From the NCBI GenBank assembly GCA_020721585.1, contig DYMK01000001.1:248001-312000 (forward strand): a DNA stretch of 64,000 bases, given 5' to 3'. Origin of the DNA: Sulfuricurvum sp. (lineage in GTDB: Bacteria > Campylobacterota > Campylobacteria > Campylobacterales > Sulfurimonadaceae). Positions 1 to 64,000 of this stretch are shown here, one piece after another. Each line of letters opens with the position of its first letter. Within the stretch, counting starts at the first letter, position 1. The notes beneath the pieces were generated by a model. It had not been told where the DNA came from. It was given only the letters and a program-made list of their open reading frames with translations, and searched no databases. Both the position numbers and the translations under genes were made by a program.

Positions 1-1
1 T

Positions 2-274
2 GAAGCCAAAAATGGGGCTGATGCTATAGGTATTTTAAAGTCACGTGATGATATTGATATTATCTTGTTAGATATTATTATGCCTGTTATGGGGGGAATT
101 GAGATGCTTAAGGTTATCCGTGCAGATGATTCTTTACGTCAACTTCCTGTTATTGTTCTTACCACTGATGAAACAAAGAAAAGTGAAGCTTTAGATTGTG
201 GCGCTAATGGTTTTTTGATGAAACCTATCCGAGAGAGAGATGTTATCTCTAAAATCGAACAACTAACCATTTAA
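2..274 (+). CDS. Response-regulator receiver domain protein (5' end outside window)
   Basis: The reading frame is open from base 2, so the gene begins upstream of the window and only its last 90 codons are seen. The protein shows a CheY-like receiver core: the phospho-acceptor Asp in ILLDIIMPVMGG, the conserved Thr in VLTTDE, and the conserved Lys in FLMKPI. It stops shortly after the last helix of the receiver fold, so this is either a stand-alone CheY-like regulator or the C-terminal receiver domain of a longer hybrid protein; the missing 5' part decides which. Its role would be to accept phosphate from a histidine kinase and switch a partner. The partner cannot be told from this window. 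A strong hairpin terminator follows directly. Confidence 0.85.
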   Translation, partial: EAKNGADAIGILKSRDDIDIILLDIIMPVMGGIEMLKVIRADDSLRQLPVIVLTTDETKKSEALDCGANGFLMKPIRERDVISKIEQLTI

Positions 275-275
275 G

Positions 276-303
276 AAAAAGCCCTTCTTAGTGGGCTTTT
301 TCT
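276..303 (+). terminator. Rho-independent terminator after the receiver gene
   Basis: A perfect 9-bp stem (AAAAAGCCC at 276-284, GGGCTTTTT at 293-301) encloses an 8-base loop and ends in a T run. The A and T runs flanking the GC core on both sides mean it can also stop transcription arriving on the minus strand from the pilin-like cluster. Confidence 0.85.
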
Positions 304-340
304 TTGTATCCTTATGTATTCCTTTTTATCAAATCCCTTC

Positions 341-781
341 TTATAGTTTTTGCCACGATCGTTTATGAACGCGAATTCGCTCAGTGTTCAAGTTGTGATC
401 GCTCACGGTCACATCAATTAATACACGTGTGTTACTCCCAGTATTACTCGCTAAAGTATGCGTAGCAGTGCAAGATGCAGGTTTGGCACCGATAAAAGAA
501 TAGCTTAGTGATGCATTAATGTCATAAGCAGCATTCCCACTAGCATCCTTTACGGTAATATTAAGATTTTCAAGGCACGTTGCCCCTTGTGCCCGCATAA
601 CAGCAAATTCAGTGGCACTATCGGCTAATAACTCTGCTTGTGCTTTTAGGTAATTGTCCCCCATCGATTTACTTCCAACTGAGGTATTACTTAGCAATAA
701 AACTCCCCCTAAAGATACCAATACCATCACAAAGATGGCTAATATCATAGCAAATCCAGCTCGTTGATTAATATCGGACAC
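341..781 (-). CDS. Small type IV pilin-like/PilX- or MshP-like protein
   Basis: A short protein with one hydrophobic N-terminal helix (GFAMILAIFVMVLVSLGGV) directly after an Arg-Ala-Gly, followed by an amphipathic stretch with SKSMGDNYLKAQAELLADSA. This is the layout of PilX/MshP-type minor pilin proteins, which lack the usual Glu at position +5. I place the start at the GTG at 781 because AAAGGAGAG lies 5 bases upstream; a longer reading from the ATG at 808 is possible but would overlap the previous gene by 41 bases. With the GTG start it overlaps by 14, suggesting translational coupling. It is the last gene of a cluster with two other pilin-like proteins and a giant secreted protein, the arrangement of mshD-mshO-mshP-mshQ in MSHA pilus loci. 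Function beyond pilus or secretion-fibre assembly is inference. Confidence 0.65.
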   Translation of the reverse strand: MSDINQRAGFAMILAIFVMVLVSLGGVLLLSNTSVGSKSMGDNYLKAQAELLADSATEFAVMRAQGATCLENLNITVKDASGNAAYDINASLSYSFIGAKPASCTATHTLASNTGSNTRVLIDVTVSDHNLNTERIRVHKRSWQKL

Positions 782-1721
782 GAACTCTCCTTTCACGACA
801 AATTTCATCCTCTACCTTCGTACTGTTGCTTAAATCACTATTTAACCCTTGCATACAAATTTTAAGGGTATGCACCAATCCTCGATCTGTTAATGCAGGA
901 TCTTCCCCATAGTCACTCATATTATAATTCACTCCAAAACTGGCTACATTACGTCCTAAAATATTCTTTTTTCCTTGGGTATATTTTTCTCCCTTCCATG
1001 GACGGAAATTGCTATACATAGTGAAGTTCCCATTATCTAAAACTCGAAACGCGTACCCTGTCCGAATAAGATATTTTTGGGTACCATCCATAGCATTGGG
1101 ATTAGAATTATTATTCAGGGTTAATGTTGTTGCCGTAAAACTATTAATGGTTTTAACCCCAAGAATAGTACCACCAGCATTATCCCAATTATACCGTCGA
1201 CAACTGTTTGTTTGATCTCTTGGTGAAGTAAGATTTTTATCATACACAGCCGAGCTAACCAAGTTGGAGGTTGGATACAATGCGGTAATAATCGTATTGG
1301 ACATGGCATAATTAGCATCAAGAGCTGTCAACATAAAACCAGTCACTTTTACATCTTCACTCCAACCGGGAGTTCCCGCTGTGTGCAAACTCTCTTCATC
1401 TGCTGCTAAAAAGGCTGTCGTGTAATCACTATTCGGTACAGCCTTATTTAACGCACCATCACAGGCTCCCGTTAAACTACCATCGCTTGCATCTTTATCC
1501 AAGTTCACCATAGAGTTCATAACAGCAGTTTCAAAATACTTGGAAGCTTGCTCAAGAATGTGATCTGCTTGTGCTACTCGTTTACTGTATTCCTGAGTAC
1601 GATAAATTCCTTCATAATAAACACGTATCGCTTCTAAGGATATCCCCCCGACGATCCCTAAGACTACAATCACAACAAGAAGCTCAATAAAAGTAAACCC
1701 GTGACGATATTGCTGATCCAT
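768..1721 (-). CDS. Type IV prepilin-like protein (MshO-like)
   Basis: The N-terminus is a canonical prepilin signal: a short basic leader, then G-FTFIELLVVIVVLGIVGG with cleavage expected after Gly9 and the conserved Glu at +5. PilD-type prepilin peptidase should cut and methylate it. The 317-residue length and long C-terminal globular part, with a pair of cysteines near the end (KICMQ and DEICRER), fit a minor pseudopilin such as MshO or a GspJ-type subunit rather than a major pilin. AAAGGAAATTAA precedes the ATG. The start directly abuts the stop of the upstream pilin gene (1722), so the two are co-transcribed and probably coupled. Assignment to the MSHA type rests on gene order and size. 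Confidence 0.75.
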   Translation of the reverse strand: MDQQYRHGFTFIELLVVIVVLGIVGGISLEAIRVYYEGIYRTQEYSKRVAQADHILEQASKYFETAVMNSMVNLDKDASDGSLTGACDGALNKAVPNSDYTTAFLAADEESLHTAGTPGWSEDVKVTGFMLTALDANYAMSNTIITALYPTSNLVSSAVYDKNLTSPRDQTNSCRRYNWDNAGGTILGVKTINSFTATTLTLNNNSNPNAMDGTQKYLIRTGYAFRVLDNGNFTMYSNFRPWKGEKYTQGKKNILGRNVASFGVNYNMSDYGEDPALTDRGLVHTLKICMQGLNSDLSNSTKVEDEICRERRVRVRY

Positions 1722-2387
1722 TTAATTTCCTTTATTGGATTTAAAAAACGTTAATACCACATCTGCCTTATTGGTTGTATTATAAAAACGAATCACAACA
1801 CGCTTAAGATGACTTGTCCCTGATGGAGAGGGATTCATGTTAGTTGATGACCCTAATGTCCATGTAGCACTAGCTGTATTACCCGAAACCGTTACGCTAG
1901 AGGGGACGTATGCTACCCTATAGGTCGCAGTTACGGTTTGTGTTGTCCCATTGGAGGTAGTAATAGTTATGGGTTCACTCCCACCATTAAGTTGTTCAAT
2001 ACCACGAGAAAGATTTCCGTCCCCTTTTGTGGGAATAGCTGAGGGAGTCAATACTATAGCCGTTTTGTTCTGATCATTGCATTTTGTTAGTGAATTAGGA
2101 TTTAGACGATAAAAGTTACTACCACTCTTACGAGAACACCCTAAATCAGCCACGGTTTTGATCCAGAGAGGACCTGTTTGGGACGCATTATAATCTTTAT
2201 CCCATCTTCCTTGAAATTTATCGACACTCCACCCTGAAATACGGGCAATCACATCATCATCAATCGCCATGTTTTTAGAGGCATTATCAGCGATGTGCAT
2301 CATGGAGGGGATGGTTAAAACACTGATGGCAATAATCACAATAGCAAAGATCAACTCAATCATCGCAATGGCTGAACGTAATCGCAT
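1722..2387 (-). CDS. Type IV prepilin-like protein (MshD-like)
   Basis: The N-terminus MRLRSAIAMIELIFAIVIIA is prepilin-like: a short basic leader, a small residue at the cleavage site, Met and Ile in place of the more usual Thr-Leu, and a Glu at about +5, followed by a hydrophobic helix. The 221-residue body contains two cysteines (DLGCSRKS and TKCNDQ) that could form a disulfide. A good ribosome binding site (AAAAAGGAAAAAAATG) marks the start. It sits 11 bases after the giant secreted protein gene and abuts the next pilin-like gene, so the four genes form one minus-strand unit. It is likely a minor pilin or pseudopilin priming a short type IV fibre; the exact role is unknown. Confidence 0.7.
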   Translation of the reverse strand: MRLRSAIAMIELIFAIVIIAISVLTIPSMMHIADNASKNMAIDDDVIARISGWSVDKFQGRWDKDYNASQTGPLWIKTVADLGCSRKSGSNFYRLNPNSLTKCNDQNKTAIVLTPSAIPTKGDGNLSRGIEQLNGGSEPITITTSNGTTQTVTATYRVAYVPSSVTVSGNTASATWTLGSSTNMNPSPSGTSHLKRVVIRFYNTTNKADVVLTFFKSNKGN

Positions 2388-2398
2388 TTTTTTCCTTT

Positions 2399-5300
2399 TT
2401 ATCGAATAGCAGGGGAATAATCACTTGTACTGTGCCATGTACCACTATTGCCAGATTTTTTATTTCCCTTAGTCGTTTCCGAACCTGTTTGTGCACTCCC
2501 CGAAGATCCAAACATTCCCCCTACTACAATATTAAAACAGGGATGCGTTGCACAATTGACACGCGAAGGGTTAAGCGGATCAAGATAATTTAATGCGCTA
2601 CTCCCTCCATACCACAACCACGGACTGGTTTTAATATGACCAATATACGCACCTGTAGTAGCATACCCTTGAAAGTTATAGGTTTTTGTCCCTTGCGCAT
2701 CATACGTTGATCCTGTTGGTAATGTTCCTCCCGTTAACACAAACGATACACTCATGCTACCATCTTTGCTTTCAGTGGCATGCAGTTTATTAATGTACCA
2801 ATTATTATCCCAACGATCAACCGTTAATGGTTGTCCCAAAAGGGTAGGAGCATGATATACTTCATAATACGCAGGTACAGAAAATGGTTTATTCTGACTT
2901 GCTCGAATATCTTGCGTCCCAATCCGTCCATAGACATGAGTAACATTGAGATCTCTGGCTATAGTACCCGTTGCACTTTTCGTAACGCCATCTGCACTGT
3001 AACTGCAGGTGGGGCAACTGCCATTAATATCGCGATAACGGACGATTTGAGGATCCAAGGGGGTTTTGGGACTACGGTCAAAATTTAATTTAACGGTTGA
3101 TACGACTGCCCCTTTATCAACTTTAGCAAAATTACTTTTCCCTATCGTCGTATTGATAACGCGTGCGTTGGTTGCTTTTTTTACACCAGAATCAAAGGAT
3201 TGCACCCCTTTAATCGTACTTGCGAACGCCCTGTAGACAAAGGGGAGCGCTAGAGTCGTGGTTGCATTATGATCAATACTTAGATTCACATCTTGTGCAT
3301 AACACCCCGTCACAAAATTACTCAACACACCATTATCAGCACCCAAGGCTTGAATTTGTCCCATTGCTTGAACGGACATATTCGTCTCAACACTGTTAGA
3401 CAAATTGGCATCATAGATAAATCGTTCCCCCGAGGCGGCACTGGTCGGCAGAATATAATTTAATCCCGAAAGATTTATTTTATACGGATGAAGCTGTATC
3501 TTTTGGTCTTTGTAAATTAAAGTTCCTTGGGTATGAGCGCTGGAGATTGTACACCCTTGCAATGCACCGGCAGTATCGGTGGTACTATTGGAGCCAAGGG
3601 TACAATCAGGTCCCGAATAAAAACCATTATCACTCGTTACCGTATGAACCAATTGATCCACCGTAGTCCAACTGGAATCCGACATGGTAATACGGTATTC
3701 CCCCACTTGCGATTGCAGTGCAGTGAAATTACTCAAACTCCCTTCTTTTATACTAGCCGTAACATTTTTACTCATTAGATCATTACAGTTACTCTGAATC
3801 ACACTGCTATTAAAATCAGGGATACTTAAAAAAGTACGTCCAACACTACCATTAAAGTCTCCATTGTACCCAGGGATGCCTTTAAACCCATAGGTCGATG
3901 CATCATGACCTGTGGCATTAATATCATACCCATAAGCATACCCAGCCGCAAGATTCATACGGGCAGTCGGAACCGTCGAACTGGGCGTATAGCCTGCTTT
4001 AAGAGACACTAGTTGCAATTTTTTGGTCAGCGTGGTTTGATTCACATCGTCAATACGGATATCAAACGCCTCAGGACGGATCGAAAAATTATCCCGTGAA
4101 CAGATGGGTTTGGCATAGTTATTTTTGATACAGGTAAAACAGGTCGTCGAACTGCTATCACTACACGAACTTTTACAGGCTGGATGGAGATCTTTGTTAT
4201 ATAGATTGTAAATTTTAGTGATAGTTTTTCCCGAATTGGTCGTATCCGCCGTCCAATTTAATAAGGTATCTCCACTGTCGGTAAACATCCATACTCGAAA
4301 GGCAGCATTTTTCCTTGCCATATTATAATAGTCATTGGTTTGGCTGGGAACAGAGGTTCGTCCTGTACTGGAACTGCTCATGTTAATATAGATGGGAAGG
4401 GTCTGATCGTTGGGATTGGCACAAAGGGCTAGCGCACTTTGAAAAGTATCCGCATAAATTATTTCAACTAATACCGATGTTTTGACCGGAGAGGTACTAA
4501 TATTATTATCTCCCGTTGTGGGGGTTTGATCAAAAATCACATCGGTATCAAAGGGTTTACGCGAAATTTGGGTTTTAATATTATTTAGGGTTGATCCACG
4601 CTCAACAATGTTAAAACGACCATAAATAGGGGTGTACGAATCACTTCCCGCACACATAGGAATTTTAGTCGTCCCCAAGGGATAATCATTGTAAAGAATA
4701 TTCGTCCCATTGATGGTAATATAATAATCCAACGACAGATTTAACGGTTCACTTGCTGTCGTCAATGCTCCATTAATTCCCGTTGGCTGTAGCAAAAATT
4801 TGGTAAAAATATACTCATTACTCCCGATTTGACCATTTCCCTTGCGGAGTCGTAAAGTATCTTTCACCCCATAAGGGGGGAGTAAATCCAATATTGCAAT
4901 ACATCCTGGATCGGTTAAGGCATTCCCTGACCCAATCATATAGGTGCAGTTAGTCGATGCAAGTGGAGCACCACGATCGGCTAAATACGAGCCATTGGCG
5001 GTTGAAACATACATCGGGTCAGTACTTTTATAGGTAAAAAGGGTACTATTGACATCAGCTTTGATAGAGAGATCATTTGCGGGAATATCTGCCTCTTTAT
5101 TTTTGAGATAGATTAATAACTCCAAGGGTGACGCACTGATGGATTGATTAACAATACGGGGAAGTGGATTAGAACGATCAATGGTGAGATAGTGATTGTC
5201 TTGTTTAATGGTGTAGTCGTAACAAAAAATCGGTTCATATAATGCCGTTTCAAACGCAAATGCATTCAAAGTATAATATTCCCGTTGGGAATTAATGGTG

Positions 5301-6517
5301 ATATTGGTACTGGTTTGATTGTTACTTAAATTAGAAACCGTTAACACGTCCATATCTGCCCCTAAGAGATTACTAAAAGAGGGGTTAGCGATGCTGCCTG
5401 AGCGTGCGACACCATTGACGTAAAACGAACTGTTCATAACATCATTGGGGGTATTGGCACCATCTGCTAATTTGGTAGCAACCCCCAAGGCATTGGTAAT
5501 GGTTGTTTGATCATCGGATGAACCCTCAGTGGGTTTAATGGGATCCGTCTCCCCTGCATAGACAAATAAATTGGATTTAACCGCCCCACTAGAGGGGGTC
5601 AAAAATCCTGAAGCATTTACAGTCACCGAGGAGGCTACACCGGTTGCAGTATGATTGTCAACGGGTTGATATCCCGCATAAACGGAAATATTATTAAGCG
5701 ATCGTAAGCTTGTATTTTCTACCACCACCATCAGCACCCACGATCCATACATATCAACGTAGTTTGTAGCGGTTGGATCAGAATTGTCCCCAATATCTTC
5801 AATGACCGATTTTGCGGTTCGCGTTATAATATTGGCGCCATAGTATTCTCCTGCACCCCCTGATTGAACCAATGCCGTTACATCCGCAGAATACCCATAA
5901 TCCGCATAAGGTACTGCTCCAGGGTGGATAAAATAGCCACTCACATTGTCTTCTGCTACGACATTAACGTACGCAGGTGAAGCAGGAGTTCTAAATTTAA
6001 TGGTTTTGGCTTTCTCACTGTTTTTCGTCAAATTACTGCAATCATGAAATTCACTGTTTCGTCCTGTCCAATACAATCGAGCCCATTTAATCACATCACC
6101 TGATTTTAAATCCAAGCGCATCATAGAGGAGTTAAAAATAGCGGGAGTTGCTGCTAGTTTATTAGACGAATAATCATCAAATGCTTCAAATCCAATGAGT
6201 GGATAGGTCGTTGTTCCTGTGGTCGTGGTCGTGGTATCAACATTCACAAAATTTTGGCGATAGTCATTGTTGGAAGCAGTCGCAAGACCAGGGTTTTGAC
6301 ACGCTGCCCCATTCGTAGTGTTACGACAAGTATTCTGATTCCCAATCATCAACAAATTACCCCGCATATTGACACTGTAAATCAGGCTAAAAGGTTTAAG
6401 ATGCGAGGTATCAACTGCCATATCAGATGTATTACACGCTGCCTCTAGCCAAGAGGGGGAAAATAAAATCAAGCTTATAAGGGAGGCTATGTGCCAAAAA
6501 GATTTAACCATTTTCAT
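2399..6517 (-). CDS. Giant secreted protein of a pilin-like cluster (MshQ-like candidate)
   Basis: About 1372 residues. I start at the ATG at 6517, 8 bases after GGAG, instead of the upstream in-frame ATG at 6568: this puts the signal peptide (MKMVKSFWHIASLISLILFS...LEA) at the true N-terminus. The rest is rich in Ser, Thr, Asn and Gly with no membrane segments, typical of a large surface-exposed beta-rich protein. Cys clusters occur in the middle (PACKSSCSDSS...CFTCIKNN) and near the C-terminus (GSCPTCS; NCATHPCF), implying disulfides. A segment PICSRDNFSIRPEAFDI and a C-terminal KTSPWLWYG stand out as likely family motifs. It is the first gene of a unit with three pilin-like genes, so I infer an MshQ-type pilus-associated adhesin or tip protein. 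No enzymatic motif was seen. Confidence 0.6.
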   Translation of the reverse strand: MKMVKSFWHIASLISLILFSPSWLEAACNTSDMAVDTSHLKPFSLIYSVNMRGNLLMIGNQNTCRNTTNGAACQNPGLATASNNDYRQNFVNVDTTTTTTGTTTYPLIGFEAFDDYSSNKLAATPAIFNSSMMRLDLKSGDVIKWARLYWTGRNSEFHDCSNLTKNSEKAKTIKFRTPASPAYVNVVAEDNVSGYFIHPGAVPYADYGYSADVTALVQSGGAGEYYGANIITRTAKSVIEDIGDNSDPTATNYVDMYGSWVLMVVVENTSLRSLNNISVYAGYQPVDNHTATGVASSVTVNASGFLTPSSGAVKSNLFVYAGETDPIKPTEGSSDDQTTITNALGVATKLADGANTPNDVMNSSFYVNGVARSGSIANPSFSNLLGADMDVLTVSNLSNNQTSTNITINSQREYYTLNAFAFETALYEPIFCYDYTIKQDNHYLTIDRSNPLPRIVNQSISASPLELLIYLKNKEADIPANDLSIKADVNSTLFTYKSTDPMYVSTANGSYLADRGAPLASTNCTYMIGSGNALTDPGCIAILDLLPPYGVKDTLRLRKGNGQIGSNEYIFTKFLLQPTGINGALTTASEPLNLSLDYYITINGTNILYNDYPLGTTKIPMCAGSDSYTPIYGRFNIVERGSTLNNIKTQISRKPFDTDVIFDQTPTTGDNNISTSPVKTSVLVEIIYADTFQSALALCANPNDQTLPIYINMSSSSTGRTSVPSQTNDYYNMARKNAAFRVWMFTDSGDTLLNWTADTTNSGKTITKIYNLYNKDLHPACKSSCSDSSSTTCFTCIKNNYAKPICSRDNFSIRPEAFDIRIDDVNQTTLTKKLQLVSLKAGYTPSSTVPTARMNLAAGYAYGYDINATGHDASTYGFKGIPGYNGDFNGSVGRTFLSIPDFNSSVIQSNCNDLMSKNVTASIKEGSLSNFTALQSQVGEYRITMSDSSWTTVDQLVHTVTSDNGFYSGPDCTLGSNSTTDTAGALQGCTISSAHTQGTLIYKDQKIQLHPYKINLSGLNYILPTSAASGERFIYDANLSNSVETNMSVQAMGQIQALGADNGVLSNFVTGCYAQDVNLSIDHNATTTLALPFVYRAFASTIKGVQSFDSGVKKATNARVINTTIGKSNFAKVDKGAVVSTVKLNFDRSPKTPLDPQIVRYRDINGSCPTCSYSADGVTKSATGTIARDLNVTHVYGRIGTQDIRASQNKPFSVPAYYEVYHAPTLLGQPLTVDRWDNNWYINKLHATESKDGSMSVSFVLTGGTLPTGSTYDAQGTKTYNFQGYATTGAYIGHIKTSPWLWYGGSSALNYLDPLNPSRVNCATHPCFNIVVGGMFGSSGSAQTGSETTKGNKKSGNSGTWHSTSDYSPAIR

Positions 6518-6593
6518 TGTCTTACTCCATTGAGATTTTTTAGAGGACTTAGGAATATCAAAACGCATTGCGCTAAGTGTATTCCACCTATCA

Positions 6594-8384
6594 TTAAAGA
6601 GTGGTTAAGTATTTTTTAACCTCGGTTACAATAGCCTCATCTTCTCCCAAATTCACCCATGTAAATCGCTTGCCACTTTGCAATTTTCCCTCCAATAAAT
6701 CCCCACTTTGGCGAAATTTCAAATCCAGTGCAGCAATATCAAACCCACTACTACACCCACAAAATGCTTCCAATCGCTCACTTTTTCCTGAAGTATTGGT
6801 GTACAAATAACAATATCCTTTTAATCCCGTGCGGCTCACCCGTCCCCGAAGCTGATGGAGGGTAGCAAGCCCCAACCGTTCTGCCCCTACGATCACTACG
6901 GTCGTTAATCGGGGAAGAGAGATCCCCACTTCCACCACGGTCGTTGCCAATAAAAGGGAGCCTTTATCCCGAAACGCTTCTAAAATCGCCTCTTTTTCTT
7001 TGTCCTTACCGTGGGTTACATAGACATTCTCAAACCGTTTTTCCCAAAACCCGCGCGCTTCCTCAATACTTTGGTAGTTAATCGCCTCACTGTGTTCGAC
7101 CAACGGATAGACCAGTAGCACTTGATGATTTTGGGCGATCTCCCTACGGATATGGTCCAAAAGGGGCGAAAAATCACTTTTTCGGATAATGGTCGTCGTA
7201 ATGTTTTTGGTAAAAGGGGTTTGTTGGATTAAACTCACATCGATATGCGCCGAATCCATCATCGCTTGGGTTCGGGGGATGGGGGTGGCGGAAAACTGAA
7301 GATAATGGGGAGAGCTTTCAGAGAGTTTGGTAAGGGCATGACGTTGAAGTGTCCCAAAGCGGTGTTGTTCATCCACCATCACCAATCCTACTTCGGGTAT
7401 TTCACGATGCAACAGCGCATGGGTGCCGATAATAAAATCATACCCTTCGAGTGACCCTTTTTGGGTCGCATTGGTCACCAAGGCAATGGTGAGATGGGGG
7501 AGAAATTTTCGCGCCTCTTCGTACAATTGTGCCGCAAGAAGCGTCGTGGGTGCCATAAGGAGGGATCGATAGGGGCGCATGAGAAGAACCGAAGCTAAAA
7601 TGACCATGGTCTTCCCGCACCCCACATCTCCCACAATCATCCGACGGGCGGCGTGTTCTTGGGCTACATCACCTTTAATATCCTTAATGGCGTGGTGTTG
7701 ATCGTCGGTGAGGGTAAAGGGGAGGGTGTCTATCCACGCTTCAATCGTACCTGAAGCACGATAGGGGGTGGGATGGCACCGCCGTTTTAACCCCAAACGG
7801 CGCATATACTCAAATACTTCGGCAAATTTAAGGGCGTGGAGTTGGGAGTGGCTCAACGGGGTGGGAGTCGTGGGAAAATGGATACCCATAAGCTCTGAAG
7901 CGATCGTCTTGGGGAGTGCTTCGGCCATCAAATTGTCCATGGTGACCCATTTTGCGACCAAACGACGCATCACATCACTGCGCAAAGCGGTTTTGTACAC
8001 AGGGACGAGGCTTCCCACCGCCGTAATTTTAAAGGGATGGATCATCTGCCACTCTCCCCGTTCTAAGACCATCTTACCGCTAAAAAATCCCCGTTCCCCT
8101 TGGTGAAATTGGTGAATCATGTAGGGTTTGGGGTGAAAAAGGATCCCCTCTATCGTGACATCAAGAGTATGGGCAAAAAAGGTGATTTTGAGGGTTTTAG
8201 GGGTACGAACCACCCGTTCTACGGTGGCATCAATAACCCCCGTGCTATTGGATAAAAGCTCCCGACTTAGTCGACGATCCTCAAACGAACTTGGAGCGAT
8301 AAGGGCAAGTGCAGTAATACTGTTGATCCCTAAGCGGTGAAATTTTTCACGCTCTTCAGAAGGTATCAAGAGGGATTGGGACAT
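6594..8384 (-). CDS. recG: ATP-dependent DNA helicase RecG
   Basis: A superfamily 2 helicase that reverses stalled replication forks and branch-migrates Holliday junctions. Seen: Walker A GDVGCGKT near residue 253, Walker B-type DEQHR near 337, motif III FSATPIPRT, and the C-terminal helicase motifs VVEVGISLPR and QLRGRVSRTG. At 596 residues it is about 100 shorter than the E. coli enzyme; the N-terminal wedge part is compact (VPVYK..ALR is seen near residue 127), as is common in Campylobacterota. The final TRG region is represented by FDIAALDLKFRQSGDLLEGKL. It lies downstream of an M16-type gene and mqnC on the same strand, with a short palindrome in the gap. A weak AGGAT precedes the ATG. 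Confidence 0.95.
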   Translation of the reverse strand: MSQSLLIPSEEREKFHRLGINSITALALIAPSSFEDRRLSRELLSNSTGVIDATVERVVRTPKTLKITFFAHTLDVTIEGILFHPKPYMIHQFHQGERGFFSGKMVLERGEWQMIHPFKITAVGSLVPVYKTALRSDVMRRLVAKWVTMDNLMAEALPKTIASELMGIHFPTTPTPLSHSQLHALKFAEVFEYMRRLGLKRRCHPTPYRASGTIEAWIDTLPFTLTDDQHHAIKDIKGDVAQEHAARRMIVGDVGCGKTMVILASVLLMRPYRSLLMAPTTLLAAQLYEEARKFLPHLTIALVTNATQKGSLEGYDFIIGTHALLHREIPEVGLVMVDEQHRFGTLQRHALTKLSESSPHYLQFSATPIPRTQAMMDSAHIDVSLIQQTPFTKNITTTIIRKSDFSPLLDHIRREIAQNHQVLLVYPLVEHSEAINYQSIEEARGFWEKRFENVYVTHGKDKEKEAILEAFRDKGSLLLATTVVEVGISLPRLTTVVIVGAERLGLATLHQLRGRVSRTGLKGYCYLYTNTSGKSERLEAFCGCSSGFDIAALDLKFRQSGDLLEGKLQSGKRFTWVNLGEDEAIVTEVKKYLTTL

Positions 8385-8404
8385 TTTTACACGGATCCTT
8401 AAGA

Positions 8405-8432
8405 GCTGGATTCCCGCCTTCGCGGGAATGAC
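8405..8432. repeat. Dispersed palindrome, GC-type unit
   Basis: Perfect 8-bp inverted repeat ATTCCCGC-CTTC-GCGGGAAT inside a 28-base unit that runs from GCTGG to TGAC. The reverse complement of the whole unit matches the element at 11753-11780 at nearly every base, and the left half of the unit recurs at 36507-36534. Its design resembles the ATTCCC...GGGAAT dRS3 repeats known from Neisseria. It sits between the M16-type gene and recG. Confidence 0.75.
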
Positions 8433-8433
8433 G

Positions 8434-9798
8434 TTATTTCGTCACAATGGCATAACTAAGTTGGGTAATCTCAGGGTGATGTTTGATAAAAGCATTGAGT
8501 TCTTCTAAACTGAGATGACGAATCATTTCCAACTCTTTAAGCGACTGCCCAAGCGGTTGTTTTTGATAATATTCCCCAAAGGTTCGACTTAAACGTTGGG
8601 AGAGGGTTTCGACGCGCAACGGTTCAGAGCCAAGGATAAATTTACGGGCTTGATCAAGTTCAGCTTGAGTCACTCCCCCCTGCACAAAGGTATTAATCAC
8701 CTCAATGACACTTTTTTTAGCTTGCTCTTGCGATTCGAGTTTGGTTTGAAGATACCCACTAAAGTAGCTATGGGTTTTTGCCACACTTAAGCGCGAATAC
8801 GCCGAATACGCAAGACCTTGCTTCACCCGAATTTCCTCCATCAAACGACTTCCAAAGCCACTTGACCCCAAAATAAACATTGCCACACGGGCTTTGTAAA
8901 ACTCAGGATCACCCTCATTCATCGCAAAAGGGGCACCAAAATAAAGATACGCTTGTTTGGTCTCAGCACGTTTAATGACCGTCTCTTTGGGAGTTTTTCG
9001 GATCTCATAATGACGTTCCCCTGAGGGTTTTCCCACCGCTAAAGGGGAAAGAAGAGAAATCACTTTAGCCTTCGCATCCTCTACGTTCACATCCCCACCA
9101 ATGATAACAAGGGCATTAGACAAGACCATTTTGGTACTTAAAAAATGTTTTACTTTAGGAAGCGTAATCGCTGTTACTGATTCTTTGGTACCGATATTCG
9201 GGGTTGCGATGGGAGTACCTTCAAATAAAATGGCTTTAAGTTCATCTGAAGCTAGTGTATCAAAATTATTTTCTTTGCGCGCAATGTCACTAAGCGTCAT
9301 CACTTTAACTTTGTCCAATGTTTTGGGGGTTAAATTGGGTTTGGTGATCAATTCCCCCATCAATCCCAGTCCACTGTCAAACTCCTCTTTAAGCGTCCCA
9401 AGCTCCATCACCAAGGTCTCTGACCCTACCACAGTACTAAGATGAATTGCTTTGGCATCAAGGGCATCGGCAAACCCTACCGCACCGCGTTTTTTACTCC
9501 CCTCATTCATCATCTTGGCACTTAGACGCGCTAATCCATGCTGATCACCCTCATCAATACTGCCACTGCCTGTGAAGACCACTTGCATCGAGACAAGGGG
9601 TAAACGGCTATCTTGTTCATAAATAAAGGGGACTTTAACCCCATTGACTTCAATAAATTCGACTGTACTTGCCATAAGTGCTTGCCCTAATAATAAAATG
9701 GTGAAAAAAAGAAACTTTCTAAAAGTGCGGTTGAGTGTGCGGGGACGCTCTGTCGAAAAGAACTCAGCGTTAGCACGTTTCACATAAAGGTACTTCAC
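8434..9798 (-). CDS. M16-family (insulinase-fold) peptidase homologue without zinc motif
   Basis: Two tandem M16-type domains after a hydrophobic export segment (FLFFTILLLGQALMA, about residues 28-42, preceded by an unusually long basic n-region). Where active M16 enzymes carry HxxEH, this protein has GLARLSAKMM near residue 88, so none of the zinc ligands is present in that motif. The second domain keeps the typical RLMEEIRVKQGLAYSAYS signature near residue 320. M16 family members often work as pairs of an active and an inactive subunit (as in mitochondrial processing peptidase), and this looks like the non-catalytic partner, located in the periplasm. The ATG at 9798 overlaps the mqnC stop by four bases (ATGA), which supports this start through translational coupling. 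Confidence 0.85.
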   Translation of the reverse strand: MKYLYVKRANAEFFSTERPRTLNRTFRKFLFFTILLLGQALMASTVEFIEVNGVKVPFIYEQDSRLPLVSMQVVFTGSGSIDEGDQHGLARLSAKMMNEGSKKRGAVGFADALDAKAIHLSTVVGSETLVMELGTLKEEFDSGLGLMGELITKPNLTPKTLDKVKVMTLSDIARKENNFDTLASDELKAILFEGTPIATPNIGTKESVTAITLPKVKHFLSTKMVLSNALVIIGGDVNVEDAKAKVISLLSPLAVGKPSGERHYEIRKTPKETVIKRAETKQAYLYFGAPFAMNEGDPEFYKARVAMFILGSSGFGSRLMEEIRVKQGLAYSAYSRLSVAKTHSYFSGYLQTKLESQEQAKKSVIEVINTFVQGGVTQAELDQARKFILGSEPLRVETLSQRLSRTFGEYYQKQPLGQSLKELEMIRHLSLEELNAFIKHHPEITQLSYAIVTK

Positions 9799-10841
9799 GC
9801 GAATCGCTCCACGATCTCGTACGCAGTATTACGAATTGCGGGGGTATCCCCCATATCACGAATGAGGCGAACCATCTCATCTTTGACCATCCGAAACCCT
9901 GCCCCTGCACTGCGTACGACATTCTCTTCCATCATTGTCGATCCCAAATCATTGGCTCCATACAACAACGCCATCTGACCGATATAGGGACCTTGGGTCA
10001 CCCACGAACTTTGGATATTGGGGATATTGTCCAAAAAGAGTCGAGAGACCGCCAAAAGACGCAAATAACGGTTGGAGGATTGTTTCTCAATTTCGGGGTG
10101 TTCTTCCATCAATTGGGTGTTTTTGCCCTGAAATGACCACATAATAAAGGCACGAAATCCCCCCGTTTGGTCTTGCAAATCACGCACCATCTCCCAATGG
10201 TCAATGATCTCCTCATCGGTCTCTACGGTTCCATACATCATGGTCGCGGTCGATTTAATCCCCAAAAGATGGGCTTGACGATGGACATCGATCCATACCG
10301 CGCTGTCAATTTTCTTGGGAGCGATGATGTCCCGTACCCGATCACTTAGAATCTCTGCCCCTGCTCCGGGAATGGAGGAAAGTCCCTTGGCGTGCAGTCG
10401 AGAGAGACACTCTTGGATGGTGATATGGGAGACTTTGGCGATAAAATCCAGCTCAATGGCGGAAAATCCATGAATCGTAATGGTGGGATATTGGGTATGG
10501 ATATGCTCGACCAACTCCTCATACCATTCGATTTTCAGCTTGGGATGAACGCCTCCTTGAAAAAGAATCTGCGTCCCGCCAATAGCAAGAAGTTCATCGA
10601 TTTTGTGATCAATCTCTTCAAACGTGAGAACATACGCATCGTCATCTTTTCCGTGGCGATAAAAAGCACAAAATTTACAATCGACCCAACACACATTGGT
10701 GTAATTGATATTACGATCGACCACGAACGTCGTAATCCCCTCGGGATGAAGCGCTTTTTTACGTGCCGTCGCCCTTTTCCCCAGCTCTTTTAAATCCCCA
10801 TGACGAAGCAGTTCAAGGGCTTGCTCTTTGGTCAGTCGCAT
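9795..10841 (-). CDS. mqnC: Cyclic dehypoxanthinyl futalosine synthase (menaquinone biosynthesis)
   Basis: Radical SAM enzyme of the futalosine route to menaquinone; it cyclises dehypoxanthine futalosine. The 4Fe-4S ligands are Cys51, Cys55 and Cys58 (NVCWVDCKFCAFYR), with the further family motifs GGTQILFQGGVHP, SIPGAGAEIL, TTATMMYG-like (STATMMYGTVETDEE) and GGFRAFIMWSFQ. These fit MqnC better than its paralogue MqnE, the aminofutalosine synthase. Length 348 is normal. Its presence indicates respiratory growth with menaquinone made by the futalosine pathway, as in Helicobacter and Campylobacter. It lies 9 bases after nusB and overlaps the M16-type gene by 4 bases. The ribosome binding site is weak. 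Confidence 0.9.
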   Translation of the reverse strand: MRLTKEQALELLRHGDLKELGKRATARKKALHPEGITTFVVDRNINYTNVCWVDCKFCAFYRHGKDDDAYVLTFEEIDHKIDELLAIGGTQILFQGGVHPKLKIEWYEELVEHIHTQYPTITIHGFSAIELDFIAKVSHITIQECLSRLHAKGLSSIPGAGAEILSDRVRDIIAPKKIDSAVWIDVHRQAHLLGIKSTATMMYGTVETDEEIIDHWEMVRDLQDQTGGFRAFIMWSFQGKNTQLMEEHPEIEKQSSNRYLRLLAVSRLFLDNIPNIQSSWVTQGPYIGQMALLYGANDLGSTMMEENVVRSAGAGFRMVKDEMVRLIRDMGDTPAIRNTAYEIVERFA

Positions 10842-10850
10842 CGAATGACT

Positions 10851-11249
10851 CTACTTGTCTTTGGCAATGGCATCCAAAACGCCATTAATAAATTTGGGCG
10901 ATTGTTCACTCCCAAACGCTTTGGTCACCTCAATGGCTTCATTGATAATCACCGCTGAATCGAGTTCACCGTACATGATTTCGTACGCACCCAAACGCAA
11001 CGTCGCCCGTTCAATCGATCCCAAACGGTCAAAATCCCAATCTTTGAGATGTTTCACAATCGCTTCATCCACCTCGGTAAGATGCTTGGTCGCACCCAAA
11101 AAAAGATCCATCGCAAAATCACGTTGCTTATTGCGAATCTTTTTCTCTTCCATAATCTCATCACTAAAATCGGCGATACTTTGGTTCCCCAAATCGTACG
11201 CATACAATAAACTTACTACCGCCATACGGGCTTGATGTCGTGTTGCCAT
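10851..11249 (-). CDS. nusB: Transcription antitermination factor NusB
   Basis: A 132-residue all-helical protein matching NusB: N-terminal RHQARMAVVSLLYAYDL, central FDRLGSIERATLRLGAYEI and C-terminal VIINEAIEVTKAFG...FINGVLDAIAKD. NusB binds boxA RNA together with NusE (S10) and promotes processive transcription of rRNA operons. It follows ribH with a gap of 5 bases, the common ribH-nusB pairing of many bacteria, and is followed by mqnC. Confidence 0.95.
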   Translation of the reverse strand: MATRHQARMAVVSLLYAYDLGNQSIADFSDEIMEEKKIRNKQRDFAMDLFLGATKHLTEVDEAIVKHLKDWDFDRLGSIERATLRLGAYEIMYGELDSAVIINEAIEVTKAFGSEQSPKFINGVLDAIAKDK

Positions 11250-11254
11250 GCGCT

Positions 11255-11725
11255 TTATTCCCCAATCATTTCATATAAATCTAACATTTCAATCACCACG
11301 GTCATCGCTTCAAACCCTTTGTTCCCGGCTTTGGTGCCTGCACGCTCGATGGCTTGTTCGATGGTATCGGTGGTCAACAGTCCAAACGAGACCGGTTTTT
11401 TGTGTTTGAGACTCACAGTCGCAATCCCTTTGGTCGCTTCGGCGGAGACGTAATCAAAATGGGGGGTCGATCCACGGATCACCGCACCCAAAGCACACAC
11501 CGCATCGTATTTTCCACTGCTGAGCAGTTGCTCAATGACCATGGGCAATTCAAAAGCACCCGGAGCCAACACATGGGTAAGTTCATCGCTGTTTCCCCCG
11601 TGGCGAGCATAGGCATCTTTTGCCCCTTCTACCAAACGATCTACGATAAAATGGTTCCATCGGGTACTCACGATGGCGACTTTTTTGTCGGTACGGACGC
11701 GTAAGTGTCCTTCAATAAGTTTCAT
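11255..11725 (-). CDS. ribH: 6,7-dimethyl-8-ribityllumazine synthase
   Basis: The penultimate enzyme of riboflavin synthesis, which joins 5-amino-6-ribitylaminouracil to 3,4-dihydroxybutanone phosphate. Its 156 residues show the family signatures [30 protein letters not shown] and [25 protein letters not shown]. The last motif binds phosphate, and the His in TPHFDYV is the expected catalytic general base. It should assemble into the usual pentameric or icosahedral shell. The gene heads the ribH-nusB-mqnC-M16 run. An intergenic palindrome (11753-11780) separates it from kdsA upstream. Confidence 0.96.
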
Positions 11726-11752
11726 ATTTTTTCCTTTTAATTTACTCTTTTT

Positions 11753-11780
11753 GTCATCCCCGCGAAGGCGGGGATCCAGC
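11753..11780. repeat. Dispersed palindrome, GC-type unit
   Basis: Perfect 8-bp inverted repeat ATCCCCGC-GAAG-GCGGGGAT in a unit that starts GTCAT and ends CCAGC. It is the same element as at 8405-8432 in the opposite orientation, with compensating changes (ATTCCC..GGGAAT there, ATCCCC..GGGGAT here) that keep the stem perfect. It lies between kdsA and ribH. Confidence 0.75.
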
Positions 11781-11810
11781 TAGGTTTTCGCTCTTTTAGG
11801 GAATGACGAA

Positions 11811-12605
11811 TTATTTTATCGCATCCAATTGCAACAATTTTTCACTCAATTCTTCTAGCTGTTCTAATTTTAACATATTAGGGCCATCGCTCAACGCACA
11901 GATAGGATCAAAATGGGTCTCGAAGAAAAAGCCATCCACCCCAACCGCCGCTGCTGCGCGTGCCAAATAGGGAACCATGGAGCTATCTCCCCCCGTTTTT
12001 CCTGTCCCATTCCCCGGCATCTGCACCGAATGGGTCGCATCAAAAATCACCGGAGCGTATTGGCGCATAATGGGCAAAGAACGCATATCAACCACCAAAT
12101 TGCCATAACCAAACGAGGATCCCCGCTCACACAATAACACCCCATGTTTTTGAGACGCTTCATAGGTCACCTCATCGCACCCACGGGTTTTAAGGACTTT
12201 AGCCACCGAAAAACGCATATCTGCGGGGGTCATAAACTGCCCTTTTTTGATATTGACGATTTTATCCGTTTTGGCAGCTGCTACGAGTAAATCGGTCTGA
12301 CGGCACAAAAACGCGGGAATTTGGATCATATCAATCACCTCCGCAGCGATGGGAACCTGATAACTTTCATGGACATCGGTCACAATTTTATACCCAAAAT
12401 CGTCTTTGACTTTTTGGAGTATTCGTAATCCCTCTTCCAACCCCGGCCCTCGGTAACTCTCCAAAGAGGTACGGTTAGCTTTATCAAAACTGGATTTGAA
12501 ATAAAAATCAAATCGGGGATCGTTATGGTAGCGTTCAAGTGATTTAGCGATGGTAAAAATTGATGCTTCACTCTCAATGACACACGGTCCTGCAAGTAAA
12601 ATCAT
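11811..12605 (-). CDS. kdsA: 3-deoxy-D-manno-octulosonate 8-phosphate synthase
   Basis: Condenses arabinose 5-phosphate with phosphoenolpyruvate to give KDO 8-phosphate for the lipopolysaccharide inner core. Seen: GPCVIES at residues 6-12, [12 protein letters not shown] at 36-47, the PEP-binding region [29 protein letters not shown], and the C-terminal [19 protein letters not shown]. The Cys in the GPC motif and the His, Glu and Asp near the C-terminus suggest the metal-dependent class. Length 264 is close to the family norm. AAGGAG precedes the ATG by 9 bases, and a TATAAT box lies 32-37 bases upstream, so the gene probably has its own promoter. Confidence 0.95.
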
Positions 12606-12636
12606 GGAGTGATTCTCCTTTGGTATTGGTGCGGAT

Positions 12637-12642
12637 ATTATA
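12637..12642 (-). promoter_or_regulatory. Probable -10 box for kdsA
   Basis: TATAAT on the minus strand, 32-37 bases before the kdsA start, in an AT-rich spacer. No clear -35 box is seen, which is usual for sigma-70 promoters of Campylobacterota. Confidence 0.5.
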
Positions 12643-12686
12643 CAAAGATAAAATTAAGCGTAGCTCTAAAACCCCGTTTATACCCC

Positions 12687-13895
12687 CTACACCTCAGCAG
12701 AGCGCATCGAAACACCAAGCTTACATCGACGGATCATCCTAAGGCGATACCACCGCATCACGCCCCATTTAATCCAATACGCACCATACCCACTCCATCG
12801 AAACCACCCTAACAGTGATACACTGGCGTATTTTCCCCCCAGTGCAATCATCACCCCTTTGAGACGCAAGGGGGCTTTTTTCATCGCCTGACCATTGATT
12901 AATGCCACAATGTTCACCGCAGCACACCTACCACTTTGTTCGGCTATTTGCGCGCTGGAGGGGAGAAGTCGTCCTTTTAAATCCCGAAGTTCAGCAATAT
13001 CTCCTGCGGCAAAGACCTGCCCGTACGATACAAGGGATAAATATTCATCCACGATCAGTTGCGATTTTTTATTTTTGGGGGTATCCATAGTACTTGTCAA
13101 CGTCGAGGCAACAATCCCCCCCGTAAAAATCATAAAATCAAATACCAAAGGCGTTTCACCATTGAGAACTAAACGATGTTCTTCCACGGATGTAATACGG
13201 GAATGGTTAATAATTCGCACCCCCAAAGAGCGAAGCCGTTTGGTCGCATTGGGTATCAAATAAGGATCCATCCCCTCTAAAATATCTTCATGGGGAATCA
13301 CCAAATAGATATGGATATTGTCACACGTTAGGCTATTGTCTCGATAAAATTTTTCCACATAGTACGCCATTTCTGCGGCAATCTCCACACCACTAAGTCC
13401 CCCTCCCCCAATAACAATCGTAAAAGGGTCGCCACACCATCCCCCCTCACTCTCCATACGCTGATACAACCGTTGTTCAAACTGCTGCTTAAATCTCAAT
13501 GCACTGGGGAGCGTCTTAACCCCATGCGAATGCTCTTTTAACCCTATAGCAGAGGCACTAAATGCGGTTCGCGCCCCCGTAGATAATAGCAAATAGTCAT
13601 ACGGATGGCACGAATTTTCTCCACTGACGCATCGGTTGTCAAAATCAATCGCTCGAATGGTATCTTTGATATACGTGACATGATCCCCATAACTGAGACA
13701 CAATGCGACCAAATCGACCGATACCTGCCCAATCGAACACTCATTGGCAATCAAAGAATAGACATCCGTTTGAAGGTAATGGTAAGGGTGCGCATCAATC
13801 AACACAACATCACACCATCCAGAAGAAGCCAAAATATGCAACGCTTCCACCCCCGCATAGCCGCCACCGACGATCACGACCCGCTTACGGTTCAT
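12687..13895 (-). CDS. NDH-2-type FAD-dependent NADH:quinone oxidoreductase
   Basis: A 402-residue flavoprotein of the disulfide reductase fold: FAD-binding VIVGGGYAGVEAL at residues 7-19, NAD(P)-binding VIGGGGLSGVEIAAE near residue 162, a TGGIV loop, and the second FAD motif FAAGDIAEL. The C-terminal part (LLGWFRWSGYGAYWIKWGVMRWY) is hydrophobic and aromatic, as expected for membrane attachment in type II NADH dehydrogenases. The paired redox cysteines of sulfide:quinone reductases are not evident, so I favour NDH-2 over SQR. It would pass electrons from NADH to menaquinone without pumping protons. It lies between kdsA and the DUF262 gene on the same strand. Exact substrate is not proven. 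Confidence 0.8.
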   Translation of the reverse strand: MNRKRVVIVGGGYAGVEALHILASSGWCDVVLIDAHPYHYLQTDVYSLIANECSIGQVSVDLVALCLSYGDHVTYIKDTIRAIDFDNRCVSGENSCHPYDYLLLSTGARTAFSASAIGLKEHSHGVKTLPSALRFKQQFEQRLYQRMESEGGWCGDPFTIVIGGGGLSGVEIAAEMAYYVEKFYRDNSLTCDNIHIYLVIPHEDILEGMDPYLIPNATKRLRSLGVRIINHSRITSVEEHRLVLNGETPLVFDFMIFTGGIVASTLTSTMDTPKNKKSQLIVDEYLSLVSYGQVFAAGDIAELRDLKGRLLPSSAQIAEQSGRCAAVNIVALINGQAMKKAPLRLKGVMIALGGKYASVSLLGWFRWSGYGAYWIKWGVMRWYRLRMIRRCKLGVSMRSAEV

Positions 13896-13946
13896 GGTTT
13901 TCCCTTTTTACTGTGGTTACAACACTGTTTCTATTTACATCAAGAT

Positions 13947-15755
13947 TTAAAAATAATACGAATACAAAGTATTAACGATTTGTTCTTGTCTCGCATACAA
14001 ATACGTTATATCTATATCAGGTAGATTACCCAATTCTACCGTCAGATTTAACTTTGTTTTTTGATACTCAGGTTGCTTTTTAAGTTTAAAATCCCCATTT
14101 TTTATTGTCGCATTTACTTTGTGTGTTAAAAGTGTCATATTTCCGATTTTATACGTAAAGTCATCCACAAAAGACTTAGGAAATTTTTTCCTATCTGCCC
14201 AATTTGTTTCCCCTGTCGGTGTTTGAGGAAAAATATGTTCAAGTGTGGCTTTATCAAAATCAAGTAATACCTCCACGACATCGTCTTCATTGCATTCTCT
14301 GATCCAAAAATATTTTGAAATTAATAATTTTCCCAAATAATTATCGGTTAACTTTCCACTAATCAGATTTTTTAAGCCTTGTTCGTCACTATTTTCAAGC
14401 TTTAAAACACTATTTGCAACCGAAAGATTCGTTTGATTAAGCTCTTTTATCGCCTCATAAACTTTGATCGATGAAAATCGTTTATAGGGAGTTAACAATG
14501 TGTAAAGTATAAAAATTTCATAGATATTGAGTAAATCATAAAATGCGTCATTTGTTTGACCATTAAATTTAAAATATCTCATAGCAGCTAATATAAAATT
14601 CGTTGTATATCGGAGGTTATTGGTTTTTTTGAGAAATTCAATCTTATACGCCAAACATTTATCTTCTATTTTACTCGTATCCTCGAAAAAATCAAAATAG
14701 TACAAATCGGTTTTGAAATCCTCATAAAAAATTTCTATCGCTTTTTGTGAAAGGGTATCTTTATAATTTTCTTTGTAAAGTTTTTCTAAATCATTAAATG
14801 CTGAAAATTGCTGTTGAGCAGCTTTTTTACTCTCCACCCATCTACCGATAAAATCTTGCGGAAAAAGATAATTTTCTTCAAGTTCATACCATTTTTGTGC
14901 AGCATCTACCTCACTAAATCCAGCTTTAATAAACTCTGAAATAACCAGGTTTCGCGTTAAATCTTTATTGCTTAAAGGTAATCCACGATTGTTTAATACT
15001 TCAAAAATAAAATAAGCAGAATTAAACGATGGCGTAGTAATCACAATCATAGCAACTCTAATTCTCAAAAATTGCGCAAATTGAGAGAAAAGTTGCGCTT
15101 TATCTTCCGTAAAACACCCCTTATCAAGAAACATCTCTTCGATTTTTTGGAAAAAGAATTGATAATTGACTTTATATCGGTTAATAATTTTTTCATTTTC
15201 TGCTAATAAATCTTTTTGTGTCTTTCCATCTTTACAATCAATAAGATTCTTAAAATATTCATTAAAATCGTATCCGTAATCCCTATTTATTTTTAATTTT
15301 AACTCCGGAATAAAAGATATCCCTTTTACTTTTTTATTGTAAATTAATATTTCAAATTCTTTAATTGCTCCCTCTAAAAAGTCTAAAAAATCTTTTGATT
15401 TCCCATCATCAACTCCTTTTTGTTTCACTAAAAAACATTTCATCGCTCCAAATAGCAATAATAATGTTGTGATCCGCTGTTGCCCATCGACGACTTCAAA
15501 ATACCTTTCATTGTTATCATTTTTAGAGATAGCCACCATCGAACCTATAAAATATTCATCGGTCTTATCTTTATTCGCATCAAAAAAATCAACCAGATCA
15601 TCCCATAAGTTATTTAATTGATTATTTTTATCACTTTTACCAGTAGATTCCCACGAATAGGCTCTTTGATAAGATGGAATAACATATCTAGTATTTTCTC
15701 CAAATATTGAACTAAGTTGTTTATGTTCTGGGGTAAAAGAAATATTTTGAGTCAC
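13947..15755 (-). CDS. DUF262/DUF1524 protein, GmrSD-like defence nuclease
   Basis: A 602-residue protein with an N-terminal DUF262 (ParB-like NTPase) domain, marked by VVDGQQRITTL near residue 91, and a C-terminal DUF1524 domain with the HNH-like EHIFPQ near residue 506 and GNMTLLTHKVNATIKNG. GmrSD-type IV restriction enzymes that attack modified phage DNA have this architecture. I start at the GTG at 15755, 8 bases after GGAG; the longer open frame would run into the BaiN gene, which ends at 15805. Its low GC relative to neighbours and its closeness to a restriction-modification pair point to a horizontally acquired defence island. Target specificity cannot be told. Confidence 0.8.
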   Translation of the reverse strand: MTQNISFTPEHKQLSSIFGENTRYVIPSYQRAYSWESTGKSDKNNQLNNLWDDLVDFFDANKDKTDEYFIGSMVAISKNDNNERYFEVVDGQQRITTLLLLFGAMKCFLVKQKGVDDGKSKDFLDFLEGAIKEFEILIYNKKVKGISFIPELKLKINRDYGYDFNEYFKNLIDCKDGKTQKDLLAENEKIINRYKVNYQFFFQKIEEMFLDKGCFTEDKAQLFSQFAQFLRIRVAMIVITTPSFNSAYFIFEVLNNRGLPLSNKDLTRNLVISEFIKAGFSEVDAAQKWYELEENYLFPQDFIGRWVESKKAAQQQFSAFNDLEKLYKENYKDTLSQKAIEIFYEDFKTDLYYFDFFEDTSKIEDKCLAYKIEFLKKTNNLRYTTNFILAAMRYFKFNGQTNDAFYDLLNIYEIFILYTLLTPYKRFSSIKVYEAIKELNQTNLSVANSVLKLENSDEQGLKNLISGKLTDNYLGKLLISKYFWIRECNEDDVVEVLLDFDKATLEHIFPQTPTGETNWADRKKFPKSFVDDFTYKIGNMTLLTHKVNATIKNGDFKLKKQPEYQKTKLNLTVELGNLPDIDITYLYARQEQIVNTLYSYYF

Positions 15756-15804
15756 TGAAAATCTCCGTTCTATTATGAAGTTACAATTTATATTGTACTC
15801 AAAT

Positions 15805-16953
15805 TCATTTAATTGCTCCAATAGCCTTAGCGCACACCACCGCCGAACTAAACGCCCATTGAAAATTGTATCCCCCAAGCTCTCCCGTTACATCCACACT
15901 CTCCCCGATAAAATAGAGTCCTTTCACCTTCCGTGCTTCCATCGTTTGCGGATCAAGTTCCCCACACGCTACCCCTCCGCGACACGCTTCGGCTTTGCTC
16001 ATCCCAAACGTCCCTGAGGGTGCCATAGCGTAAGCTTTAATCGTAGAAAGTTTTGCCCATTCCTCCCAACTAAGCCGATTACAGGGCTTATCCTCTAACG
16101 CAACCGCGTCTAAAAACGCTTTCATAAACCGTTTGGGTAAGGGTATGGCGGTGCTAATGCTCTTTTTGGTGTTACGTACAGCAGCAAGGTCAAACTCGGG
16201 ACAAAAATCGATCACAATCTCCCCCCGATGCCAATACAACGATGCCGATAACACCACCGGGCCACTAATCCCTTTATGGGCAAAAAGCAAATCCTCCTCA
16301 AGCATTTTTCCCGCGACCTGAATACGGGCGGGGAAACTGATCCCACTGAGTTCTTTCATCCAAAATTCTTTGGGCTGCAAGGTCAATCCCACCAACGCAG
16401 GGGCAAAAGGGATCGTGTGAATCCCATAACGTTGCGCGATTTGAAGCCCGATGTCACTGGCACCTAGCTCCTTGTAACTTGCCCCCCCTGTGGCAACGAC
16501 CACTTTGTGCGCGCGCAATTCTCCCTTATCGGTTACCACGATAAAGGGATTTTCTCCTCCGACCGAAAGGATTTTATGCCCCAATAATAGTGCGCACGAG
16601 CCGATTTTCCCCACCAAAATACGGATCACCTCATCCGAACTGTGGGGACAAAAATAGTATCGCTCTTTACGGATGAGTGGGCGCAATCCCCCCGCATAAA
16701 AATAGTCCAAAAGGGCTTTTTGGGGAAATACACCAAGGGCATTTTTGACCAGTGCTGCATCGCCTAAAAAATGGCTCTCGTCCACAGTCACATTGGTGAG
16801 ATTGCATTTGCCTCCGCCGGAGGCTTTGAGCTTTAGCGCGGGACGATTGTTCCCCTCGATGATCGCTACACGAAGCGAAGGATCACGCGACAACTGCGCC
16901 GCGCACATCAGTCCGCTGGCACCACCGCCTAAAATAAGAATATCGTAAGTCAC
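15805..16953 (-). CDS. BaiN/HI0933-family FAD-dependent oxidoreductase
   Basis: A 382-residue flavoprotein with an N-terminal Rossmann motif (LILGGGASGLMCAAQL) and the family signatures LKASGGGKCNLTNV, VATGGASYKELGASDIG and the C-terminal GEXXDVTGELGGYNFQWAFSSA. This family (HI0933, YhiN, BaiN) is widely conserved, with few members characterised. Its start is GTG, and GTGA overlaps the stop of the restriction specificity gene by 4 bases. That is odd, because this looks like an ordinary core gene with higher GC than the defence genes on both sides. The arrangement suggests that the restriction genes inserted directly upstream of it. Confidence 0.88.
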   Translation of the reverse strand: MTYDILILGGGASGLMCAAQLSRDPSLRVAIIEGNNRPALKLKASGGGKCNLTNVTVDESHFLGDAALVKNALGVFPQKALLDYFYAGGLRPLIRKERYYFCPHSSDEVIRILVGKIGSCALLLGHKILSVGGENPFIVVTDKGELRAHKVVVATGGASYKELGASDIGLQIAQRYGIHTIPFAPALVGLTLQPKEFWMKELSGISFPARIQVAGKMLEEDLLFAHKGISGPVVLSASLYWHRGEIVIDFCPEFDLAAVRNTKKSISTAIPLPKRFMKAFLDAVALEDKPCNRLSWEEWAKLSTIKAYAMAPSGTFGMSKAEACRGGVACGELDPQTMEARKVKGLYFIGESVDVTGELGGYNFQWAFSSAVVCAKAIGAIK

Positions 16954-18050
16954 TGGGTGACCACACTTTTGGTCGTCGCTATTTTTTTATCCGCATACAA
17001 AACAACCTCTTTGATAACAAGTTTTTGGATGGCGGAGATGAAGGTTTCCATTTGTGCATAATCTGGTTGGTTGTTTTGTGTTGGGAGTTGCATTTTGAAA
17101 TTTAAACTTTGAGAGCTTCTTAATTTATCTCCAAAAGAAAATTTGCCGAATACTGATTTTTCCATTGATGTTACAAAAAATAGCATCGTTTCTTTGGAAT
17201 AATTTTTCTCATCACTCCAATAGACACCCGTATCATCACCAGCTCCAAAATCATAATTTCGATAAAAAGTATTGCCAAATATGTCTACTGTAATTGAATT
17301 TTGAGGAAAACTTGCCACAGGATTTGAAATATAATTTACCACTCCAGTGTTTGTTGTTCCAGCCATCACAAAAGGAATATTGCCCGAAATTTGGTCATCT
17401 TTTTTGAGTCTTCTACCTTGAACAATTTTGTTGAAAATACTTTTATAGGTAAATTCTTTAAACTTCAAACTCTCAAACTCCCCTAAAGCCCGTTCTTCTT
17501 CATCTGTTAAAACATAATCTTTCAGCCCAGTAGCCACCAAATAAGCTTCTAGCTGGGCTATACGCTCTGCTTCTAGCTGGGCTATAAAACTTTCCATAAA
17601 ATCAAAATCTATCTTGCTGTTTTTGGTTGGAAGGAGGATTTTTAAATTTATAATATCAGACATACCTGTTGCATACCCAAAAAAATCAAATTGTTTTTTA
17701 ATTATTGATAAAATAAATTGAATTTCTTTTAACTTAAATTTATGATTTTTCGGAAATAAACCTTGAAAAGCACCATTATCTCCACTTCTATAGAAACTTT
17801 CTTTAATAATTCCAATTTCACCTACACTTGAAGTATATGCTAAAATTGGATGTTTTGAAGCAACAATTTGCAAATATTTGTCATCTAATTTAATTTTATG
17901 TTGATATTGATATTTTATATTTTGACCAAACATATAATATCCATATTCGTTATGAGTTAAATTTTCGCAACTTTTAGGAACTCCTTTTATTGTTTTTTTA
18001 GTAAATAAATCTCCAATTTTATACTCCCCCCACTCAACACTATTTAGCAT
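16950..18050 (-). CDS. Restriction-modification DNA specificity subunit (HsdS/BcgIB-like)
   Basis: A 366-residue S subunit with two target recognition halves of similar plan. The first half ends in LPTKNSKIDFDFMESFI and the second in LPTQNNQPDYAQMETFI, an internal duplication typical of S subunits. Each half should read one part of a bipartite target. The central spacer holds an 8-residue tandem repeat (AQLEAERI / AQLEAYLV). It follows the fused nuclease-methyltransferase gene by 17 bases with a poor ribosome binding site, so translation probably depends on coupling. Two proteins of about 675 and 366 residues match the A and B subunits of BcgI-type IIB systems in size and order. Confidence 0.85.
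   Translation of the reverse strand: MLNSVEWGEYKIGDLFTKKTIKGVPKSCENLTHNEYGYYMFGQNIKYQYQHKIKLDDKYLQIVASKHPILAYTSSVGEIGIIKESFYRSGDNGAFQGLFPKNHKFKLKEIQFILSIIKKQFDFFGYATGMSDIINLKILLPTKNSKIDFDFMESFIAQLEAERIAQLEAYLVATGLKDYVLTDEEERALGEFESLKFKEFTYKSIFNKIVQGRRLKKDDQISGNIPFVMAGTTNTGVVNYISNPVASFPQNSITVDIFGNTFYRNYDFGAGDDTGVYWSDEKNYSKETMLFFVTSMEKSVFGKFSFGDKLRSSQSLNFKMQLPTQNNQPDYAQMETFISAIQKLVIKEVVLYADKKIATTKSVVTQ
17545..17586 (-). repeat. 24-bp tandem duplication in the S-subunit spacer
   Basis: GCTTCTAGCTGGGCTATA occurs at 17545 and again at 17569, a period of 24 bases (8 codons), coding the repeated AQLEA segment between the two recognition halves. In type IC systems such as EcoR124I, the copy number of a short repeat at this place sets the spacer length of the DNA target. 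Confidence 0.8.
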
Positions 18051-18067
18051 TTCGTTAAGCGGGGATT

Positions 18068-20095
18068 CTACTTTCCCTCATCACCTCGTTGTTTGAGGAT
18101 ATTTGAGACTTCCCACGCTAGATAATCGCTCACGGTTTTTTTGAAATCTTCCAATGTTGGTTTACTGTCGATAATCTTATGTTGGTCAAAATTCCAGTCA
18201 CTTCCGCTAGAGGTGATAAAGTCCTCTATATAGACCTCATTGAGGTTCCAAGGAGCTTCTACTTTAGCACTTTTCCCTGCTTTGTAGATTTTGATGATAT
18301 CCGCATATCGTTTTGTTGGTTCGTCTATTTCTTGTAAAGCACGGCTAGTTCTTTTGTAGCCATCATTTCTAAAGTCGATAAATTTTACTGTTTGTTCAAA
18401 GTCGTGCGGTTTGTGTGCTTCTAAAACATAGATACTAGTTTGCACTCCTGCCATTGGTTGAAATAAATCCGTAGGCATTTTGATACTAGCTTTTAGGGTG
18501 TGTTTTTTAAGCATTGCTTGATTTGATTTGGTTGCTTTTCCACTCCCTGCCGAGTCTTGGATGATAATAGCTCCAAGTCCTCCTTTTTCCATCTTATCCA
18601 AACCAAAAGCTATAAAAGGCATACCATTTTCATCATAACTAAATGGTGGATTAAGCAATAGTTTATTTGCTTTAAAACTAGTATAGAGTTGTTCTGGAGT
18701 ATTGAATGTATTGCCTTTATGAATATTAGAACTTCCATCTCCTCGTAAAATCATATTAGTTGCTGCTAGTGTAAACATCTCAGCGTTGAGTTCCACTCCT
18801 AATAATTGCTCTTTTTTAATAGAGTTGATTTTATCATTTGCAGCGGTTGTTTCTTTGCCATAATTTGCTTCTGCATCATCAATCATCATCTCCATAGAAG
18901 AGATAAGAAATCCTGCCGAACCTGTTGCCAAATCCATAACTTTGCTGTTTTGATTGACTCCAAGTATCGTAGTCATCATTTTAGTGATATAAGGGGGAGT
19001 TAAAACTATTCCTATCTCTTTACCATCACCCAAAGCATATTTTAAAAACTCACTGTACATCTCCCCCATGATGTCAAGATGTCCTGCCATCGCATCAATC
19101 GAAAGAAAGATATTGTGATAAATAAAGGTAAAAATCTGCTTGTTGATACTAGCTTTACCATCAATAAGTTTGGATACTTCTTTATCTAGTATCTCTAATT
19201 CATCCCGTTGTACATCTTTAGAAATTTCATAAAAACTTGACAACATAAGGTTTTGTTTTTCGATGGGGATATTTCGAGCAGTTAAAAATTCTTTGATTTG
19301 ATTTACAATCTGTATCCCATCACGCTTGGTTTCTGACTGTATCCCTTTTAAATCTTCAGGAACTAAACCATCTTGGATTTTAGTCCCCTCTGTATCTACT
19401 ACATTTTGCATCGATAGTAGCATACCTGACACATACAATACCCGTTGCGGAGCGGTAATATTGTGATTGTGCATAAGTTTATTTAAGCTTTTAGCGTATT
19501 TTTGTAACTCCGCTTGTGATCTAATGAGAATTTCGTGTTTTTCATCTTCTGTTAAGATGGCATCTTTATAAAATACATCAAAGGTTTTTTGATTTTCTAA
19601 AAAATCTAATGTAGATACATTTTCTAGTAACTTAAATGAATTTTCACCTGAACCATAAACATAGTAAACTTTTAGCTCGATTGATGAGTCACTATCTCCT
19701 GCTATTCCAATGGCAATGACTTCGTGGTATTTACCTGATGCAATCATACCTGTAGCATAGTATAAAGCTCCATTAACAGCATAATTACTAATAGATTTTT
19801 CATCAAATTTGACACCGTCTTTTGTCTCTTCAATGAGTTTTTTTAGTCCGAGTTTATTTTCAATAACAATAGGGGCTTGTTTATACTTCGTAATACTAAA
19901 ATCAGGTTTGCCAAAGTTGGTTTTTTTTTCAGTTTTAGCTCGTCCTTGAAGTGCTTCTTTAAGGTAATCAGGAATTGCGGATTCTGTATGATAATCTTTT
20001 TGATTTTTTAATCCTAATCTTTCAAATTGTACTTTAACCCAGTCATTGAGATGGTCTTCGAGCTTATATAGTTTTGATTCTGTCGATTGTGCCAT
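18068..20095 (-). CDS. Fused nuclease/N6-adenine DNA methyltransferase (BcgIA-like)
   Basis: A 675-residue protein combining two activities. Near the N-terminus, GKPDFSI (Pro64-Asp65) and IVIENKLG (Glu79-x-Lys81) form a PD-(D/E)XK nuclease signature. The remainder is an HsdM-type gamma-class N6-adenine methyltransferase with motif I VMDLATGSAGF near residue 385 and motif IV LLNPPFSY near 480. No separate HsdR motor gene is present, so with the adjacent S subunit this fits a BcgI-like type IIB system that cuts on both sides of a bipartite site; a degenerate type I modification unit is the alternative. The coding strand has an A9 run just before the nuclease motif. Base composition is AT-richer than the flanking housekeeping genes. 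Confidence 0.85.
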   Translation of the reverse strand: MAQSTESKLYKLEDHLNDWVKVQFERLGLKNQKDYHTESAIPDYLKEALQGRAKTEKKTNFGKPDFSITKYKQAPIVIENKLGLKKLIEETKDGVKFDEKSISNYAVNGALYYATGMIASGKYHEVIAIGIAGDSDSSIELKVYYVYGSGENSFKLLENVSTLDFLENQKTFDVFYKDAILTEDEKHEILIRSQAELQKYAKSLNKLMHNHNITAPQRVLYVSGMLLSMQNVVDTEGTKIQDGLVPEDLKGIQSETKRDGIQIVNQIKEFLTARNIPIEKQNLMLSSFYEISKDVQRDELEILDKEVSKLIDGKASINKQIFTFIYHNIFLSIDAMAGHLDIMGEMYSEFLKYALGDGKEIGIVLTPPYITKMMTTILGVNQNSKVMDLATGSAGFLISSMEMMIDDAEANYGKETTAANDKINSIKKEQLLGVELNAEMFTLAATNMILRGDGSSNIHKGNTFNTPEQLYTSFKANKLLLNPPFSYDENGMPFIAFGLDKMEKGGLGAIIIQDSAGSGKATKSNQAMLKKHTLKASIKMPTDLFQPMAGVQTSIYVLEAHKPHDFEQTVKFIDFRNDGYKRTSRALQEIDEPTKRYADIIKIYKAGKSAKVEAPWNLNEVYIEDFITSSGSDWNFDQHKIIDSKPTLEDFKKTVSDYLAWEVSNILKQRGDEGK

Positions 20096-20239
20096 TTATT
20101 TTATTCCCTTTTTATTGAATACAACCCATTGATTTTATCCGCTTTTCGTGATTGAGTCAACCCCATCAAAATCTATTTAAAACTCTCTTTGATACCATAC
20201 ATGTCGAATATTTTCTCTTTTTTCGATATGGGATTTAAA

Positions 20240-20272
20240 CTATAGGTAAAAAAATAGCTTTTTTACCTATAG
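20240..20272. promoter_or_regulatory. Perfect 14-bp inverted repeat between divergent genes
   Basis: CTATAGGTAAAAAA (20240-20253) pairs exactly with TTTTTTACCTATAG (20259-20272) across a 5-base loop. It lies in the intergenic region between the methyltransferase gene (minus) and psiE (plus), 23 bases before the psiE -10 box. It could be an operator, or a bidirectional terminator isolating the restriction operon. Which one it is cannot be decided by sight. Confidence 0.6.
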
Positions 20273-20294
20273 CCCTTTAACAGAGGCAAAAAGC

Positions 20295-20300
20295 TATAAT
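20295..20300 (+). promoter_or_regulatory. Probable -10 box for psiE
   Basis: TATAAT 34 bases before the psiE ATG, immediately downstream of the 14-bp palindrome. Confidence 0.5.
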
Positions 20301-20333
20301 TTTTCCACTATTTTGCGCAAGGAGCTACGCCCC

Positions 20334-20795
20334 ATGAGTGACCATCCCAAGCCATTTTTCAAAAAAAACCTCAACGATATAGAAGCCCTCACCGAGCTTT
20401 TTTTTAAATCAATCCTCAAAGTATTACGTCTTTTGTTTATCTTGATCATGATGGTCTATTTGTTGGATTGTCTCATCGATTTAGCCGAAAAAATCATCCT
20501 CCTCACCCTTCATCACGGGATATTGGATTTTGGCAAAATGAAGATTATTTTGACCGATGCCCTCTTTACGCTCATTGTCTTATCGACCATCAAGACGCTG
20601 TTTATCCGAAGCAATTATGTGTATGCGGTCACTTTTTTGGAGATTGGGTTTGTGGCGTTGATGCGTAAAGTGATTTTGTTGGAGGTTGATCCTGCGGATA
20701 CGTGGTTGATGTTGGTGTTGGGGCTGTTATCGGCGGTGTTTTTTGGACTGATCCTTTATGCCAATACCCAAAAAGAACACGTTAGCACCGAGTAA
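20334..20795 (+). CDS. PsiE-family inner membrane protein
   Basis: A 153-residue protein with four hydrophobic helices, beginning near residue 28 (LLFILIMMVYLLDCLIDLA) and continuing with a FTLIVLSTIKTLF helix, a VYAVTFLEIGFVALMRK segment and a final LMLVLGLLSAVFFGLILYA helix. The FLEIGFVALMRK segment is typical of the PsiE (phosphate-starvation-inducible E) family, whose molecular function is unknown. The start is the ATG at 20334, 9 bases after AAGGAG; an upstream in-frame TTG at 20313 would swallow the ribosome binding site. It has its own -10 box and stands alone between the restriction operon and the ribosomal genes. Confidence 0.8.
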   Translation: MSDHPKPFFKKNLNDIEALTELFFKSILKVLRLLFILIMMVYLLDCLIDLAEKIILLTLHHGILDFGKMKIILTDALFTLIVLSTIKTLFIRSNYVYAVTFLEIGFVALMRKVILLEVDPADTWLMLVLGLLSAVFFGLILYANTQKEHVSTE

Positions 20796-20816
20796 GCGCT
20801 ATTTTCACCGCTTTTT
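20794..20816 (+). terminator. Weak terminator-like hairpin after psiE
   Basis: AAGCG and CGCTT can pair across a 10-base loop and lead into TTTTA. The stem overlaps the psiE stop codon and is only 5 bp, so termination is uncertain. Confidence 0.3.
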
Positions 20817-20921
20817 AGGGAAAAACTCCGAGGGGAAGCTACTCGCTTGATGAAGTGCGTCAGTGTTCAAAAACTTCCCTTATAAAAAACTTAATTTAAG
20901 TAAAATAAAAGGCTAAATAGG

Positions 20922-20927
20922 TACAAT
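20922..20927 (+). promoter_or_regulatory. Probable -10 box for rplM-rpsI
   Basis: TACAAT 41 bases before the rplM ATG, preceded by a long AT-rich stretch, as in Campylobacterota sigma-70 promoters. Confidence 0.45.
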
Positions 20928-20967
20928 TCGACCACTATTTATTAAAGACTTGAAAAGGAGGCTCACA

Positions 20968-21390
20968 ATGAAATTTACCCAAATTGCAACACCTGAGCAA
21001 ATCGAACGTAAATGGGTTTTGATCGACGCTGAGGGGAAAACATTTGGTCGTATTATGACTGATGTCGCCACTCGTCTTCGCGGAAAAGATAAACCTTATT
21101 TTACCCCAAATATTGACTGTGGTGACTTCGTCGTTATCATTAACGCTGAAAAAGCGATCATCAATGGTAATGGCAAAACAGCTACCAAAACCTATCACCG
21201 TCACACGGGATATTTTGGTAACGTAAAAAGCGAAAAATTTACGGAGCTTTTGGCAACTAACCCCGAAAAAGTGTTCAAACTTGCCGCTCGCGGTATGCTT
21301 CCTAAAACCAAATTAGGTCGCGCAATGATCAAAAAATTAAAAGTCTATGCCGGTGCGGAACATCCTCACTCAGCACAGATTGCTAAGTAA
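20968..21390 (+). CDS. rplM: 50S ribosomal protein L13
   Basis: A 140-residue large-subunit protein that binds 23S rRNA early in assembly. Family motifs seen are KWVLIDAEGKTFGRIMTDVATRLRG (split here as KWVLIDAEGK and FGRIMTDVATRLRG), GDFVVIINAEKA, YHRHTGYFG and ARGMLPKTKLGRAM. The start is the ATG at 20968, preceded by AAGGAGGCTCACA; the frame is open 18 bases further, but that part contains the ribosome binding site. It is followed after 9 bases by rpsI, the universal L13-S9 pair. Confidence 0.97.
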   Translation: MKFTQIATPEQIERKWVLIDAEGKTFGRIMTDVATRLRGKDKPYFTPNIDCGDFVVIINAEKAIINGNGKTATKTYHRHTGYFGNVKSEKFTELLATNPEKVFKLAARGMLPKTKLGRAMIKKLKVYAGAEHPHSAQIAK

Positions 21391-21399
21391 GGATAAACG

Positions 21400-21789
21400 A
21401 TGGCAAAAACATACGCAACTGGCAAACGAAAAACGTCTATCGCAAAAGTATGGTTGACTCCAGGAACGGGTAAAATTACCGTTAATGGACTTTCACTTGA
21501 CGCATGGTTGGGTGGTCTTGAAGCAAAAAAATTGCGTGTAACACAACCTCTTTCTTTGGTTAAACAAGATACGTCGGTTGATATTAACGCAACAACTCTT
21601 GGCGGTGGTTTCTCAGGTCAATCTGATGCCCTTCGTCATGGTATCTCAAAAGCATTGTGCGCTTTTGACCCTGCATTCCGTGCCGTACTTAAACCGTTTG
21701 GTATGCTTACACGTGACTCACGTATCGTTGAGCGTAAAAAACCAGGTCTTCGCAAAGCGCGTCGTTCTCCTCAATTCTCCAAACGTTAA
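21400..21789 (+). CDS. rpsI: 30S ribosomal protein S9
   Basis: A 129-residue small-subunit protein whose basic C-terminal tail (ending RRSPQFSKR) reaches the P-site tRNA. The N-terminal [14 protein letters not shown], central [19 protein letters not shown] and C-terminal [20 protein letters not shown] are diagnostic. It is co-transcribed with rplM, with a GGATAAACG spacer serving as its ribosome binding site, and a terminator follows. Confidence 0.97.
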
Positions 21790-21796
21790 TCGTTTC

Positions 21797-21829
21797 CTCT
21801 TCCCATCTTTCGATGGAGAGAGATTTTTT
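21797..21829 (+). terminator. Rho-independent terminator of rplM-rpsI
   Basis: CTCTTCCCATC (21797-21807) and GATGGAGAGAG (21812-21822) form an 11-bp stem with one mismatch and a TTTC loop, followed by six Ts. Confidence 0.75.
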
Positions 21830-22001
21830 CCCTCTTTTTCTTCTATTTATCCGCAAAGCTTCACCAAAAAAAAACTTTGCTACCATTCCTATCAACTTTT
21901 GACACTAATTGTTCACGATAGGGCAATAAAATCCTTTTTTTGAACCCTTTTTAAAAAAGAAATAGTAAAATAAACTAATTAATTTTTTAGGGAGTGTCAC
22001 T

Positions 22002-23519
22002 ATGAAGAGAATAACCACGATTGGTGTGGGAATATTGATGATGGCGATAAATGGTCATGCTAATAATAATGTTACTGCAGAGTCACAAGCTGCTACAAAA
22101 CACAATCAGGCTAAAGCAACTGCTACTTCGGGTGCAAAAGTCGATCCCAAACATCCTAATGCTGCTGCGGGTGCAAAAGTTGATCCCAAACATCCTAATG
22201 CTGCTGCGGGTGCAAAAGTTGATCCCAAACATCCTAATGCTGCTGCGGGTGCAAAAGTCGATCCCAAACATCCTAATGCTGCTGCGGGTGCAAAAGTCGA
22301 TCCCAAACATCCTAATGCTGCTGTTGCTGGGGCTGCTGTAGGTGCAACTGCTGTTGGAGCAAGTGCTGCTACTACCGGAGCCAAGGTGGATCCAAAACAC
22401 GCCAAAGCTGCGGTAGCTGAAGGTTTCAAAATGTACCAAAAACACAATTATGCTAAGGCAATTGAGTTATTTACCCAAGGGTGTGATGGGGGAAATGGAC
22501 GTGGATGCTATAACTTAGGAACCATGCATGGGACAGGTCTTGGGGTGCAAAAAAATGACCCTAAAGCGGTTGAATTGTATACCAAAGCGTGTACCCTTAA
22601 AGATCCTAAAGGGTGCTTTAATATGGGGGTTATGTACGATAATGGAATCGGGACAAAAATAAATAAAAGCAAAGCGGTTAATGCGTATACCAATGCGTGT
22701 GATGGGGGTGAAGTCAAGGGATGCTCGAACTTAGGAACTATCTACAGCAAAGGGACAGGGGTTAAAAAAGATCCTGCTAAAGCATTAAGTTTGTACTCTA
22801 AAGCGTGCAGTAAAGGGTTTATCACTGCGTGTACCAATATGGGTGTGATGTATGCTGCTGGTTTAGGAACTCCTAAAGATCCTGCCAAAGCCACCCAAAT
22901 CTTGACCGATGCGTGTAATAAAAAAGACAAAGGGGCGTGCGCCGATTTGGCATGGGTAAAAAGTAAAAATACCAGTGCTAAAGCGGATAAACTCGAAACG
23001 GTTGATTTGTATACCAAAGCGTGTAATGAGGGAGATGCCAAACGTTGTGCTGCATTGGGGAGTATGTACGATAAAGGAAACAATGGAGTAAAAAAAGACC
23101 CTAAAAAAGCGACTGAGTTTTTCACTAAAGCGTGTGATAAAGGGGATGCAAAAGGGTGTACCGGTCTTGGATCCATGTACGATAAAGGTCTTGGTGGGCT
23201 CAAACAAGATAAAGCCAAAGCATTAACGTTGTATACCAAAGCGTGTGATAAAGGGGAAGCCAAAGGGTGTTCTGCTTTAGGTAGCTTGTACGATTTAGGT
23301 ACTGGGGTAAAACAAGATAAAGCCAAAGCTCTTACGTTGTACACCAAAGGATGCGATAAAGGGGATGCTGATGAGTGTGTTAGTTTAGGAACAATGTATG
23401 AACGCGGTACAGGGATGAAAATGGATAAAGTTAAAGCCCAAAAATTGTATCACAAAGCGTGTGAGTTGAAAAATGACCTTGGTTGTCGTAACTACGCTAC
23501 ACTTGAAAAAACAATGTAA
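22002..23519 (+). CDS. Cys-rich Sel1-repeat protein with N-terminal tandem repeats
   Basis: A 505-residue exported protein: signal peptide MKRITTIGVGILMMAINGHA, then five copies of a 13-residue unit (GAKVDPKHPNAAA) from about residue 44 to 108, an Ala/Gly/Val-rich linker, and ten Sel1-like repeats. Each Sel1 unit has Cys pairs spaced as ACxxGxxxGC, the pattern of Helicobacter Hcp proteins, in which the paired cysteines form disulfides within each repeat. That makes a periplasmic or secreted solenoid for protein binding likely. AGGGAG precedes the ATG. The gene appears monocistronic. The biological partner is unknown. The DPKHPNAAA section is probably an extended, hinge-like spacer rather than part of the solenoid. 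Confidence 0.85.
   Translation: MKRITTIGVGILMMAINGHANNNVTAESQAATKHNQAKATATSGAKVDPKHPNAAAGAKVDPKHPNAAAGAKVDPKHPNAAAGAKVDPKHPNAAAGAKVDPKHPNAAVAGAAVGATAVGASAATTGAKVDPKHAKAAVAEGFKMYQKHNYAKAIELFTQGCDGGNGRGCYNLGTMHGTGLGVQKNDPKAVELYTKACTLKDPKGCFNMGVMYDNGIGTKINKSKAVNAYTNACDGGEVKGCSNLGTIYSKGTGVKKDPAKALSLYSKACSKGFITACTNMGVMYAAGLGTPKDPAKATQILTDACNKKDKGACADLAWVKSKNTSAKADKLETVDLYTKACNEGDAKRCAALGSMYDKGNNGVKKDPKKATEFFTKACDKGDAKGCTGLGSMYDKGLGGLKQDKAKALTLYTKACDKGEAKGCSALGSLYDLGTGVKQDKAKALTLYTKGCDKGDADECVSLGTMYERGTGMKMDKVKAQKLYHKACELKNDLGCRNYATLEKTM
22131..22325 (+). repeat. 39-bp tandem repeat, five copies
   Basis: Five in-frame 39-bp units beginning GGTGCAAAAG, differing only at isolated bases such as GTC/GTT in the Val codon, and in the last codon of the fifth unit. 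The near-identity at synonymous sites shows recent expansion. Copy number changes would lengthen or shorten the N-terminal spacer of the Sel1 protein without shifting the frame. Confidence 0.95.
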
Positions 23520-23528
23520 ATTTCTCTA

Positions 23529-23553
23529 CGTTCCCCTTTTAGGGGGGGAAACG
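23529..23553. terminator. Hairpin between convergent sel1-type gene and metH
   Basis: CGTTCCCC and GGGGGGGAAACG pair imperfectly around TTTTA in the 80-base gap between two convergent genes. A T-rich stretch lies about 20 bases beyond on the plus side, so termination is plausible in either direction but not textbook. Confidence 0.45.
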
Positions 23554-23599
23554 ACTTCTATGCTCTTCTTTTTTTACTGAAATAATGTACTTTTATCCT

Positions 23600-26500
23600 T
23601 TAGATATTAAAATACGTCGCCTCTTTGTGATGGACGACCAGTGCCGTGGTGCTTTGTTCGGGATGGATTTGATACGTCTCCGATAGTGTGATTCCAAACT
23701 CTTCGGGTTTGAGCAAATCAAAAATAATCCGACTGGGTTCCAAATCAGGACACGCAGGGTATCCGAAACTGTAACGTGCCCCCGCGTAACGGTTGAGACG
23801 GACATCGCGAAGACTGAATCCCTCATCCGCACTCGCGATATTAAGATCGAGTCGAATCTGTTTGTGCGCCACTTCCGCTAATGCTTCGGCAAGCTCTACC
23901 CCAAATCCGTGCACCAGATTGTATTCGAGATATTCATTGTTGGCATACAGCTCTTGTTCGTAGGCACTGAATTTATCTCCAACACTCACACAACTCAGTG
24001 GCAAAACATCATCACGTATGTGGGTGAAAAAGTCACTCAATGCACGGTGCGGTGCTTTGCGCTGGCGCGGAAATTCAAACACATATTTGGCATTTCCGAT
24101 CACTTCATCGAGGTTTTGGCGGTTAGCGTTTGCATCGATATTCCACCCTGCCCTTTCATCAAAAATGAGTAGTTCTCGGTCACTGCTTCGGACAGGGTAG
24201 TAGCCATAAATAATCGTCGGATCAAAAAGTCCCCGTTTGATAATCTCTGATTTGATTCGCTCATACGCAGGATATACTTTGGTCTCAAGGAGTTTTTTGT
24301 ACTCCTCTACGGGCATTCCCGCACGTTTGTATCCCCAATGGAGTTTAAAGAGACTGCGTTTGTTAATCCATCCGCATAGCATCTCAAAATCGAGTTGCTC
24401 ACTGCGTAGAACCCGTCGCCCCCAAAACGGAGGAGTCGGAATTTTGATCTCACGTGAGGGCATTTTGAGTGCATGAAAGGGGGGGATGACCACATCAATC
24501 ACCTCTTTAACCGCTCGCTCCACCATATCACCGCCCAAACGGGTATCGAGTCCGACACTCGGATCGGCATTGTATTTTTCGATACGGCTCATCGCGATAA
24601 CCCCATCAAACGCATCGCGGCAGTAAAAGATTGCTCCCCCGTAAATCGGTCGGCAGAAATCATCAACAAAACTTCGGGTGAGTGCCGCACCGCCGAGAAG
24701 TACAGGGGTAGTGATCCCACGGGAAGCCATAATTTCGAGATTGTCTTTCATCACTTGGGTCGATTTAACCAACAGTCCGCTCATCCCAATGGCGTGAATA
24801 TCATGGGTTTTCATCACCTCAAGATATTTTTCCAGTTCGGTTTTAATCCCGATGTTGATTACCTTGAACCCGTTGTTGGAGAGGATAATATCGACGAGGT
24901 TTTTCCCTACGTCATGCACATCCCCTTTGACGGTGCCGATCACGAGGGTGGTGTCGGTATCTTTTTCTTGTTTGGAGAGGTAGGGGTTGAGATAATCGAC
25001 GGTCGTTTTCATCGTCTCGGCACTTTGCAAAACAAACGGTAACTGCATTTTCCCCGATCCAAACAACTCACCGACGATTTTCATCGCATCGATAAGGATC
25101 TCATTAACGATTCGGTCGGGATTAATGGTGTGGCGCGCTTTTTCGACCAACGGAATCATCCGCTCTTTGTCCCCATCAAGAAGAAGTTGAGCGATTTTTT
25201 CCTCATCGCTCATCGCCTCAAAGGCTTCATCGTTTTTGCCATTATCAATCGTTTTATCACTAAAGTGACCGATAAATTTAAAGAGGGACTGATCATCGGG
25301 ATGGAACAGTAGCTCTTCACAGATCTCTCGATCTTCCTGCGACATTTTGGCAAGCGGTACGATGTGTTTGACGTTGATAATGACCGAAGTCATTCCCGCT
25401 TGAATACAGTGGTGTAAAAAGACGCTGTTCAAAAAGACGCGGGCATTCATGCTCAAACCAAACGAAATATTGGAAAGTCCCAGCGTTGAGCCGACATTGG
25501 GGTATTTGGCGTGCAATTGACGAATCGCTTCGAGGGTTTGGATGGCGGCATCGCGGTACTCCACATCCCCGCTTCCGACCGTAAAGGTGAGCATATCGAA
25601 CATCAAGTTTCTAGAATCGATACCGTGACGGTTAACGCACAGATCGTAGATTCGATCGGCAATGCGCATTTTATCCGCCGTGGTTTTTGCCATCCCTTTT
25701 TCATCGATGACCAGACACACCAAAGCCGTTCCGAATTTTTTGGCGAGAGAACAAATAGCGTCTAAACGCTCTTCCCCATCTTCGAGGTTGACCGAGTTGA
25801 TGATCGGTTTTCCGCCGATACATTTGAGCGCCTCTTCCATCGTGTTGACCCGCGTCGCATCAGGCATGAGGGGAAGCGGAATTTTTTGGTTGTAGAGTCT
25901 CATAACGTGCGCCATATCGACTGCCCCATCACGCCCCGCAAACTCGACGTTGACATCGAGACAGTGAGCACCGTCGCGCACTTGGGCTTGACCTACACTG
26001 AGAGTCCCCTCGTAATCACTGGCAATGATGAGTTCGCGAAATGCTTTGGAGCCGGTGGAGTTGGAACGTTCCCCGATCAAAAGCGGTGAGGGGGTTTGAA
26101 TCAGCTCGACGGTGTTAAACAGCGATGCGATAGAGGGCTTCATTACTCCCGTTGGTTTTTTAGGGGCAATAGAGGAGACTTTGTTTACAAGGGCGCGGAT
26201 ATGTTGAGGGGTAGTTCCGCAACATCCGCCGAGAAAACTCACCCCGTCGTAGTTTAAAAAGTCACATTGCAACTGGGCAAACTCATCGGGTCCCATCGGA
26301 TAGTACGAATAGCCTCCACGGTTTTGAGGAAGCCCCGCATTGGCGTGGACGGAGATCGGTTTGCCCCACATTTCGCTCAGCGTTCGGACGTGTTTGCCGT
26401 ATTGTTCAGGCCCCGTACCGCAGTTGAATCCGAGACTAAGAATATCAAACGGCTCTAAAATCGTGGCAATCGTTTGAGCATCGGTTCCGATGAGCATACT

Positions 26501-27100
26501 GCCTGCCAATTCGATAGTAACCGAAACCATAATTGGCAGAGTTGCTCCTCGCTCTTTGTTTGCCGCTTCACACGCATGGAGTGCCGCTTTGATCTGGAGT
26601 GGGTCTTGGCACGTCTCTAGGAGAAAAATATCACATCCCCCATCAATGAGTCCCAAACAACACTCAAAATATCCTGTGAACATTTCGTCATAGTGGATAT
26701 GTCCCAGAGAGGGGAGTTTGGTTCCCGGTCCGATGGATCCCAAAACATAACGGGGGTGTTCAGGGGTAGAAAATGTCTCACACTCTGCCTTACACACCTC
26801 AGCTCCTGCGCGGGAGAGTTCATAAGAGCGATGACCAATCCCGTATTCATCGAGTACCCAGCTAAACGATCCGAAGGTGTTGGTGGTGATGAGATCCGCA
26901 CCCGCAATGAGGTAAGCGTGAAAAATATCGCGCATTACTTCGGGGCAGGTGACGTTGAGAAGTTCATTGCACCCTTCTAACCCTTCCCACGCAGATTCGG
27001 GAATTTTATCGGCACGTTCTTGAAGCTGTGTTCCCATAGCACCATCAATGATAAGGGGGCGTTTGTGGAGCCTATCAAAAATCTGTTGTTTAACCGACAT
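23600..27100 (-). CDS. metH: Cobalamin-dependent methionine synthase
   Basis: Transfers a methyl group from methyltetrahydrofolate via cobalamin to homocysteine. All four modules are present in 1166 residues: homocysteine domain with zinc-binding Cys in FNCGTGPEQ near 227 and GGCCGTTPQH near 293, folate domain (IGERSNSTGSKAFREL, about 340-620), cobalamin domain with the cofactor-binding DVHDVGKN near 728, and the AdoMet-binding activation domain over the last 280 residues (YGYYPVRSSDRELLIF; RYSFGYPACPDLE). This is the full-length enzyme, so the cell needs vitamin B12 and a flavodoxin-type reactivator. GAGGT precedes the ATG at 27100. No cobalamin riboswitch was recognised upstream. Confidence 0.97.
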   Translation of the reverse strand: MSVKQQIFDRLHKRPLIIDGAMGTQLQERADKIPESAWEGLEGCNELLNVTCPEVMRDIFHAYLIAGADLITTNTFGSFSWVLDEYGIGHRSYELSRAGAEVCKAECETFSTPEHPRYVLGSIGPGTKLPSLGHIHYDEMFTGYFECCLGLIDGGCDIFLLETCQDPLQIKAALHACEAANKERGATLPIMVSVTIELAGSMLIGTDAQTIATILEPFDILSLGFNCGTGPEQYGKHVRTLSEMWGKPISVHANAGLPQNRGGYSYYPMGPDEFAQLQCDFLNYDGVSFLGGCCGTTPQHIRALVNKVSSIAPKKPTGVMKPSIASLFNTVELIQTPSPLLIGERSNSTGSKAFRELIIASDYEGTLSVGQAQVRDGAHCLDVNVEFAGRDGAVDMAHVMRLYNQKIPLPLMPDATRVNTMEEALKCIGGKPIINSVNLEDGEERLDAICSLAKKFGTALVCLVIDEKGMAKTTADKMRIADRIYDLCVNRHGIDSRNLMFDMLTFTVGSGDVEYRDAAIQTLEAIRQLHAKYPNVGSTLGLSNISFGLSMNARVFLNSVFLHHCIQAGMTSVIINVKHIVPLAKMSQEDREICEELLFHPDDQSLFKFIGHFSDKTIDNGKNDEAFEAMSDEEKIAQLLLDGDKERMIPLVEKARHTINPDRIVNEILIDAMKIVGELFGSGKMQLPFVLQSAETMKTTVDYLNPYLSKQEKDTDTTLVIGTVKGDVHDVGKNLVDIILSNNGFKVINIGIKTELEKYLEVMKTHDIHAIGMSGLLVKSTQVMKDNLEIMASRGITTPVLLGGAALTRSFVDDFCRPIYGGAIFYCRDAFDGVIAMSRIEKYNADPSVGLDTRLGGDMVERAVKEVIDVVIPPFHALKMPSREIKIPTPPFWGRRVLRSEQLDFEMLCGWINKRSLFKLHWGYKRAGMPVEEYKKLLETKVYPAYERIKSEIIKRGLFDPTIIYGYYPVRSSDRELLIFDERAGWNIDANANRQNLDEVIGNAKYVFEFPRQRKAPHRALSDFFTHIRDDVLPLSCVSVGDKFSAYEQELYANNEYLEYNLVHGFGVELAEALAEVAHKQIRLDLNIASADEGFSLRDVRLNRYAGARYSFGYPACPDLEPSRIIFDLLKPEEFGITLSETYQIHPEQSTTALVVHHKEATYFNI

Positions 27101-27206
27101 AAGGAGACCTCGTTGAATAGTTTTTGGGATTTTATCCTAAAGGAGCATAAGCGGTTCTAAGAGGTGATAGCTAAAAAGAGAGGAGAGGAAGAGGCGAAAG
27201 TGAAGA

Positions 27207-27284
27207 TTATACCATCCACGATCCACGTTTGGAACGACGTAATTTTTTTAACAACGCTTTTTCCAATGAACTTAGTTTTTTCAT
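27207..27284 (-). CDS. Possible 25-residue basic small protein
   Basis: An ORF on the minus strand with start ATG at 27284 and a near-ideal ribosome binding site (AAGGAGG, 6 bases upstream). The predicted peptide begins MKKLSSLEKALLKKLRRSKR and ends with an aromatic GSWMV; it is strongly basic and could form an amphipathic helix. It lies in the spacer between metH (minus, downstream of it) and msrA (plus, divergent). A leader-peptide role for metH or a stand-alone membrane-active or regulatory small protein are both possible. No family is recognised. The evidence is the ribosome binding site and the intact frame only. Confidence 0.45.
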   Translation of the reverse strand: MKKLSSLEKALLKKLRRSKRGSWMV

Positions 27285-27362
27285 AAGGTGCCTCCTTGCT
27301 TGATTTTCAAAAGTATAGGATGAGAGGATTACGGTATTGTTACGCTCAAAAAGGAGTGTATC

Positions 27363-27896
27363 ATGGCGGTATTGGAAAAAGCCCTTTTGGGTGGCGGGTG
27401 TTTTTGGTGCATTGAAGCGGTGTATGCACGTGTTCAAGGGGTAGAGAGGGTACGTAGCGGTTATGCAGGGGGAAAACGACCTAATCCTACCTATGAGAGT
27501 GTCTGTACGGGTGTGAGTGGTCACGCGGAGGTGGTGGAGATTACCTTTGATCCGACACGCATCAGCTATGACACATTGTTGTCTATTTTTTGGACGATCC
27601 ACAATCCCACCACCTTAAATGCCCAAGGGGCAGATAAAGGAACACAATACCGTTCGGTGATTTACTATTACGAAGAGAAACAAAAAGCGTGTGCGTTGCT
27701 ATCAATTCAAGAGGAGCAAAAAAGATGGGAAGACCCGATGGTAACTGAACTAAGCGAAGCACCTGATTTTTTTGAAGCAGAGAAATATCACCAAAATTAT
27801 TACGATAACCATCGTATGCAAGGGTATTGTCAAATGGTCATTCAACCAAAAATAGTAAAATTTATGAAAAAGTTTGAAGCTAACATGAAGAAGTAA
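27363..27896 (+). CDS. msrA: Peptide methionine sulfoxide reductase MsrA
   Basis: Reduces the S-form of methionine sulfoxide in oxidised proteins. The catalytic Cys13 lies in GGCFWCIEAVY, followed by the family motifs VRSGYAGGKRPNPTYESVCTG (seen as SGYAGGKRPNPTYE), GHAEVVEITFDP, FWTIHNPTTLNAQGADKGTQYRS (IHNPTTLNAQGADKGTQYRS) and EKYHQNYYDNH. A C-terminal Cys in QGYCQMV is a candidate resolving residue. At 177 residues it is a lone MsrA domain without fused MsrB. AAAGGAG lies 7 bases before the ATG. Confidence 0.96.
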   Translation: MAVLEKALLGGGCFWCIEAVYARVQGVERVRSGYAGGKRPNPTYESVCTGVSGHAEVVEITFDPTRISYDTLLSIFWTIHNPTTLNAQGADKGTQYRSVIYYYEEKQKACALLSIQEEQKRWEDPMVTELSEAPDFFEAEKYHQNYYDNHRMQGYCQMVIQPKIVKFMKKFEANMKK

Positions 27897-27904
27897 AAGA
27901 AGAA

Positions 27905-27927
27905 GCGTTCCGCAAATGCGGAAGCGC
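27905..27927 (-). terminator. Hairpin between convergent msrA and ompA-type gene
   Basis: TTCCGC and GCGGAA pair around AAAT, and the stem continues through GCG/CGC after a one-base bulge. On the minus strand it is followed by a TTCTTCTTTT stretch, so it probably ends the OmpA-family transcript. Confidence 0.6.
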
Positions 27928-27939
27928 TAAGGTTGAAAT

Positions 27940-29052
27940 TTATTTGCTAATTTCAACTTCGATACGACGATTTTGTGCACGGCCTGCTTTAGTTTTATTA
28001 GAAGCAACAGGATTTTCCATACCTTTACCTTCGGTTGTCAAACGATCTGCAGCGATACCATCTTTAACCAAAACGGCTTTTACTGCGTTAGCACGTTTAA
28101 GAGAAAGTTTTTTGTTGAAAGGCGCTTTTCCGACGTTGTCAGTGTACCCAACGATTTTCCCTTTGTATGCATTTGCTTTGAGAAAATCAGAGAAACCATG
28201 TGTATCTTTGTCCGCTTTTCCAACGATTTTTGCTGAACCACTTGCAAAATTAACACGTAAAGTTGCACTTACTTCACAACCGTCTTTGTCTACTTTAAAG
28301 CCAGCTGGGGTATTAGGACATTTATCTTGAGGATCAAAGACACCATCATGGTCACTATCAACCGGAGCAGCTACAACAGGCTCAGGAACAACGACCGGAG
28401 CTACCACAACAGGAGCTACGTACGGAGCTGCTTTCTCATCCAATTTAAAGGTGAAACCAGCCAATAATGCGTAGTTGTTTACAGCAGCACGTTGACCGAT
28501 GTTAGCTACACCATTTAAATTTCGACCATTATTATCTTTCCAGAAATAAAGACCTTCCACTTTGAAAGCAACATTTTTAGAAAGGTCAATTTTTGTCCCC
28601 ATACCTGCATTTAATAAAAATCCATCCAGACCTTTATCTAAAATACCGTATTCAATTTCATACCCAAAACCAGCTTTAGCAAATGGGGTGAACATAGTAC
28701 CTGTGTTGATGTCATATACACCATCAATCATAGTAGTCAAAATTTTACTCATACGAGGTGCACCGGTAATGGTGTCTGTACCGTACAACATTGAAAGCTC
28801 TGGTTTGATACCAAATACTTCAAGATTATTAGCTTGTGCTTCAATGCCAAATACAGCGTGATCAGCAACGCCACCGGTTCCGTACATCAAATTGTTAGTT
28901 CTACCAGTTCCACCAACAAACGAGTGTACATCCCCTTTTTCAGCAATGTTTTGATTCCAAAGATACCCAGCAAGAGGGGTTACTTCATAGTTAAAATCAC
29001 TAGCACTTACCAAAGTAGCAGCAATCAACGAAGAAAGAATAATTTTTTTCAT
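27940..29052 (-). CDS. OmpA-family outer membrane protein
   Basis: A 370-residue outer membrane protein: signal peptide MKKIILSSLIAATLVSA, an N-terminal eight-stranded beta-barrel region (about 20-185), a Pro/Val-rich hinge (APYVAPVVVAPVVVPEPV), a calcium-type TSP3 motif DSDHDGVFDPQDKCPNTP, and a C-terminal OmpA peptidoglycan-binding domain with VGYTDNVGKAPFNKKLSLKRA and AQNRRIEVEI. I start at the second ATG (29052), 9 bases after AGGAG; the first ATG at 29058 is too close to it. It resembles the major Campylobacterota OmpA-type porin/anchor proteins. It should link the outer membrane to the cell wall. Convergent with msrA. Confidence 0.92.
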   Translation of the reverse strand: MKKIILSSLIAATLVSASDFNYEVTPLAGYLWNQNIAEKGDVHSFVGGTGRTNNLMYGTGGVADHAVFGIEAQANNLEVFGIKPELSMLYGTDTITGAPRMSKILTTMIDGVYDINTGTMFTPFAKAGFGYEIEYGILDKGLDGFLLNAGMGTKIDLSKNVAFKVEGLYFWKDNNGRNLNGVANIGQRAAVNNYALLAGFTFKLDEKAAPYVAPVVVAPVVVPEPVVAAPVDSDHDGVFDPQDKCPNTPAGFKVDKDGCEVSATLRVNFASGSAKIVGKADKDTHGFSDFLKANAYKGKIVGYTDNVGKAPFNKKLSLKRANAVKAVLVKDGIAADRLTTEGKGMENPVASNKTKAGRAQNRRIEVEISK

Positions 29053-29207
29053 AACCATGTCTCCTTAAGACGAAAATTTGAATTTACCGAGAGTATACCA
29101 TAGATAGAATAAGCTAATACTAAAAATGAGGTTAAAATTGTTGCTATTCACCGTTTTATTTATCTTGGATATGGTAGAGTTTAACCAAAGATGTGGGAGA
29201 AAGCATA

Positions 29208-30158
29208 ATGAATAAAAAATATACCTTAGCCATTATCGGGGCAGGTCCTGCGGGGATTGCAACGGCAATTGAGAGTTATACACTGGGGATGCGCGATATT
29301 GTTTTACTGGAAAAAGATCAAAACCATAACGCCACGATCCGAAAATTTTACAAAGATAACAAACGGGTCGATGTCGATTGGAAAGGGCAAAAAGTGGAAT
29401 TGGATGGTTCTATCTATTTTGTCGATGGAACCAAAGAGAGTACCTTGAATTTTTTTGATCAGTTGTTGGATAATGAGGCAATGGAGCTTCGTACCCATAC
29501 CGAAGTACAAAAGATACGCCCTCACGAAGGGGGGTTTGAAATCATGATCGCGGGGGGAAGTATTTATGCATCGTATGTAGTCGTGACCATAGGGCGGATG
29601 GGTAAACCCAATAAACCCGACTATAAAATTCCCCCAAGCCTCAAAGATCGTGTCCATTTTACCTTAGATGCGTGTGGGTTGGGTGAAAAAATTATGGTTA
29701 TTGGTGGGGGCGATTCTGCCATTGAATATGCGGTTGAACTGGGGGGAAAAAATGAAGTGACATTATGTTATCGTCGTGCGACGTTTGAACGGGCTAATCC
29801 CACCAACCAAAACGATATTGCCCACGCGTTTGAGACCAAACGGGTTACTCCCTTGTTAACTACAGAAATTGTTGGACTTGAAAATGAAAATGGATTGGCG
29901 AAGGTGATTTTTAGCGATGGAACCTCTCAAACGTTTGATCGGCTCATTTACGCTATTGGAGGGACTACCCCCAGTGGCTTTTTACAAAGTAGTGGAATCC
30001 ATGAAGCCCATGGGAAACCTGTGCATGATGACCATTATGAGACCAATATCAAAGGGCTTTTTGTGGCAGGCGACATTACCCAAGAATCAGGCGGTTCCAT
30101 CGCCCTTGGTCTCAATCATGGATACGCGATTGCCAACCACATTATCAAAAATCGCTAA
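29208..30158 (+). CDS. YpdA/thioredoxin reductase-like FAD/NAD(P) oxidoreductase
   Basis: A 316-residue flavoprotein with two dinucleotide-binding motifs, IIGAGPAGIATA near the N-terminus and MVIGGGDSAIEYA near residue 166, and the closing FVAGDITQESGGSIALGLNHG that contacts FAD. It lacks the CxxC redox pair of true thioredoxin reductases (GGGDSAIEYA is not preceded by one), which places it nearer the YpdA group, bacillithiol disulfide reductases in Firmicutes, or another low-thiol reductase. Its substrate here is unknown. The start is the ATG at 29208 after GGGAG, not the GTG 15 bases upstream. Confidence 0.8.
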   Translation: MNKKYTLAIIGAGPAGIATAIESYTLGMRDIVLLEKDQNHNATIRKFYKDNKRVDVDWKGQKVELDGSIYFVDGTKESTLNFFDQLLDNEAMELRTHTEVQKIRPHEGGFEIMIAGGSIYASYVVVTIGRMGKPNKPDYKIPPSLKDRVHFTLDACGLGEKIMVIGGGDSAIEYAVELGGKNEVTLCYRRATFERANPTNQNDIAHAFETKRVTPLLTTEIVGLENENGLAKVIFSDGTSQTFDRLIYAIGGTTPSGFLQSSGIHEAHGKPVHDDHYETNIKGLFVAGDITQESGGSIALGLNHGYAIANHIIKNR

Positions 30159-30204
30159 GTTGCGGTCATTTACGTTCAGGGTGAGGCAATGGCTATTTTA
30201 TCGA

Positions 30205-31047
30205 TTAGGGATGAAGGGCGATTTCCAGCCCCAGTTGTTTAAGCATGGCTAAATCGACGTGTGCCTCTTCCCCTTGGGTAGTGAGGTAATTACCCAAAAC
30301 GATACTGTTAGCACCCGCGTTAAAAATTTCATGTTGACGATCACCAAACATCTGCTCTCTCCCCCCTGCGACCATAATCCGATCGGTGGTATCCAACACG
30401 TTTCGCGCAAGAGAGATAAGACCCAGTGCCTCCTCCACGGTAAGAGGATTGGGGTGTAAGGGGAGTGCCGGATTATGGTGGTAAAAATTTAAGGGGACGG
30501 AAATGGGATTAAGTGCTTTAAGGGCGTGCAGCATACTGAGTCGATCGCCTTGGCTCTCCCCCATCCCAAATATCCCTCCGCTGATGAGTTTTAACCCTAC
30601 GGCATTAACGTTTTCACACGTTTCCCACCGCTCTTCCCATGCATGGGTCGTGCAAACACGGGGATAAAATTCTTTACTGGTCTCCAAATTATGGTTGTAA
30701 GCGACAATCCCTGAGGCTTTAAGTTCACGAAGTTGCTCTTGAGTGGCGGTACCATTGCACCCAATCAGACGCAGTCGGGGAACTTCGCGCGTGAGGGTAC
30801 GTGCGACCGTACAGACAAATTCTAACGTTCTCTCATCCAACCCCTTTTGGGCGGTTACCAGACAAAATCCCAATGCACCCAACGATTCAAGGCGACGCGC
30901 TTGGGTAAGAATTTCCTCCATGGGTTTTTGTTTGTACCGTTGAATATTGGCTTTATAGCGGACACTTTGGGAACAAAAATGACAATCTTCATTGCACGTA
31001 CCGCTGTTGATATTCGAAATGGAACAGAGAAATATTTTTTGGGTCAT
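30205..31047 (-). CDS. bioB: Biotin synthase
   Basis: Radical SAM enzyme that inserts sulfur into dethiobiotin. Cys18, Cys22 and Cys25 (GTCNEDCHFCSQS) bind the 4Fe-4S cluster. Further family marks are YNHNLETSKEFYPRV, GLKLISGGIFGMGE, SVPLNFYHHNPALPL and the C-terminal GANSIVLGNYLTTQG. At 280 residues it is the short form found in Campylobacterota. The ATG at 31047 overlaps the stop of the phosphoesterase gene by 4 bases, so the two are translationally coupled. Confidence 0.94.
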   Translation of the reverse strand: MTQKIFLCSISNINSGTCNEDCHFCSQSVRYKANIQRYKQKPMEEILTQARRLESLGALGFCLVTAQKGLDERTLEFVCTVARTLTREVPRLRLIGCNGTATQEQLRELKASGIVAYNHNLETSKEFYPRVCTTHAWEERWETCENVNAVGLKLISGGIFGMGESQGDRLSMLHALKALNPISVPLNFYHHNPALPLHPNPLTVEEALGLISLARNVLDTTDRIMVAGGREQMFGDRQHEIFNAGANSIVLGNYLTTQGEEAHVDLAMLKQLGLEIALHP

Positions 31048-31565
31048 TTAGGGGATCTTTCAAAGGTGTAATGGATTGCGTCAAAGGTTTTGCTGCCAAT
31101 GGCTCGGGTATAGCGTGTGACGATAAACGCCGTTGGGGTGATCTCTAGCATGGCGCACGAGGAGAGCGGTTCTTCTCTGGCACACACTTCTCCTGCATTG
31201 ATAAAGAGGGTTTTGTTTTTAACATCACACTCAAAAACATGGGTGTGACCAAAAATGACCACTTCGGTATCGGCACTCATATAAAAGGGGAGGTGCATTA
31301 GTTTGCATTTGGTTCCACTGAGGGTAAAATAGTGGGGTTCTTGGACGAGGTTATACCGGTCATGCACTTCGTGTAAGTGGGCATCATTGTTACCATACAC
31401 AGCGATGTAGCGCAAACCGCTGTTTTTAAGCTGTTCCAAGATGGCGGGTTTGACAATATCCCCCCCATGGATCAAAAACTCTGCCCCACACCTTTTGAGA
31501 TGGTCAATCGCTTTTTGGGAGCGTCCTACCTTGGTATGGGTGTCAGAGATTAATCCGATTTTCAT
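31044..31565 (-). CDS. YfcE/MJ0936-family metallophosphoesterase
   Basis: A 173-residue calcineurin-like phosphoesterase. Metal ligands are visible in order: GLISDTH at residues 3-9, HGGD, YGNNDAH, and VIFGHTHVFE near residue 105. YfcE-type enzymes hydrolyse phosphodiesters in vitro, with unclear natural substrates. It sits between topA (9 bases upstream) and bioB (4-base overlap), forming a topA-phosphoesterase-bioB operon that is probably driven from topA. Confidence 0.88.
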   Translation of the reverse strand: MKIGLISDTHTKVGRSQKAIDHLKRCGAEFLIHGGDIVKPAILEQLKNSGLRYIAVYGNNDAHLHEVHDRYNLVQEPHYFTLSGTKCKLMHLPFYMSADTEVVIFGHTHVFECDVKNKTLFINAGEVCAREEPLSSCAMLEITPTAFIVTRYTRAIGSKTFDAIHYTFERSPK

Positions 31566-31574
31566 AAAAGTGTC

Positions 31575-33797
31575 TCACTCCACAACGGTTTCATTGGGGG
31601 TTCTGTTTTTGCATTTGGTACACTCAAACACCTCTTTATTTCGATAGGTACGTGGGGCTAACACCCCTGTACACCCTTCTACCTCACAGGGGGTTTGGGT
31701 GGGTTCAAATTTACTGATAAACGTACATTTAGGGTAGTGTTCACACCCCCAAAATGCCCCTCGTCGCGATTGTCTCCACGTGAGTTTTCCCCCACATTCA
31801 GGACAAGGAACCTCAGAAAATTTGGTCTCTTGGTTGAGGGTCTTGGTGTTTTTGCATTTGGGATAACCACTGCAGGCTAAAAATTGTCCATTGCGACCAT
31901 TCTTGATCACCATCGCACTGCCACATTTTTCGCACACCTCCTCACTCACTTCATCCGGTACGGTAGGATTGGCTTTTTGGTTGGCTTGAGTTTGTTCGGT
32001 GTATTTGCATTTAGGGAAACCGCTACAGGCAATAAACTCCCCAAAACGTCCCGAACGCAACAGCAACTCACTCCCACATTGGGGGCAATTGCGCCCCAAT
32101 GGAGTAGCGACCTTGAGACTTACGATGGCCTCTTTCCCCGCGGCTATTTTCTCCATAAAAGGGTGATAAAACTCCAGCAATAACGCTTGCCACGATTTCC
32201 CTTCTTCCCCGATTTCATCGAGTGTTTTTTCCATATTGGCGGTAAAACTGGCATTCACGATCTCGTCAAAATGTTTTTCGAGTAATTCAGTGACCGTAAA
32301 GGCGATTTCTGTGGGAAGAATAGCGCGTTTTTCCACTTCAATGTAATTACGTGCTTGCAACGTTGAGATGGTCGGAGCGTACGTAGAGGGTCGTCCGATC
32401 CCCTCGGATTCGAGTTTTTTAATGAGACTTGCTTCCGAATAACGGGAAGGGGGTTCGGTAAAATGTTGTTGGGCAGCAATGCTTTGAAGATCAATCGCAT
32501 CCCCTGTGGTGAGTTTGGGTAAGAGTTTGTCTTTGTCATCGCTCCCTAACACGCGGTAAAACCCATCAAACAGCAATCGACGACCCGTGGCACGGAAGTG
32601 GGCTTTGGGGGATTGGAAGGTGATGCTTTGTTGCTCAAAACGGGCATCGTTCATCTGACACGCCAAAAAGCGGTTGTAGATCAGACGGTAGAGTTTAATC
32701 TCATCGGGTTTAAGAAACGTTGCGGCAATCTCAGGGGTAAATGACAGCATTGTAGGGCGAATGGCTTCGTGCGCCTCTTGCGCCCCTTTGGATTTTTTGG
32801 TGTAGACTTTTGCCTCTTTGGGGAGATACGCTTTGCCATACGTGTTGCTAATGAGTTCACGGGCAGCTTCTAAAGCTTCGGTGGCAAGGTTAAGCGAATC
32901 GGTACGCATATAGGTGATGACCCCTGAGGTGCCTTCGGGGGTCTTGACCCCTTCGTACAATGCTTGAGCGACCATCATCGTCTTTTTGGGGGAGAAGCCC
33001 AATTGCGATGAGGCGGTTTGTTGCAGTGTTGAGGTCATAAACGGGGGAGGCGTAGAGGATTTACGCTCTTTGGTCTCGATCTCTCCCACGACAAACGCTT
33101 CATGCGCTAAGACTGCGACGATACGTTGCGCCTCATCTTCGGTACCAATGGTGAGTTTATCCATTTTTTGGGTCTCAAACTCGACTAAGGTAGCATCAAT
33201 ATCGGTTTTAAAGAGGGTGTCGATGCTCCAATACTCTTGAGGGACAAACGCCCGAATCTCACGCTCCCGATCGATGACGATTTTAAGGGTTGAGGATTGT
33301 ACCCGTCCTGCGGAAAGCCCTTTTTGAATCTTCGAGGCAAGCAGTGGTGAGAGTTTATACCCCACAATACGATCGAGTAATCGACGCGCTTGTTGGGCAT
33401 TGACCCGATCCATATCCAACGCACGAGGATTTTCTAGGGCGTGAATAATCGCATTTTTGGTGATTTCATGAAACACGATACGGGGAAGCGACTCAGGATC
33501 TTTCCCAATAGCATGGGCAATATGCCACCCAATTGCTTCCCCCTCACGATCCTCATCGGTCGCGAGGTAGATGGTGTCTGCTTTTTTAGCCAAGGCTTGA
33601 ATCTGTTTTACAATGGCGGTGCTGTCTTCACTGATCTTGTAATCAGGAACCAAGCTTGTCGCATCAATTTTAATCCCAAAACGGGCTTTGGGGAGGTCAC
33701 GAATATGCCCCTTTGAGGCAATCACTTCATAGTCACTGGAAAGAAAATTTTTAATAGTCTTTGCTTTTGCGGGTGATTCAACGATAATAAGTTTCAA
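31575..33797 (-). CDS. topA: DNA topoisomerase I
   Basis: Type IA topoisomerase that relaxes negative supercoils. The Toprim domain starts the protein (LIIVESPAKAKTI; DEDREGE near residue 82), the active-site Tyr is in GVITYMRTDS near residue 297, and GIGRPSTYAPTISTL follows. From about residue 565 there are four C4 zinc ribbon modules (CPQCG, CEKCG, CPECG, and CEVEGC..CTKC). Length 740 is typical of Campylobacterota. An A9 run and AT-rich spacer precede the gene; the SRP RNA gene lies divergently upstream. Confidence 0.97.
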   Translation of the reverse strand: MKLIIVESPAKAKTIKNFLSSDYEVIASKGHIRDLPKARFGIKIDATSLVPDYKISEDSTAIVKQIQALAKKADTIYLATDEDREGEAIGWHIAHAIGKDPESLPRIVFHEITKNAIIHALENPRALDMDRVNAQQARRLLDRIVGYKLSPLLASKIQKGLSAGRVQSSTLKIVIDREREIRAFVPQEYWSIDTLFKTDIDATLVEFETQKMDKLTIGTEDEAQRIVAVLAHEAFVVGEIETKERKSSTPPPFMTSTLQQTASSQLGFSPKKTMMVAQALYEGVKTPEGTSGVITYMRTDSLNLATEALEAARELISNTYGKAYLPKEAKVYTKKSKGAQEAHEAIRPTMLSFTPEIAATFLKPDEIKLYRLIYNRFLACQMNDARFEQQSITFQSPKAHFRATGRRLLFDGFYRVLGSDDKDKLLPKLTTGDAIDLQSIAAQQHFTEPPSRYSEASLIKKLESEGIGRPSTYAPTISTLQARNYIEVEKRAILPTEIAFTVTELLEKHFDEIVNASFTANMEKTLDEIGEEGKSWQALLLEFYHPFMEKIAAGKEAIVSLKVATPLGRNCPQCGSELLLRSGRFGEFIACSGFPKCKYTEQTQANQKANPTVPDEVSEEVCEKCGSAMVIKNGRNGQFLACSGYPKCKNTKTLNQETKFSEVPCPECGGKLTWRQSRRGAFWGCEHYPKCTFISKFEPTQTPCEVEGCTGVLAPRTYRNKEVFECTKCKNRTPNETVVE

Positions 33798-33877
33798 AGT
33801 AAAAGATCCTAAGTTATATTTTGGTGGAAGTGTAACAAAAAAAAAGGCGAAGTGACTAAAATTATTTTTTCTTCGCT

Positions 33878-33883
33878 TATAAT
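33878..33883 (+). promoter_or_regulatory. Candidate -10 box for the SRP RNA gene
   Basis: TATAAT 32 bases before the RNA body. A second, weaker candidate (CATAAT at 33906-33911) would start transcription close to the predicted RNA 5' end at about 33917, so which box is used is open. Confidence 0.4.
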
Positions 33884-33914
33884 CCTATTATAAGGTAGTT
33901 ATCGGCATAATTTC

Positions 33915-34031
33915 GGTTCTCTTCATCAGACCTGTGCAAGGGTGTGTGTTAAGCACCGTGTCAGGACAGGAATGTAGCAGCACACTTAATCATGTTTTGT
34001 GCCGCAGGTATCTGGTGGAGAGTCTCCTTTT
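33915..34031 (+). ncRNA. ffs: 4.5S signal recognition particle RNA (small bacterial type)
   Basis: The conserved SRP domain IV is complete: GTCAGG-ACA-GGAA-TGT-AGCAGC at 33960-33981, with a GGAA tetraloop closed by ACA/TGT and the asymmetric internal loop that binds the Ffh M domain. Flanking segments (ACCTG at 33930-33934 with CAGGT at 34005-34009; TCTC with GAGA further out) close a long hairpin of about 110 nucleotides. A T-run at about 34026-34032 supplies the terminator. The RNA works with Ffh and FtsY in co-translational targeting of membrane proteins. It sits between topA and rnhB, with no overlapping gene. Confidence 0.93.
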
Positions 34032-34047
34032 TTACTTCCCTTATTTT

Positions 34048-34275
34048 TTATTCTTGTCGATGACTACCCACTTTACACCCTGCTGATGGACTGGGCGGAT
34101 TGGCTTTTAAATACTGTAAATCTTCATACGCTTGTTTTAGCACTTTACTTTCGCGTAAGAGTGGCAACATTTTTTGATCTTTTTCGGTTAATGAAAGAGA
34201 CATATCCTGCAATACGGTTTTTACTTCATGATCGACGGCGGCTAGGGCAGATTCGATATGGATAAGAGATACCAT
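34048..34275 (-). CDS. Small uncharacterised protein, 75 residues
   Basis: Start ATG at 34275 is preceded by CAGGAG at 8-base spacing, which supports expression. The protein is mostly helical and charged (HIESALAAVDHEVKTVLQDM then LTEKDQKMLPLLRESKVLKQ), possibly coiled-coil, with a Pro/Gly-rich tail containing one Cys. No signal peptide, membrane helix or catalytic motif is visible. It is downstream of rnhB by 42 bases on the same strand and converges on the SRP RNA gene. Family unknown. Confidence 0.65.
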   Translation of the reverse strand: MVSLIHIESALAAVDHEVKTVLQDMSLSLTEKDQKMLPLLRESKVLKQAYEDLQYLKANPPSPSAGCKVGSHRQE

Positions 34276-34317
34276 GGGTGTGACTCCTGTTTTTTTGGGG
34301 ATTATAACGATGCGGTT

Positions 34318-34866
34318 CTAAAATAAAAGGGGTTGTAGCGACTTAATTTTGAAACTTTGTCGATGGATAGGGCAATAGCCATACGTAGCAATTGCGTTTA
34401 CGTGCGCTGCGGTTCCGTATCCTTTATGATTTTGAAATCCGTATTGAGGATAGATCAGGGCGTATTCTCTCATCTCTCGATCCCGTGTCACTTTGGCAAG
34501 TATCGAAGCTGCACTCACCTCAGGGATGGTCGCATCGGCTTTGACCAAAGTACGCAGATTTTTTACCCCAAACGTTTGATTCCCATCATAGAGATACTCA
34601 GCCTCCCCAATCACCGCCATAATCTCTCGTAATCCCGTAGCCAAACACCATGAAAGCCCTTTTTCATCCAAAGTTTTCGCATCAAACGAAACAATGTGAT
34701 AAGTAGAATGGTGACAAATACGATCAAAGAGCTGTTCCCGTTTTTTTTCGGTCAATTTTTTCGAGTCATTGAGTCCTTGAATATTTTGGTGCAAAATAAC
34801 CCCCGCCAGCGTCAGTGATCCTGCCAATGGTCCCCGTCCTGCTTCATCAATACCACATAAGTGCAT
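34318..34866 (-). CDS. rnhB: Ribonuclease HII
   Basis: Cuts RNA in RNA-DNA hybrids, including single misincorporated ribonucleotides. Active-site acids lie in CGIDEAGRGPLAG at residues 4-16, in the Asp of YLYDGNQTF, and in the Lys-Ala-Asp of LVKADATIPEVSAASILAKV. The C-terminal HKGYGTAAHVNAIATYG is diagnostic. I start at the ATG at 34866, 4 bases after GGAGGG, giving 182 residues; the upstream open frame (to 34953) contributes 29 extra residues with no family similarity and crosses an intergenic repeat. Confidence 0.95.
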   Translation of the reverse strand: MHLCGIDEAGRGPLAGSLTLAGVILHQNIQGLNDSKKLTEKKREQLFDRICHHSTYHIVSFDAKTLDEKGLSWCLATGLREIMAVIGEAEYLYDGNQTFGVKNLRTLVKADATIPEVSAASILAKVTRDREMREYALIYPQYGFQNHKGYGTAAHVNAIATYGYCPIHRQSFKIKSLQPLLF

Positions 34867-34948
34867 CGTTCCCTCCGTGTGCGATTTTCGTTTGAAATGG
34901 AGGGGATATAATAACCAAAAATGGGTTATTGCGGACGTGACTTTCTCC

Positions 34949-35005
34949 GTCATGCTGAACTTGATTCAGCATCTCTTTTAGACCCTGAGTCACGTTTAGT
35001 ATGAC
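34949..35005. repeat. Dispersed composite palindrome, CTGAA-type
   Basis: GTCATGCTGAACTTGATTCA (then GCATCT) has a perfect ATGCTGAA/TTCAGCAT stem, joined by CTTTTAGACC to a second, degenerate unit (CCTGAGTCACGTTTAGTATGAC-like). The double-unit layout recurs at 36474-36534 and 58138-58205. Confidence 0.75.
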
Positions 35006-35087
35006 ACAATCCAGTTAAAAAATCCTTCTCGGTAACACTCAAATACCAACCCTGATAGGTAAACAAAAAGTTTTATAACGTTTTATT

Positions 35088-35093
35088 TATAAT
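35088..35093 (+). promoter_or_regulatory. Probable -10 box for the CT-repeat outer membrane protein gene
   Basis: TATAAT 57 bases before the ATG at 35150, in an AT-rich region free of genes. Confidence 0.5.
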
Positions 35094-35149
35094 TTAGATA
35101 AGGAAGACTAGAATTGAAACTGCCTCATATAACACGCAAGGAGCTACCC

Positions 35150-36435
35150 ATGAAAAAACACGTCGCCCGTCTCTCTCTCTCTCTCTCTCTCTTCTAGCAC
35201 TAACCACCACCCAAGTATCGGCTGCTGATTTATTTAGTATCGATGGTTCGGCCAATGGAACCAGTGCGTATGTCGGAGCCAACAACCTAACGCAATTGAT
35301 CAATTTGGTCACCCAAACCAGTGGAATACAATCGTATTTGCCCACCTACACCGATACGTCTGCTGCGAATTTGAATGCTAATTTCCGTGGTTTACCCGTT
35401 TCGTTTAGCTATGCGGCTAACAGTACCACCCTTATTATGTCTGTCCCTGCCATTGGCTTAAACCAATCTTTTACCGGTGCTACCCGTGCTGATAGCCAAA
35501 GTCTCTTAACCGATTGGTTTAAATCATCAGGTCAAGGTGCCATAGAGCAATTTATGAAAAAATTAGCCGCCGTCTCTCCTGTCGATCCGATCGCGGGGAA
35601 TCCAAGCTCGTTGATGTCACAAAGCAGTACGGCGAGTTTTAACAATGGTGTCAGTGCCGTGGTTGAGCAAACTCCCTCTACAAATCTTGCCAATGTCTCT
35701 ATTATTCGCGCCAATACGGCTCCCTTGGGTACATCCTACCTCGCAACCAGTCAAGCGGGACTGGAAAGTAAACTCTATTCATTGCCTTTGGCATACTCTT
35801 TTAGTTTCAGTGATAACCCAGGTAAAAAAATCAACATTATGCTCCCTATATCACTTTCAGATACCCAAGGGGCAAAAGCAGTTTCGTTGGGATTAGGGGT
35901 GAGCATGAACTTCCCTATCCAAAAAAATTGGGTTCTCACCCCAGCATACAGCTATGGTGTTTCAGCGTCAGTGGATATGGGATCGGTGGGACAAGTCGAA
36001 ACAGGAAGTGTGACCAGTGCCTTTAAACTTGATACTGCTAATGGATATGCCATTATGGGCAATATGGTGGGATACACCCAAACAACGACACGATTGTATT
36101 CAGGAGCGTACGCTTTTGATCCAGGGATTAAAAATACGGTCTATAAAAATGGGTTGATTTATGGATTTAATACCGACTCCTTTATGCCCCATTCCTCTTT
36201 GGAAGTGTTTGCGACCAATACTCTCTTTACTGGAACAGAACTCTATCTTAAAACCTACAATGAGTATGGATTCTCGTATGGTTTGACTAAAATTCATGAA
36301 GAGAGTCTAGGCGATGCTGATTTAGCCCAAAAAGTGATTCGACAAACCGTGAGTAAACTACGCGTAGGATTGACCTATCTCGATGGAGGAAGCAAAACCA
36401 AAGGGGTACAGCTTAATTTTGGATACAGTTTTTAA
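35150..36435 (+). CDS. Phase-variable outer membrane protein, OFF in this sequence
   Basis: The ATG at 35150 follows AAGGAG by 8 bases and opens a signal peptide (MKKHVARLSLSLS), but an 11-unit CT repeat throws the frame into a TAG at 35195. Removing one CT (or adding two) joins it exactly to the long downstream frame and gives a complete signal peptide ending QVSA before ADLFSIDG, and a product of about 427 residues. The mature protein has alternating beta-strand patterns, no Cys, and ends in Phe (QLNFGYSF), the C-terminal signature of an outer membrane beta-barrel. The downstream frame alone could only start at a TTG at 35296, without a signal peptide. Repeats in this position switch Helicobacter outer membrane proteins such as OipA on and off. 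A sequencing slip is the alternative. Confidence 0.8.
35171..35192 (+). repeat. (CT)11 dinucleotide repeat in signal-peptide codons
   Basis: Eleven uninterrupted CT units coding alternating Leu-Ser within the hydrophobic core of the signal peptide. With 11 units the frame is broken; with 10 or 13 it is open. This is the classic design of a slipped-strand contingency locus. Confidence 0.97.
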
Positions 36436-36473
36436 GTTCTACCCTATCATTGCGGACTCGATCCACAATTTTT

Positions 36474-36534
36474 AGACCCTGAATCAAGTTCAGGGTGACA
36501 AACCCTGTCATTCCCATGAAAACGGGAATCCAGC
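36474..36534. repeat. Two adjacent dispersed palindromes
   Basis: AGACCCTGAATCAAGTTCAG (then GGTGAC) at 36474-36499 has a perfect CCCTGAA/TTCAGGG stem. A GC-type unit, GTCATTCCC..GGGAATCCAGC, follows at 36507-36534. Both unit types of the family thus occur side by side in the gap between two outer membrane protein genes. Confidence 0.75.
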
Positions 36535-36636
36535 TTGAGAAAAAATTCGGTATGATACACACTGTCATTTCCAAAAAAAATGGAGATGTAATACACACGT
36601 TGGGTACAGCCCAAAACGTGCATTAAAAAAGGATAG

Positions 36637-37320
36637 ATGATGTTTAAAAAAAGTTTATTAGCCCTCTCATTGAGTGCCTCTATGGCATCGGCTGCTATGC
36701 TATTAGGATTTGGTGCAGAGGCAGATTATTATGCTCCTGTCGCTAGCGGTACGTTTGGGTACACCAGTAATGGAACAACCAGTGCGACCCATTTTGACAG
36801 TACGAGTCAAGGGACGTATCAAGTGGGGGCGTTTTTTGAACATCCGGTTCCTTTGATTCCTAATATCCGTATCGATGCCACACCGCGCACGTCATTTACG
36901 GGTTCTAATGGCGCGTTGGGAACCAATACGGTCTCCATTAACCAAACGGACATTACGCCGTATTACGAAATTTTGGACAATGTCGTTGAATTGGACATTG
37001 GGGTAACGCTCAAAATGTTGGATGTCACCGTAGGGGGAACCGCCAACCAAACCTTAACTCAAGCGATCCCCATGGGATATGTTGCTGGAGCGATTAATCT
37101 CGTGGGAACAGGGCTTCATTTGATGGGAAATGTAAAATATTTGGGTCACAACAGCGATTATTTTATGGATGGTCGGGTGAAAGCGGTTTGGGATATTTCC
37201 AAAGGATTCCAAGCAGAAGTGGGGTATCGCCAAGAGTCATTGCAACTTAATAACCATTTTGGAGTCACTTCAGATGTCAAAATTCAAGGACCGTTTGCAG
37301 GGTTAGCGTATACATTCTAA
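36637..37320 (+). CDS. TIGR04219-type outer membrane beta-barrel protein
   Basis: A 227-residue protein with signal peptide MMFKKSLLALSLSASMASAA and a C-terminal barrel signature ending in Phe (GPFAGLAYTF). The pattern LGFGAEADYYAP, then PNIRIDATPRTSF, DITPYYEILDNVVELDIGV and DGRVKAVWDISKGFQAEVGYR matches the TIGR04219 family of Campylobacterota, whose function is unknown. AAAGGA precedes the tandem ATG start; the second ATG is equally possible. It follows the phase-variable barrel gene by 201 bases that hold two repeat units, so it probably has its own promoter (TATGAT near 36551 is a candidate). Confidence 0.85.
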   Translation: MMFKKSLLALSLSASMASAAMLLGFGAEADYYAPVASGTFGYTSNGTTSATHFDSTSQGTYQVGAFFEHPVPLIPNIRIDATPRTSFTGSNGALGTNTVSINQTDITPYYEILDNVVELDIGVTLKMLDVTVGGTANQTLTQAIPMGYVAGAINLVGTGLHLMGNVKYLGHNSDYFMDGRVKAVWDISKGFQAEVGYRQESLQLNNHFGVTSDVKIQGPFAGLAYTF

Positions 37321-37373
37321 CTTTTTGTCATTACAATAATGATATAAGTTTTAGAAAATTCAGAAGAGAGAAA

Positions 37374-37391
37374 TTGCCCCAAACGGGGCAA
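37374..37391 (-). terminator. Hairpin downstream of fusA
   Basis: TTGCCCC and GGGGCAA form a perfect 7-bp stem around AAAC, 17 bases past the fusA stop on the minus strand. The tail is pyrimidine-rich (TTTCTCTCTTCT) rather than a pure T run. Confidence 0.6.
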
Positions 37392-37407
37392 GAGGAGAGA
37401 AAATCGC

Positions 37408-39492
37408 TTAGCTGTTACGCTTTTTGATAATCTCTTCGGCAACGTTGCGAGGAACTTCTTCGTAATGATCGAATTCCATAGAATAACTTGCACGTCCTTG
37501 GGTGGCTGAACGAAGGTCAGTTGAGTAACCGAACATTTCAGAAAGAGGAACGAACGCATCAACAATCTTGTTACCTGAACGGTCACCCATGTTGTTAACT
37601 TGTCCACGACGACGGTTAAGGTCACCGATAACATCCCCCATGAAGTTTTCAGGAACTTCAACTTCCACTTTCATCATAGGCTCTAAGATTGCTGGGTTTG
37701 CTTTACGGCATGCCTCTTTGAATCCCATGGATGCAGCAAGTTTAAACGCCATCTCAGAGGAGTCAACTTCGTGGTATGAACCATCATACAAGGTAACTTC
37801 GATGTCTTCGATTGGGTAACCTGCCAAGACACCTTTAGCCATTGCTTCTTTACACCCTTTTTCAACCGCAGGGATATACTCTTTAGGGATAACTCCCCCT
37901 TTGATTTCATTGTTAAAGGTGTAACCCGTTCCTGCAACGCCTGGCTTAACGATCAAATACACGTGACCGAATTGTCCACGTCCACCTGATTGTTTGGCGT
38001 ATTTGTATTCTTGTTTCACTTCTGCACGGATAGACTCACGGTAAGCAACTTGAGGCGCACCTACTTCTGCTTCCACTTTGAATTCACGGAACATACGGTC
38101 AACAAGGATCTCTAGGTGAAGTTCACCCATACCACTGATGATGGTTTGTCCTGTCTCTTCATCCGTATGAACACGGAAAGAAGGATCCTCAGCTGCCAAT
38201 TTCGCAAGAGCAATCCCCATTTTTTCTTGGTCAGGTTTGGTTTTTGGCTCAACGGCAACCGAGATAACAGGTTCAGGGAAGTGCATACGCTCTAATACCA
38301 AACGCTCTTTTTCGTCACAAAGAGTATCTCCTGTCGTGGTATCTTTAAGACCCACAACCGCTCCGATTTCCCCTGCGTAAAGCGATTTGATCTCTTCACG
38401 TTTATTCGCGTGCATTTTTACGATACGTCCGATACGCTCTTTTTTACCTTTGATGGTATTGTAAGCATACGTACCTGATTCAAGAACACCACGGTAAACA
38501 CGTACGAAAGTCAATTGCCCTACGAAAGGATCGGTCATAATTTTGAACGCAAGACCGGCAAAAGGCGCATCGTCCGTTGAAGGAACTTCAACTTCAACTT
38601 CTTCATCGTCTTCCATTGTCCCTTTGATTGCGGCAACTTCCAATGGAGATGGGAGATAATCGATAACCGCATCCAAAAGGGTTTGAACCCCTTTGTTTTT
38701 AAACGCAGTTCCACACGTCATAGGGATGATCTCCATTTTAAGACAACCCGCTTTAATTCCGCGCATAATCTCTTCGTTGTTGAGTTCACCCTCTTCAAAG
38801 AATTTTTCCATCAACGAATCATCGCCCTCAGCAGCCGCTTCCATCATTTTGGCGCGATACTCTTCTGCTTTTTCCATCAAATCCGCAGGAATTTCTTCTT
38901 CACGGTAGTTTGAACCCATAGCCGCGTCTTCATCCCAAAGGATCGCTTTCATTTTGACCAAATCAATGATTCCTTTGAATTGATCTTCAGCACCAATAGG
39001 CAATTGGATGGGGATAGGATTGGCTTTCAGACGGGTACGGATTTGATCTTCCACGTTGTAAAAATCTGCCCCTGTACGGTCCATTTTATTAACAAAAACC
39101 ATACGAGGAACCCCATAACGGTTTGCTTGTCGCCATACGGTTTCGGATTGTGGTTGAACCCCACCTACCGCACAAAATACCGCTACTGCACCATCAAGTA
39201 CCCGCATAGAACGCTCAACTTCAATGGTGAAGTCAACGTGGCCTGGAGTATCGATGATATTAATTTGCGTTTTACGCCATTCACAGGTAGTTGCAGCTGA
39301 AGTGATCGTGATACCACGCTCTTGCTCTTGCTCCATCCAGTCCATCGTTGCTGCACCTTCGTGAACCTCACCGATTTTGTGTGAAACACCCGTGTAGAAC
39401 AAAATACGTTCTGTTGTGGTTGTTTTACCCGCGTCAATGTGTGCCGCGATACCGATATTTCTAACGTCTTCTAGTTTATGGGATCTTGCCAT
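37408..39492 (-). CDS. fusA: Translation elongation factor G
   Basis: GTPase that drives ribosomal translocation and helps ribosome recycling. Seen: G1 [12 protein letters not shown] at residues 17-28, switch [27 protein letters not shown], and domain [17 protein letters not shown] and PVEDIEV-like [22 protein letters not shown]. Length 694 is standard. It is the last gene of the rpsL-rpsG-fusA operon, 78 bases after rpsG. AAGGC precedes the ATG. Confidence 0.98.
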
Positions 39493-39570
39493 GATAATAG
39501 CCTTAAAGAGTAGTTTTATTTGGGAGAAATGATAACCCGTGATGGGTTATCAAAAGGTTACGAGTAACGA

Positions 39571-40068
<498 letters not shown>

Positions 40069-40112
40069 TCAAAAAACGGTCATCAAAAACCGATTCTTGT
40101 CAGACTAATAGA

Positions 40113-40493
40113 CTATTTTTTAGCCTTAGCTTTTTTCGTTCCGTATTTAGAACGGGATACTTTACGGTCTTTAACACCCGCAGTATCAAGAGCACCACGT
40201 ACGATATGGTATTTAACCCCTGGTAAATCTTTTACACGACCACCACGAACCAATACGATTGAGTGCTCTTGCAAGTTGTGACCCTCACCACCGATATAAC
40301 TAATTACTTCAAACCCTGAAGTCAAACGAACTTTAGCAACTTTACGAAGCGCGGAGTTAGGTTTTTTAGGGGTTGTAGTATATACACGAGTACACACACC
40401 ACGACGTTGTGGGCATGACACCAAAGCGGGTGATTTTGATTTTTTCACTACCGCTTGTCGCTCTTTACGAATAAGTTGGTTGATTGTTGGCAC
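40113..40493 (-). CDS. rpsL: 30S ribosomal protein S12
   Basis: A 126-residue decoding-centre protein. The family core is clear: [70 protein letters not shown] and [15 protein letters not shown]. The KKPNS loop is the wild-type, streptomycin-sensitive form. The start is GTG at 40493, 5 bases after AAGGAG; the longer ATG-started frame to 40538 adds 15 residues absent from S12 proteins. It heads the rpsL-rpsG-fusA operon. Confidence 0.97.
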
Positions 40494-40562
40494 ACAATCT
40501 CCTTGTTTTGAAATGTTCCAGTAGAATTTTAGATCCACCCGTAGGGGACTAATAAACGCGAA

Positions 40563-40568
40563 ATAATA
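40563..40568 (-). promoter_or_regulatory. Candidate -10 box for rpsL-rpsG-fusA
   Basis: TATTAT on the minus strand, 70-75 bases before the GTG start of rpsL, with AT-rich DNA (TTGATTAAAAAC) upstream. Confidence 0.4.
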
Positions 40569-40607
40569 CTTGATTGTTGATTAAAAACAGCTTACTTTAA
40601 GGAAGTT

Positions 40608-41132
40608 TTAAAGGGGGAAGTCCCTTTTTAAGGCAATTTTGTGTGTGATTTCAAACAAATCCTGAGGCGAAATACAGTTTGGTTTATGCTGACTAATGGG
40701 TTTAAAACTCTCTCTATAAGGTTGGTAACGGTCATGACCACTTCGCTGCATCAAGCGGTAAGCGTAAAGTAGATCATCCGCATTGCTTTTAGAACAGAAC
40801 CATCGCTTTTTGCTGTGCCATCCCAGTCGAAAAATTTGGGAAAAAACAATCCCCATCCAATCGTAGTGGGTTCCATTTTTGCGTACTTGTCGTCGTTCTA
40901 CCCGATCGACAATTTCAACGGGTAATATCAGTGTACACACATCCCACTCATCCGGATCAATCTCCAGTGTATGGGTTCGTGAAATAAAGGTGAATCGGTC
41001 ATTAGAGTGGTACAATCCATCACTGCGTCCAAATTCACAATGGGCATACAAGCTGGATGTCCACACCCGTATGAGCCGTTCGGCTAGGGTTCCTGACCCT
41101 TTATAAAAAATGATGCTAATGCTTTTAGTCAT
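40608..41132 (-). CDS. Putative permuted papain-fold (YiiX-like) cysteine hydrolase
   Basis: A 174-residue protein starting at the ATG at 41132, which overlaps the phosphoesterase stop (ATGACTAA, 8 bases). An SLYAHCEFG motif (His31, Glu33) near the start and WFCSKS (Cys near 113) fit the His-then-Cys order of circularly permuted NlpC/P60 proteins such as YiiX/YebB (DUF830). That family cleaves amide or ester bonds in peptidoglycan or lipid substrates. No signal peptide is visible. Coupling to an LpxH-like enzyme suggests a link to lipid A or envelope metabolism, which is inference. The 30-residue upstream extension of the frame lies wholly inside the neighbouring gene and is not used. Confidence 0.65.
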   Translation of the reverse strand: MTKSISIIFYKGSGTLAERLIRVWTSSLYAHCEFGRSDGLYHSNDRFTFISRTHTLEIDPDEWDVCTLILPVEIVDRVERRQVRKNGTHYDWMGIVFSQIFRLGWHSKKRWFCSKSNADDLLYAYRLMQRSGHDRYQPYRESFKPISQHKPNCISPQDLFEITHKIALKRDFPL

Positions 41133-41868
41133 GTTCATAAATTTCAAATCGTCCATCATAATGTTCGACGATGGCGGTACACGATTCGACCCAATCACCA
41201 CAATTAAGGTACTCAATGTCATTAATCAGCCGTATTTCAGCGTGGTGAATATGACCGCAAATCACCCCATCAAACCCTTGCTCATCGGCATGAGAGGAGA
41301 GAACCTCTTCGTAATCGGTGATAAAACTGACCGCTTGTTTCACGCTTTGCTTAACCATTTTGGAAAGCGACCAATAGTGATAAATACCCAACCATCGTCG
41401 TATCCTATTGATGGGACGATTGAGCCGTAGCATCAACAAATAGCATCGATCTCCTAAATGGGCAACCCATTTTTTGGTCATGGTCACCGCATCAAACATA
41501 TCGCCATGCACCACAAGATACCGCTTGCCATTAACCCCATAATGGACTTTTTCATGGGTAATGGTAAGGGTATTTCCCATCATCATGGGTAAAAAAGGGC
41601 GTAAAAATTCGTCATGATTGCCGAGGATATAATAGACGTTTGTCCCTTTACGGGCTTTTCGGAGGATTTTTTGGAGGACATCGGATTGGGCTTGACTCCA
41701 CCGCCAATTGCGTCGAAGCTCCCACCCATCAATAATGTCGCCGACGAGGTAAAGGTTTTCGCACTCAACGTTTCGGATAAACTCCAAAAGACGATCCGAT
41801 TGCGCATCCCGTGTCCCAAGATGAAGATCAGAGATAAAAACACTGCGAAAGGATAAGGATGGTTTCAT
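41125..41868 (-). CDS. LpxH-like metallophosphoesterase (UDP-2,3-diacylglucosamine diphosphatase family)
   Basis: A 247-residue calcineurin-like phosphoesterase with metal ligands in order: FISDLHLG at residues 12-19, LVGDIIDGWE near 42, ILGNHDEF, VVHGDMFD and VICGHIHHAE. The GDIIDGWELRRNW and GNHDE sequences match the COG2908/LpxH2 group, which hydrolyses UDP-2,3-diacylglucosamine to lipid X in lipid A synthesis or acts on related sugars. Campylobacterota may instead use LpxJ for this step, so the exact substrate is open. It overlaps the downstream YiiX-like gene by 8 bases. Confidence 0.8.
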   Translation of the reverse strand: MKPSLSFRSVFISDLHLGTRDAQSDRLLEFIRNVECENLYLVGDIIDGWELRRNWRWSQAQSDVLQKILRKARKGTNVYYILGNHDEFLRPFLPMMMGNTLTITHEKVHYGVNGKRYLVVHGDMFDAVTMTKKWVAHLGDRCYLLMLRLNRPINRIRRWLGIYHYWSLSKMVKQSVKQAVSFITDYEEVLSSHADEQGFDGVICGHIHHAEIRLINDIEYLNCGDWVESCTAIVEHYDGRFEIYEHD

Positions 41869-41876
41869 AATTGAAA

Positions 41877-41898
41877 GTGTAATCCCAAAGGATTACAC
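41877..41898. terminator. Perfect 9-bp hairpin upstream of the LpxH-like gene
   Basis: GTGTAATCC and GGATTACAC pair perfectly around CAAA, 9 bases before the LpxH-like start on the minus strand. It could terminate the gene that ends at 41943, although the tail has only three Ts, or act as an operator for the LpxH-like gene. Confidence 0.5.
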
Positions 41899-41942
41899 GT
41901 TGGTGACAAAAGAAACTAAAAAAATTTAATGCCTAAATTTGG

Positions 41943-42785
41943 TTATTTTTTCGCAGAAGTATCCACAAAGGCATTTGCCATTTTTTTGACAGCCCCTTCA
42001 AGTGCATCCACAAACAAATTGAGAATTCTGTGAACCAGTGACGCAGAGAATCCACCCAATAATGCCAACATTGGTTGACCTAACCCATTAAGCTGTTTAA
42101 TGGTTGCTGGATCCAAAGGGATCAAACACGCCAAAATCAACCCAGCCATAATCCCCACCAATAAACGAATCCAATACGATGTTTCGTATTTGGTATCAAA
42201 TGTCCCTTGAATAATATACTGATTGGCTTGGAAAAGGGTCGAAAAAGAGGCTCCTAATCCTGCTGAGGCAATAAAAAAGAGGAGGTTAACTAACAATGGA
42301 AGACCATGTGAGGTAAATAAATCACCTCCATCTGGATTTACATCGGGAGATAAGGCCAAACCAACAAAACCAATGAGGGAGATAATCGCCACAAACATTA
42401 AACGGCGTAAAAGCGGAACCGTACTGATCCAATTAAAGGGACTAGGAGTACCCGAAGAAGCGTCCAACAGCACAATCGAACGGGGAAGTGCGGGTGCGAC
42501 CATCTCACTGAGCATTCCATGAATGGTCGTTAATGGTTCAATGTCCAATAACCCTTCAGTTTTAAACACATACTCTGCCCCTTCGGCTTTTTTTACTTTT
42601 TCACGATCTTGACGTTCAATGGTAAATGCTTCAGCTGTCGCATAAATATGATTGGGCAAAATTTTTCCTGATGAAACCAAGTAACGTAGCATGGCATTAA
42701 CTTCATCAATTAGTAAATCACGAAGCCCGCTGGCTCCTCCATTAACTAATGATGGAGACAATAACCCCCCTAAAGATGTAGTCAT
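41943..42785 (-). CDS. Uncharacterised membrane protein with about four helices
   Basis: A 280-residue protein. The first ~115 residues are soluble and mixed (LRDLLIDEVNAMLRYLVSSG; HIYATAEAFTIERQDREKV). Then come hydrophobic segments LMFVAIISLIGFVGLALS, LPLLVNLLFFIASAGLGASF, LLVGIMAGLILACLIP and a Gly-rich LALLGGFSASLVHRILNLF, and an amphipathic tail. No catalytic motif is seen. A TATAAT box 33-38 bases upstream indicates its own promoter, separate from the cco operon that ends just before it. The topology (soluble N-part, four helices, charged tail) suggests an inner membrane sensor or scaffold, but no family is recognised. Confidence 0.7.
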   Translation of the reverse strand: MTTSLGGLLSPSLVNGGASGLRDLLIDEVNAMLRYLVSSGKILPNHIYATAEAFTIERQDREKVKKAEGAEYVFKTEGLLDIEPLTTIHGMLSEMVAPALPRSIVLLDASSGTPSPFNWISTVPLLRRLMFVAIISLIGFVGLALSPDVNPDGGDLFTSHGLPLLVNLLFFIASAGLGASFSTLFQANQYIIQGTFDTKYETSYWIRLLVGIMAGLILACLIPLDPATIKQLNGLGQPMLALLGGFSASLVHRILNLFVDALEGAVKKMANAFVDTSAKK

Positions 42786-42817
42786 AAGACCCCCCTTGAC
42801 TGTATAAAGATGGGGAG

Positions 42818-42823
42818 ATTATA
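42818..42823 (-). promoter_or_regulatory. Probable -10 box for the 280-residue membrane protein gene
   Basis: TATAAT on the minus strand, 33-38 bases before the start at 42785, in the gap after the FixH gene. Confidence 0.5.
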
Positions 42824-42863
42824 ACTTATTTCAATGAAATTCCCCACAAAAAGGGGGAGAAAA

Positions 42864-43379
42864 TTAAAATTCGAGGGTATTGGTGTAACGGGTATCCGCT
42901 TTAAGATTGTAATAGCGTTGCTTATCCCCAACAGAGACTTTGGCCAATATATCCCATCGCCCAACTTTAGGAAGATCCACTGGAGGAAAAGTATATTTCC
43001 CATCGCTCACCGTTGGATTAGAGAGATTAATATCGAATTTTGTGGTATCAGGGCGAGTCAATACCACTTTAACGGTAGCATTATCCACCCCTTTACCTTC
43101 TTTATCGGTAATGTGATAAGCGATAACCGATTGCTTCTCTTCGATTTTTGGGGTTAAAAAAGTAATTGTATACGCTTTATCAAAGGCAATTTTTGATTGG
43201 ATAATATCGTTAACGTTATCATCATAGCTGTGATACCCTTGCATCCCATAATCGGATGGTTCCACAGGGTTATTAATGGCAATTTTAACGGTTCCGACCC
43301 CAAGTGCTATCACAGCCACAGTGGACAAACCAATAATCCATGGCCATTTTTTACCAGTACTTTTATCCATTGTACTCAT
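42864..43379 (-). CDS. FixH/CcoH-family cbb3 oxidase assembly protein
   Basis: A 171-residue single-span protein: an N-terminal membrane helix (WPWIIGLSTVAVIALGVGTV) followed by a periplasmic domain with the FixH pattern NPVEPSDYG, VNDIIQSKIAFDKAYTI, then a beta-sandwich (AYHITDKEGKGVDNATVKVVLTRP) and GRWDILAKV. FixH/CcoH proteins stabilise the cbb3 oxidase and aid copper delivery. The start is the ATG at 43379, two bases after the preceding stop and with AGAGGG upstream; the frame is open 11 codons further but overlaps the TPM-like gene. It is the last gene of the cco operon. Confidence 0.85.
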   Translation of the reverse strand: MSTMDKSTGKKWPWIIGLSTVAVIALGVGTVKIAINNPVEPSDYGMQGYHSYDDNVNDIIQSKIAFDKAYTITFLTPKIEEKQSVIAYHITDKEGKGVDNATVKVVLTRPDTTKFDINLSNPTVSDGKYTFPPVDLPKVGRWDILAKVSVGDKQRYYNLKADTRYTNTLEF

Positions 43380-43381
43380 AA

Positions 43382-44083
43382 TCAATCCCTCTTTTTTAAA
43401 AAACGCTTCCAAAGATACAAACCAAGTCCATAGAGTATGATACTATAAAAAATGAAACGGATAAGATCAATAAAATCTCGGCTCCCATTTCCCGCAGAAG
43501 AACTAAGAGTTTTTCCCTTCGATGCGGCAATTTGTTCTGCAACATCGCTGTAACCATTGTACATTGCCACAGAGTATTTAGCAACCGTTTCTTTACCTTT
43601 GGTGCGTTCCGCCAAAATAGGTAATACCGTTCCCCCCCGATTGCCCATAAACTCTTTAGCTTCGTCAAAAGTGCGGGCAAACATAAGTGAACTCACTACC
43701 GCGCCGATAAAGGTTGCGTTGGGACTTAATACTTGTGCTTTGTTAAAACTATTATATAAAGATGTAGGACGTGCCAAAATATCCACTTGTTTTTGAAGTT
43801 CCACAAAGGTCATAATGACCGCAGAGTCGTTAGTCTCGTATGCGATACGTTTTTCAAAATCACTAATCGATTCATTATTCTCTAAATCACGTACCATAAC
43901 CAAATAGAGTGAAACACCTGTTTTGGCTTTAAGCTCACGACCAACCGATTCAATGGATTGGGTAAATTTTGGGTTATTGATCACATCATCCTTATATAAG
44001 AATTCAGCGTGCAACGGAGTGAAAAATGAGAGGGTAAGAGTGAGGGCCGCTAGCCCTCGTGAAAATTTCAATGTCGACCTCAA
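43382..44083 (-). CDS. TPM-like periplasmic protein with C-terminal anchor, in the cco operon
   Basis: A 233-residue protein with a signal peptide (LAALTLTLSFFTPLHA), a TPM-type alpha/beta domain (LKAKTGVSLYLVMVRDL; ESISDFEKRIAYE; DSAVIMTFV), and a C-terminal membrane helix (LIRFIFYSIILYGLGLYLW) with a basic end. The start is given as the TTG at 44083, whose TTGA overlaps the preceding small gene's stop; a TTG 12 bases downstream (44071), 6 bases after GAGG, gives a neater signal peptide and may be the real start. TPM domains occur in proteins tied to photosystem and membrane-complex repair. Its place between DUF4006 and FixH suggests a role in cbb3 oxidase maturation, by association only. 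Confidence 0.7.
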   Translation of the reverse strand: MRSTLKFSRGLAALTLTLSFFTPLHAEFLYKDDVINNPKFTQSIESVGRELKAKTGVSLYLVMVRDLENNESISDFEKRIAYETNDSAVIMTFVELQKQVDILARPTSLYNSFNKAQVLSPNATFIGAVVSSLMFARTFDEAKEFMGNRGGTVLPILAERTKGKETVAKYSVAMYNGYSDVAEQIAASKGKTLSSSAGNGSRDFIDLIRFIFYSIILYGLGLYLWKRFLKKRD

Positions 44084-44181
44084 CCGACATAAAGATGGTT
44101 AGCAGTCATAACTGCGTACAAAGTATACGCAGCCGAAATGACCAATCCCCATGAAATAAGTTTATCCATGATACTTGCCAT
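44080..44181 (-). CDS. 33-residue membrane peptide in the cco operon
   Basis: Start ATG at 44181 with AAGGAG 6 bases upstream; stop at 44080. The peptide begins MASIMDKLISWGLVISAAYT and continues with LYAVMTAN before a short HLYVG end, giving one membrane helix of about 20 residues. It is too short for standard ORF calling but has one of the better ribosome binding sites in the operon. Its TGA overlaps the TTG start of the TPM-like gene (TTGA) and it begins 10 bases after the DUF4006 stop, so it is firmly embedded in the ccoNOQP operon. Single-helix peptides such as CcoM in Pseudomonas and CcoQ are known cbb3 subunits or stabilisers; this is a candidate of that kind. Confidence 0.7.
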   Translation of the reverse strand: MASIMDKLISWGLVISAAYTLYAVMTANHLYVG

Positions 44182-44191
44182 ACTAAACTCC

Positions 44192-44398
44192 TTATTTAAC
44201 GTTGATCACATGAACAGCATTATCCGTGCTGATCATTTTGATCTCTTTTTCATTTTCAATTTGATAAAAGTTAGCCGCACTCCCTTGCTGAACCCCTATC
44301 CCCCAGACGGTTAAGCCTGCAAGGATAGAAAGAAGCAACACGGTAGCAATCAACATGCCGGTAATACCGTGTAGTGAAAAAATACTACGATTTTCCAT
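44192..44398 (-). CDS. DUF4006-family membrane protein of the cco operon
   Basis: A 68-residue protein with one membrane helix (GMLIATVLLLSILAGLTVWG) and a short periplasmic tail (NFYQIENEKEIKMISTDNAV). The sequence FSLHGITGMLIATVLLL is typical of DUF4006, found next to ccoP in Campylobacterota. Its function is not established; location suggests a role in cbb3 oxidase stability. It starts 10 bases after the ccoP stop with AAGGGG upstream of the ATG. Confidence 0.85.
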   Translation of the reverse strand: MENRSIFSLHGITGMLIATVLLLSILAGLTVWGIGVQQGSAANFYQIENEKEIKMISTDNAVHVINVK

Positions 44399-44408
44399 AA
44401 TTTGCCCC

Positions 44409-45323
44409 TTATTTTTTACTCAAGCTTGAAACATACGCGCCAAGTGCTTTGGTTTGAACCGCCGTCAAGTTGGTGAATGCTGGCATTGCGCCAATTGCAC
44501 CTTTTTTACCATCTTTCAATACGGTTGCTACCATACCAGCTTCCCAACCATTGATTTTTGGAGCAACGGACGGCATTCCTTCACCATTTTCCCCATGACA
44601 CGTGTTACACGTACCGGCTGCATAAGCCGCTTTTCCAGCTGCATCATCTGCTTTAAATCCTGATGCAACGTATTTAGCAACGGCATCCACTTGAGCAGGA
44701 TCTTGTAACAACATCGGTGGCATACCACCTGCGTAATCGGTTTTGAAATTATTTGCACCATTCATAACGATATGTTTAACCGATTTCTCAGCAATACGTT
44801 CATGCAAATTAGCTGCTTTTCCATCCATACCATCGGCTTGTAGACCATGACATGGAGCACATTGTACGATAAAGACCGATTCACCCATTGCATTTAAGGT
44901 TGCATCATCCATTTTGGCAAATTGTGCTTCAAACTTCGTATCGTGCGCTTTTACTTCGTCATTGTATTCACCAATTTGTGAATACGCATTTACGGGGTAT
45001 CCTGCAAGAAAATACCACATTGCCCAAACAATTGAACCAAGAAAAATGACCGCCCATCCAAAAGGAAGTTCGTTTTTATATTCTCCAATTCCATCCCAAT
45101 TTTCATCTGCAAGTTGACCACCTGCTGTATCGCTTTGCATCTGTCGAACGTATTTGGTAACAACGAATGCTGTGACAATAACTAGGACAACTGCACCCAA
45201 TACGGCGAGTTTATTAACCCAGTCACCCTCTCCACCCATACCGCCAGCGGAACCGACAGCTACGTATGTGAAACCAAGCATCGCAATTACAACTACAATA
45301 GCAGCTAAAACTGTCTTATTCAT
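44409..45323 (-). CDS. ccoP: cbb3-type cytochrome c oxidase subunit III (dihaem)
   Basis: Receives electrons from soluble cytochrome c and passes them to CcoO. Two CxxCH haem sites are seen: CAPCHGLQADGMDG near residue 153 and CNTCHGENGEGMP near 239, with distal Met ligands in GGMPPML and GAMPAFTN. Two N-terminal helices are predicted, the second being PFGWAVIFLGSIVWAMWYFL, the usual CcoP signature. Length 304. AGGAGGCATAG precedes the ATG. It follows ccoQ by 9 bases. Confidence 0.96.
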   Translation of the reverse strand: MNKTVLAAIVVVIAMLGFTYVAVGSAGGMGGEGDWVNKLAVLGAVVLVIVTAFVVTKYVRQMQSDTAGGQLADENWDGIGEYKNELPFGWAVIFLGSIVWAMWYFLAGYPVNAYSQIGEYNDEVKAHDTKFEAQFAKMDDATLNAMGESVFIVQCAPCHGLQADGMDGKAANLHERIAEKSVKHIVMNGANNFKTDYAGGMPPMLLQDPAQVDAVAKYVASGFKADDAAGKAAYAAGTCNTCHGENGEGMPSVAPKINGWEAGMVATVLKDGKKGAIGAMPAFTNLTAVQTKALGAYVSSLSKK

Positions 45324-45332
45324 CTATGCCTC

Positions 45333-45539
45333 CTACTTTTTTATCTCATCGGTTTTTGAGATCTCCTCGATCGGTTGATCGCTGATATCATCATGAAGCG
45401 CGATATTGCCATACTTCTCGTAATCGCGTGTCCCTTTTTTCTCTGCGCTATACAAATGGTAAATATACCCATACAACACGACCACTAAAAAGGCCGTGAG
45501 AAAAAAATATCCATACGCTTGAAGTGTAGCAATGTCCAC
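45333..45539 (-). CDS. ccoQ: cbb3-type cytochrome c oxidase subunit CcoQ
   Basis: A 68-residue single-helix protein (YGYFFLTAFLVVVLYGYIYHLY) with a charged tail (SAEKKGTRDYEKYGN), the expected form of CcoQ/FixQ, which stabilises the oxidase core. The start is GTG, with AAGGAA 6-7 bases upstream. It is located between ccoO and ccoP. Confidence 0.93.
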   Translation of the reverse strand: MDIATLQAYGYFFLTAFLVVVLYGYIYHLYSAEKKGTRDYEKYGNIALHDDISDQPIEEISKTDEIKK

Positions 45540-45549
45540 GTCACATTCC

Positions 45550-46242
45550 TTATTTCAAACTATTAAGGTATGCAATAAGGGCGACGATTTCAGGAATCTC
45601 ACCTTTTGCTACTGCATCTTTAACATCTTGATCTTTCATATCGGCTGCAATAACTTTTGCCTCTTCCAATGCAGATGCTCTAGCTGCTTCAACAGAATCT
45701 GCTAAGGCAACTTTTACTTTTGAGCCATCCGCCATTGGTAACTCTGCATTATAAGGTGTTTTAAACACTTTATTAACCGTTACTTGCTCAGCGTATGCGG
45801 TATCAACATCCGCTTTATTTTTAAACATCCAACCGTATGCTGGCATGATTGAACCCGGCACAACAGCTGCAGGATCTTTCATGTGGTTTTCGTGCCAGTC
45901 TGTTGTACGGTAGTTACCTACACGCATCAAATCCGGACCAGTACGTTTTGAACCCCATAAGAAAGGACGATCGTATGCATATTCCCCACTCAAACTGTAA
46001 TGACCATAACGATCGGTTTCAGATTTAAATGGACGAACCAATTGTGAGTGACACGCATTACAACTGTTTTTGATGTAAACGTGACGACCAGCAAGCTCAA
46101 GCGTCGTATACGGTTTCGTACCGATAACGGGACGAGACGCTTGGGCAAAGTTAGGCAAAATCTCAATAAGACCTGCAAAGGCAATAACAACAAAGACAGC
46201 AACCGCAAAAAAGAACGGGTTTTTCTCTAACCAGTGAAACAT
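45550..46242 (-). CDS. ccoO: cbb3-type cytochrome c oxidase subunit II (monohaem)
   Basis: Membrane-anchored monohaem cytochrome c of the cbb3 oxidase. One helix (FFFAVAVFVVIAFAGLIEIL) precedes the haem site Cys61-Asn-Ala-Cys64-His65 in KNSCNACHSQLVRP. RPFLWGSKRTGPDLMRVG and the Met ligand region PGSIMPAYGWM are typical of CcoO. Length 230. It follows ccoN by 15 bases. Confidence 0.97.
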   Translation of the reverse strand: MFHWLEKNPFFFAVAVFVVIAFAGLIEILPNFAQASRPVIGTKPYTTLELAGRHVYIKNSCNACHSQLVRPFKSETDRYGHYSLSGEYAYDRPFLWGSKRTGPDLMRVGNYRTTDWHENHMKDPAAVVPGSIMPAYGWMFKNKADVDTAYAEQVTVNKVFKTPYNAELPMADGSKVKVALADSVEAARASALEEAKVIAADMKDQDVKDAVAKGEIPEIVALIAYLNSLK

Positions 46243-46257
46243 TTTTCCCCCCCTTAA

Positions 46258-47739
46258 TTATGCGCCCATAGGCGATGCTGATTGAAGTTCTGATTCTTCA
46301 ACACGGCGACCACTTGTCATCGTTTTGTACATATTGTACGCGAATAAGAACATACCCACTAGGTACAATGTACCACCCACTGCACGAATTGTATAATAAG
46401 GGTGCAATACCGTAACCGTATCGATGAATGAGTACGCAAGGTTACCAAATTCATCATGAGCACGCCACATCATCCCCTGAGTAATACCTGCAATCCACAT
46501 AGAAGTGAAATACAAGACAACCCCAAGCGTTTGAATCCAGAATTGGGTATTCATCAATGATTTAGAATAAATCTCACGTTTGAATACACGTGGAGCCATG
46601 TGGAACAATGCAGCCATGATCATGAATGCAACCCATCCAAGAACACCATCATGTACGTGACCAACGATCCAGTCGGTAAAGTGAGCCAAAGCATTGACCG
46701 ATTTGATCGCTTGGATTGGACCCTCAAGTGTTGAGAACATATAGAACGTAGATGCCAAGATCATAAATTTGATCAACGGACTACTAGCTACTTGTTGCCA
46801 TTCACCCTTCATGGTCAAAAGCATATTGATTGCAGAACCCCATGATGGAAGAATCAATACAACCGAGAATACAGAACCCATGGTTTGCATCCAATCAGGA
46901 ACCGTTGAGAACAACAAGTGGTGTCCACCAGCCCAAAGGTATACAAACATCAATCCCCAGAACGCAAGCAAAGAGAGTTTATAGGAATAAACCGCCTGAC
47001 CTGATTCTTTTGGAAGGAAGTAATAGATCATTGCTACAATAGGTACAGTAAACCCAAACGCAACCGCATTATGTCCATACCACCATTGCACTAACGCATC
47101 ATTCGTTCCTGAATACATGGATACGGAGTGGTACCATGCACCAATTCCACCTGATACAAAATAGGTTGGAACTTCCATGTTATTGAAAAGATACAACATA
47201 GCAACCCCAAGGAAGGTAGCAATGTAATACCAAATGGAGATATACAATGATTTTTCACGACGAATACCGATCAAACCAAAAATTTGCATTCCCCAAATAA
47301 CCCATACCACGACAACCGCGATATCAATAGGCCATTCAAATTCCGCATACTCTTTTGATGTTGTAATTCCCAATAACAGTGAACCAACAACAGATGCAAC
47401 CAATAAAATGTAAAGAACAAAATGTAATTTACCCAACGCCATCAAAAATTTTGATTCCGCCATAGAGACTTTCAAAACACGCTGACCCACATAATACCAC
47501 GTAGCAAAAATACCACTAACAGTAAATCCAAAAATAACTGCATCAGTATGCAACGGACGAAGACGACTAAAGTTGGTGTACTCTGCCAATCCAGATCCTG
47601 CAATCGTATTTACAGCAGGAAAAGCCAATTCCCATGCCAAAATCACACCGACAAGCATCCCGACAATACCGAGAACAACAGTTGTAAGCATAAACATCTT
47701 CGCAACCGTGTAATCATACTCCAATGGACGATTCTCCAT
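46258..47739 (-). CDS. ccoN: cbb3-type cytochrome c oxidase subunit I
   Basis: Catalytic subunit with low-spin haem b and the haem b3-CuB site; reduces oxygen at very low concentrations and pumps protons. About 12 membrane helices in 493 residues. The conserved His residues are seen in RPLHTDAVIFGFTV, WWYGHNAVAF, AGGHHLLFSTVPDW (the CuB ligands) and DWIVGHVHDGVLGWV (haem ligands). AAGGAGG before the ATG is the strongest site in the operon. The 235-base upstream region is AT-rich and holds the carA terminator at its far end; no clear FNR-type site was recognised. Confidence 0.98.
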   Translation of the reverse strand: MENRPLEYDYTVAKMFMLTTVVLGIVGMLVGVILAWELAFPAVNTIAGSGLAEYTNFSRLRPLHTDAVIFGFTVSGIFATWYYVGQRVLKVSMAESKFLMALGKLHFVLYILLVASVVGSLLLGITTSKEYAEFEWPIDIAVVVVWVIWGMQIFGLIGIRREKSLYISIWYYIATFLGVAMLYLFNNMEVPTYFVSGGIGAWYHSVSMYSGTNDALVQWWYGHNAVAFGFTVPIVAMIYYFLPKESGQAVYSYKLSLLAFWGLMFVYLWAGGHHLLFSTVPDWMQTMGSVFSVVLILPSWGSAINMLLTMKGEWQQVASSPLIKFMILASTFYMFSTLEGPIQAIKSVNALAHFTDWIVGHVHDGVLGWVAFMIMAALFHMAPRVFKREIYSKSLMNTQFWIQTLGVVLYFTSMWIAGITQGMMWRAHDEFGNLAYSFIDTVTVLHPYYTIRAVGGTLYLVGMFLFAYNMYKTMTSGRRVEESELQSASPMGA

Positions 47740-47927
47740 TTACGACCTCCTTAAAGATTCAAAGCATAAAAGCCTATCCACACTTTATTTAACACAAATG
47801 TAACACTTCTAGGCTATTAAACACTCTAATGATAGCCATGGGTTCTTTTAATCCATCTTAAATAATTAAATAGTTTTCGCCTTTACCAAACTTAGTGATA
47901 TTTTTAAGGTTAATAAAAGATTAGAGG

Positions 47928-47962
47928 GAAAAAAAGTAACACCGTACCAAAATCGGTGTTAC
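47928..47962 (-). terminator. Terminator upstream of the cco promoter region (hairpin with T-run)
   Basis: GTAACACCG (47936-47944) and CGGTGTTAC (47954-47962) pair perfectly around a 9-base loop, and on the minus strand a run of Ts follows at once. It ends the carA transcript 12 bases after its stop codon. Confidence 0.9.
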
Positions 47963-47974
47963 GAAAAAGGGGAT

Positions 47975-49102
47975 TTAACGCTGAATGAGGGAGAGAAATT
48001 CCATGAAAATAGCCCGACTCTCTTTGGGTCCGGGACTGGCTTCTGGATGGTGTTGGACTGAAAAAATAGGGCTGTCTTTGTAACGAAGCCCCTCAATCGT
48101 ATTGTCAAAAAGGTTAATATGGGTCACCTCCGCAATAGCACGAACCGCTTCGGGAACATTGTAATTGTGGTTTTGTGCGGTAATTTCGACCATCCCTGTT
48201 TGGATATTTTTTACCGGATGATTCCCCCCATGATGACCAAACTTGAGTTTATGGGTATCGTATCCATGGGCGATACTGAGCAACTGATGCCCCAAACAAA
48301 TCCCAAAAAGGGGAATCTTTCGTGCAATCAATTTTTTGATCTCTTCTTGCTCTTGCTTTAACACCAAAGGATCTCCCGGCCCATTGGAGAGAAACACCCC
48401 ATCAATCTCTTGGGCATCATAACGCGCAATCAACGTATCCGCACTAAAGGTGTTGGGGATCACTTCAACTTCAAGCCCCACTTGGGTGAGTTCATTAAGG
48501 ATATTACGCTTAACCCCAAAATCGATCGCCACAATACGCCCTTTCACTTCAGGAGCATCGTTATAACGGAACAAAAAGGGATCATACACCCCACTGGAAT
48601 GGTGATACGCGGTTTTGGTACTCACCTCTTGAATGTAATTGATCTCTTCGATGCGGGGGGAAGTCTCAAGAATCTGTTTTAATGCTTCAGGGTCACTCAC
48701 TTCCGTCGAAGCGACCATCATCATCGCCCCTTGGGTTCGGATCATTTTGGTCAAAAAGCGGGTATCAATGTCACAAATGCCAAGCACACCTTCTTTTTCC
48801 AAAAAGGTGTGCAATGCCTCTTGGGCGCGGAAAGAGGAGTGTTGCGGTTGGTATTGGCGGACAATAACCCCTTTACAGTGGGCATTAGCACTTTCCATAT
48901 CCTCATCGTTTACCCCAACGTTTCCAATTTCTGGCATCGTAAAGGTGATAAATTGCCCTGCGTACGAAGGGTCAGAGATGATCTCTTGATACCCTGTGAG
49001 GGAGGTATTAAAGACGATTTCACCCACGCTTGTCCCTTTTGCCCCAAAGCTTTTTGCCTGAAGATAGGTTCCATTTTCAAGATAAATTGATACGTTTGTC
49101 AT
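47975..49102 (-). CDS. carA: Carbamoyl-phosphate synthase small (glutaminase) subunit
   Basis: Releases ammonia from glutamine and channels it to CarB for arginine and pyrimidine synthesis. The N-terminal domain has FNTSLTGYQEIISDPSYAGQ. The glutamine amidotransferase domain has SNGPGDP, the nucleophile Cys in LFGICLGHQLL near residue 269, and the His-Glu pair in SVQHHPEASPGP. Length 375. The ATG overlaps the DUF507 stop by one base (TAATG), so translation is coupled. carB is not in the window. Confidence 0.97.
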   Translation of the reverse strand: MTNVSIYLENGTYLQAKSFGAKGTSVGEIVFNTSLTGYQEIISDPSYAGQFITFTMPEIGNVGVNDEDMESANAHCKGVIVRQYQPQHSSFRAQEALHTFLEKEGVLGICDIDTRFLTKMIRTQGAMMMVASTEVSDPEALKQILETSPRIEEINYIQEVSTKTAYHHSSGVYDPFLFRYNDAPEVKGRIVAIDFGVKRNILNELTQVGLEVEVIPNTFSADTLIARYDAQEIDGVFLSNGPGDPLVLKQEQEEIKKLIARKIPLFGICLGHQLLSIAHGYDTHKLKFGHHGGNHPVKNIQTGMVEITAQNHNYNVPEAVRAIAEVTHINLFDNTIEGLRYKDSPIFSVQHHPEASPGPKESRAIFMEFLSLIQR

Positions 49103-49653
49103 TATGCCATTCCCCTTCGTGCTATTTCATCTTTGTAAAGTTTTTCGTATAAAATCTCATATTCGTCTGTCCCCGGAATCAATCGGCGTTTATAGCTTTT
49201 GATTTTGTCATACACCGCATTTTCAATGTCCCCTGTATCGGCGATACATTGCGTAATGGCATCGTAAATGATATTTTTAACCCGATTTTCACTTACGTCA
49301 TAACGGATCAAATCCTCTTCGTACAAAACATCCAAAATTTTGTGGGCAATGTCCGAATAACGCTCATCGTACGCCAAAATAACCCCAAATTCGGGGGCTA
49401 ATTTTCGTTTGATCATAAAAAAGAGTTGACGTTCATCGGCTAAATAGTAGTCAATTTGCTCTTCATTGGCATTAACAATCGCTTTGACTTTCTCTTCGAG
49501 TGCCATTTCCCGTTTAACACTCTCAGTCAAGATGGTTTCCGCTTCACGAGCAACGATATCCAAACCGCTGGTCATGGTCACTAATCCACTTTTGTTGAGT
49601 TCTACGGCAACACGGCTCGAAATATGGGGTAAATGGGAGAGTGAAACTTTCAT
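49102..49653 (-). CDS. DUF507-family protein
   Basis: A 183-residue soluble protein of family DUF507, widespread in Campylobacterota and Aquificae and of unknown function. Seen: N-terminal KVSLSHLPHISSRVAVELNK, the charged middle VKREMALEEKVKAIVNANEE, FMIKRKLAPEFGVIL, and the C-terminal DKIKSYKRRLIPGTDEYEIL. The protein appears fully helical with repeated DUF507 motifs. One-base overlap with carA suggests joint expression; a functional link to carbamoyl phosphate is not implied by anything in the sequence. Confidence 0.88.
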   Translation of the reverse strand: MKVSLSHLPHISSRVAVELNKSGLVTMTSGLDIVAREAETILTESVKREMALEEKVKAIVNANEEQIDYYLADERQLFFMIKRKLAPEFGVILAYDERYSDIAHKILDVLYEEDLIRYDVSENRVKNIIYDAITQCIADTGDIENAVYDKIKSYKRRLIPGTDEYEILYEKLYKDEIARRGMA

Positions 49654-49713
49654 GAATAGCCCTATGTGCTTTTTTGGTATTGTACTAAAGATGACCTCTA
49701 AGAAGGCTTAGAG

Positions 49714-51821
<2,108 letters not shown>

Positions 51822-51825
51822 ACGA

Positions 51826-52929
51826 CTAGAACCCAAAATAGACGGTGTTGAACACACGAGAAGCCGTTCCATCGTACGCACGTCGACCCATTGTCGCCAA
51901 TGCCAATTCTACGGCATTCACCGCCCAACACGCCTCATACGGAGCAATCAAACCCATATGGTTGATACGAAAAATGGCATCTTTGATATGATCTTGTCCA
52001 CCCGCAACATTCACATCGAACACTTTGAGGGTTGAGCGAATTTTTTTGGCCTCACTGTCCCCTACCGTCGTCATCGAATTCGCAGGATGAACAGGATAAA
52101 TACTTAACCCTATGGCGACCATCGCTTCACGGGTCGCCTTGGCACGCAATGCGGTATCGGCGTAGAGTTTATCCAAACCGCCTGAGCCTTTAATGCGGTT
52201 CAAAATCGATTCCAGTCCAATCGTAATCGTCGTTGCCGCCGTCCACGCGGTGGTATTTTTACGCTGATTTTTGATCTCGGTCGCAAGGTTAAAATAGTAC
52301 CCCTTCCCGCTGCCGATTTTGTTAATTGCCGCGTTAGAAAGCCCCATAATCGCCAATCCTGGAGGGAGCATTAATGCTTTTTGGCTCCCTGAAATCAAAC
52401 AGTCAATATTCGTTACGTCGATTTTTTCGACACCCACCGCAGTAATTCCATCGGCAATGACCATAATGGAGGGGTTATGGGCTTTAACCGCGCGGGCAAT
52501 GGCTTCGACACTGTGGCGCAACCCACCAGCACTTTCGCAAATTTGGATCGCAATGGCATCAATATCAGGGTTCGCATCCAGTGCGGCTTGGACTTCCTCT
52601 ACGGTTGCTGGGGTATCCCATTCGTGCTTGATCTCCACATTGGCAATCCCGTGAGCGACAGCAATTTTGCCAAAACGCTCCCCAAATTTTCCCGAATTGA
52701 TCGAGAGAAGCTTGGAATGGGCAAGATTAATCACGGCACCTTCCATAGCACCCGTACCTGAGGAGGCTAGCATTAACACCTCATCCATCCCCAAAAGTTC
52801 AAACAAGAGGGTGCGGGTTCGCTCAAAAATCGCTTCAAATTCAGGCGTACGGTGGTGAAGAGTCTCACCTGCCATCGCAACACGGACAGATTCGGGAACC
52901 GGAGTGGGTCCGGGGGTAAAGAGAAGCAT
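51826..52929 (-). CDS. Class V aminotransferase (alanine-glyoxylate/serine-pyruvate type)
   Basis: A 367-residue PLP enzyme. LLFTPGPTPVPESV is the canonical start of this group; HHRTPEFEAIFERTRTLL and LASSGTGAMEGAV follow, and the PLP Lys is in ISGSQKALMLPPGLA near residue 181. Relatives act as alanine-glyoxylate, serine-glyoxylate or phosphoserine-type aminotransferases; the natural substrate is not clear. It may supply serine or glycine, and is the first gene of a unit with hisZ and purA. An AAGGAAA sequence precedes the ATG. Confidence 0.88.
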   Translation of the reverse strand: MLLFTPGPTPVPESVRVAMAGETLHHRTPEFEAIFERTRTLLFELLGMDEVLMLASSGTGAMEGAVINLAHSKLLSINSGKFGERFGKIAVAHGIANVEIKHEWDTPATVEEVQAALDANPDIDAIAIQICESAGGLRHSVEAIARAVKAHNPSIMVIADGITAVGVEKIDVTNIDCLISGSQKALMLPPGLAIMGLSNAAINKIGSGKGYYFNLATEIKNQRKNTTAWTAATTITIGLESILNRIKGSGGLDKLYADTALRAKATREAMVAIGLSIYPVHPANSMTTVGDSEAKKIRSTLKVFDVNVAGGQDHIKDAIFRINHMGLIAPYEACWAVNAVELALATMGRRAYDGTASRVFNTVYFGF

Positions 52930-53017
52930 ATTTTTTCCTTGCTCGTTTTATGAGAATAACAGTATAAATACCAAAGGGGCAAATTATAGCCAACCCCAAG
53001 TTAGGAGAGGTTTAAGC

Positions 53018-53023
53018 TATAAT
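53018..53023 (+). promoter_or_regulatory. Probable -10 box for uppP
   Basis: TATAAT 26-31 bases before the uppP ATG, in the gap between divergent genes. Confidence 0.5.
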
Positions 53024-53048
53024 ACCACCCAAAAAAAGAGTCCCACCT

Positions 53049-53828
53049 ATGACCATCATTGATTCTCTCCTTTTAGGTGCCCTTGAGGGGGTGACCGAAT
53101 TTCTCCCCGTCTCCTCCACAGGACATCTAATCTTGGCTTCCCAACTTTTGGGATTACAGCAAACCGCTGCCCATAAAGCCTTTGAGGTCTCCATCCAATT
53201 GGGAAGTATTTTGGCGGTGTTATTTTTGTACGCGCAACGACTCCTCCAAGACAAACAATTGTGGTTTAAAATCGCCATCGCCTTTCTCCCCACGGGAGCA
53301 TTAGGGTTTTTGTTGTATAAACACATCAAAGCCCTTTTTGGGGTAGAGACCGTAAGCATTATGCTCATTGTTGGGGGGGTACTCTTTTTGGTTTTTGAGT
53401 ATTTTCACCGCAACCAACCCATCACGGAGGGGAAAGATCTCTCCCAGCTGAGCATGAAAGAGGCACTCGCCATCGGCTTTTTCCAAAGCCTTGCAATGGT
53501 TCCGGGAACCAGTCGCTCAGGGGCAACCCTTATTGGAGGGTTGTTTATGGGGCTAAGCCGTAAAAGTGCGGCAGAGTTTTCGTTTTTGTTAGCCATCCCC
53601 ACGATGTTTATCGCTACGGCATACGATTTGCTCAAACATCGTCATGAGATGATTGTGGATGATTGGTCAATGCTCATTGTGGCATTTATCACCGCCTTTA
53701 TTTTTGCGTTTGCGACCGTCAAAGCGTTTGTTGGGTTTGTCAGCCGTCACACTTTTGTCCCCTTCGCCATTTACCGTATTATTGTTGGGGTGATTTTCTT
53801 TTATGTGATTAGTGAAATTCCCGCATGA
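53049..53828 (+). CDS. uppP: Undecaprenyl-diphosphatase
   Basis: Integral membrane phosphatase that regenerates the lipid carrier for peptidoglycan and other envelope polymers; also known as BacA for bacitracin resistance. The signatures EGVTEFLPVSSTGHLILA near residue 15 and MVPGTSRSGATL near 150 form the active site. About seven to eight membrane helices are evident in 259 residues. GTGA-type overlap (4 bases) with the methyltransferase gene suggests coupled translation. Confidence 0.96.
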   Translation: MTIIDSLLLGALEGVTEFLPVSSTGHLILASQLLGLQQTAAHKAFEVSIQLGSILAVLFLYAQRLLQDKQLWFKIAIAFLPTGALGFLLYKHIKALFGVETVSIMLIVGGVLFLVFEYFHRNQPITEGKDLSQLSMKEALAIGFFQSLAMVPGTSRSGATLIGGLFMGLSRKSAAEFSFLLAIPTMFIATAYDLLKHRHEMIVDDWSMLIVAFITAFIFAFATVKAFVGFVSRHTFVPFAIYRIIVGVIFFYVISEIPA

Positions 53829-54772
53829 GGGTAGAGGAGTTAAAGCAACACCTCATCCTCCATGCGCAACAGACCACCCAAGAGTACACCCGATTGTTTC
53901 ACGGACGGGGTAATACCTATGGAGCATACCCTTTTCTTACGTTGGACAGCGTTGACACGGTCCTCTTTGCCGTACTCTTTGATCACGATGATGCAGAAGA
54001 TGCTCTCATAGCAATGCTCAACGATTTGTATACCCAAGAGAAAAAATGGGAAGCATTCATCCTCCAGCGTCGCTACCTCCCCTCTTCCCCCTCAACGCTT
54101 TTAGCAGGGAGTCTACCTCCCCAAACCTACGCCATCGAAAAGGGGCTAAAATACCATGTCGCGTTTCAAAACGCCCAAAATATCGGATTTTTTCCCGATA
54201 TGAAAATCGGTCGGGAGTTCGTCGCGTGCCATGCTCAAGGGAAAAACGTTCTCAACCTTTTTGCGTATACCTGCGCTTTTTCGGTGGTGGCACTCCATGC
54301 GGGGGCAACGTCGGTGGTCAATGTCGATATGAACAAAAATGTCCTCTCCCTTGGGCGTGAGAATCACCGTCTCAATGGCATAGAGACCACAAACGTCCAA
54401 TTTATGCCCTACAATATCCTCACCTCATGGAGCCGTATCCGTAAAGCAGGCCCCTACGATCTCATCATCATTGATCCTCCCAGTTTTCAAAAAGGGTCGT
54501 TTGCCGCCACACACGATTACGTCAAAATTATCCGCCGACTCCATGAATTGGCAGCGCAAGAGTGCATTGTCCTTTCCGCACTCAATGCTCCTGAATTGGG
54601 GAGTGACTTCATCAAAACCCTCTTTCAAGAGAACGTTCCTGAGTTTGGCTACGTTAAACGGCTCGAAAATTTAGCCTCTTTTCCCGACATTGAAGAGGAA
54701 CGGGGATTGAAGAATTTGGTGTTTATAAAGAAAAATCACTATCCGTCCTTACAACAACATCCCTTCGTTTAG
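53825..54772 (+). CDS. RlmI/RlmK-like class I SAM-dependent methyltransferase
   Basis: A 315-residue enzyme with an N-terminal RNA-binding-like part (LFHGRGNTYGAYPFLTLDSV) and a Rossmann methyltransferase domain: motif I NLFAYTCAFSVVALHAGA near residue 143, an acidic VDMNKNV, and the catalytic-type motif IIIDPPSFQKGSF. The D-P-P-S-F pattern and the YTCAFS motif are those of 23S rRNA cytosine C5 methyltransferases of the RlmI/RlmK group. The exact rRNA target is inferred only. Its ATG lies inside the uppP stop (4-base overlap). Confidence 0.82.
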   Translation: MRVEELKQHLILHAQQTTQEYTRLFHGRGNTYGAYPFLTLDSVDTVLFAVLFDHDDAEDALIAMLNDLYTQEKKWEAFILQRRYLPSSPSTLLAGSLPPQTYAIEKGLKYHVAFQNAQNIGFFPDMKIGREFVACHAQGKNVLNLFAYTCAFSVVALHAGATSVVNVDMNKNVLSLGRENHRLNGIETTNVQFMPYNILTSWSRIRKAGPYDLIIIDPPSFQKGSFAATHDYVKIIRRLHELAAQECIVLSALNAPELGSDFIKTLFQENVPEFGYVKRLENLASFPDIEEERGLKNLVFIKKNHYPSLQQHPFV

Positions 54773-54840
54773 TACGTACGACGCACAATAAAACTAGAAA
54801 AATTTACCTTATTGTATCCAAGCGTACTCTTTTAGATCAC

Positions 54841-55647
54841 CTATTTACTGATATTCAAAAACGGCATAGCTCCACCTGTGGTGGTCGGAAGGTGTCCATC
54901 CCATTTTTCGACCGCGAGTTTTTCGACCTCAATTTTACGCAGTTGCACCAATTGATCGGTCACGGCATTTCTTTGTAGAGATAATGCTTGGGCTTCAGCT
55001 TGCGCTCGGGCGACGGTTTGTTTGGCTTCTACTTCGATACGTTGATAGTCATATTCCGCTTTTTTCGAGTTTTGTTCGGCAATTTGTTTTTGTTCAATCG
55101 CTTCAGAATAACCTCGACTAAAGGCGAAATTAGTAATAGAGACATTATCAAGGACGAGATTGTAGGTGGCAAGTTTTTGTTTGGCGCGATCAAAAATTTG
55201 TGTGCGTACCAATTCCCGTTTGGTAATGAGTTCTTCGGCATTGTATTGCGCGGTGACCGATTTAAAAATCTCTTGCAACACCGGTGCAACAATTGAGATT
55301 TCATAATCGGTTTTCAGGGTTTGATAAATTTGGGCTACTTTATCGGGACGCACCATTACATTCACAGTCAGCGTCGTCACCACCGATTGCAAATCTTTGG
55401 ACGCTGCTTCCCCATGGACATCCATTTTTTGGACACGGGTACTCATTTTTATGATGTTCTCCACCATGGGTACTTTAAAATGCAATCCCGAATCGACCAC
55501 ATCCGTTACTTTGCCAAATTTTAAGACAATTGCCTTTTCTCCTGCATCAACGGTATAAAATAAACTTGAAAAGACCAATGCCGCCATAGAAAAAGCAAAC
55601 AATGCCCCTCCAATAGTTAAAACTTTACTGCTTGGTTTGATTTCCAT
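54841..55647 (-). CDS. Prohibitin-family (SPFH) membrane protein
   Basis: A 268-residue protein with one N-terminal membrane helix (VLTIGGALFAFSMAALVFSS), an SPFH/band 7 domain (VDAGEKAIVLKFGKVTDVVDSGLHFKVP, about 33-185, seen in pieces) and a long Glu/Ala/Gln-rich coiled coil (EQKQIAEQNSKKAEYDYQRIE). Prohibitin-like proteins form large rings that organise the membrane and regulate proteases such as FtsH. The ATG follows GGGG by 7 bases. It stands alone and converges with the methyltransferase gene. Confidence 0.9.
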   Translation of the reverse strand: MEIKPSSKVLTIGGALFAFSMAALVFSSLFYTVDAGEKAIVLKFGKVTDVVDSGLHFKVPMVENIIKMSTRVQKMDVHGEAASKDLQSVVTTLTVNVMVRPDKVAQIYQTLKTDYEISIVAPVLQEIFKSVTAQYNAEELITKRELVRTQIFDRAKQKLATYNLVLDNVSITNFAFSRGYSEAIEQKQIAEQNSKKAEYDYQRIEVEAKQTVARAQAEAQALSLQRNAVTDQLVQLRKIEVEKLAVEKWDGHLPTTTGGAMPFLNISK

Positions 55648-55743
55648 ACATATACCCCTTTTTAGATAGCATTAGATAACAGCATCCTACTGTAATAGTA
55701 GATAAAAAGTGTTAAATTTATCTTAAACCAATCAATATTATCG

Positions 55744-55749
55744 TATAAT
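55744..55749 (+). promoter_or_regulatory. Probable -10 box for thrS-infC
   Basis: TATAAT 35-40 bases before the thrS ATG, preceded by AT-rich DNA. Confidence 0.5.
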
Positions 55750-55783
55750 CCACGACATTTTTTTACAACAAGGCGTAAAGCTT

Positions 55784-57592
55784 ATGGATATTATTGCACG
55801 CAAACATAACGATCAAATCATTGATTTACAAACAGCAGATGCTCAAGGAATTGAGGGTGAAGCGATCGTTTATGACAATTCTCCTGATGCACTGGAGGTG
55901 ATTCGTCACTCCTGTGCCCACCTCATGGCTCAAGCAATTAAAGCCCTCTACACCGATGCGAAATTCTTTGTAGGTCCCACAGTCAAAGAGGGATTTTATT
56001 ACGATTTTAAAGTAAATGAAACCATTGGCGAAGAAGATCTCAAAACCATCGAAAAAAAGATGCTTGAGATTGCTAAGGGGAAAATAACCATTGAGCGTTA
56101 TGAGATTACCAAAGAAGAAGCGAGGGCTAAATTTAGTAACGATCACCTCAAACAAGCGGTCATGAATCGGATCCCAAGCGACACGGTCACGATCTATAAA
56201 CAAGGGGAATTTGAAGATTTATGCCGTGGGCCACACTTACCCAGTGTAGGTTTTTTACGCTATTTCAAACTGACCAAAATCTCCGGTGCGTATCTTGGCG
56301 GTGACAGTAAAAATGAGATGTTAACCCGTATTTACGGTATCGCATTTGCCGATAAAGAGTCGCTTAAAGCCTACCTTGAGATGATGGCAGAAGCCGAAAA
56401 GCGCGATCACCGTAAAATTGGTGCCGAAATGAAACTCTTTACGTTCCGCGAAGAGGTCGGTGCGGGATTCCCGATCTGGCTTCCTGCTGGGGCGCGCATG
56501 CGCTCACGTTTAGAGCAACTTCTTTTCAAGGCACACCGTAAGCGTGGCTATGAGCCGGTTCGAGGTCCTGAGATGCTCCGAAGTGATTTGTGGAAAGTAT
56601 CAGGTCACTACCAAAATTATGGCGAAAATATGTATTTCACCCACATTGATGAGCTGGAGTTTGGGGTAAAACCGATGAACTGCGTGGGGCATATCAAAGT
56701 ATACGAACACGATTTGCATTCGTACCGTGATCTTCCTCTCAAATATTTTGAGTACGGAGTAGTACATCGTCATGAGATGACGGGTGCATTGCATGGACTT
56801 TTTCGTGTGCGTGAATTTACCCAAGATGATGCCCATATCTTTTGTACCGCCGATCAAATCGAAGAGCAGATCATCGAAGTGGTCGATTTCGTCGATAAGA
56901 TCATGTCGACGTTTGCGTTTAACTACAAAATGATGATCTCCACCAAACCCGAAAAAGCGGTAGGGGATGATGCTGTTTGGGAGATTTCAACCAATGCACT
57001 CAAAACCGCGATGGATAAACATAACCTTGCTTATGAGATTGATGAGGGGGGTGGTGCATTTTATGGGCCAAAAATTGATATTAAGATCACCGATGCCATT
57101 GGACGCGAATGGCAATGCGGTACGATTCAACTCGATTTTAACCTTCCTGAACGATTTGAGCTAGAATATAATGGCGAAGAAAACACAAAAATTCAGCCCG
57201 TGATGATTCATCGAGCCATTTTAGGTTCTTTTGAGCGATTTGTGGGTATATTGACGGAGCATTACGCTGGGGAATTTCCGATGTTTATCGCTCCAACGCA
57301 AGTGGCAATTGTCCCAATTGCCCCTACGCACGAAGCGTACGCACGTGAGTTGGTGAGTAAATTGATCGATTTGGGTGCCGATTTTGAGATTTTCAACAAA
57401 AATGAGAGCCTTAATAAGCGGATTCGTACAGCGGAAAAAGGGAGAGTGCCAATGATCATCGTATTAGGTGATGAAGAGGTCAACCATAAAAGTATTGCGA
57501 TACGTGATCGCCGATCACGCGAACAGTACACGCTAAGTGAAGAGGATTTTCTCTCCTTGGTTAAACAAAAAATTAATGAGGTACATTTTTGA
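55784..57592 (+). CDS. thrS: Threonyl-tRNA synthetase
   Basis: Charges tRNA-Thr. The 602-residue form lacks a full N-terminal TGS domain, as in other Campylobacterota. The editing domain shows [10 protein letters not shown] and DLCRGPHLP; the catalytic domain shows zinc-binding [13 protein letters not shown], motif 2 [34 protein letters not shown], and motif 3 [19 protein letters not shown]. The C-terminal anticodon domain begins [10 protein letters not shown]. The stop overlaps the infC start (TTGA). Confidence 0.98.
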
Positions 57593-58119
57593 GTAATAAA
57601 AAAGACCGAGTCCTGATGAACGATGATATCAGGGTCCCTGAGGTACGCTGTATTGTTGATGGCGGTGAAGCACTAGGTATTATCTCTATCAATGAGGCGA
57701 TGAATAAAGCAAACGAACTGGGATTGGATTTGGTTCTCATCTCCCCCGATGCAAAACCCCCTGTCGCCAAAATCATGGACTACGGTAAGTTTCATTACCA
57801 AGAAGAGAAAAAGAAAAAAGAGGCGCGTAAAAAACAAACCAAAGTCGAGGTCAAAGAGATCAAACTTTCGGTTAAAATCGCAGAAAATGATGTAAATTAT
57901 AAAGTAAAGCACGCGCGCGAATTCCTCGAAGAGGGCAAGCACGTCCATTTTCGCGTCTTCTTGCGCGGTCGTGAGATGGCACATCCCGAAGCTGCCGTAG
58001 CGGTCTTGCAACGGGTTTGGCCAATGGTCGAAGACATCGGAAGTATGTACAAAGCACCCCAAATGGAAGGACGTTATTGTAATATGATGATCCATCCCAA
58101 AAAAGACGATAAAAAATAA
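57589..58119 (+). CDS. infC: Translation initiation factor IF-3
   Basis: Binds the 30S subunit and rejects non-standard start codons. The N-domain has [22 protein letters not shown], the linker is Lys-rich ([20 protein letters not shown]) and the C-domain has [19 protein letters not shown]. The start is TTG at 57589, inside the thrS stop as TTGA, with GAGG 7 bases upstream. A rare start codon in infC fits the well-known autoregulation of IF-3, since IF-3 itself discriminates against such starts. A later ATG (codon 10) would clip the conserved N-terminus. Confidence 0.95.
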
Positions 58120-58137
58120 AAGACTCTTCTCCTATTT

Positions 58138-58205
58138 AGATCCTGAATCACGTTCAGGATGACGCCATCTCGTAGATTCGTCATTCCGAACTCAATTCGG
58201 AATCT
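58138..58205. repeat. Two adjacent dispersed palindromes in the infC-rpmI gap
   Basis: AGATCCTGAATCACGTTCAG (then GATGAC) at 58138-58163 has a perfect ATCCTGAA/TTCAGGAT stem. A second unit, GTCATTCCGAAC..GTTCGGAAT-like (ATTCCGAA/TTCGGAAT), lies at 58180-58205. Both belong to the family seen at 34949, 36474 and 63024. Confidence 0.75.
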
Positions 58206-58248
58206 AACTTCTAACGACAACAAAATATCAGTAAAAGCTTTTTTATGG

Positions 58249-58254
58249 TATAAT
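58249..58254 (+). promoter_or_regulatory. Probable extended -10 box for rpmI-rplT
   Basis: TGGTATAAT 42 bases before the rpmI ATG, just after the repeat pair. It suggests that rpmI-rplT can be transcribed independently of thrS-infC. Confidence 0.55.
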
Positions 58255-58295
58255 CCGCCCCTCATTTAGAGAATTTTTGCGAAAGGATCAAGTCG

Positions 58296-58490
58296 ATGCC
58301 AAAAATGAAATCGGTTAAAGGGGCGGTAAAACGTTTCAAAATCAAGAAAAACGGCACTGTTAAACGTGGTACAGCATTCCGTAGTCACATTTTAACAAAA
58401 CAAGATGCTGGAACTCGTCGCGGACAAAACACCCCTAAAGTGGTTGCTGCTGTTGATGTTAAAAACATCAAAAAGATGATCGTAGGCTAA
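58296..58490 (+). CDS. rpmI: 50S ribosomal protein L35
   Basis: A 64-residue basic protein: [33 protein letters not shown] and the C-terminal [10 protein letters not shown] are standard for L35. GAAAGGATC lies before the ATG. It is placed between infC and rplT, the conserved order. Confidence 0.96.
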
Positions 58491-58589
58491 TACCCTATTA
58501 ACAAACCCTCCAACATACCGTTGGGCAAGTCCGCAAAGCGGCACCCCGTCATTTATATTTAAAGTGAACCGGGTCAAGAAAGGAAAAAA

Positions 58590-58943
58590 ATGCCAAGAGT
58601 AAAAACAGGTGTCGTAAGACGCAGACGTCATAAAAAAGTATTGAAACTCGCACGTGGTTTCTACAGTGCGCGCCACAAACATTTCCGTAAAGCAAAAGAG
58701 CAACTCGAACGCTCACTTGTCTACGCGTTTCGTGACCGTAAACAGAAAAAACGTGAGTTCCGTAAATTGTGGATTATCCGTATCAATGCGGCGTGTCGCC
58801 TAAACGGAATGAGCTATTCAGTCTTTATGAACGGTCTTAAGCGTGCCAACATCGAACTTGATCGCAAAATTCTTGCTGATTTTGCTATGAACGACGCAGC
58901 AGCTTTCACTGCCTTGACGGTTCAAGCCAAAGCAGCCCTCTAA
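58590..58943 (+). CDS. rplT: 50S ribosomal protein L20
   Basis: A 117-residue protein needed early in 50S assembly and known to repress its own operon in several bacteria. Seen: [58 protein letters not shown] and [33 protein letters not shown] precedes the ATG. The 99-base gap after rpmI contains a small CCGC-AAA-GCGG hairpin that could take part in L20 control, but no known leader motif was recognised. Confidence 0.97.
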
Positions 58944-58954
58944 ATTACTTTCAT

Positions 58955-59020
58955 CATGCCGTACTCAATACGGCATCTCATTTCTTTAGAATCTGTAGAT
59001 TCCGTGCCCAGACACGGAAT
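58955..59020. repeat. Two palindromes downstream of rplT
   Basis: ATGCCGTA..TACGGCAT (58955-58975, 8-bp perfect stem) and ATTCCGTG..CACGGAAT (58999-59020, 8-bp perfect stem) sit one after the other in the gap between rplT and a convergent gene. They share the flanks ATCT.. and TCATx of the dispersed family but have different stems. They may also help terminate transcription. Confidence 0.65.
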
Positions 59021-59025
59021 GGTGA

Positions 59026-59280
59026 TCACTTCCCGATTTTATACCCTTTTTTCTCCAAACACGCTTTACATTCTATGGTTACTGGCGTAGCATTGGCGTG
59101 TGCTGCATCTTCAGGATTATAGTATCGACACGCACTAAAATCGGCTTTTACTTGCTCTTCGCTATGCCCCTCTGGACAAATCATCCCATTGATTCCCAAT
59201 GACACTCTCTTTTGGGCACATCCATTGATACTTAATGCCAAAAGTGACACTAAAGTCACAGTAAACGCTATTTTTTTCAT
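59026..59280 (-). CDS. Small Cys-rich probable lipoprotein
   Basis: An 84-residue protein with a lipoprotein-like signal (MKKIAFTVTLVSLLALSING then Cys), so that Cys21 may be acylated. The mature part has further cysteines in MICPEGHS, FSACRYY and ECKACLEKKGY, which could form disulfides or bind metal. I start at the ATG at 59280, 5 bases after AAGGAG; it overlaps the thyX stop by 4 bases (ATGA). No family is recognised. Confidence 0.75.
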   Translation of the reverse strand: MKKIAFTVTLVSLLALSINGCAQKRVSLGINGMICPEGHSEEQVKADFSACRYYNPEDAAHANATPVTIECKACLEKKGYKIGK

Positions 59281-59900
59281 ACACACTCCTTTTTTAATGA
59301 ATTTTCAAATAGATACGTATGTTCTGTGGGTAGTGTAGCATAAATTGCATTGGCCAAATTACGGATTTCCCACAAAGCCGCTTTATCACTGCGTAGAGCG
59401 ATAAAATTTTGGAGACTTCGGGCATTAATCGTCCATGTGAGTTCCGTTTTATAGCTTTCCGGGAGACAATATTTAGCACGGTCATTGCTGATCCCCGCAA
59501 CCAAGACCATACGAAGATTTTCAAGGGCGCGGATGCTCATCTCATCGACCATATCGACTTCGCTCATCACAAGATACGCTTTGGCACGTTCTTTGTCTCC
59601 GATACCAAAAGGGGCTTCATTTTTGAGTTCCTTAAGGGTGTAGCGGGTACTTTTGACCGAAAGACTGGCGATACGGTGACGGGCAAGCTCTTGGAGCAAC
59701 GCTCGACTCACCCCTTTAATATAAAAAGTGTAGACAAGATGCTCAAGCGTTGAAGCGTGTTTAAACTTATTCCCCACACGGTCAATGAGTTCACGGTCTT
59801 TTTCACCACCATTATCGCTTTTATCAAAACTTTGCCAACAGGTACGGATCGCATCGGAACAAATTACTAGGGGGGTATAATGGTGTAACGTTACAGTCAT
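59277..59900 (-). CDS. thyX: Flavin-dependent thymidylate synthase
   Basis: Makes dTMP from dUMP with FAD and NADPH, replacing ThyA. The ThyX signature RHRx7S is at residues 74-84 (ARHRIASLSVKSTRYTL). Other marks are LEHLVYTFYIKGVSRALLQ and WTINARSLQNFIALRSDKAA. Length 207. The presence of ThyX is usual in Campylobacterota. It is coupled to the small lipoprotein gene by a 4-base overlap. Confidence 0.95.
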   Translation of the reverse strand: MTVTLHHYTPLVICSDAIRTCWQSFDKSDNGGEKDRELIDRVGNKFKHASTLEHLVYTFYIKGVSRALLQELARHRIASLSVKSTRYTLKELKNEAPFGIGDKERAKAYLVMSEVDMVDEMSIRALENLRMVLVAGISNDRAKYCLPESYKTELTWTINARSLQNFIALRSDKAALWEIRNLANAIYATLPTEHTYLFENSLKKECV

Positions 59901-59988
59901 AAGGGTATCTTTTTAGGGGGATTTTTAGAAAAGAGTATAGCAAAGATGGGATTAAAACAGAATGGGCGTAAAGTGTGCAATGCACACT

Positions 59989-62073
59989 TTACATTACGAA
60001 TACGTGAGGGACGATAAGGGGGTATTTTTTCATTTTACGGTAAATATGCTTGCGCACCACTTGCCGTAAATCGTTCTCCAACGCCTTGGGATTTTCGATC
60101 AATCCGGGTTTGAGATTGACAAGGAAATGTTCCAATACATCTTCCATCTCATTGGCAAACGCTTTATCATTACGGTCAGAGACCAATCCAAAACTGGTCA
60201 CCAACGGTTTAGAGAGGAGCCGTGAATCGGAAATACCCACTTGCGCTACTAAGATGATCATCCCCTCGCTTGCCATTTTTTGTCGGTCGATAACGATGTC
60301 ATCTTCGATTTGGTGATTGTTTTGGTTGTCGATGTAGGTTTTACCCGTTTTGACCGTTTTGGCTTTACGCATCATCTTCGTACCCACTTCGATGCAGTCG
60401 CCATCCCCCATGAGCAAGATATTGCGTTCAGGGACACCACAGCTAATGGCGGTCTCTTTGTGTTTCATGATATGGTTGTACTCACCATGAACAGGGAGGA
60501 AAAATTTAGGATTGGTGAGACGTAACATCAATTTTTGTTCTTCCATACTCGCATGACCCGAAACGTGAATGTCACGGTCATTAGCCACTTTTGCCCCTGC
60601 CCGTTGGAGGTAATTGAGCATTCCCGAAATAGACCCTTCATTCCCTGGAATCGCACGGGCAGAGAGGACGATCAAATCGGTGGGTTTGATCTTGATGTGA
60701 CGGTGTTCTCCGATTGCCATACGAAACAGTGCCGAGCTTGGCTCCCCTTGGCTTCCTGTGGTGACGATAAGGACATCTTTATCACTCATTCGGTTGGCCT
60801 CTTCGGCATCGATGAAGATGCTTTTGGGGAGTTTGATGTAATCGTATTGCATCGCCACTTCTAAATTACGCTCCATCGAACGCCCGATAACACAGATTTT
60901 ACGGTTGTATTTGAGTCCATACTGAATCGCTTGATAGACACGGTGGATATTGGAGCTAAAGGTGGACATGATAATGCGTCCCTCTGCTTTGGCAAAAATA
61001 CGGTCAAATCCCGGAGCTACGGTCAATTCGCTAGGGGTCCACTCTTTGTTATGGGAGTTGGTGGAATCGCTCAAAAGACACAAAACCCCTTTTTCCCCAT
61101 AATGTGCCAAACGATGTAAATCCGCGGTGTACCCATCCACAGGGGTGTGATCGATTTTAAAATCTCCCGTATGGATGATCGTTCCTGCTTTGGTAGTGAT
61201 TGCCAAAGAGCTTGAATCGATAATCGAGTGGGTCATATGCATCCACTCAACCTCAAAATCGTTCCCAATTTTATACACTTGACGTTTGACAATCGGGTTA
61301 AAATAACGGCGAAATTCCCGCATATGGTGTTCATCAAATTTATTCCCAATCATTGCCAAGGGCAAAGGGGTCCCGTAAATCGGAAATTGCATCTCTTTGA
61401 AAAAATAAGGAACCGCCCCAATGTGGTCTTCGTGGGCATGCGTGATAATAACGGCAACGATTTTTTTACGAATTTCCCGTAAATAGGTAAAATCGGGGAC
61501 AAGAATATCAACTCCGTGCATCTCTTCATCGGGAAAACTCATCCCAATATCGATGATGATCGCTTCGTTTTCGGTCTCGATCACCGTCATATTTCCCCCA
61601 ATTTCCCCTAAACCACCCAAGGGGATAATGCGCACTTTTTCGTTGTTCTCAAGATCCAGTTTGAAATGGGGATTGAGACGATTTTTGTGCGCCTCTTGAT
61701 TTTTGAGGACAAAATCGCGCAAATTGGTATCAATAGGGGTTGCGGGAGAACCGCGACGACGGTTGCGTGAGGGACGGTTATTTTCACTCTCTGAAGCAAC
61801 ACTGGTCGCATTTTCCCCCTCAGAACGTGGCGCACGCGGTGGGCGGCTATCCGGACGAGGGGGGCGATTGTCCTGTCGTGGCGGACGGTTTTCCGTGCGG
61901 GGTGGGCGATTGTCTTGTCGTGGTGAACGGTTCTCCTCTTTGGGACGCTCATTCATTGTAGCATCACCTTCTCCTCGGTTCTCATTACGAGGACGAAACG
62001 GGCGACGATTGTTATTGGGGCGACGCTCTTTATTATCGGTGGTGGGGTTGGGTTGGTTGGTTTCATCAGCCAT
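59989..62073 (-). CDS. rnj: Ribonuclease J
   Basis: A metallo-beta-lactamase/beta-CASP ribonuclease with 5'-exonuclease and endonuclease activity, the main RNA decay enzyme of Helicobacter-type bacteria. The core has HAHEDHIGA near residue 212, HTGDFKIDHTP, LSDSTNSHNKEW, and beta-CASP motifs STFSSNIHRV and VSGHASMEEQ and FLPVHGEY. About 130 residues at the N-terminus are disordered and Arg/Asn/Pro-rich, with repeats of RPPRxDN. I start at the ATG at 62073 rather than the TTG at 62088, since AAGGAT lies 6 bases before the ATG. It follows rsmA, as in Helicobacter. Confidence 0.94.
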   Translation of the reverse strand: MADETNQPNPTTDNKERRPNNNRRPFRPRNENRGEGDATMNERPKEENRSPRQDNRPPRTENRPPRQDNRPPRPDSRPPRAPRSEGENATSVASESENNRPSRNRRRGSPATPIDTNLRDFVLKNQEAHKNRLNPHFKLDLENNEKVRIIPLGGLGEIGGNMTVIETENEAIIIDIGMSFPDEEMHGVDILVPDFTYLREIRKKIVAVIITHAHEDHIGAVPYFFKEMQFPIYGTPLPLAMIGNKFDEHHMREFRRYFNPIVKRQVYKIGNDFEVEWMHMTHSIIDSSSLAITTKAGTIIHTGDFKIDHTPVDGYTADLHRLAHYGEKGVLCLLSDSTNSHNKEWTPSELTVAPGFDRIFAKAEGRIIMSTFSSNIHRVYQAIQYGLKYNRKICVIGRSMERNLEVAMQYDYIKLPKSIFIDAEEANRMSDKDVLIVTTGSQGEPSSALFRMAIGEHRHIKIKPTDLIVLSARAIPGNEGSISGMLNYLQRAGAKVANDRDIHVSGHASMEEQKLMLRLTNPKFFLPVHGEYNHIMKHKETAISCGVPERNILLMGDGDCIEVGTKMMRKAKTVKTGKTYIDNQNNHQIEDDIVIDRQKMASEGMIILVAQVGISDSRLLSKPLVTSFGLVSDRNDKAFANEMEDVLEHFLVNLKPGLIENPKALENDLRQVVRKHIYRKMKKYPLIVPHVFVM

Positions 62074-62157
62074 GGAAATATCCTTCAATACAATGTGATA
62101 AATTTTTAAATCGGTACAGTAAAAGTGCTTTTCGCAGTTTTGAGCGCTTAAGTAAGC

Positions 62158-62937
62158 TTAAGATAAAAGGGCGTAAAGCCGGTGAAAGTCAGCGGTGCAG
62201 AGTTGATGAGGTCGGATAGTGCGGAGTAATTCAAGGGTATCAAACGCTTGAACGACCAATTCGCTATCATAGCATGCCGTGAGATTTTTATGGAGGGTTT
62301 TACGAGGTTGCGTAAAGGCAACGCGTAAAAAATTTTCAAACCCTTCATCATTTCGATTCGACCATTTTGAAATGAGCAGTACGGCCGAATCGACTTTGGG
62401 AGCCGGCTCAAATGCGGTTGGCGGAACGTGCAAGATGATTTCAACATCCCCCACACTTTGCGCTATGACGCTAAGGGCTCCAAAAGCTTTCTCATTGGGT
62501 GTGGCAGAAAATTTCTCCGCCACTTCACGCTGTATCATGACAAGCAGATTTTTACACGCCGGATCAGCGAGGGCTTTTAAGATGATGTTCGTCGCAATGT
62601 AATAGGGCAAATTCGCTACTAAATCATACGGTTCATCCAAAAGCTGGCTCTTCCAATGCTCCAACACATCTCCACAACGGAGAGTCAAAGCTTCGGTAGC
62701 GATAGCATCGGCAAAATGGTGTTCTAAATGCTTGCACAAGTCGGTATCAACCTCAAAAGCGGTAACACTTTTGACATTAACTAAATAGTTAGTTAAATCA
62801 CCTAATCCAGGCCCGATCTCCGCGATACGATGAGGCGTATTGGGCATCGATTGGATGATTTGAGTTAAAACACTCTGATCCCGTAAAAAATTTTGACCAA
62901 ACTTCTTTTTGGCGATAGTGGTACGATTTTTCTGCAT
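62158..62937 (-). CDS. rsmA: 16S rRNA (A1518/A1519) dimethyltransferase
   Basis: Dimethylates two adjacent adenines in the 3'-terminal helix of 16S rRNA; also called KsgA. Seen: KKKFGQNFLRDQSVL, motif I IAEIGPGLGDLTNYL near residue 40, motif IV LVANLPYYIATNI and the MIQREVAEKFSA stretch. Length 259. It lies 84 bases upstream of the rnj start on the same strand, a conserved pair. A repeat unit lies upstream. Confidence 0.96.
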   Translation of the reverse strand: MQKNRTTIAKKKFGQNFLRDQSVLTQIIQSMPNTPHRIAEIGPGLGDLTNYLVNVKSVTAFEVDTDLCKHLEHHFADAIATEALTLRCGDVLEHWKSQLLDEPYDLVANLPYYIATNIILKALADPACKNLLVMIQREVAEKFSATPNEKAFGALSVIAQSVGDVEIILHVPPTAFEPAPKVDSAVLLISKWSNRNDEGFENFLRVAFTQPRKTLHKNLTACYDSELVVQAFDTLELLRTIRPHQLCTADFHRLYALLS

Positions 62938-63023
62938 TTGGAAGTGAGTATATCCAATTTCTTGTTAATTCATTGTTAAACGCTGCACTATCTTGAAGCC
63001 ACGTTGCTACCGTAATCAAGCTC

Positions 63024-63049
63024 GTCATACTGAACGTGATTCAGCATCT
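63024..63049. repeat. Dispersed palindrome, CTGAA-type
   Basis: GTCATACTGAACGTGATTCA (then GCATCT) matches the unit at 34949 except for two bases, and is followed by the same TTTTTTTAGACCC tail. It lies between the EptA-type gene and rsmA. Confidence 0.75.
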
Positions 63050-63087
63050 CTTTTTTTAGACCCTTGAGGCGTTGCGGACATAAACAT

Positions 63088-63999
63088 TTACCGCCCCGCG
63101 TTTACCAAATCCAACCCCCTTTGATAGACCTGTGTTTGTACCCCATTCATCCCCAAAAGGGTGTGAAAAATCGTATCTTGGGATTGGGGTTGGGTGGCAC
63201 GTTCGTGGAGTGTGCGCGCATCAACGGTGAAGTTTTTCCCGAACCACATCACCGCAGGGACGTGTTTTTGGGCTTCGGGGGCGATAGCGTAGGGAAATCC
63301 GTGCAAATACAGCCCTTTTTCCCCCAACGACTCCCCATGGTCACTCACGTACATCATCGCTGTGGCGAAATGGTCATCATTTTCTTTGAGCAATGCGATC
63401 GTACGGTTCAAAAAGGCATCGGTATAGGTGATGGCATTGTCATACGCATTGATGATCGATTGTTGGGAACACTGCTCTAATTGATTGCTTTGACACACGG
63501 GTGTGAAGGTCTCATAGTTTTTGGGATACCGTTTAAAATAGGCAGGGCCGTGATTCCCCATTTGGTGCAAAACAATAAGGATATTCCCTTTGGGGTGGGT
63601 ATGAATATAGTCTTGCAACCCGACAAGCATCCCCTCATCACGGCACTCTTCATCGCAGACGCTGTTTTTGTCAGAGGTTTTATAATCCTCATAGGCTACG
63701 CGCAAAGCGACCCCTTTGGAATCGGAGTTATTATCCCGCCACAGTACATTGACCCCCGCACGTTGTAAGACATCCAAAACGTTTTGGGTGTGTTGGGCTT
63801 TTTCCCCATTGTAATTTTCCCGCCCGAAGGGAGAGAACATACACGGTACCGATACCGCGGTCTCGGTGCCGCACGAGGTGAATTGGGTAAAATTGATCAC
63901 CCCCGCTTGGGACAACAACGGCGTAGTGGGGCGTGCGTAACCATTGAGACCAAAATGATCCCACCGTACCGCTTCGCCTACGACCATAATGATGAGTTT
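63088..63999 (-). CDS. Phosphoethanolamine transferase, EptA-type (5' end outside window)
   Basis: The catalytic alkaline phosphatase-fold domain of a lipid A or core phosphoethanolamine transferase. The frame stays open past the inner ATG at 63987 to the window edge (KLIIMVVGEAVRWDHFGLNG), so the N-terminal membrane part is missing. Metal and nucleophile motifs are present: VVGEAVRWDHF, FTSCGTETAVSVPCMFSPFG (nucleophile Thr), the Cys pairs CDEECRDEG and CQSNQLEQCS, MGNHGPAYFKRYP, and VSDHGESLGEKGLYLHG. Adding phosphoethanolamine would lower surface charge and polymyxin binding. EAVR in place of the usual ETAR is a mild departure. Confidence 0.9.
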   Translation of the reverse strand, partial: KLIIMVVGEAVRWDHFGLNGYARPTTPLLSQAGVINFTQFTSCGTETAVSVPCMFSPFGRENYNGEKAQHTQNVLDVLQRAGVNVLWRDNNSDSKGVALRVAYEDYKTSDKNSVCDEECRDEGMLVGLQDYIHTHPKGNILIVLHQMGNHGPAYFKRYPKNYETFTPVCQSNQLEQCSQQSIINAYDNAITYTDAFLNRTIALLKENDDHFATAMMYVSDHGESLGEKGLYLHGFPYAIAPEAQKHVPAVMWFGKNFTVDARTLHERATQPQSQDTIFHTLLGMNGVQTQVYQRGLDLVNAGR

Positions 64000-64000
64000 A

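Follow-up and report, generated by a model that had tools for sequence, protein, structure and literature searches.

Layout of the locus

The window analyzed here, a stretch of 64,000 nucleotides from Sulfuricurvum sp., contains a gene for a predicted outer-membrane barrel protein with an eleven-unit CT repeat among its signal-peptide codons (Table 1). Seven codons separate the start codon from the tract, which TRF called at 35170-35192. As assembled, the start frame reads through the repeat and into a stop codon, and the remainder of the gene lies in a second frame, which is free of stops from 35194 to 36432 and is closed by TAA at 36433-36435 after 413 codons. Upstream of the tract, no ATG, GTG or TTG was found for this open frame. 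Its earliest possible start is the TTG at 35296, from which the signal peptide would be missing. A preliminary description of this DNA had reported a strong ribosome binding site at the start, and a start frame that enters (CT)11 and meets a TAG at 35195; these features were recovered by sequence inspection, TRF and translation. The same description gave the downstream frame as open over 379 codons. The frame is indeed open, and the shorter count runs from the first TTG rather than over the whole frame.

Table 1 Features of the window locus and of dinucleotide tracts inside genes of related genomes. Positions without a handle in the first six rows are those of the window.
Feature	Position	Strand	Basis or remark
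Left copy of the 31-nt intergenic repeat flanking the gene	34976-35006	.	Repeat search; 84% identical to 36470-36500
Good ribosome binding site AAGGAG	35138-35143	+	6 nt before ATG 35150; sequence
Start frame, OFF as sequenced: MKKHVARLSLSLSLF*, stop TAG 35195-35197	35150-35197	+	Translation
(CT)11 simple sequence repeat, putative slipped-strand switch, in the hydrophobic core of the signal peptide	35171-35192	+	TRF, shuffles
413-codon open frame plus TAA: rest of signal peptide, N-terminal domain, 12-strand barrel, terminal Phe	35194-36435	+	Translation, family, AF2, fold match
Right copy of the 31-nt flanking repeat	36470-36500	.	Repeat search
Type I HsdS, beside hsdM, its two similar halves separated by an out-of-frame (GA)11	L071:2974-3486, upstream half to about 4060	-	Congener
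Big_5/Lcl lipoprotein preceded by an out-of-frame (GA)13	L205: about 430-1340	-	Another genus in the family
350-aa ORF without Pfam family, put out of frame by (GA)10 that begins at codon 8, seven codons into the gene	L207:1228-2321	-	Another genus
(GA)12, in frame, MBOAT acyltransferase	L065:2184-3623	-	Congener
PAS/HD protein with an in-frame (GA)14 at its start	L072:3654-4520	+	Congener
Response-regulator/PAS/HD protein with (GA)13 close to its start; a GTG start is needed for the tract to be in frame	L066:4632-6842	+	Congener
Shorter (CT)7, in frame, signal peptide of a cytochrome-like protein	L209

A CT tract of this length lies well outside chance expectation. Over 100 dinucleotide shuffles, the window gave a mean of 0.03 matches for (CT)5 and none for (CT)11. 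The tract is the sole CT tract of at least seven units across the 2.29 Mb assembly, and no other CT contingency-type locus was found in this genome. By frame arithmetic, 11 units lead to the stop at 35195 and 10 or 13 units join the frames. The loss of one CT or the gain of two, which had been suggested to complete a signal peptide plus barrel, does so in this arithmetic, giving MKKHVARLSLSLSLLALTTTQVSAA-DLFSID..., which reads as an ordinary signal peptide followed by the mature protein. The signal peptide of this ON product sits where relatives carry theirs. The locus has the layout of a contingency locus, in that a long simple sequence repeat, with a unit that is not a multiple of three, lies at the 5' end of an intact coding sequence, and the tract length is predicted to toggle between the full protein and an early stop.

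If the ribosome or the transcription machinery slipped on the CT tract, the frames would be joined without mutation and a constant low level of protein would result; a repetitive tract just after the start fits this idea. However, the tract has no slippery heptamer or homopolymer, and we know of no such slippage on CT repeats; we consider this explanation extremely improbable.

The next gene, at 36637, matches the TIGR04219 profile (E 7.7e-51), to which the barrel protein itself (P0001) shows no match. Many congeners carry a TIGR04219 outer-membrane gene immediately after rnhB. The barrel gene was not found in this rnhB-TIGR04219 slot in the rnhB-bearing congeners, nor was it found in 40 congeners. 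In the window, the gene is bracketed by positions 34949-35006 and 36470-36500, which form direct repeats (84%) and inverted arms (85% complementary) and are possibly traces of its insertion. From the 31-nt flanking repeats and the scattered distribution of the family we infer that the barrel gene was horizontally acquired.

An unnamed family of predicted barrel proteins

A single-protein scan at E<=1e-3 gave no match in 100 relatives or in the genome contigs, and the family was revealed only by a wider family search and by tblastn on plasmids. It comprises 85 relatives, 84 of which were read for open frames and repeats, spread over Deferribacteres, Pseudomonadota (alpha-, beta- and gammaproteobacteria), Chlamydiae and Myxococcota. 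Four members found by tblastn lie on plasmids of Azospirillum, Thiodictyon and a Rhodobacteraceae strain, and an alignment-based scan of genome contigs kept 80 loci. Within the class the family is rare (a member in 2 of 397 sampled genomes); one member, from the family-wide search, is found in another genus of the same bacterial family (L077, 39% identity). All relatives are at most 41% identical to the window protein.

Sequence searches of Pfam, NCBIfam, PHROGs and the PDB returned no family for the barrel protein. At E<=0.001 it matched nothing in Pfam or NCBIfam, the Helicobacter outer-membrane families included, and six members of the family had no Pfam match, the autotransporter beta-domain included. 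A DPxAGNPxS motif is conserved across the family. The preliminary description had recognized no family for the protein, which is accurate for the names in Pfam and NCBIfam and incorrect in so far as 85 relatives exist. Judged from these searches, the family appears to be unnamed, unannotated and horizontally scattered.

Structure prediction from the single sequence reached a pLDDT of 32. The alignment-based AlphaFold2 model, from 67 sequences, was good, with a mean pLDDT of 92 and a pTM of 0.88. The model comprises an N-terminal alpha/beta domain, a helix at residues 140-159 just after the DPxAGNPxS motif, which is invariant, and twelve strands between residues 177 and 412. Foldseek identified the autotransporter barrels of EstA, NalP, BrkA and EspP, together with FapF, at 9-13% identity. 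Comparison with these structures reveals a shared arrangement in the model, namely a C-terminal barrel of 12 strands, a helix immediately ahead of it and a domain at the N terminus. The window protein differs from them in the low identity, in the lack of a match to the Pfam autotransporter beta-domain among the six members, and in an N-terminal part of only ~150 residues, which may be either a passenger or a periplasmic plug. The model points to a likeness of fold, not to membership of the autotransporters.

The window copy has kept 26 of the 26 columns that are near-invariant in relatives (at least 90% conserved), its root-to-tip distance of 1.69 compares with a mean of 1.53 (sd 0.26) for the family, and no second lesion was found in the 413-codon frame. 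The retention of every near-invariant column makes decay unlikely, and a gene long out of use should not be expected to look like the window copy. The conserved columns and ordinary branch length indicate a downstream gene that is under selection and not decayed. This bears on the alternative of a recently frameshifted pseudogene, in which an acquired gene is being lost and the CT tract is the site of the frameshift. Such a gene would be dispensable, as suggested by its absence from the congeners, and would be out of frame as sequenced, and the fixed signal peptides of the relatives also suit this explanation. The absence of a second lesion, the intact columns and a branch that is not strongly accelerated argue in the other direction, and the 11-unit CT tract is itself reversible, so that 'lost' and 'OFF' would differ only in selection. 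We regard a pseudogene as unlikely.

The preliminary description had held that homologues with a fixed, non-repeat signal peptide would speak against a switch. Taken literally, this is what we observed, as none of the 84 relatives examined has a notable repeat in or just before the signal peptide. Since the relatives are so distant in sequence, their repeat-free signal peptides show the repeat to be lineage-specific, which does not make it inert; phase-variable tracts commonly differ between related species. No relative carries the repeat and the gene is absent from the congeners' site, which suggests that the acquired gene gained the switch in this lineage alone. The fixed signal peptides of the relatives would therefore date the switch rather than abolish it.

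In 13 of the 60 relatives scanned, a CHAT-domain protein, often with TPR repeats, is encoded directly downstream of the barrel gene (L100, L102, L105, L107, L110, L128, L131, L135, L138, L091 and others), and caspase-like or TIR genes are found near the barrel gene in L093 and L094. The barrel and CHAT proteins may act jointly. No CHAT gene was found in the window's own genome.

Dinucleotide tracts and mismatch repair

No MutL domain was detected in the window genome, which is 99.9% complete, by a search that was positive in 11 of 14 genomes when run as a control; a MutS1-type domain is present. Given that MutL was not detected, dinucleotide slippage may escape correction. The same genome contains many poly-G tracts of 8-9 residues and one of 11. 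Two of these were inspected as contingency loci and rejected for want of a switch layout, the 11-G tract (G000:C8:2628-2638) being apparently intergenic and one G9 tract lying mid-gene.

Among 228 genomes of the bacterial family, 16 have CT tracts of at least nine units, with ~20 tracts in all. Tracts of the congeners were read on both strands, and several are coding on the other strand. Six further tracts lie inside genes (Table 1) and the remainder are intergenic. As many of the CT tracts in the genus are intergenic, the presence of a tract alone is no proof of a switch. Some of the coding tracts of the relatives keep the frame and others break it. Phase variation usually acts on restriction specificity, surface proteins and polysaccharide modification. 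Type I hsdS genes that are phase-variable through simple sequence repeats have been discussed as a class (PMC7394358). The congener gene in L071 resembles this class in carrying (GA)11 between its specificity halves, out of frame, and is a candidate phase-variable restriction system on the basis of its sequence. It is a different gene from the window barrel, and its relevance is to dinucleotide switches in the genus.

These tracts also bear on the possibility of a consensus or assembly artefact, in which the true tract would have 10 units (or another count equal to 1 modulo 3) and the gene would simply be ON. The assembly is a draft of 112 contigs, and small indels are known to arise at dinucleotide tracts. 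However, the 22-nt tract fits well inside one short read, and similar out-of-frame tracts occur in three further genes of the family's genomes. Such an error would leave the slippery tract in place, and the locus would remain a candidate switch. An artefact appears very improbable to us.

Tracts from different species (L067, L068, L070, L073 and L207) share the flank GCTCTTC(GA)n, in most cases followed by GTAAA and GC-rich sequence. A small hairpin or element common to them may be the source from which the GA/CT repeats expand.

A predicted translational switch and its setting

We propose that the locus is a reversible translational ON/OFF contingency locus that is OFF in this assembly, the best reading of the data, to which we assign a probability of about 0.78. 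This reading is strengthened by the coding GA/CT tracts in relatives, the constraint on the protein and the failure to detect MutL. Weighing against it are the repeat-free signal peptides of all 84 relatives examined, the MutS1-type domain and the finding of no second CT contingency-type locus in the genome. Slipped-strand mispairing in replication would alter the number of CT units within the signal-peptide codons. With 11 units, or any count that is not 1 modulo 3, translation from 35150 would end after 15 or about 25 codons and the protein would not be exported, which is the predicted OFF state of this assembly. With 10, 13 and so on units, the joined frame would supply a full signal peptide, and a mature protein of ~400 residues (alpha/beta domain, helix and 12-strand barrel) would be sent to the outer membrane. 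The tract length would vary in the population and thereby change a surface protein, a form of bet-hedging that may pay, for example where phage or some other hazard targets the surface. The design put forward in the preliminary description, a CT repeat in the signal peptide acting as a translational ON/OFF switch and OFF here, is borne out by the sequence.

HopZ is a Hop outer-membrane protein with CT-repeat phase variation. In H. pylori oipA (hopH), a CT tract lies in the signal peptide, and the wrong tract length leads to an early stop (PMC10564699). The window gene is like oipA and hopZ in having a CT tract in its signal-peptide codons, where the number of units would decide between a full barrel and an early stop. 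It is unlike them in that the protein is not a Hop relative, having no Pfam match and relatives in other phyla. The parallel with OipA and HopZ that had been drawn earlier is upheld for the layout, which matches oipA, and does not extend to the protein itself. The window switch also belongs to a different and scattered barrel family, in a bacterium outside the Helicobacter lineage, and its variation is one that we infer.

A search for literature on phase variation with Sulfuricurvum or Sulfurimonas found nothing relevant, and we came across no account of this type of switch in the bacterial family; the design of the switch was already known from Helicobacter. From its sequence, we consider the locus to be genuine and well formed, a contingency-type locus whose kind is already known and whose protein belongs to a barrel family not described before. 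Discussion of repeat-driven phase variation has mostly centred on immune escape by host-adapted bacteria. The organism of the window is probably free-living. A putative CT switch on an acquired barrel gene, alongside coding tracts in apparently free-living relatives, suggests that no host is needed, and it makes phage, or other pressure directed at the surface, a cause of switching that can be tested. In addition, an unannotated barrel family with the DPxAGNPxS motif, a 12-strand barrel and a frequent TPR-CHAT neighbour now has an alignment and a confident model.

A wider proposal is more tentative, and we consider it less likely than not. It states both that environmental relatives of Helicobacter run a GA/CT 'phasome' outside animal hosts, comprising the barrel, a surface lipoprotein, an O-acyltransferase, HsdS and PAS/HD proteins, and that the switched barrel represents a new small autotransporter-like family, which gene transfer has spread and which often has TPR-CHAT proteins as partners.

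Elsewhere in the window, positions 22121-22323 hold 5.2 tandem copies of a 39-bp unit (97% match). The unit corresponds to 13 codons, so changes in the length of this repeat would keep the frame.
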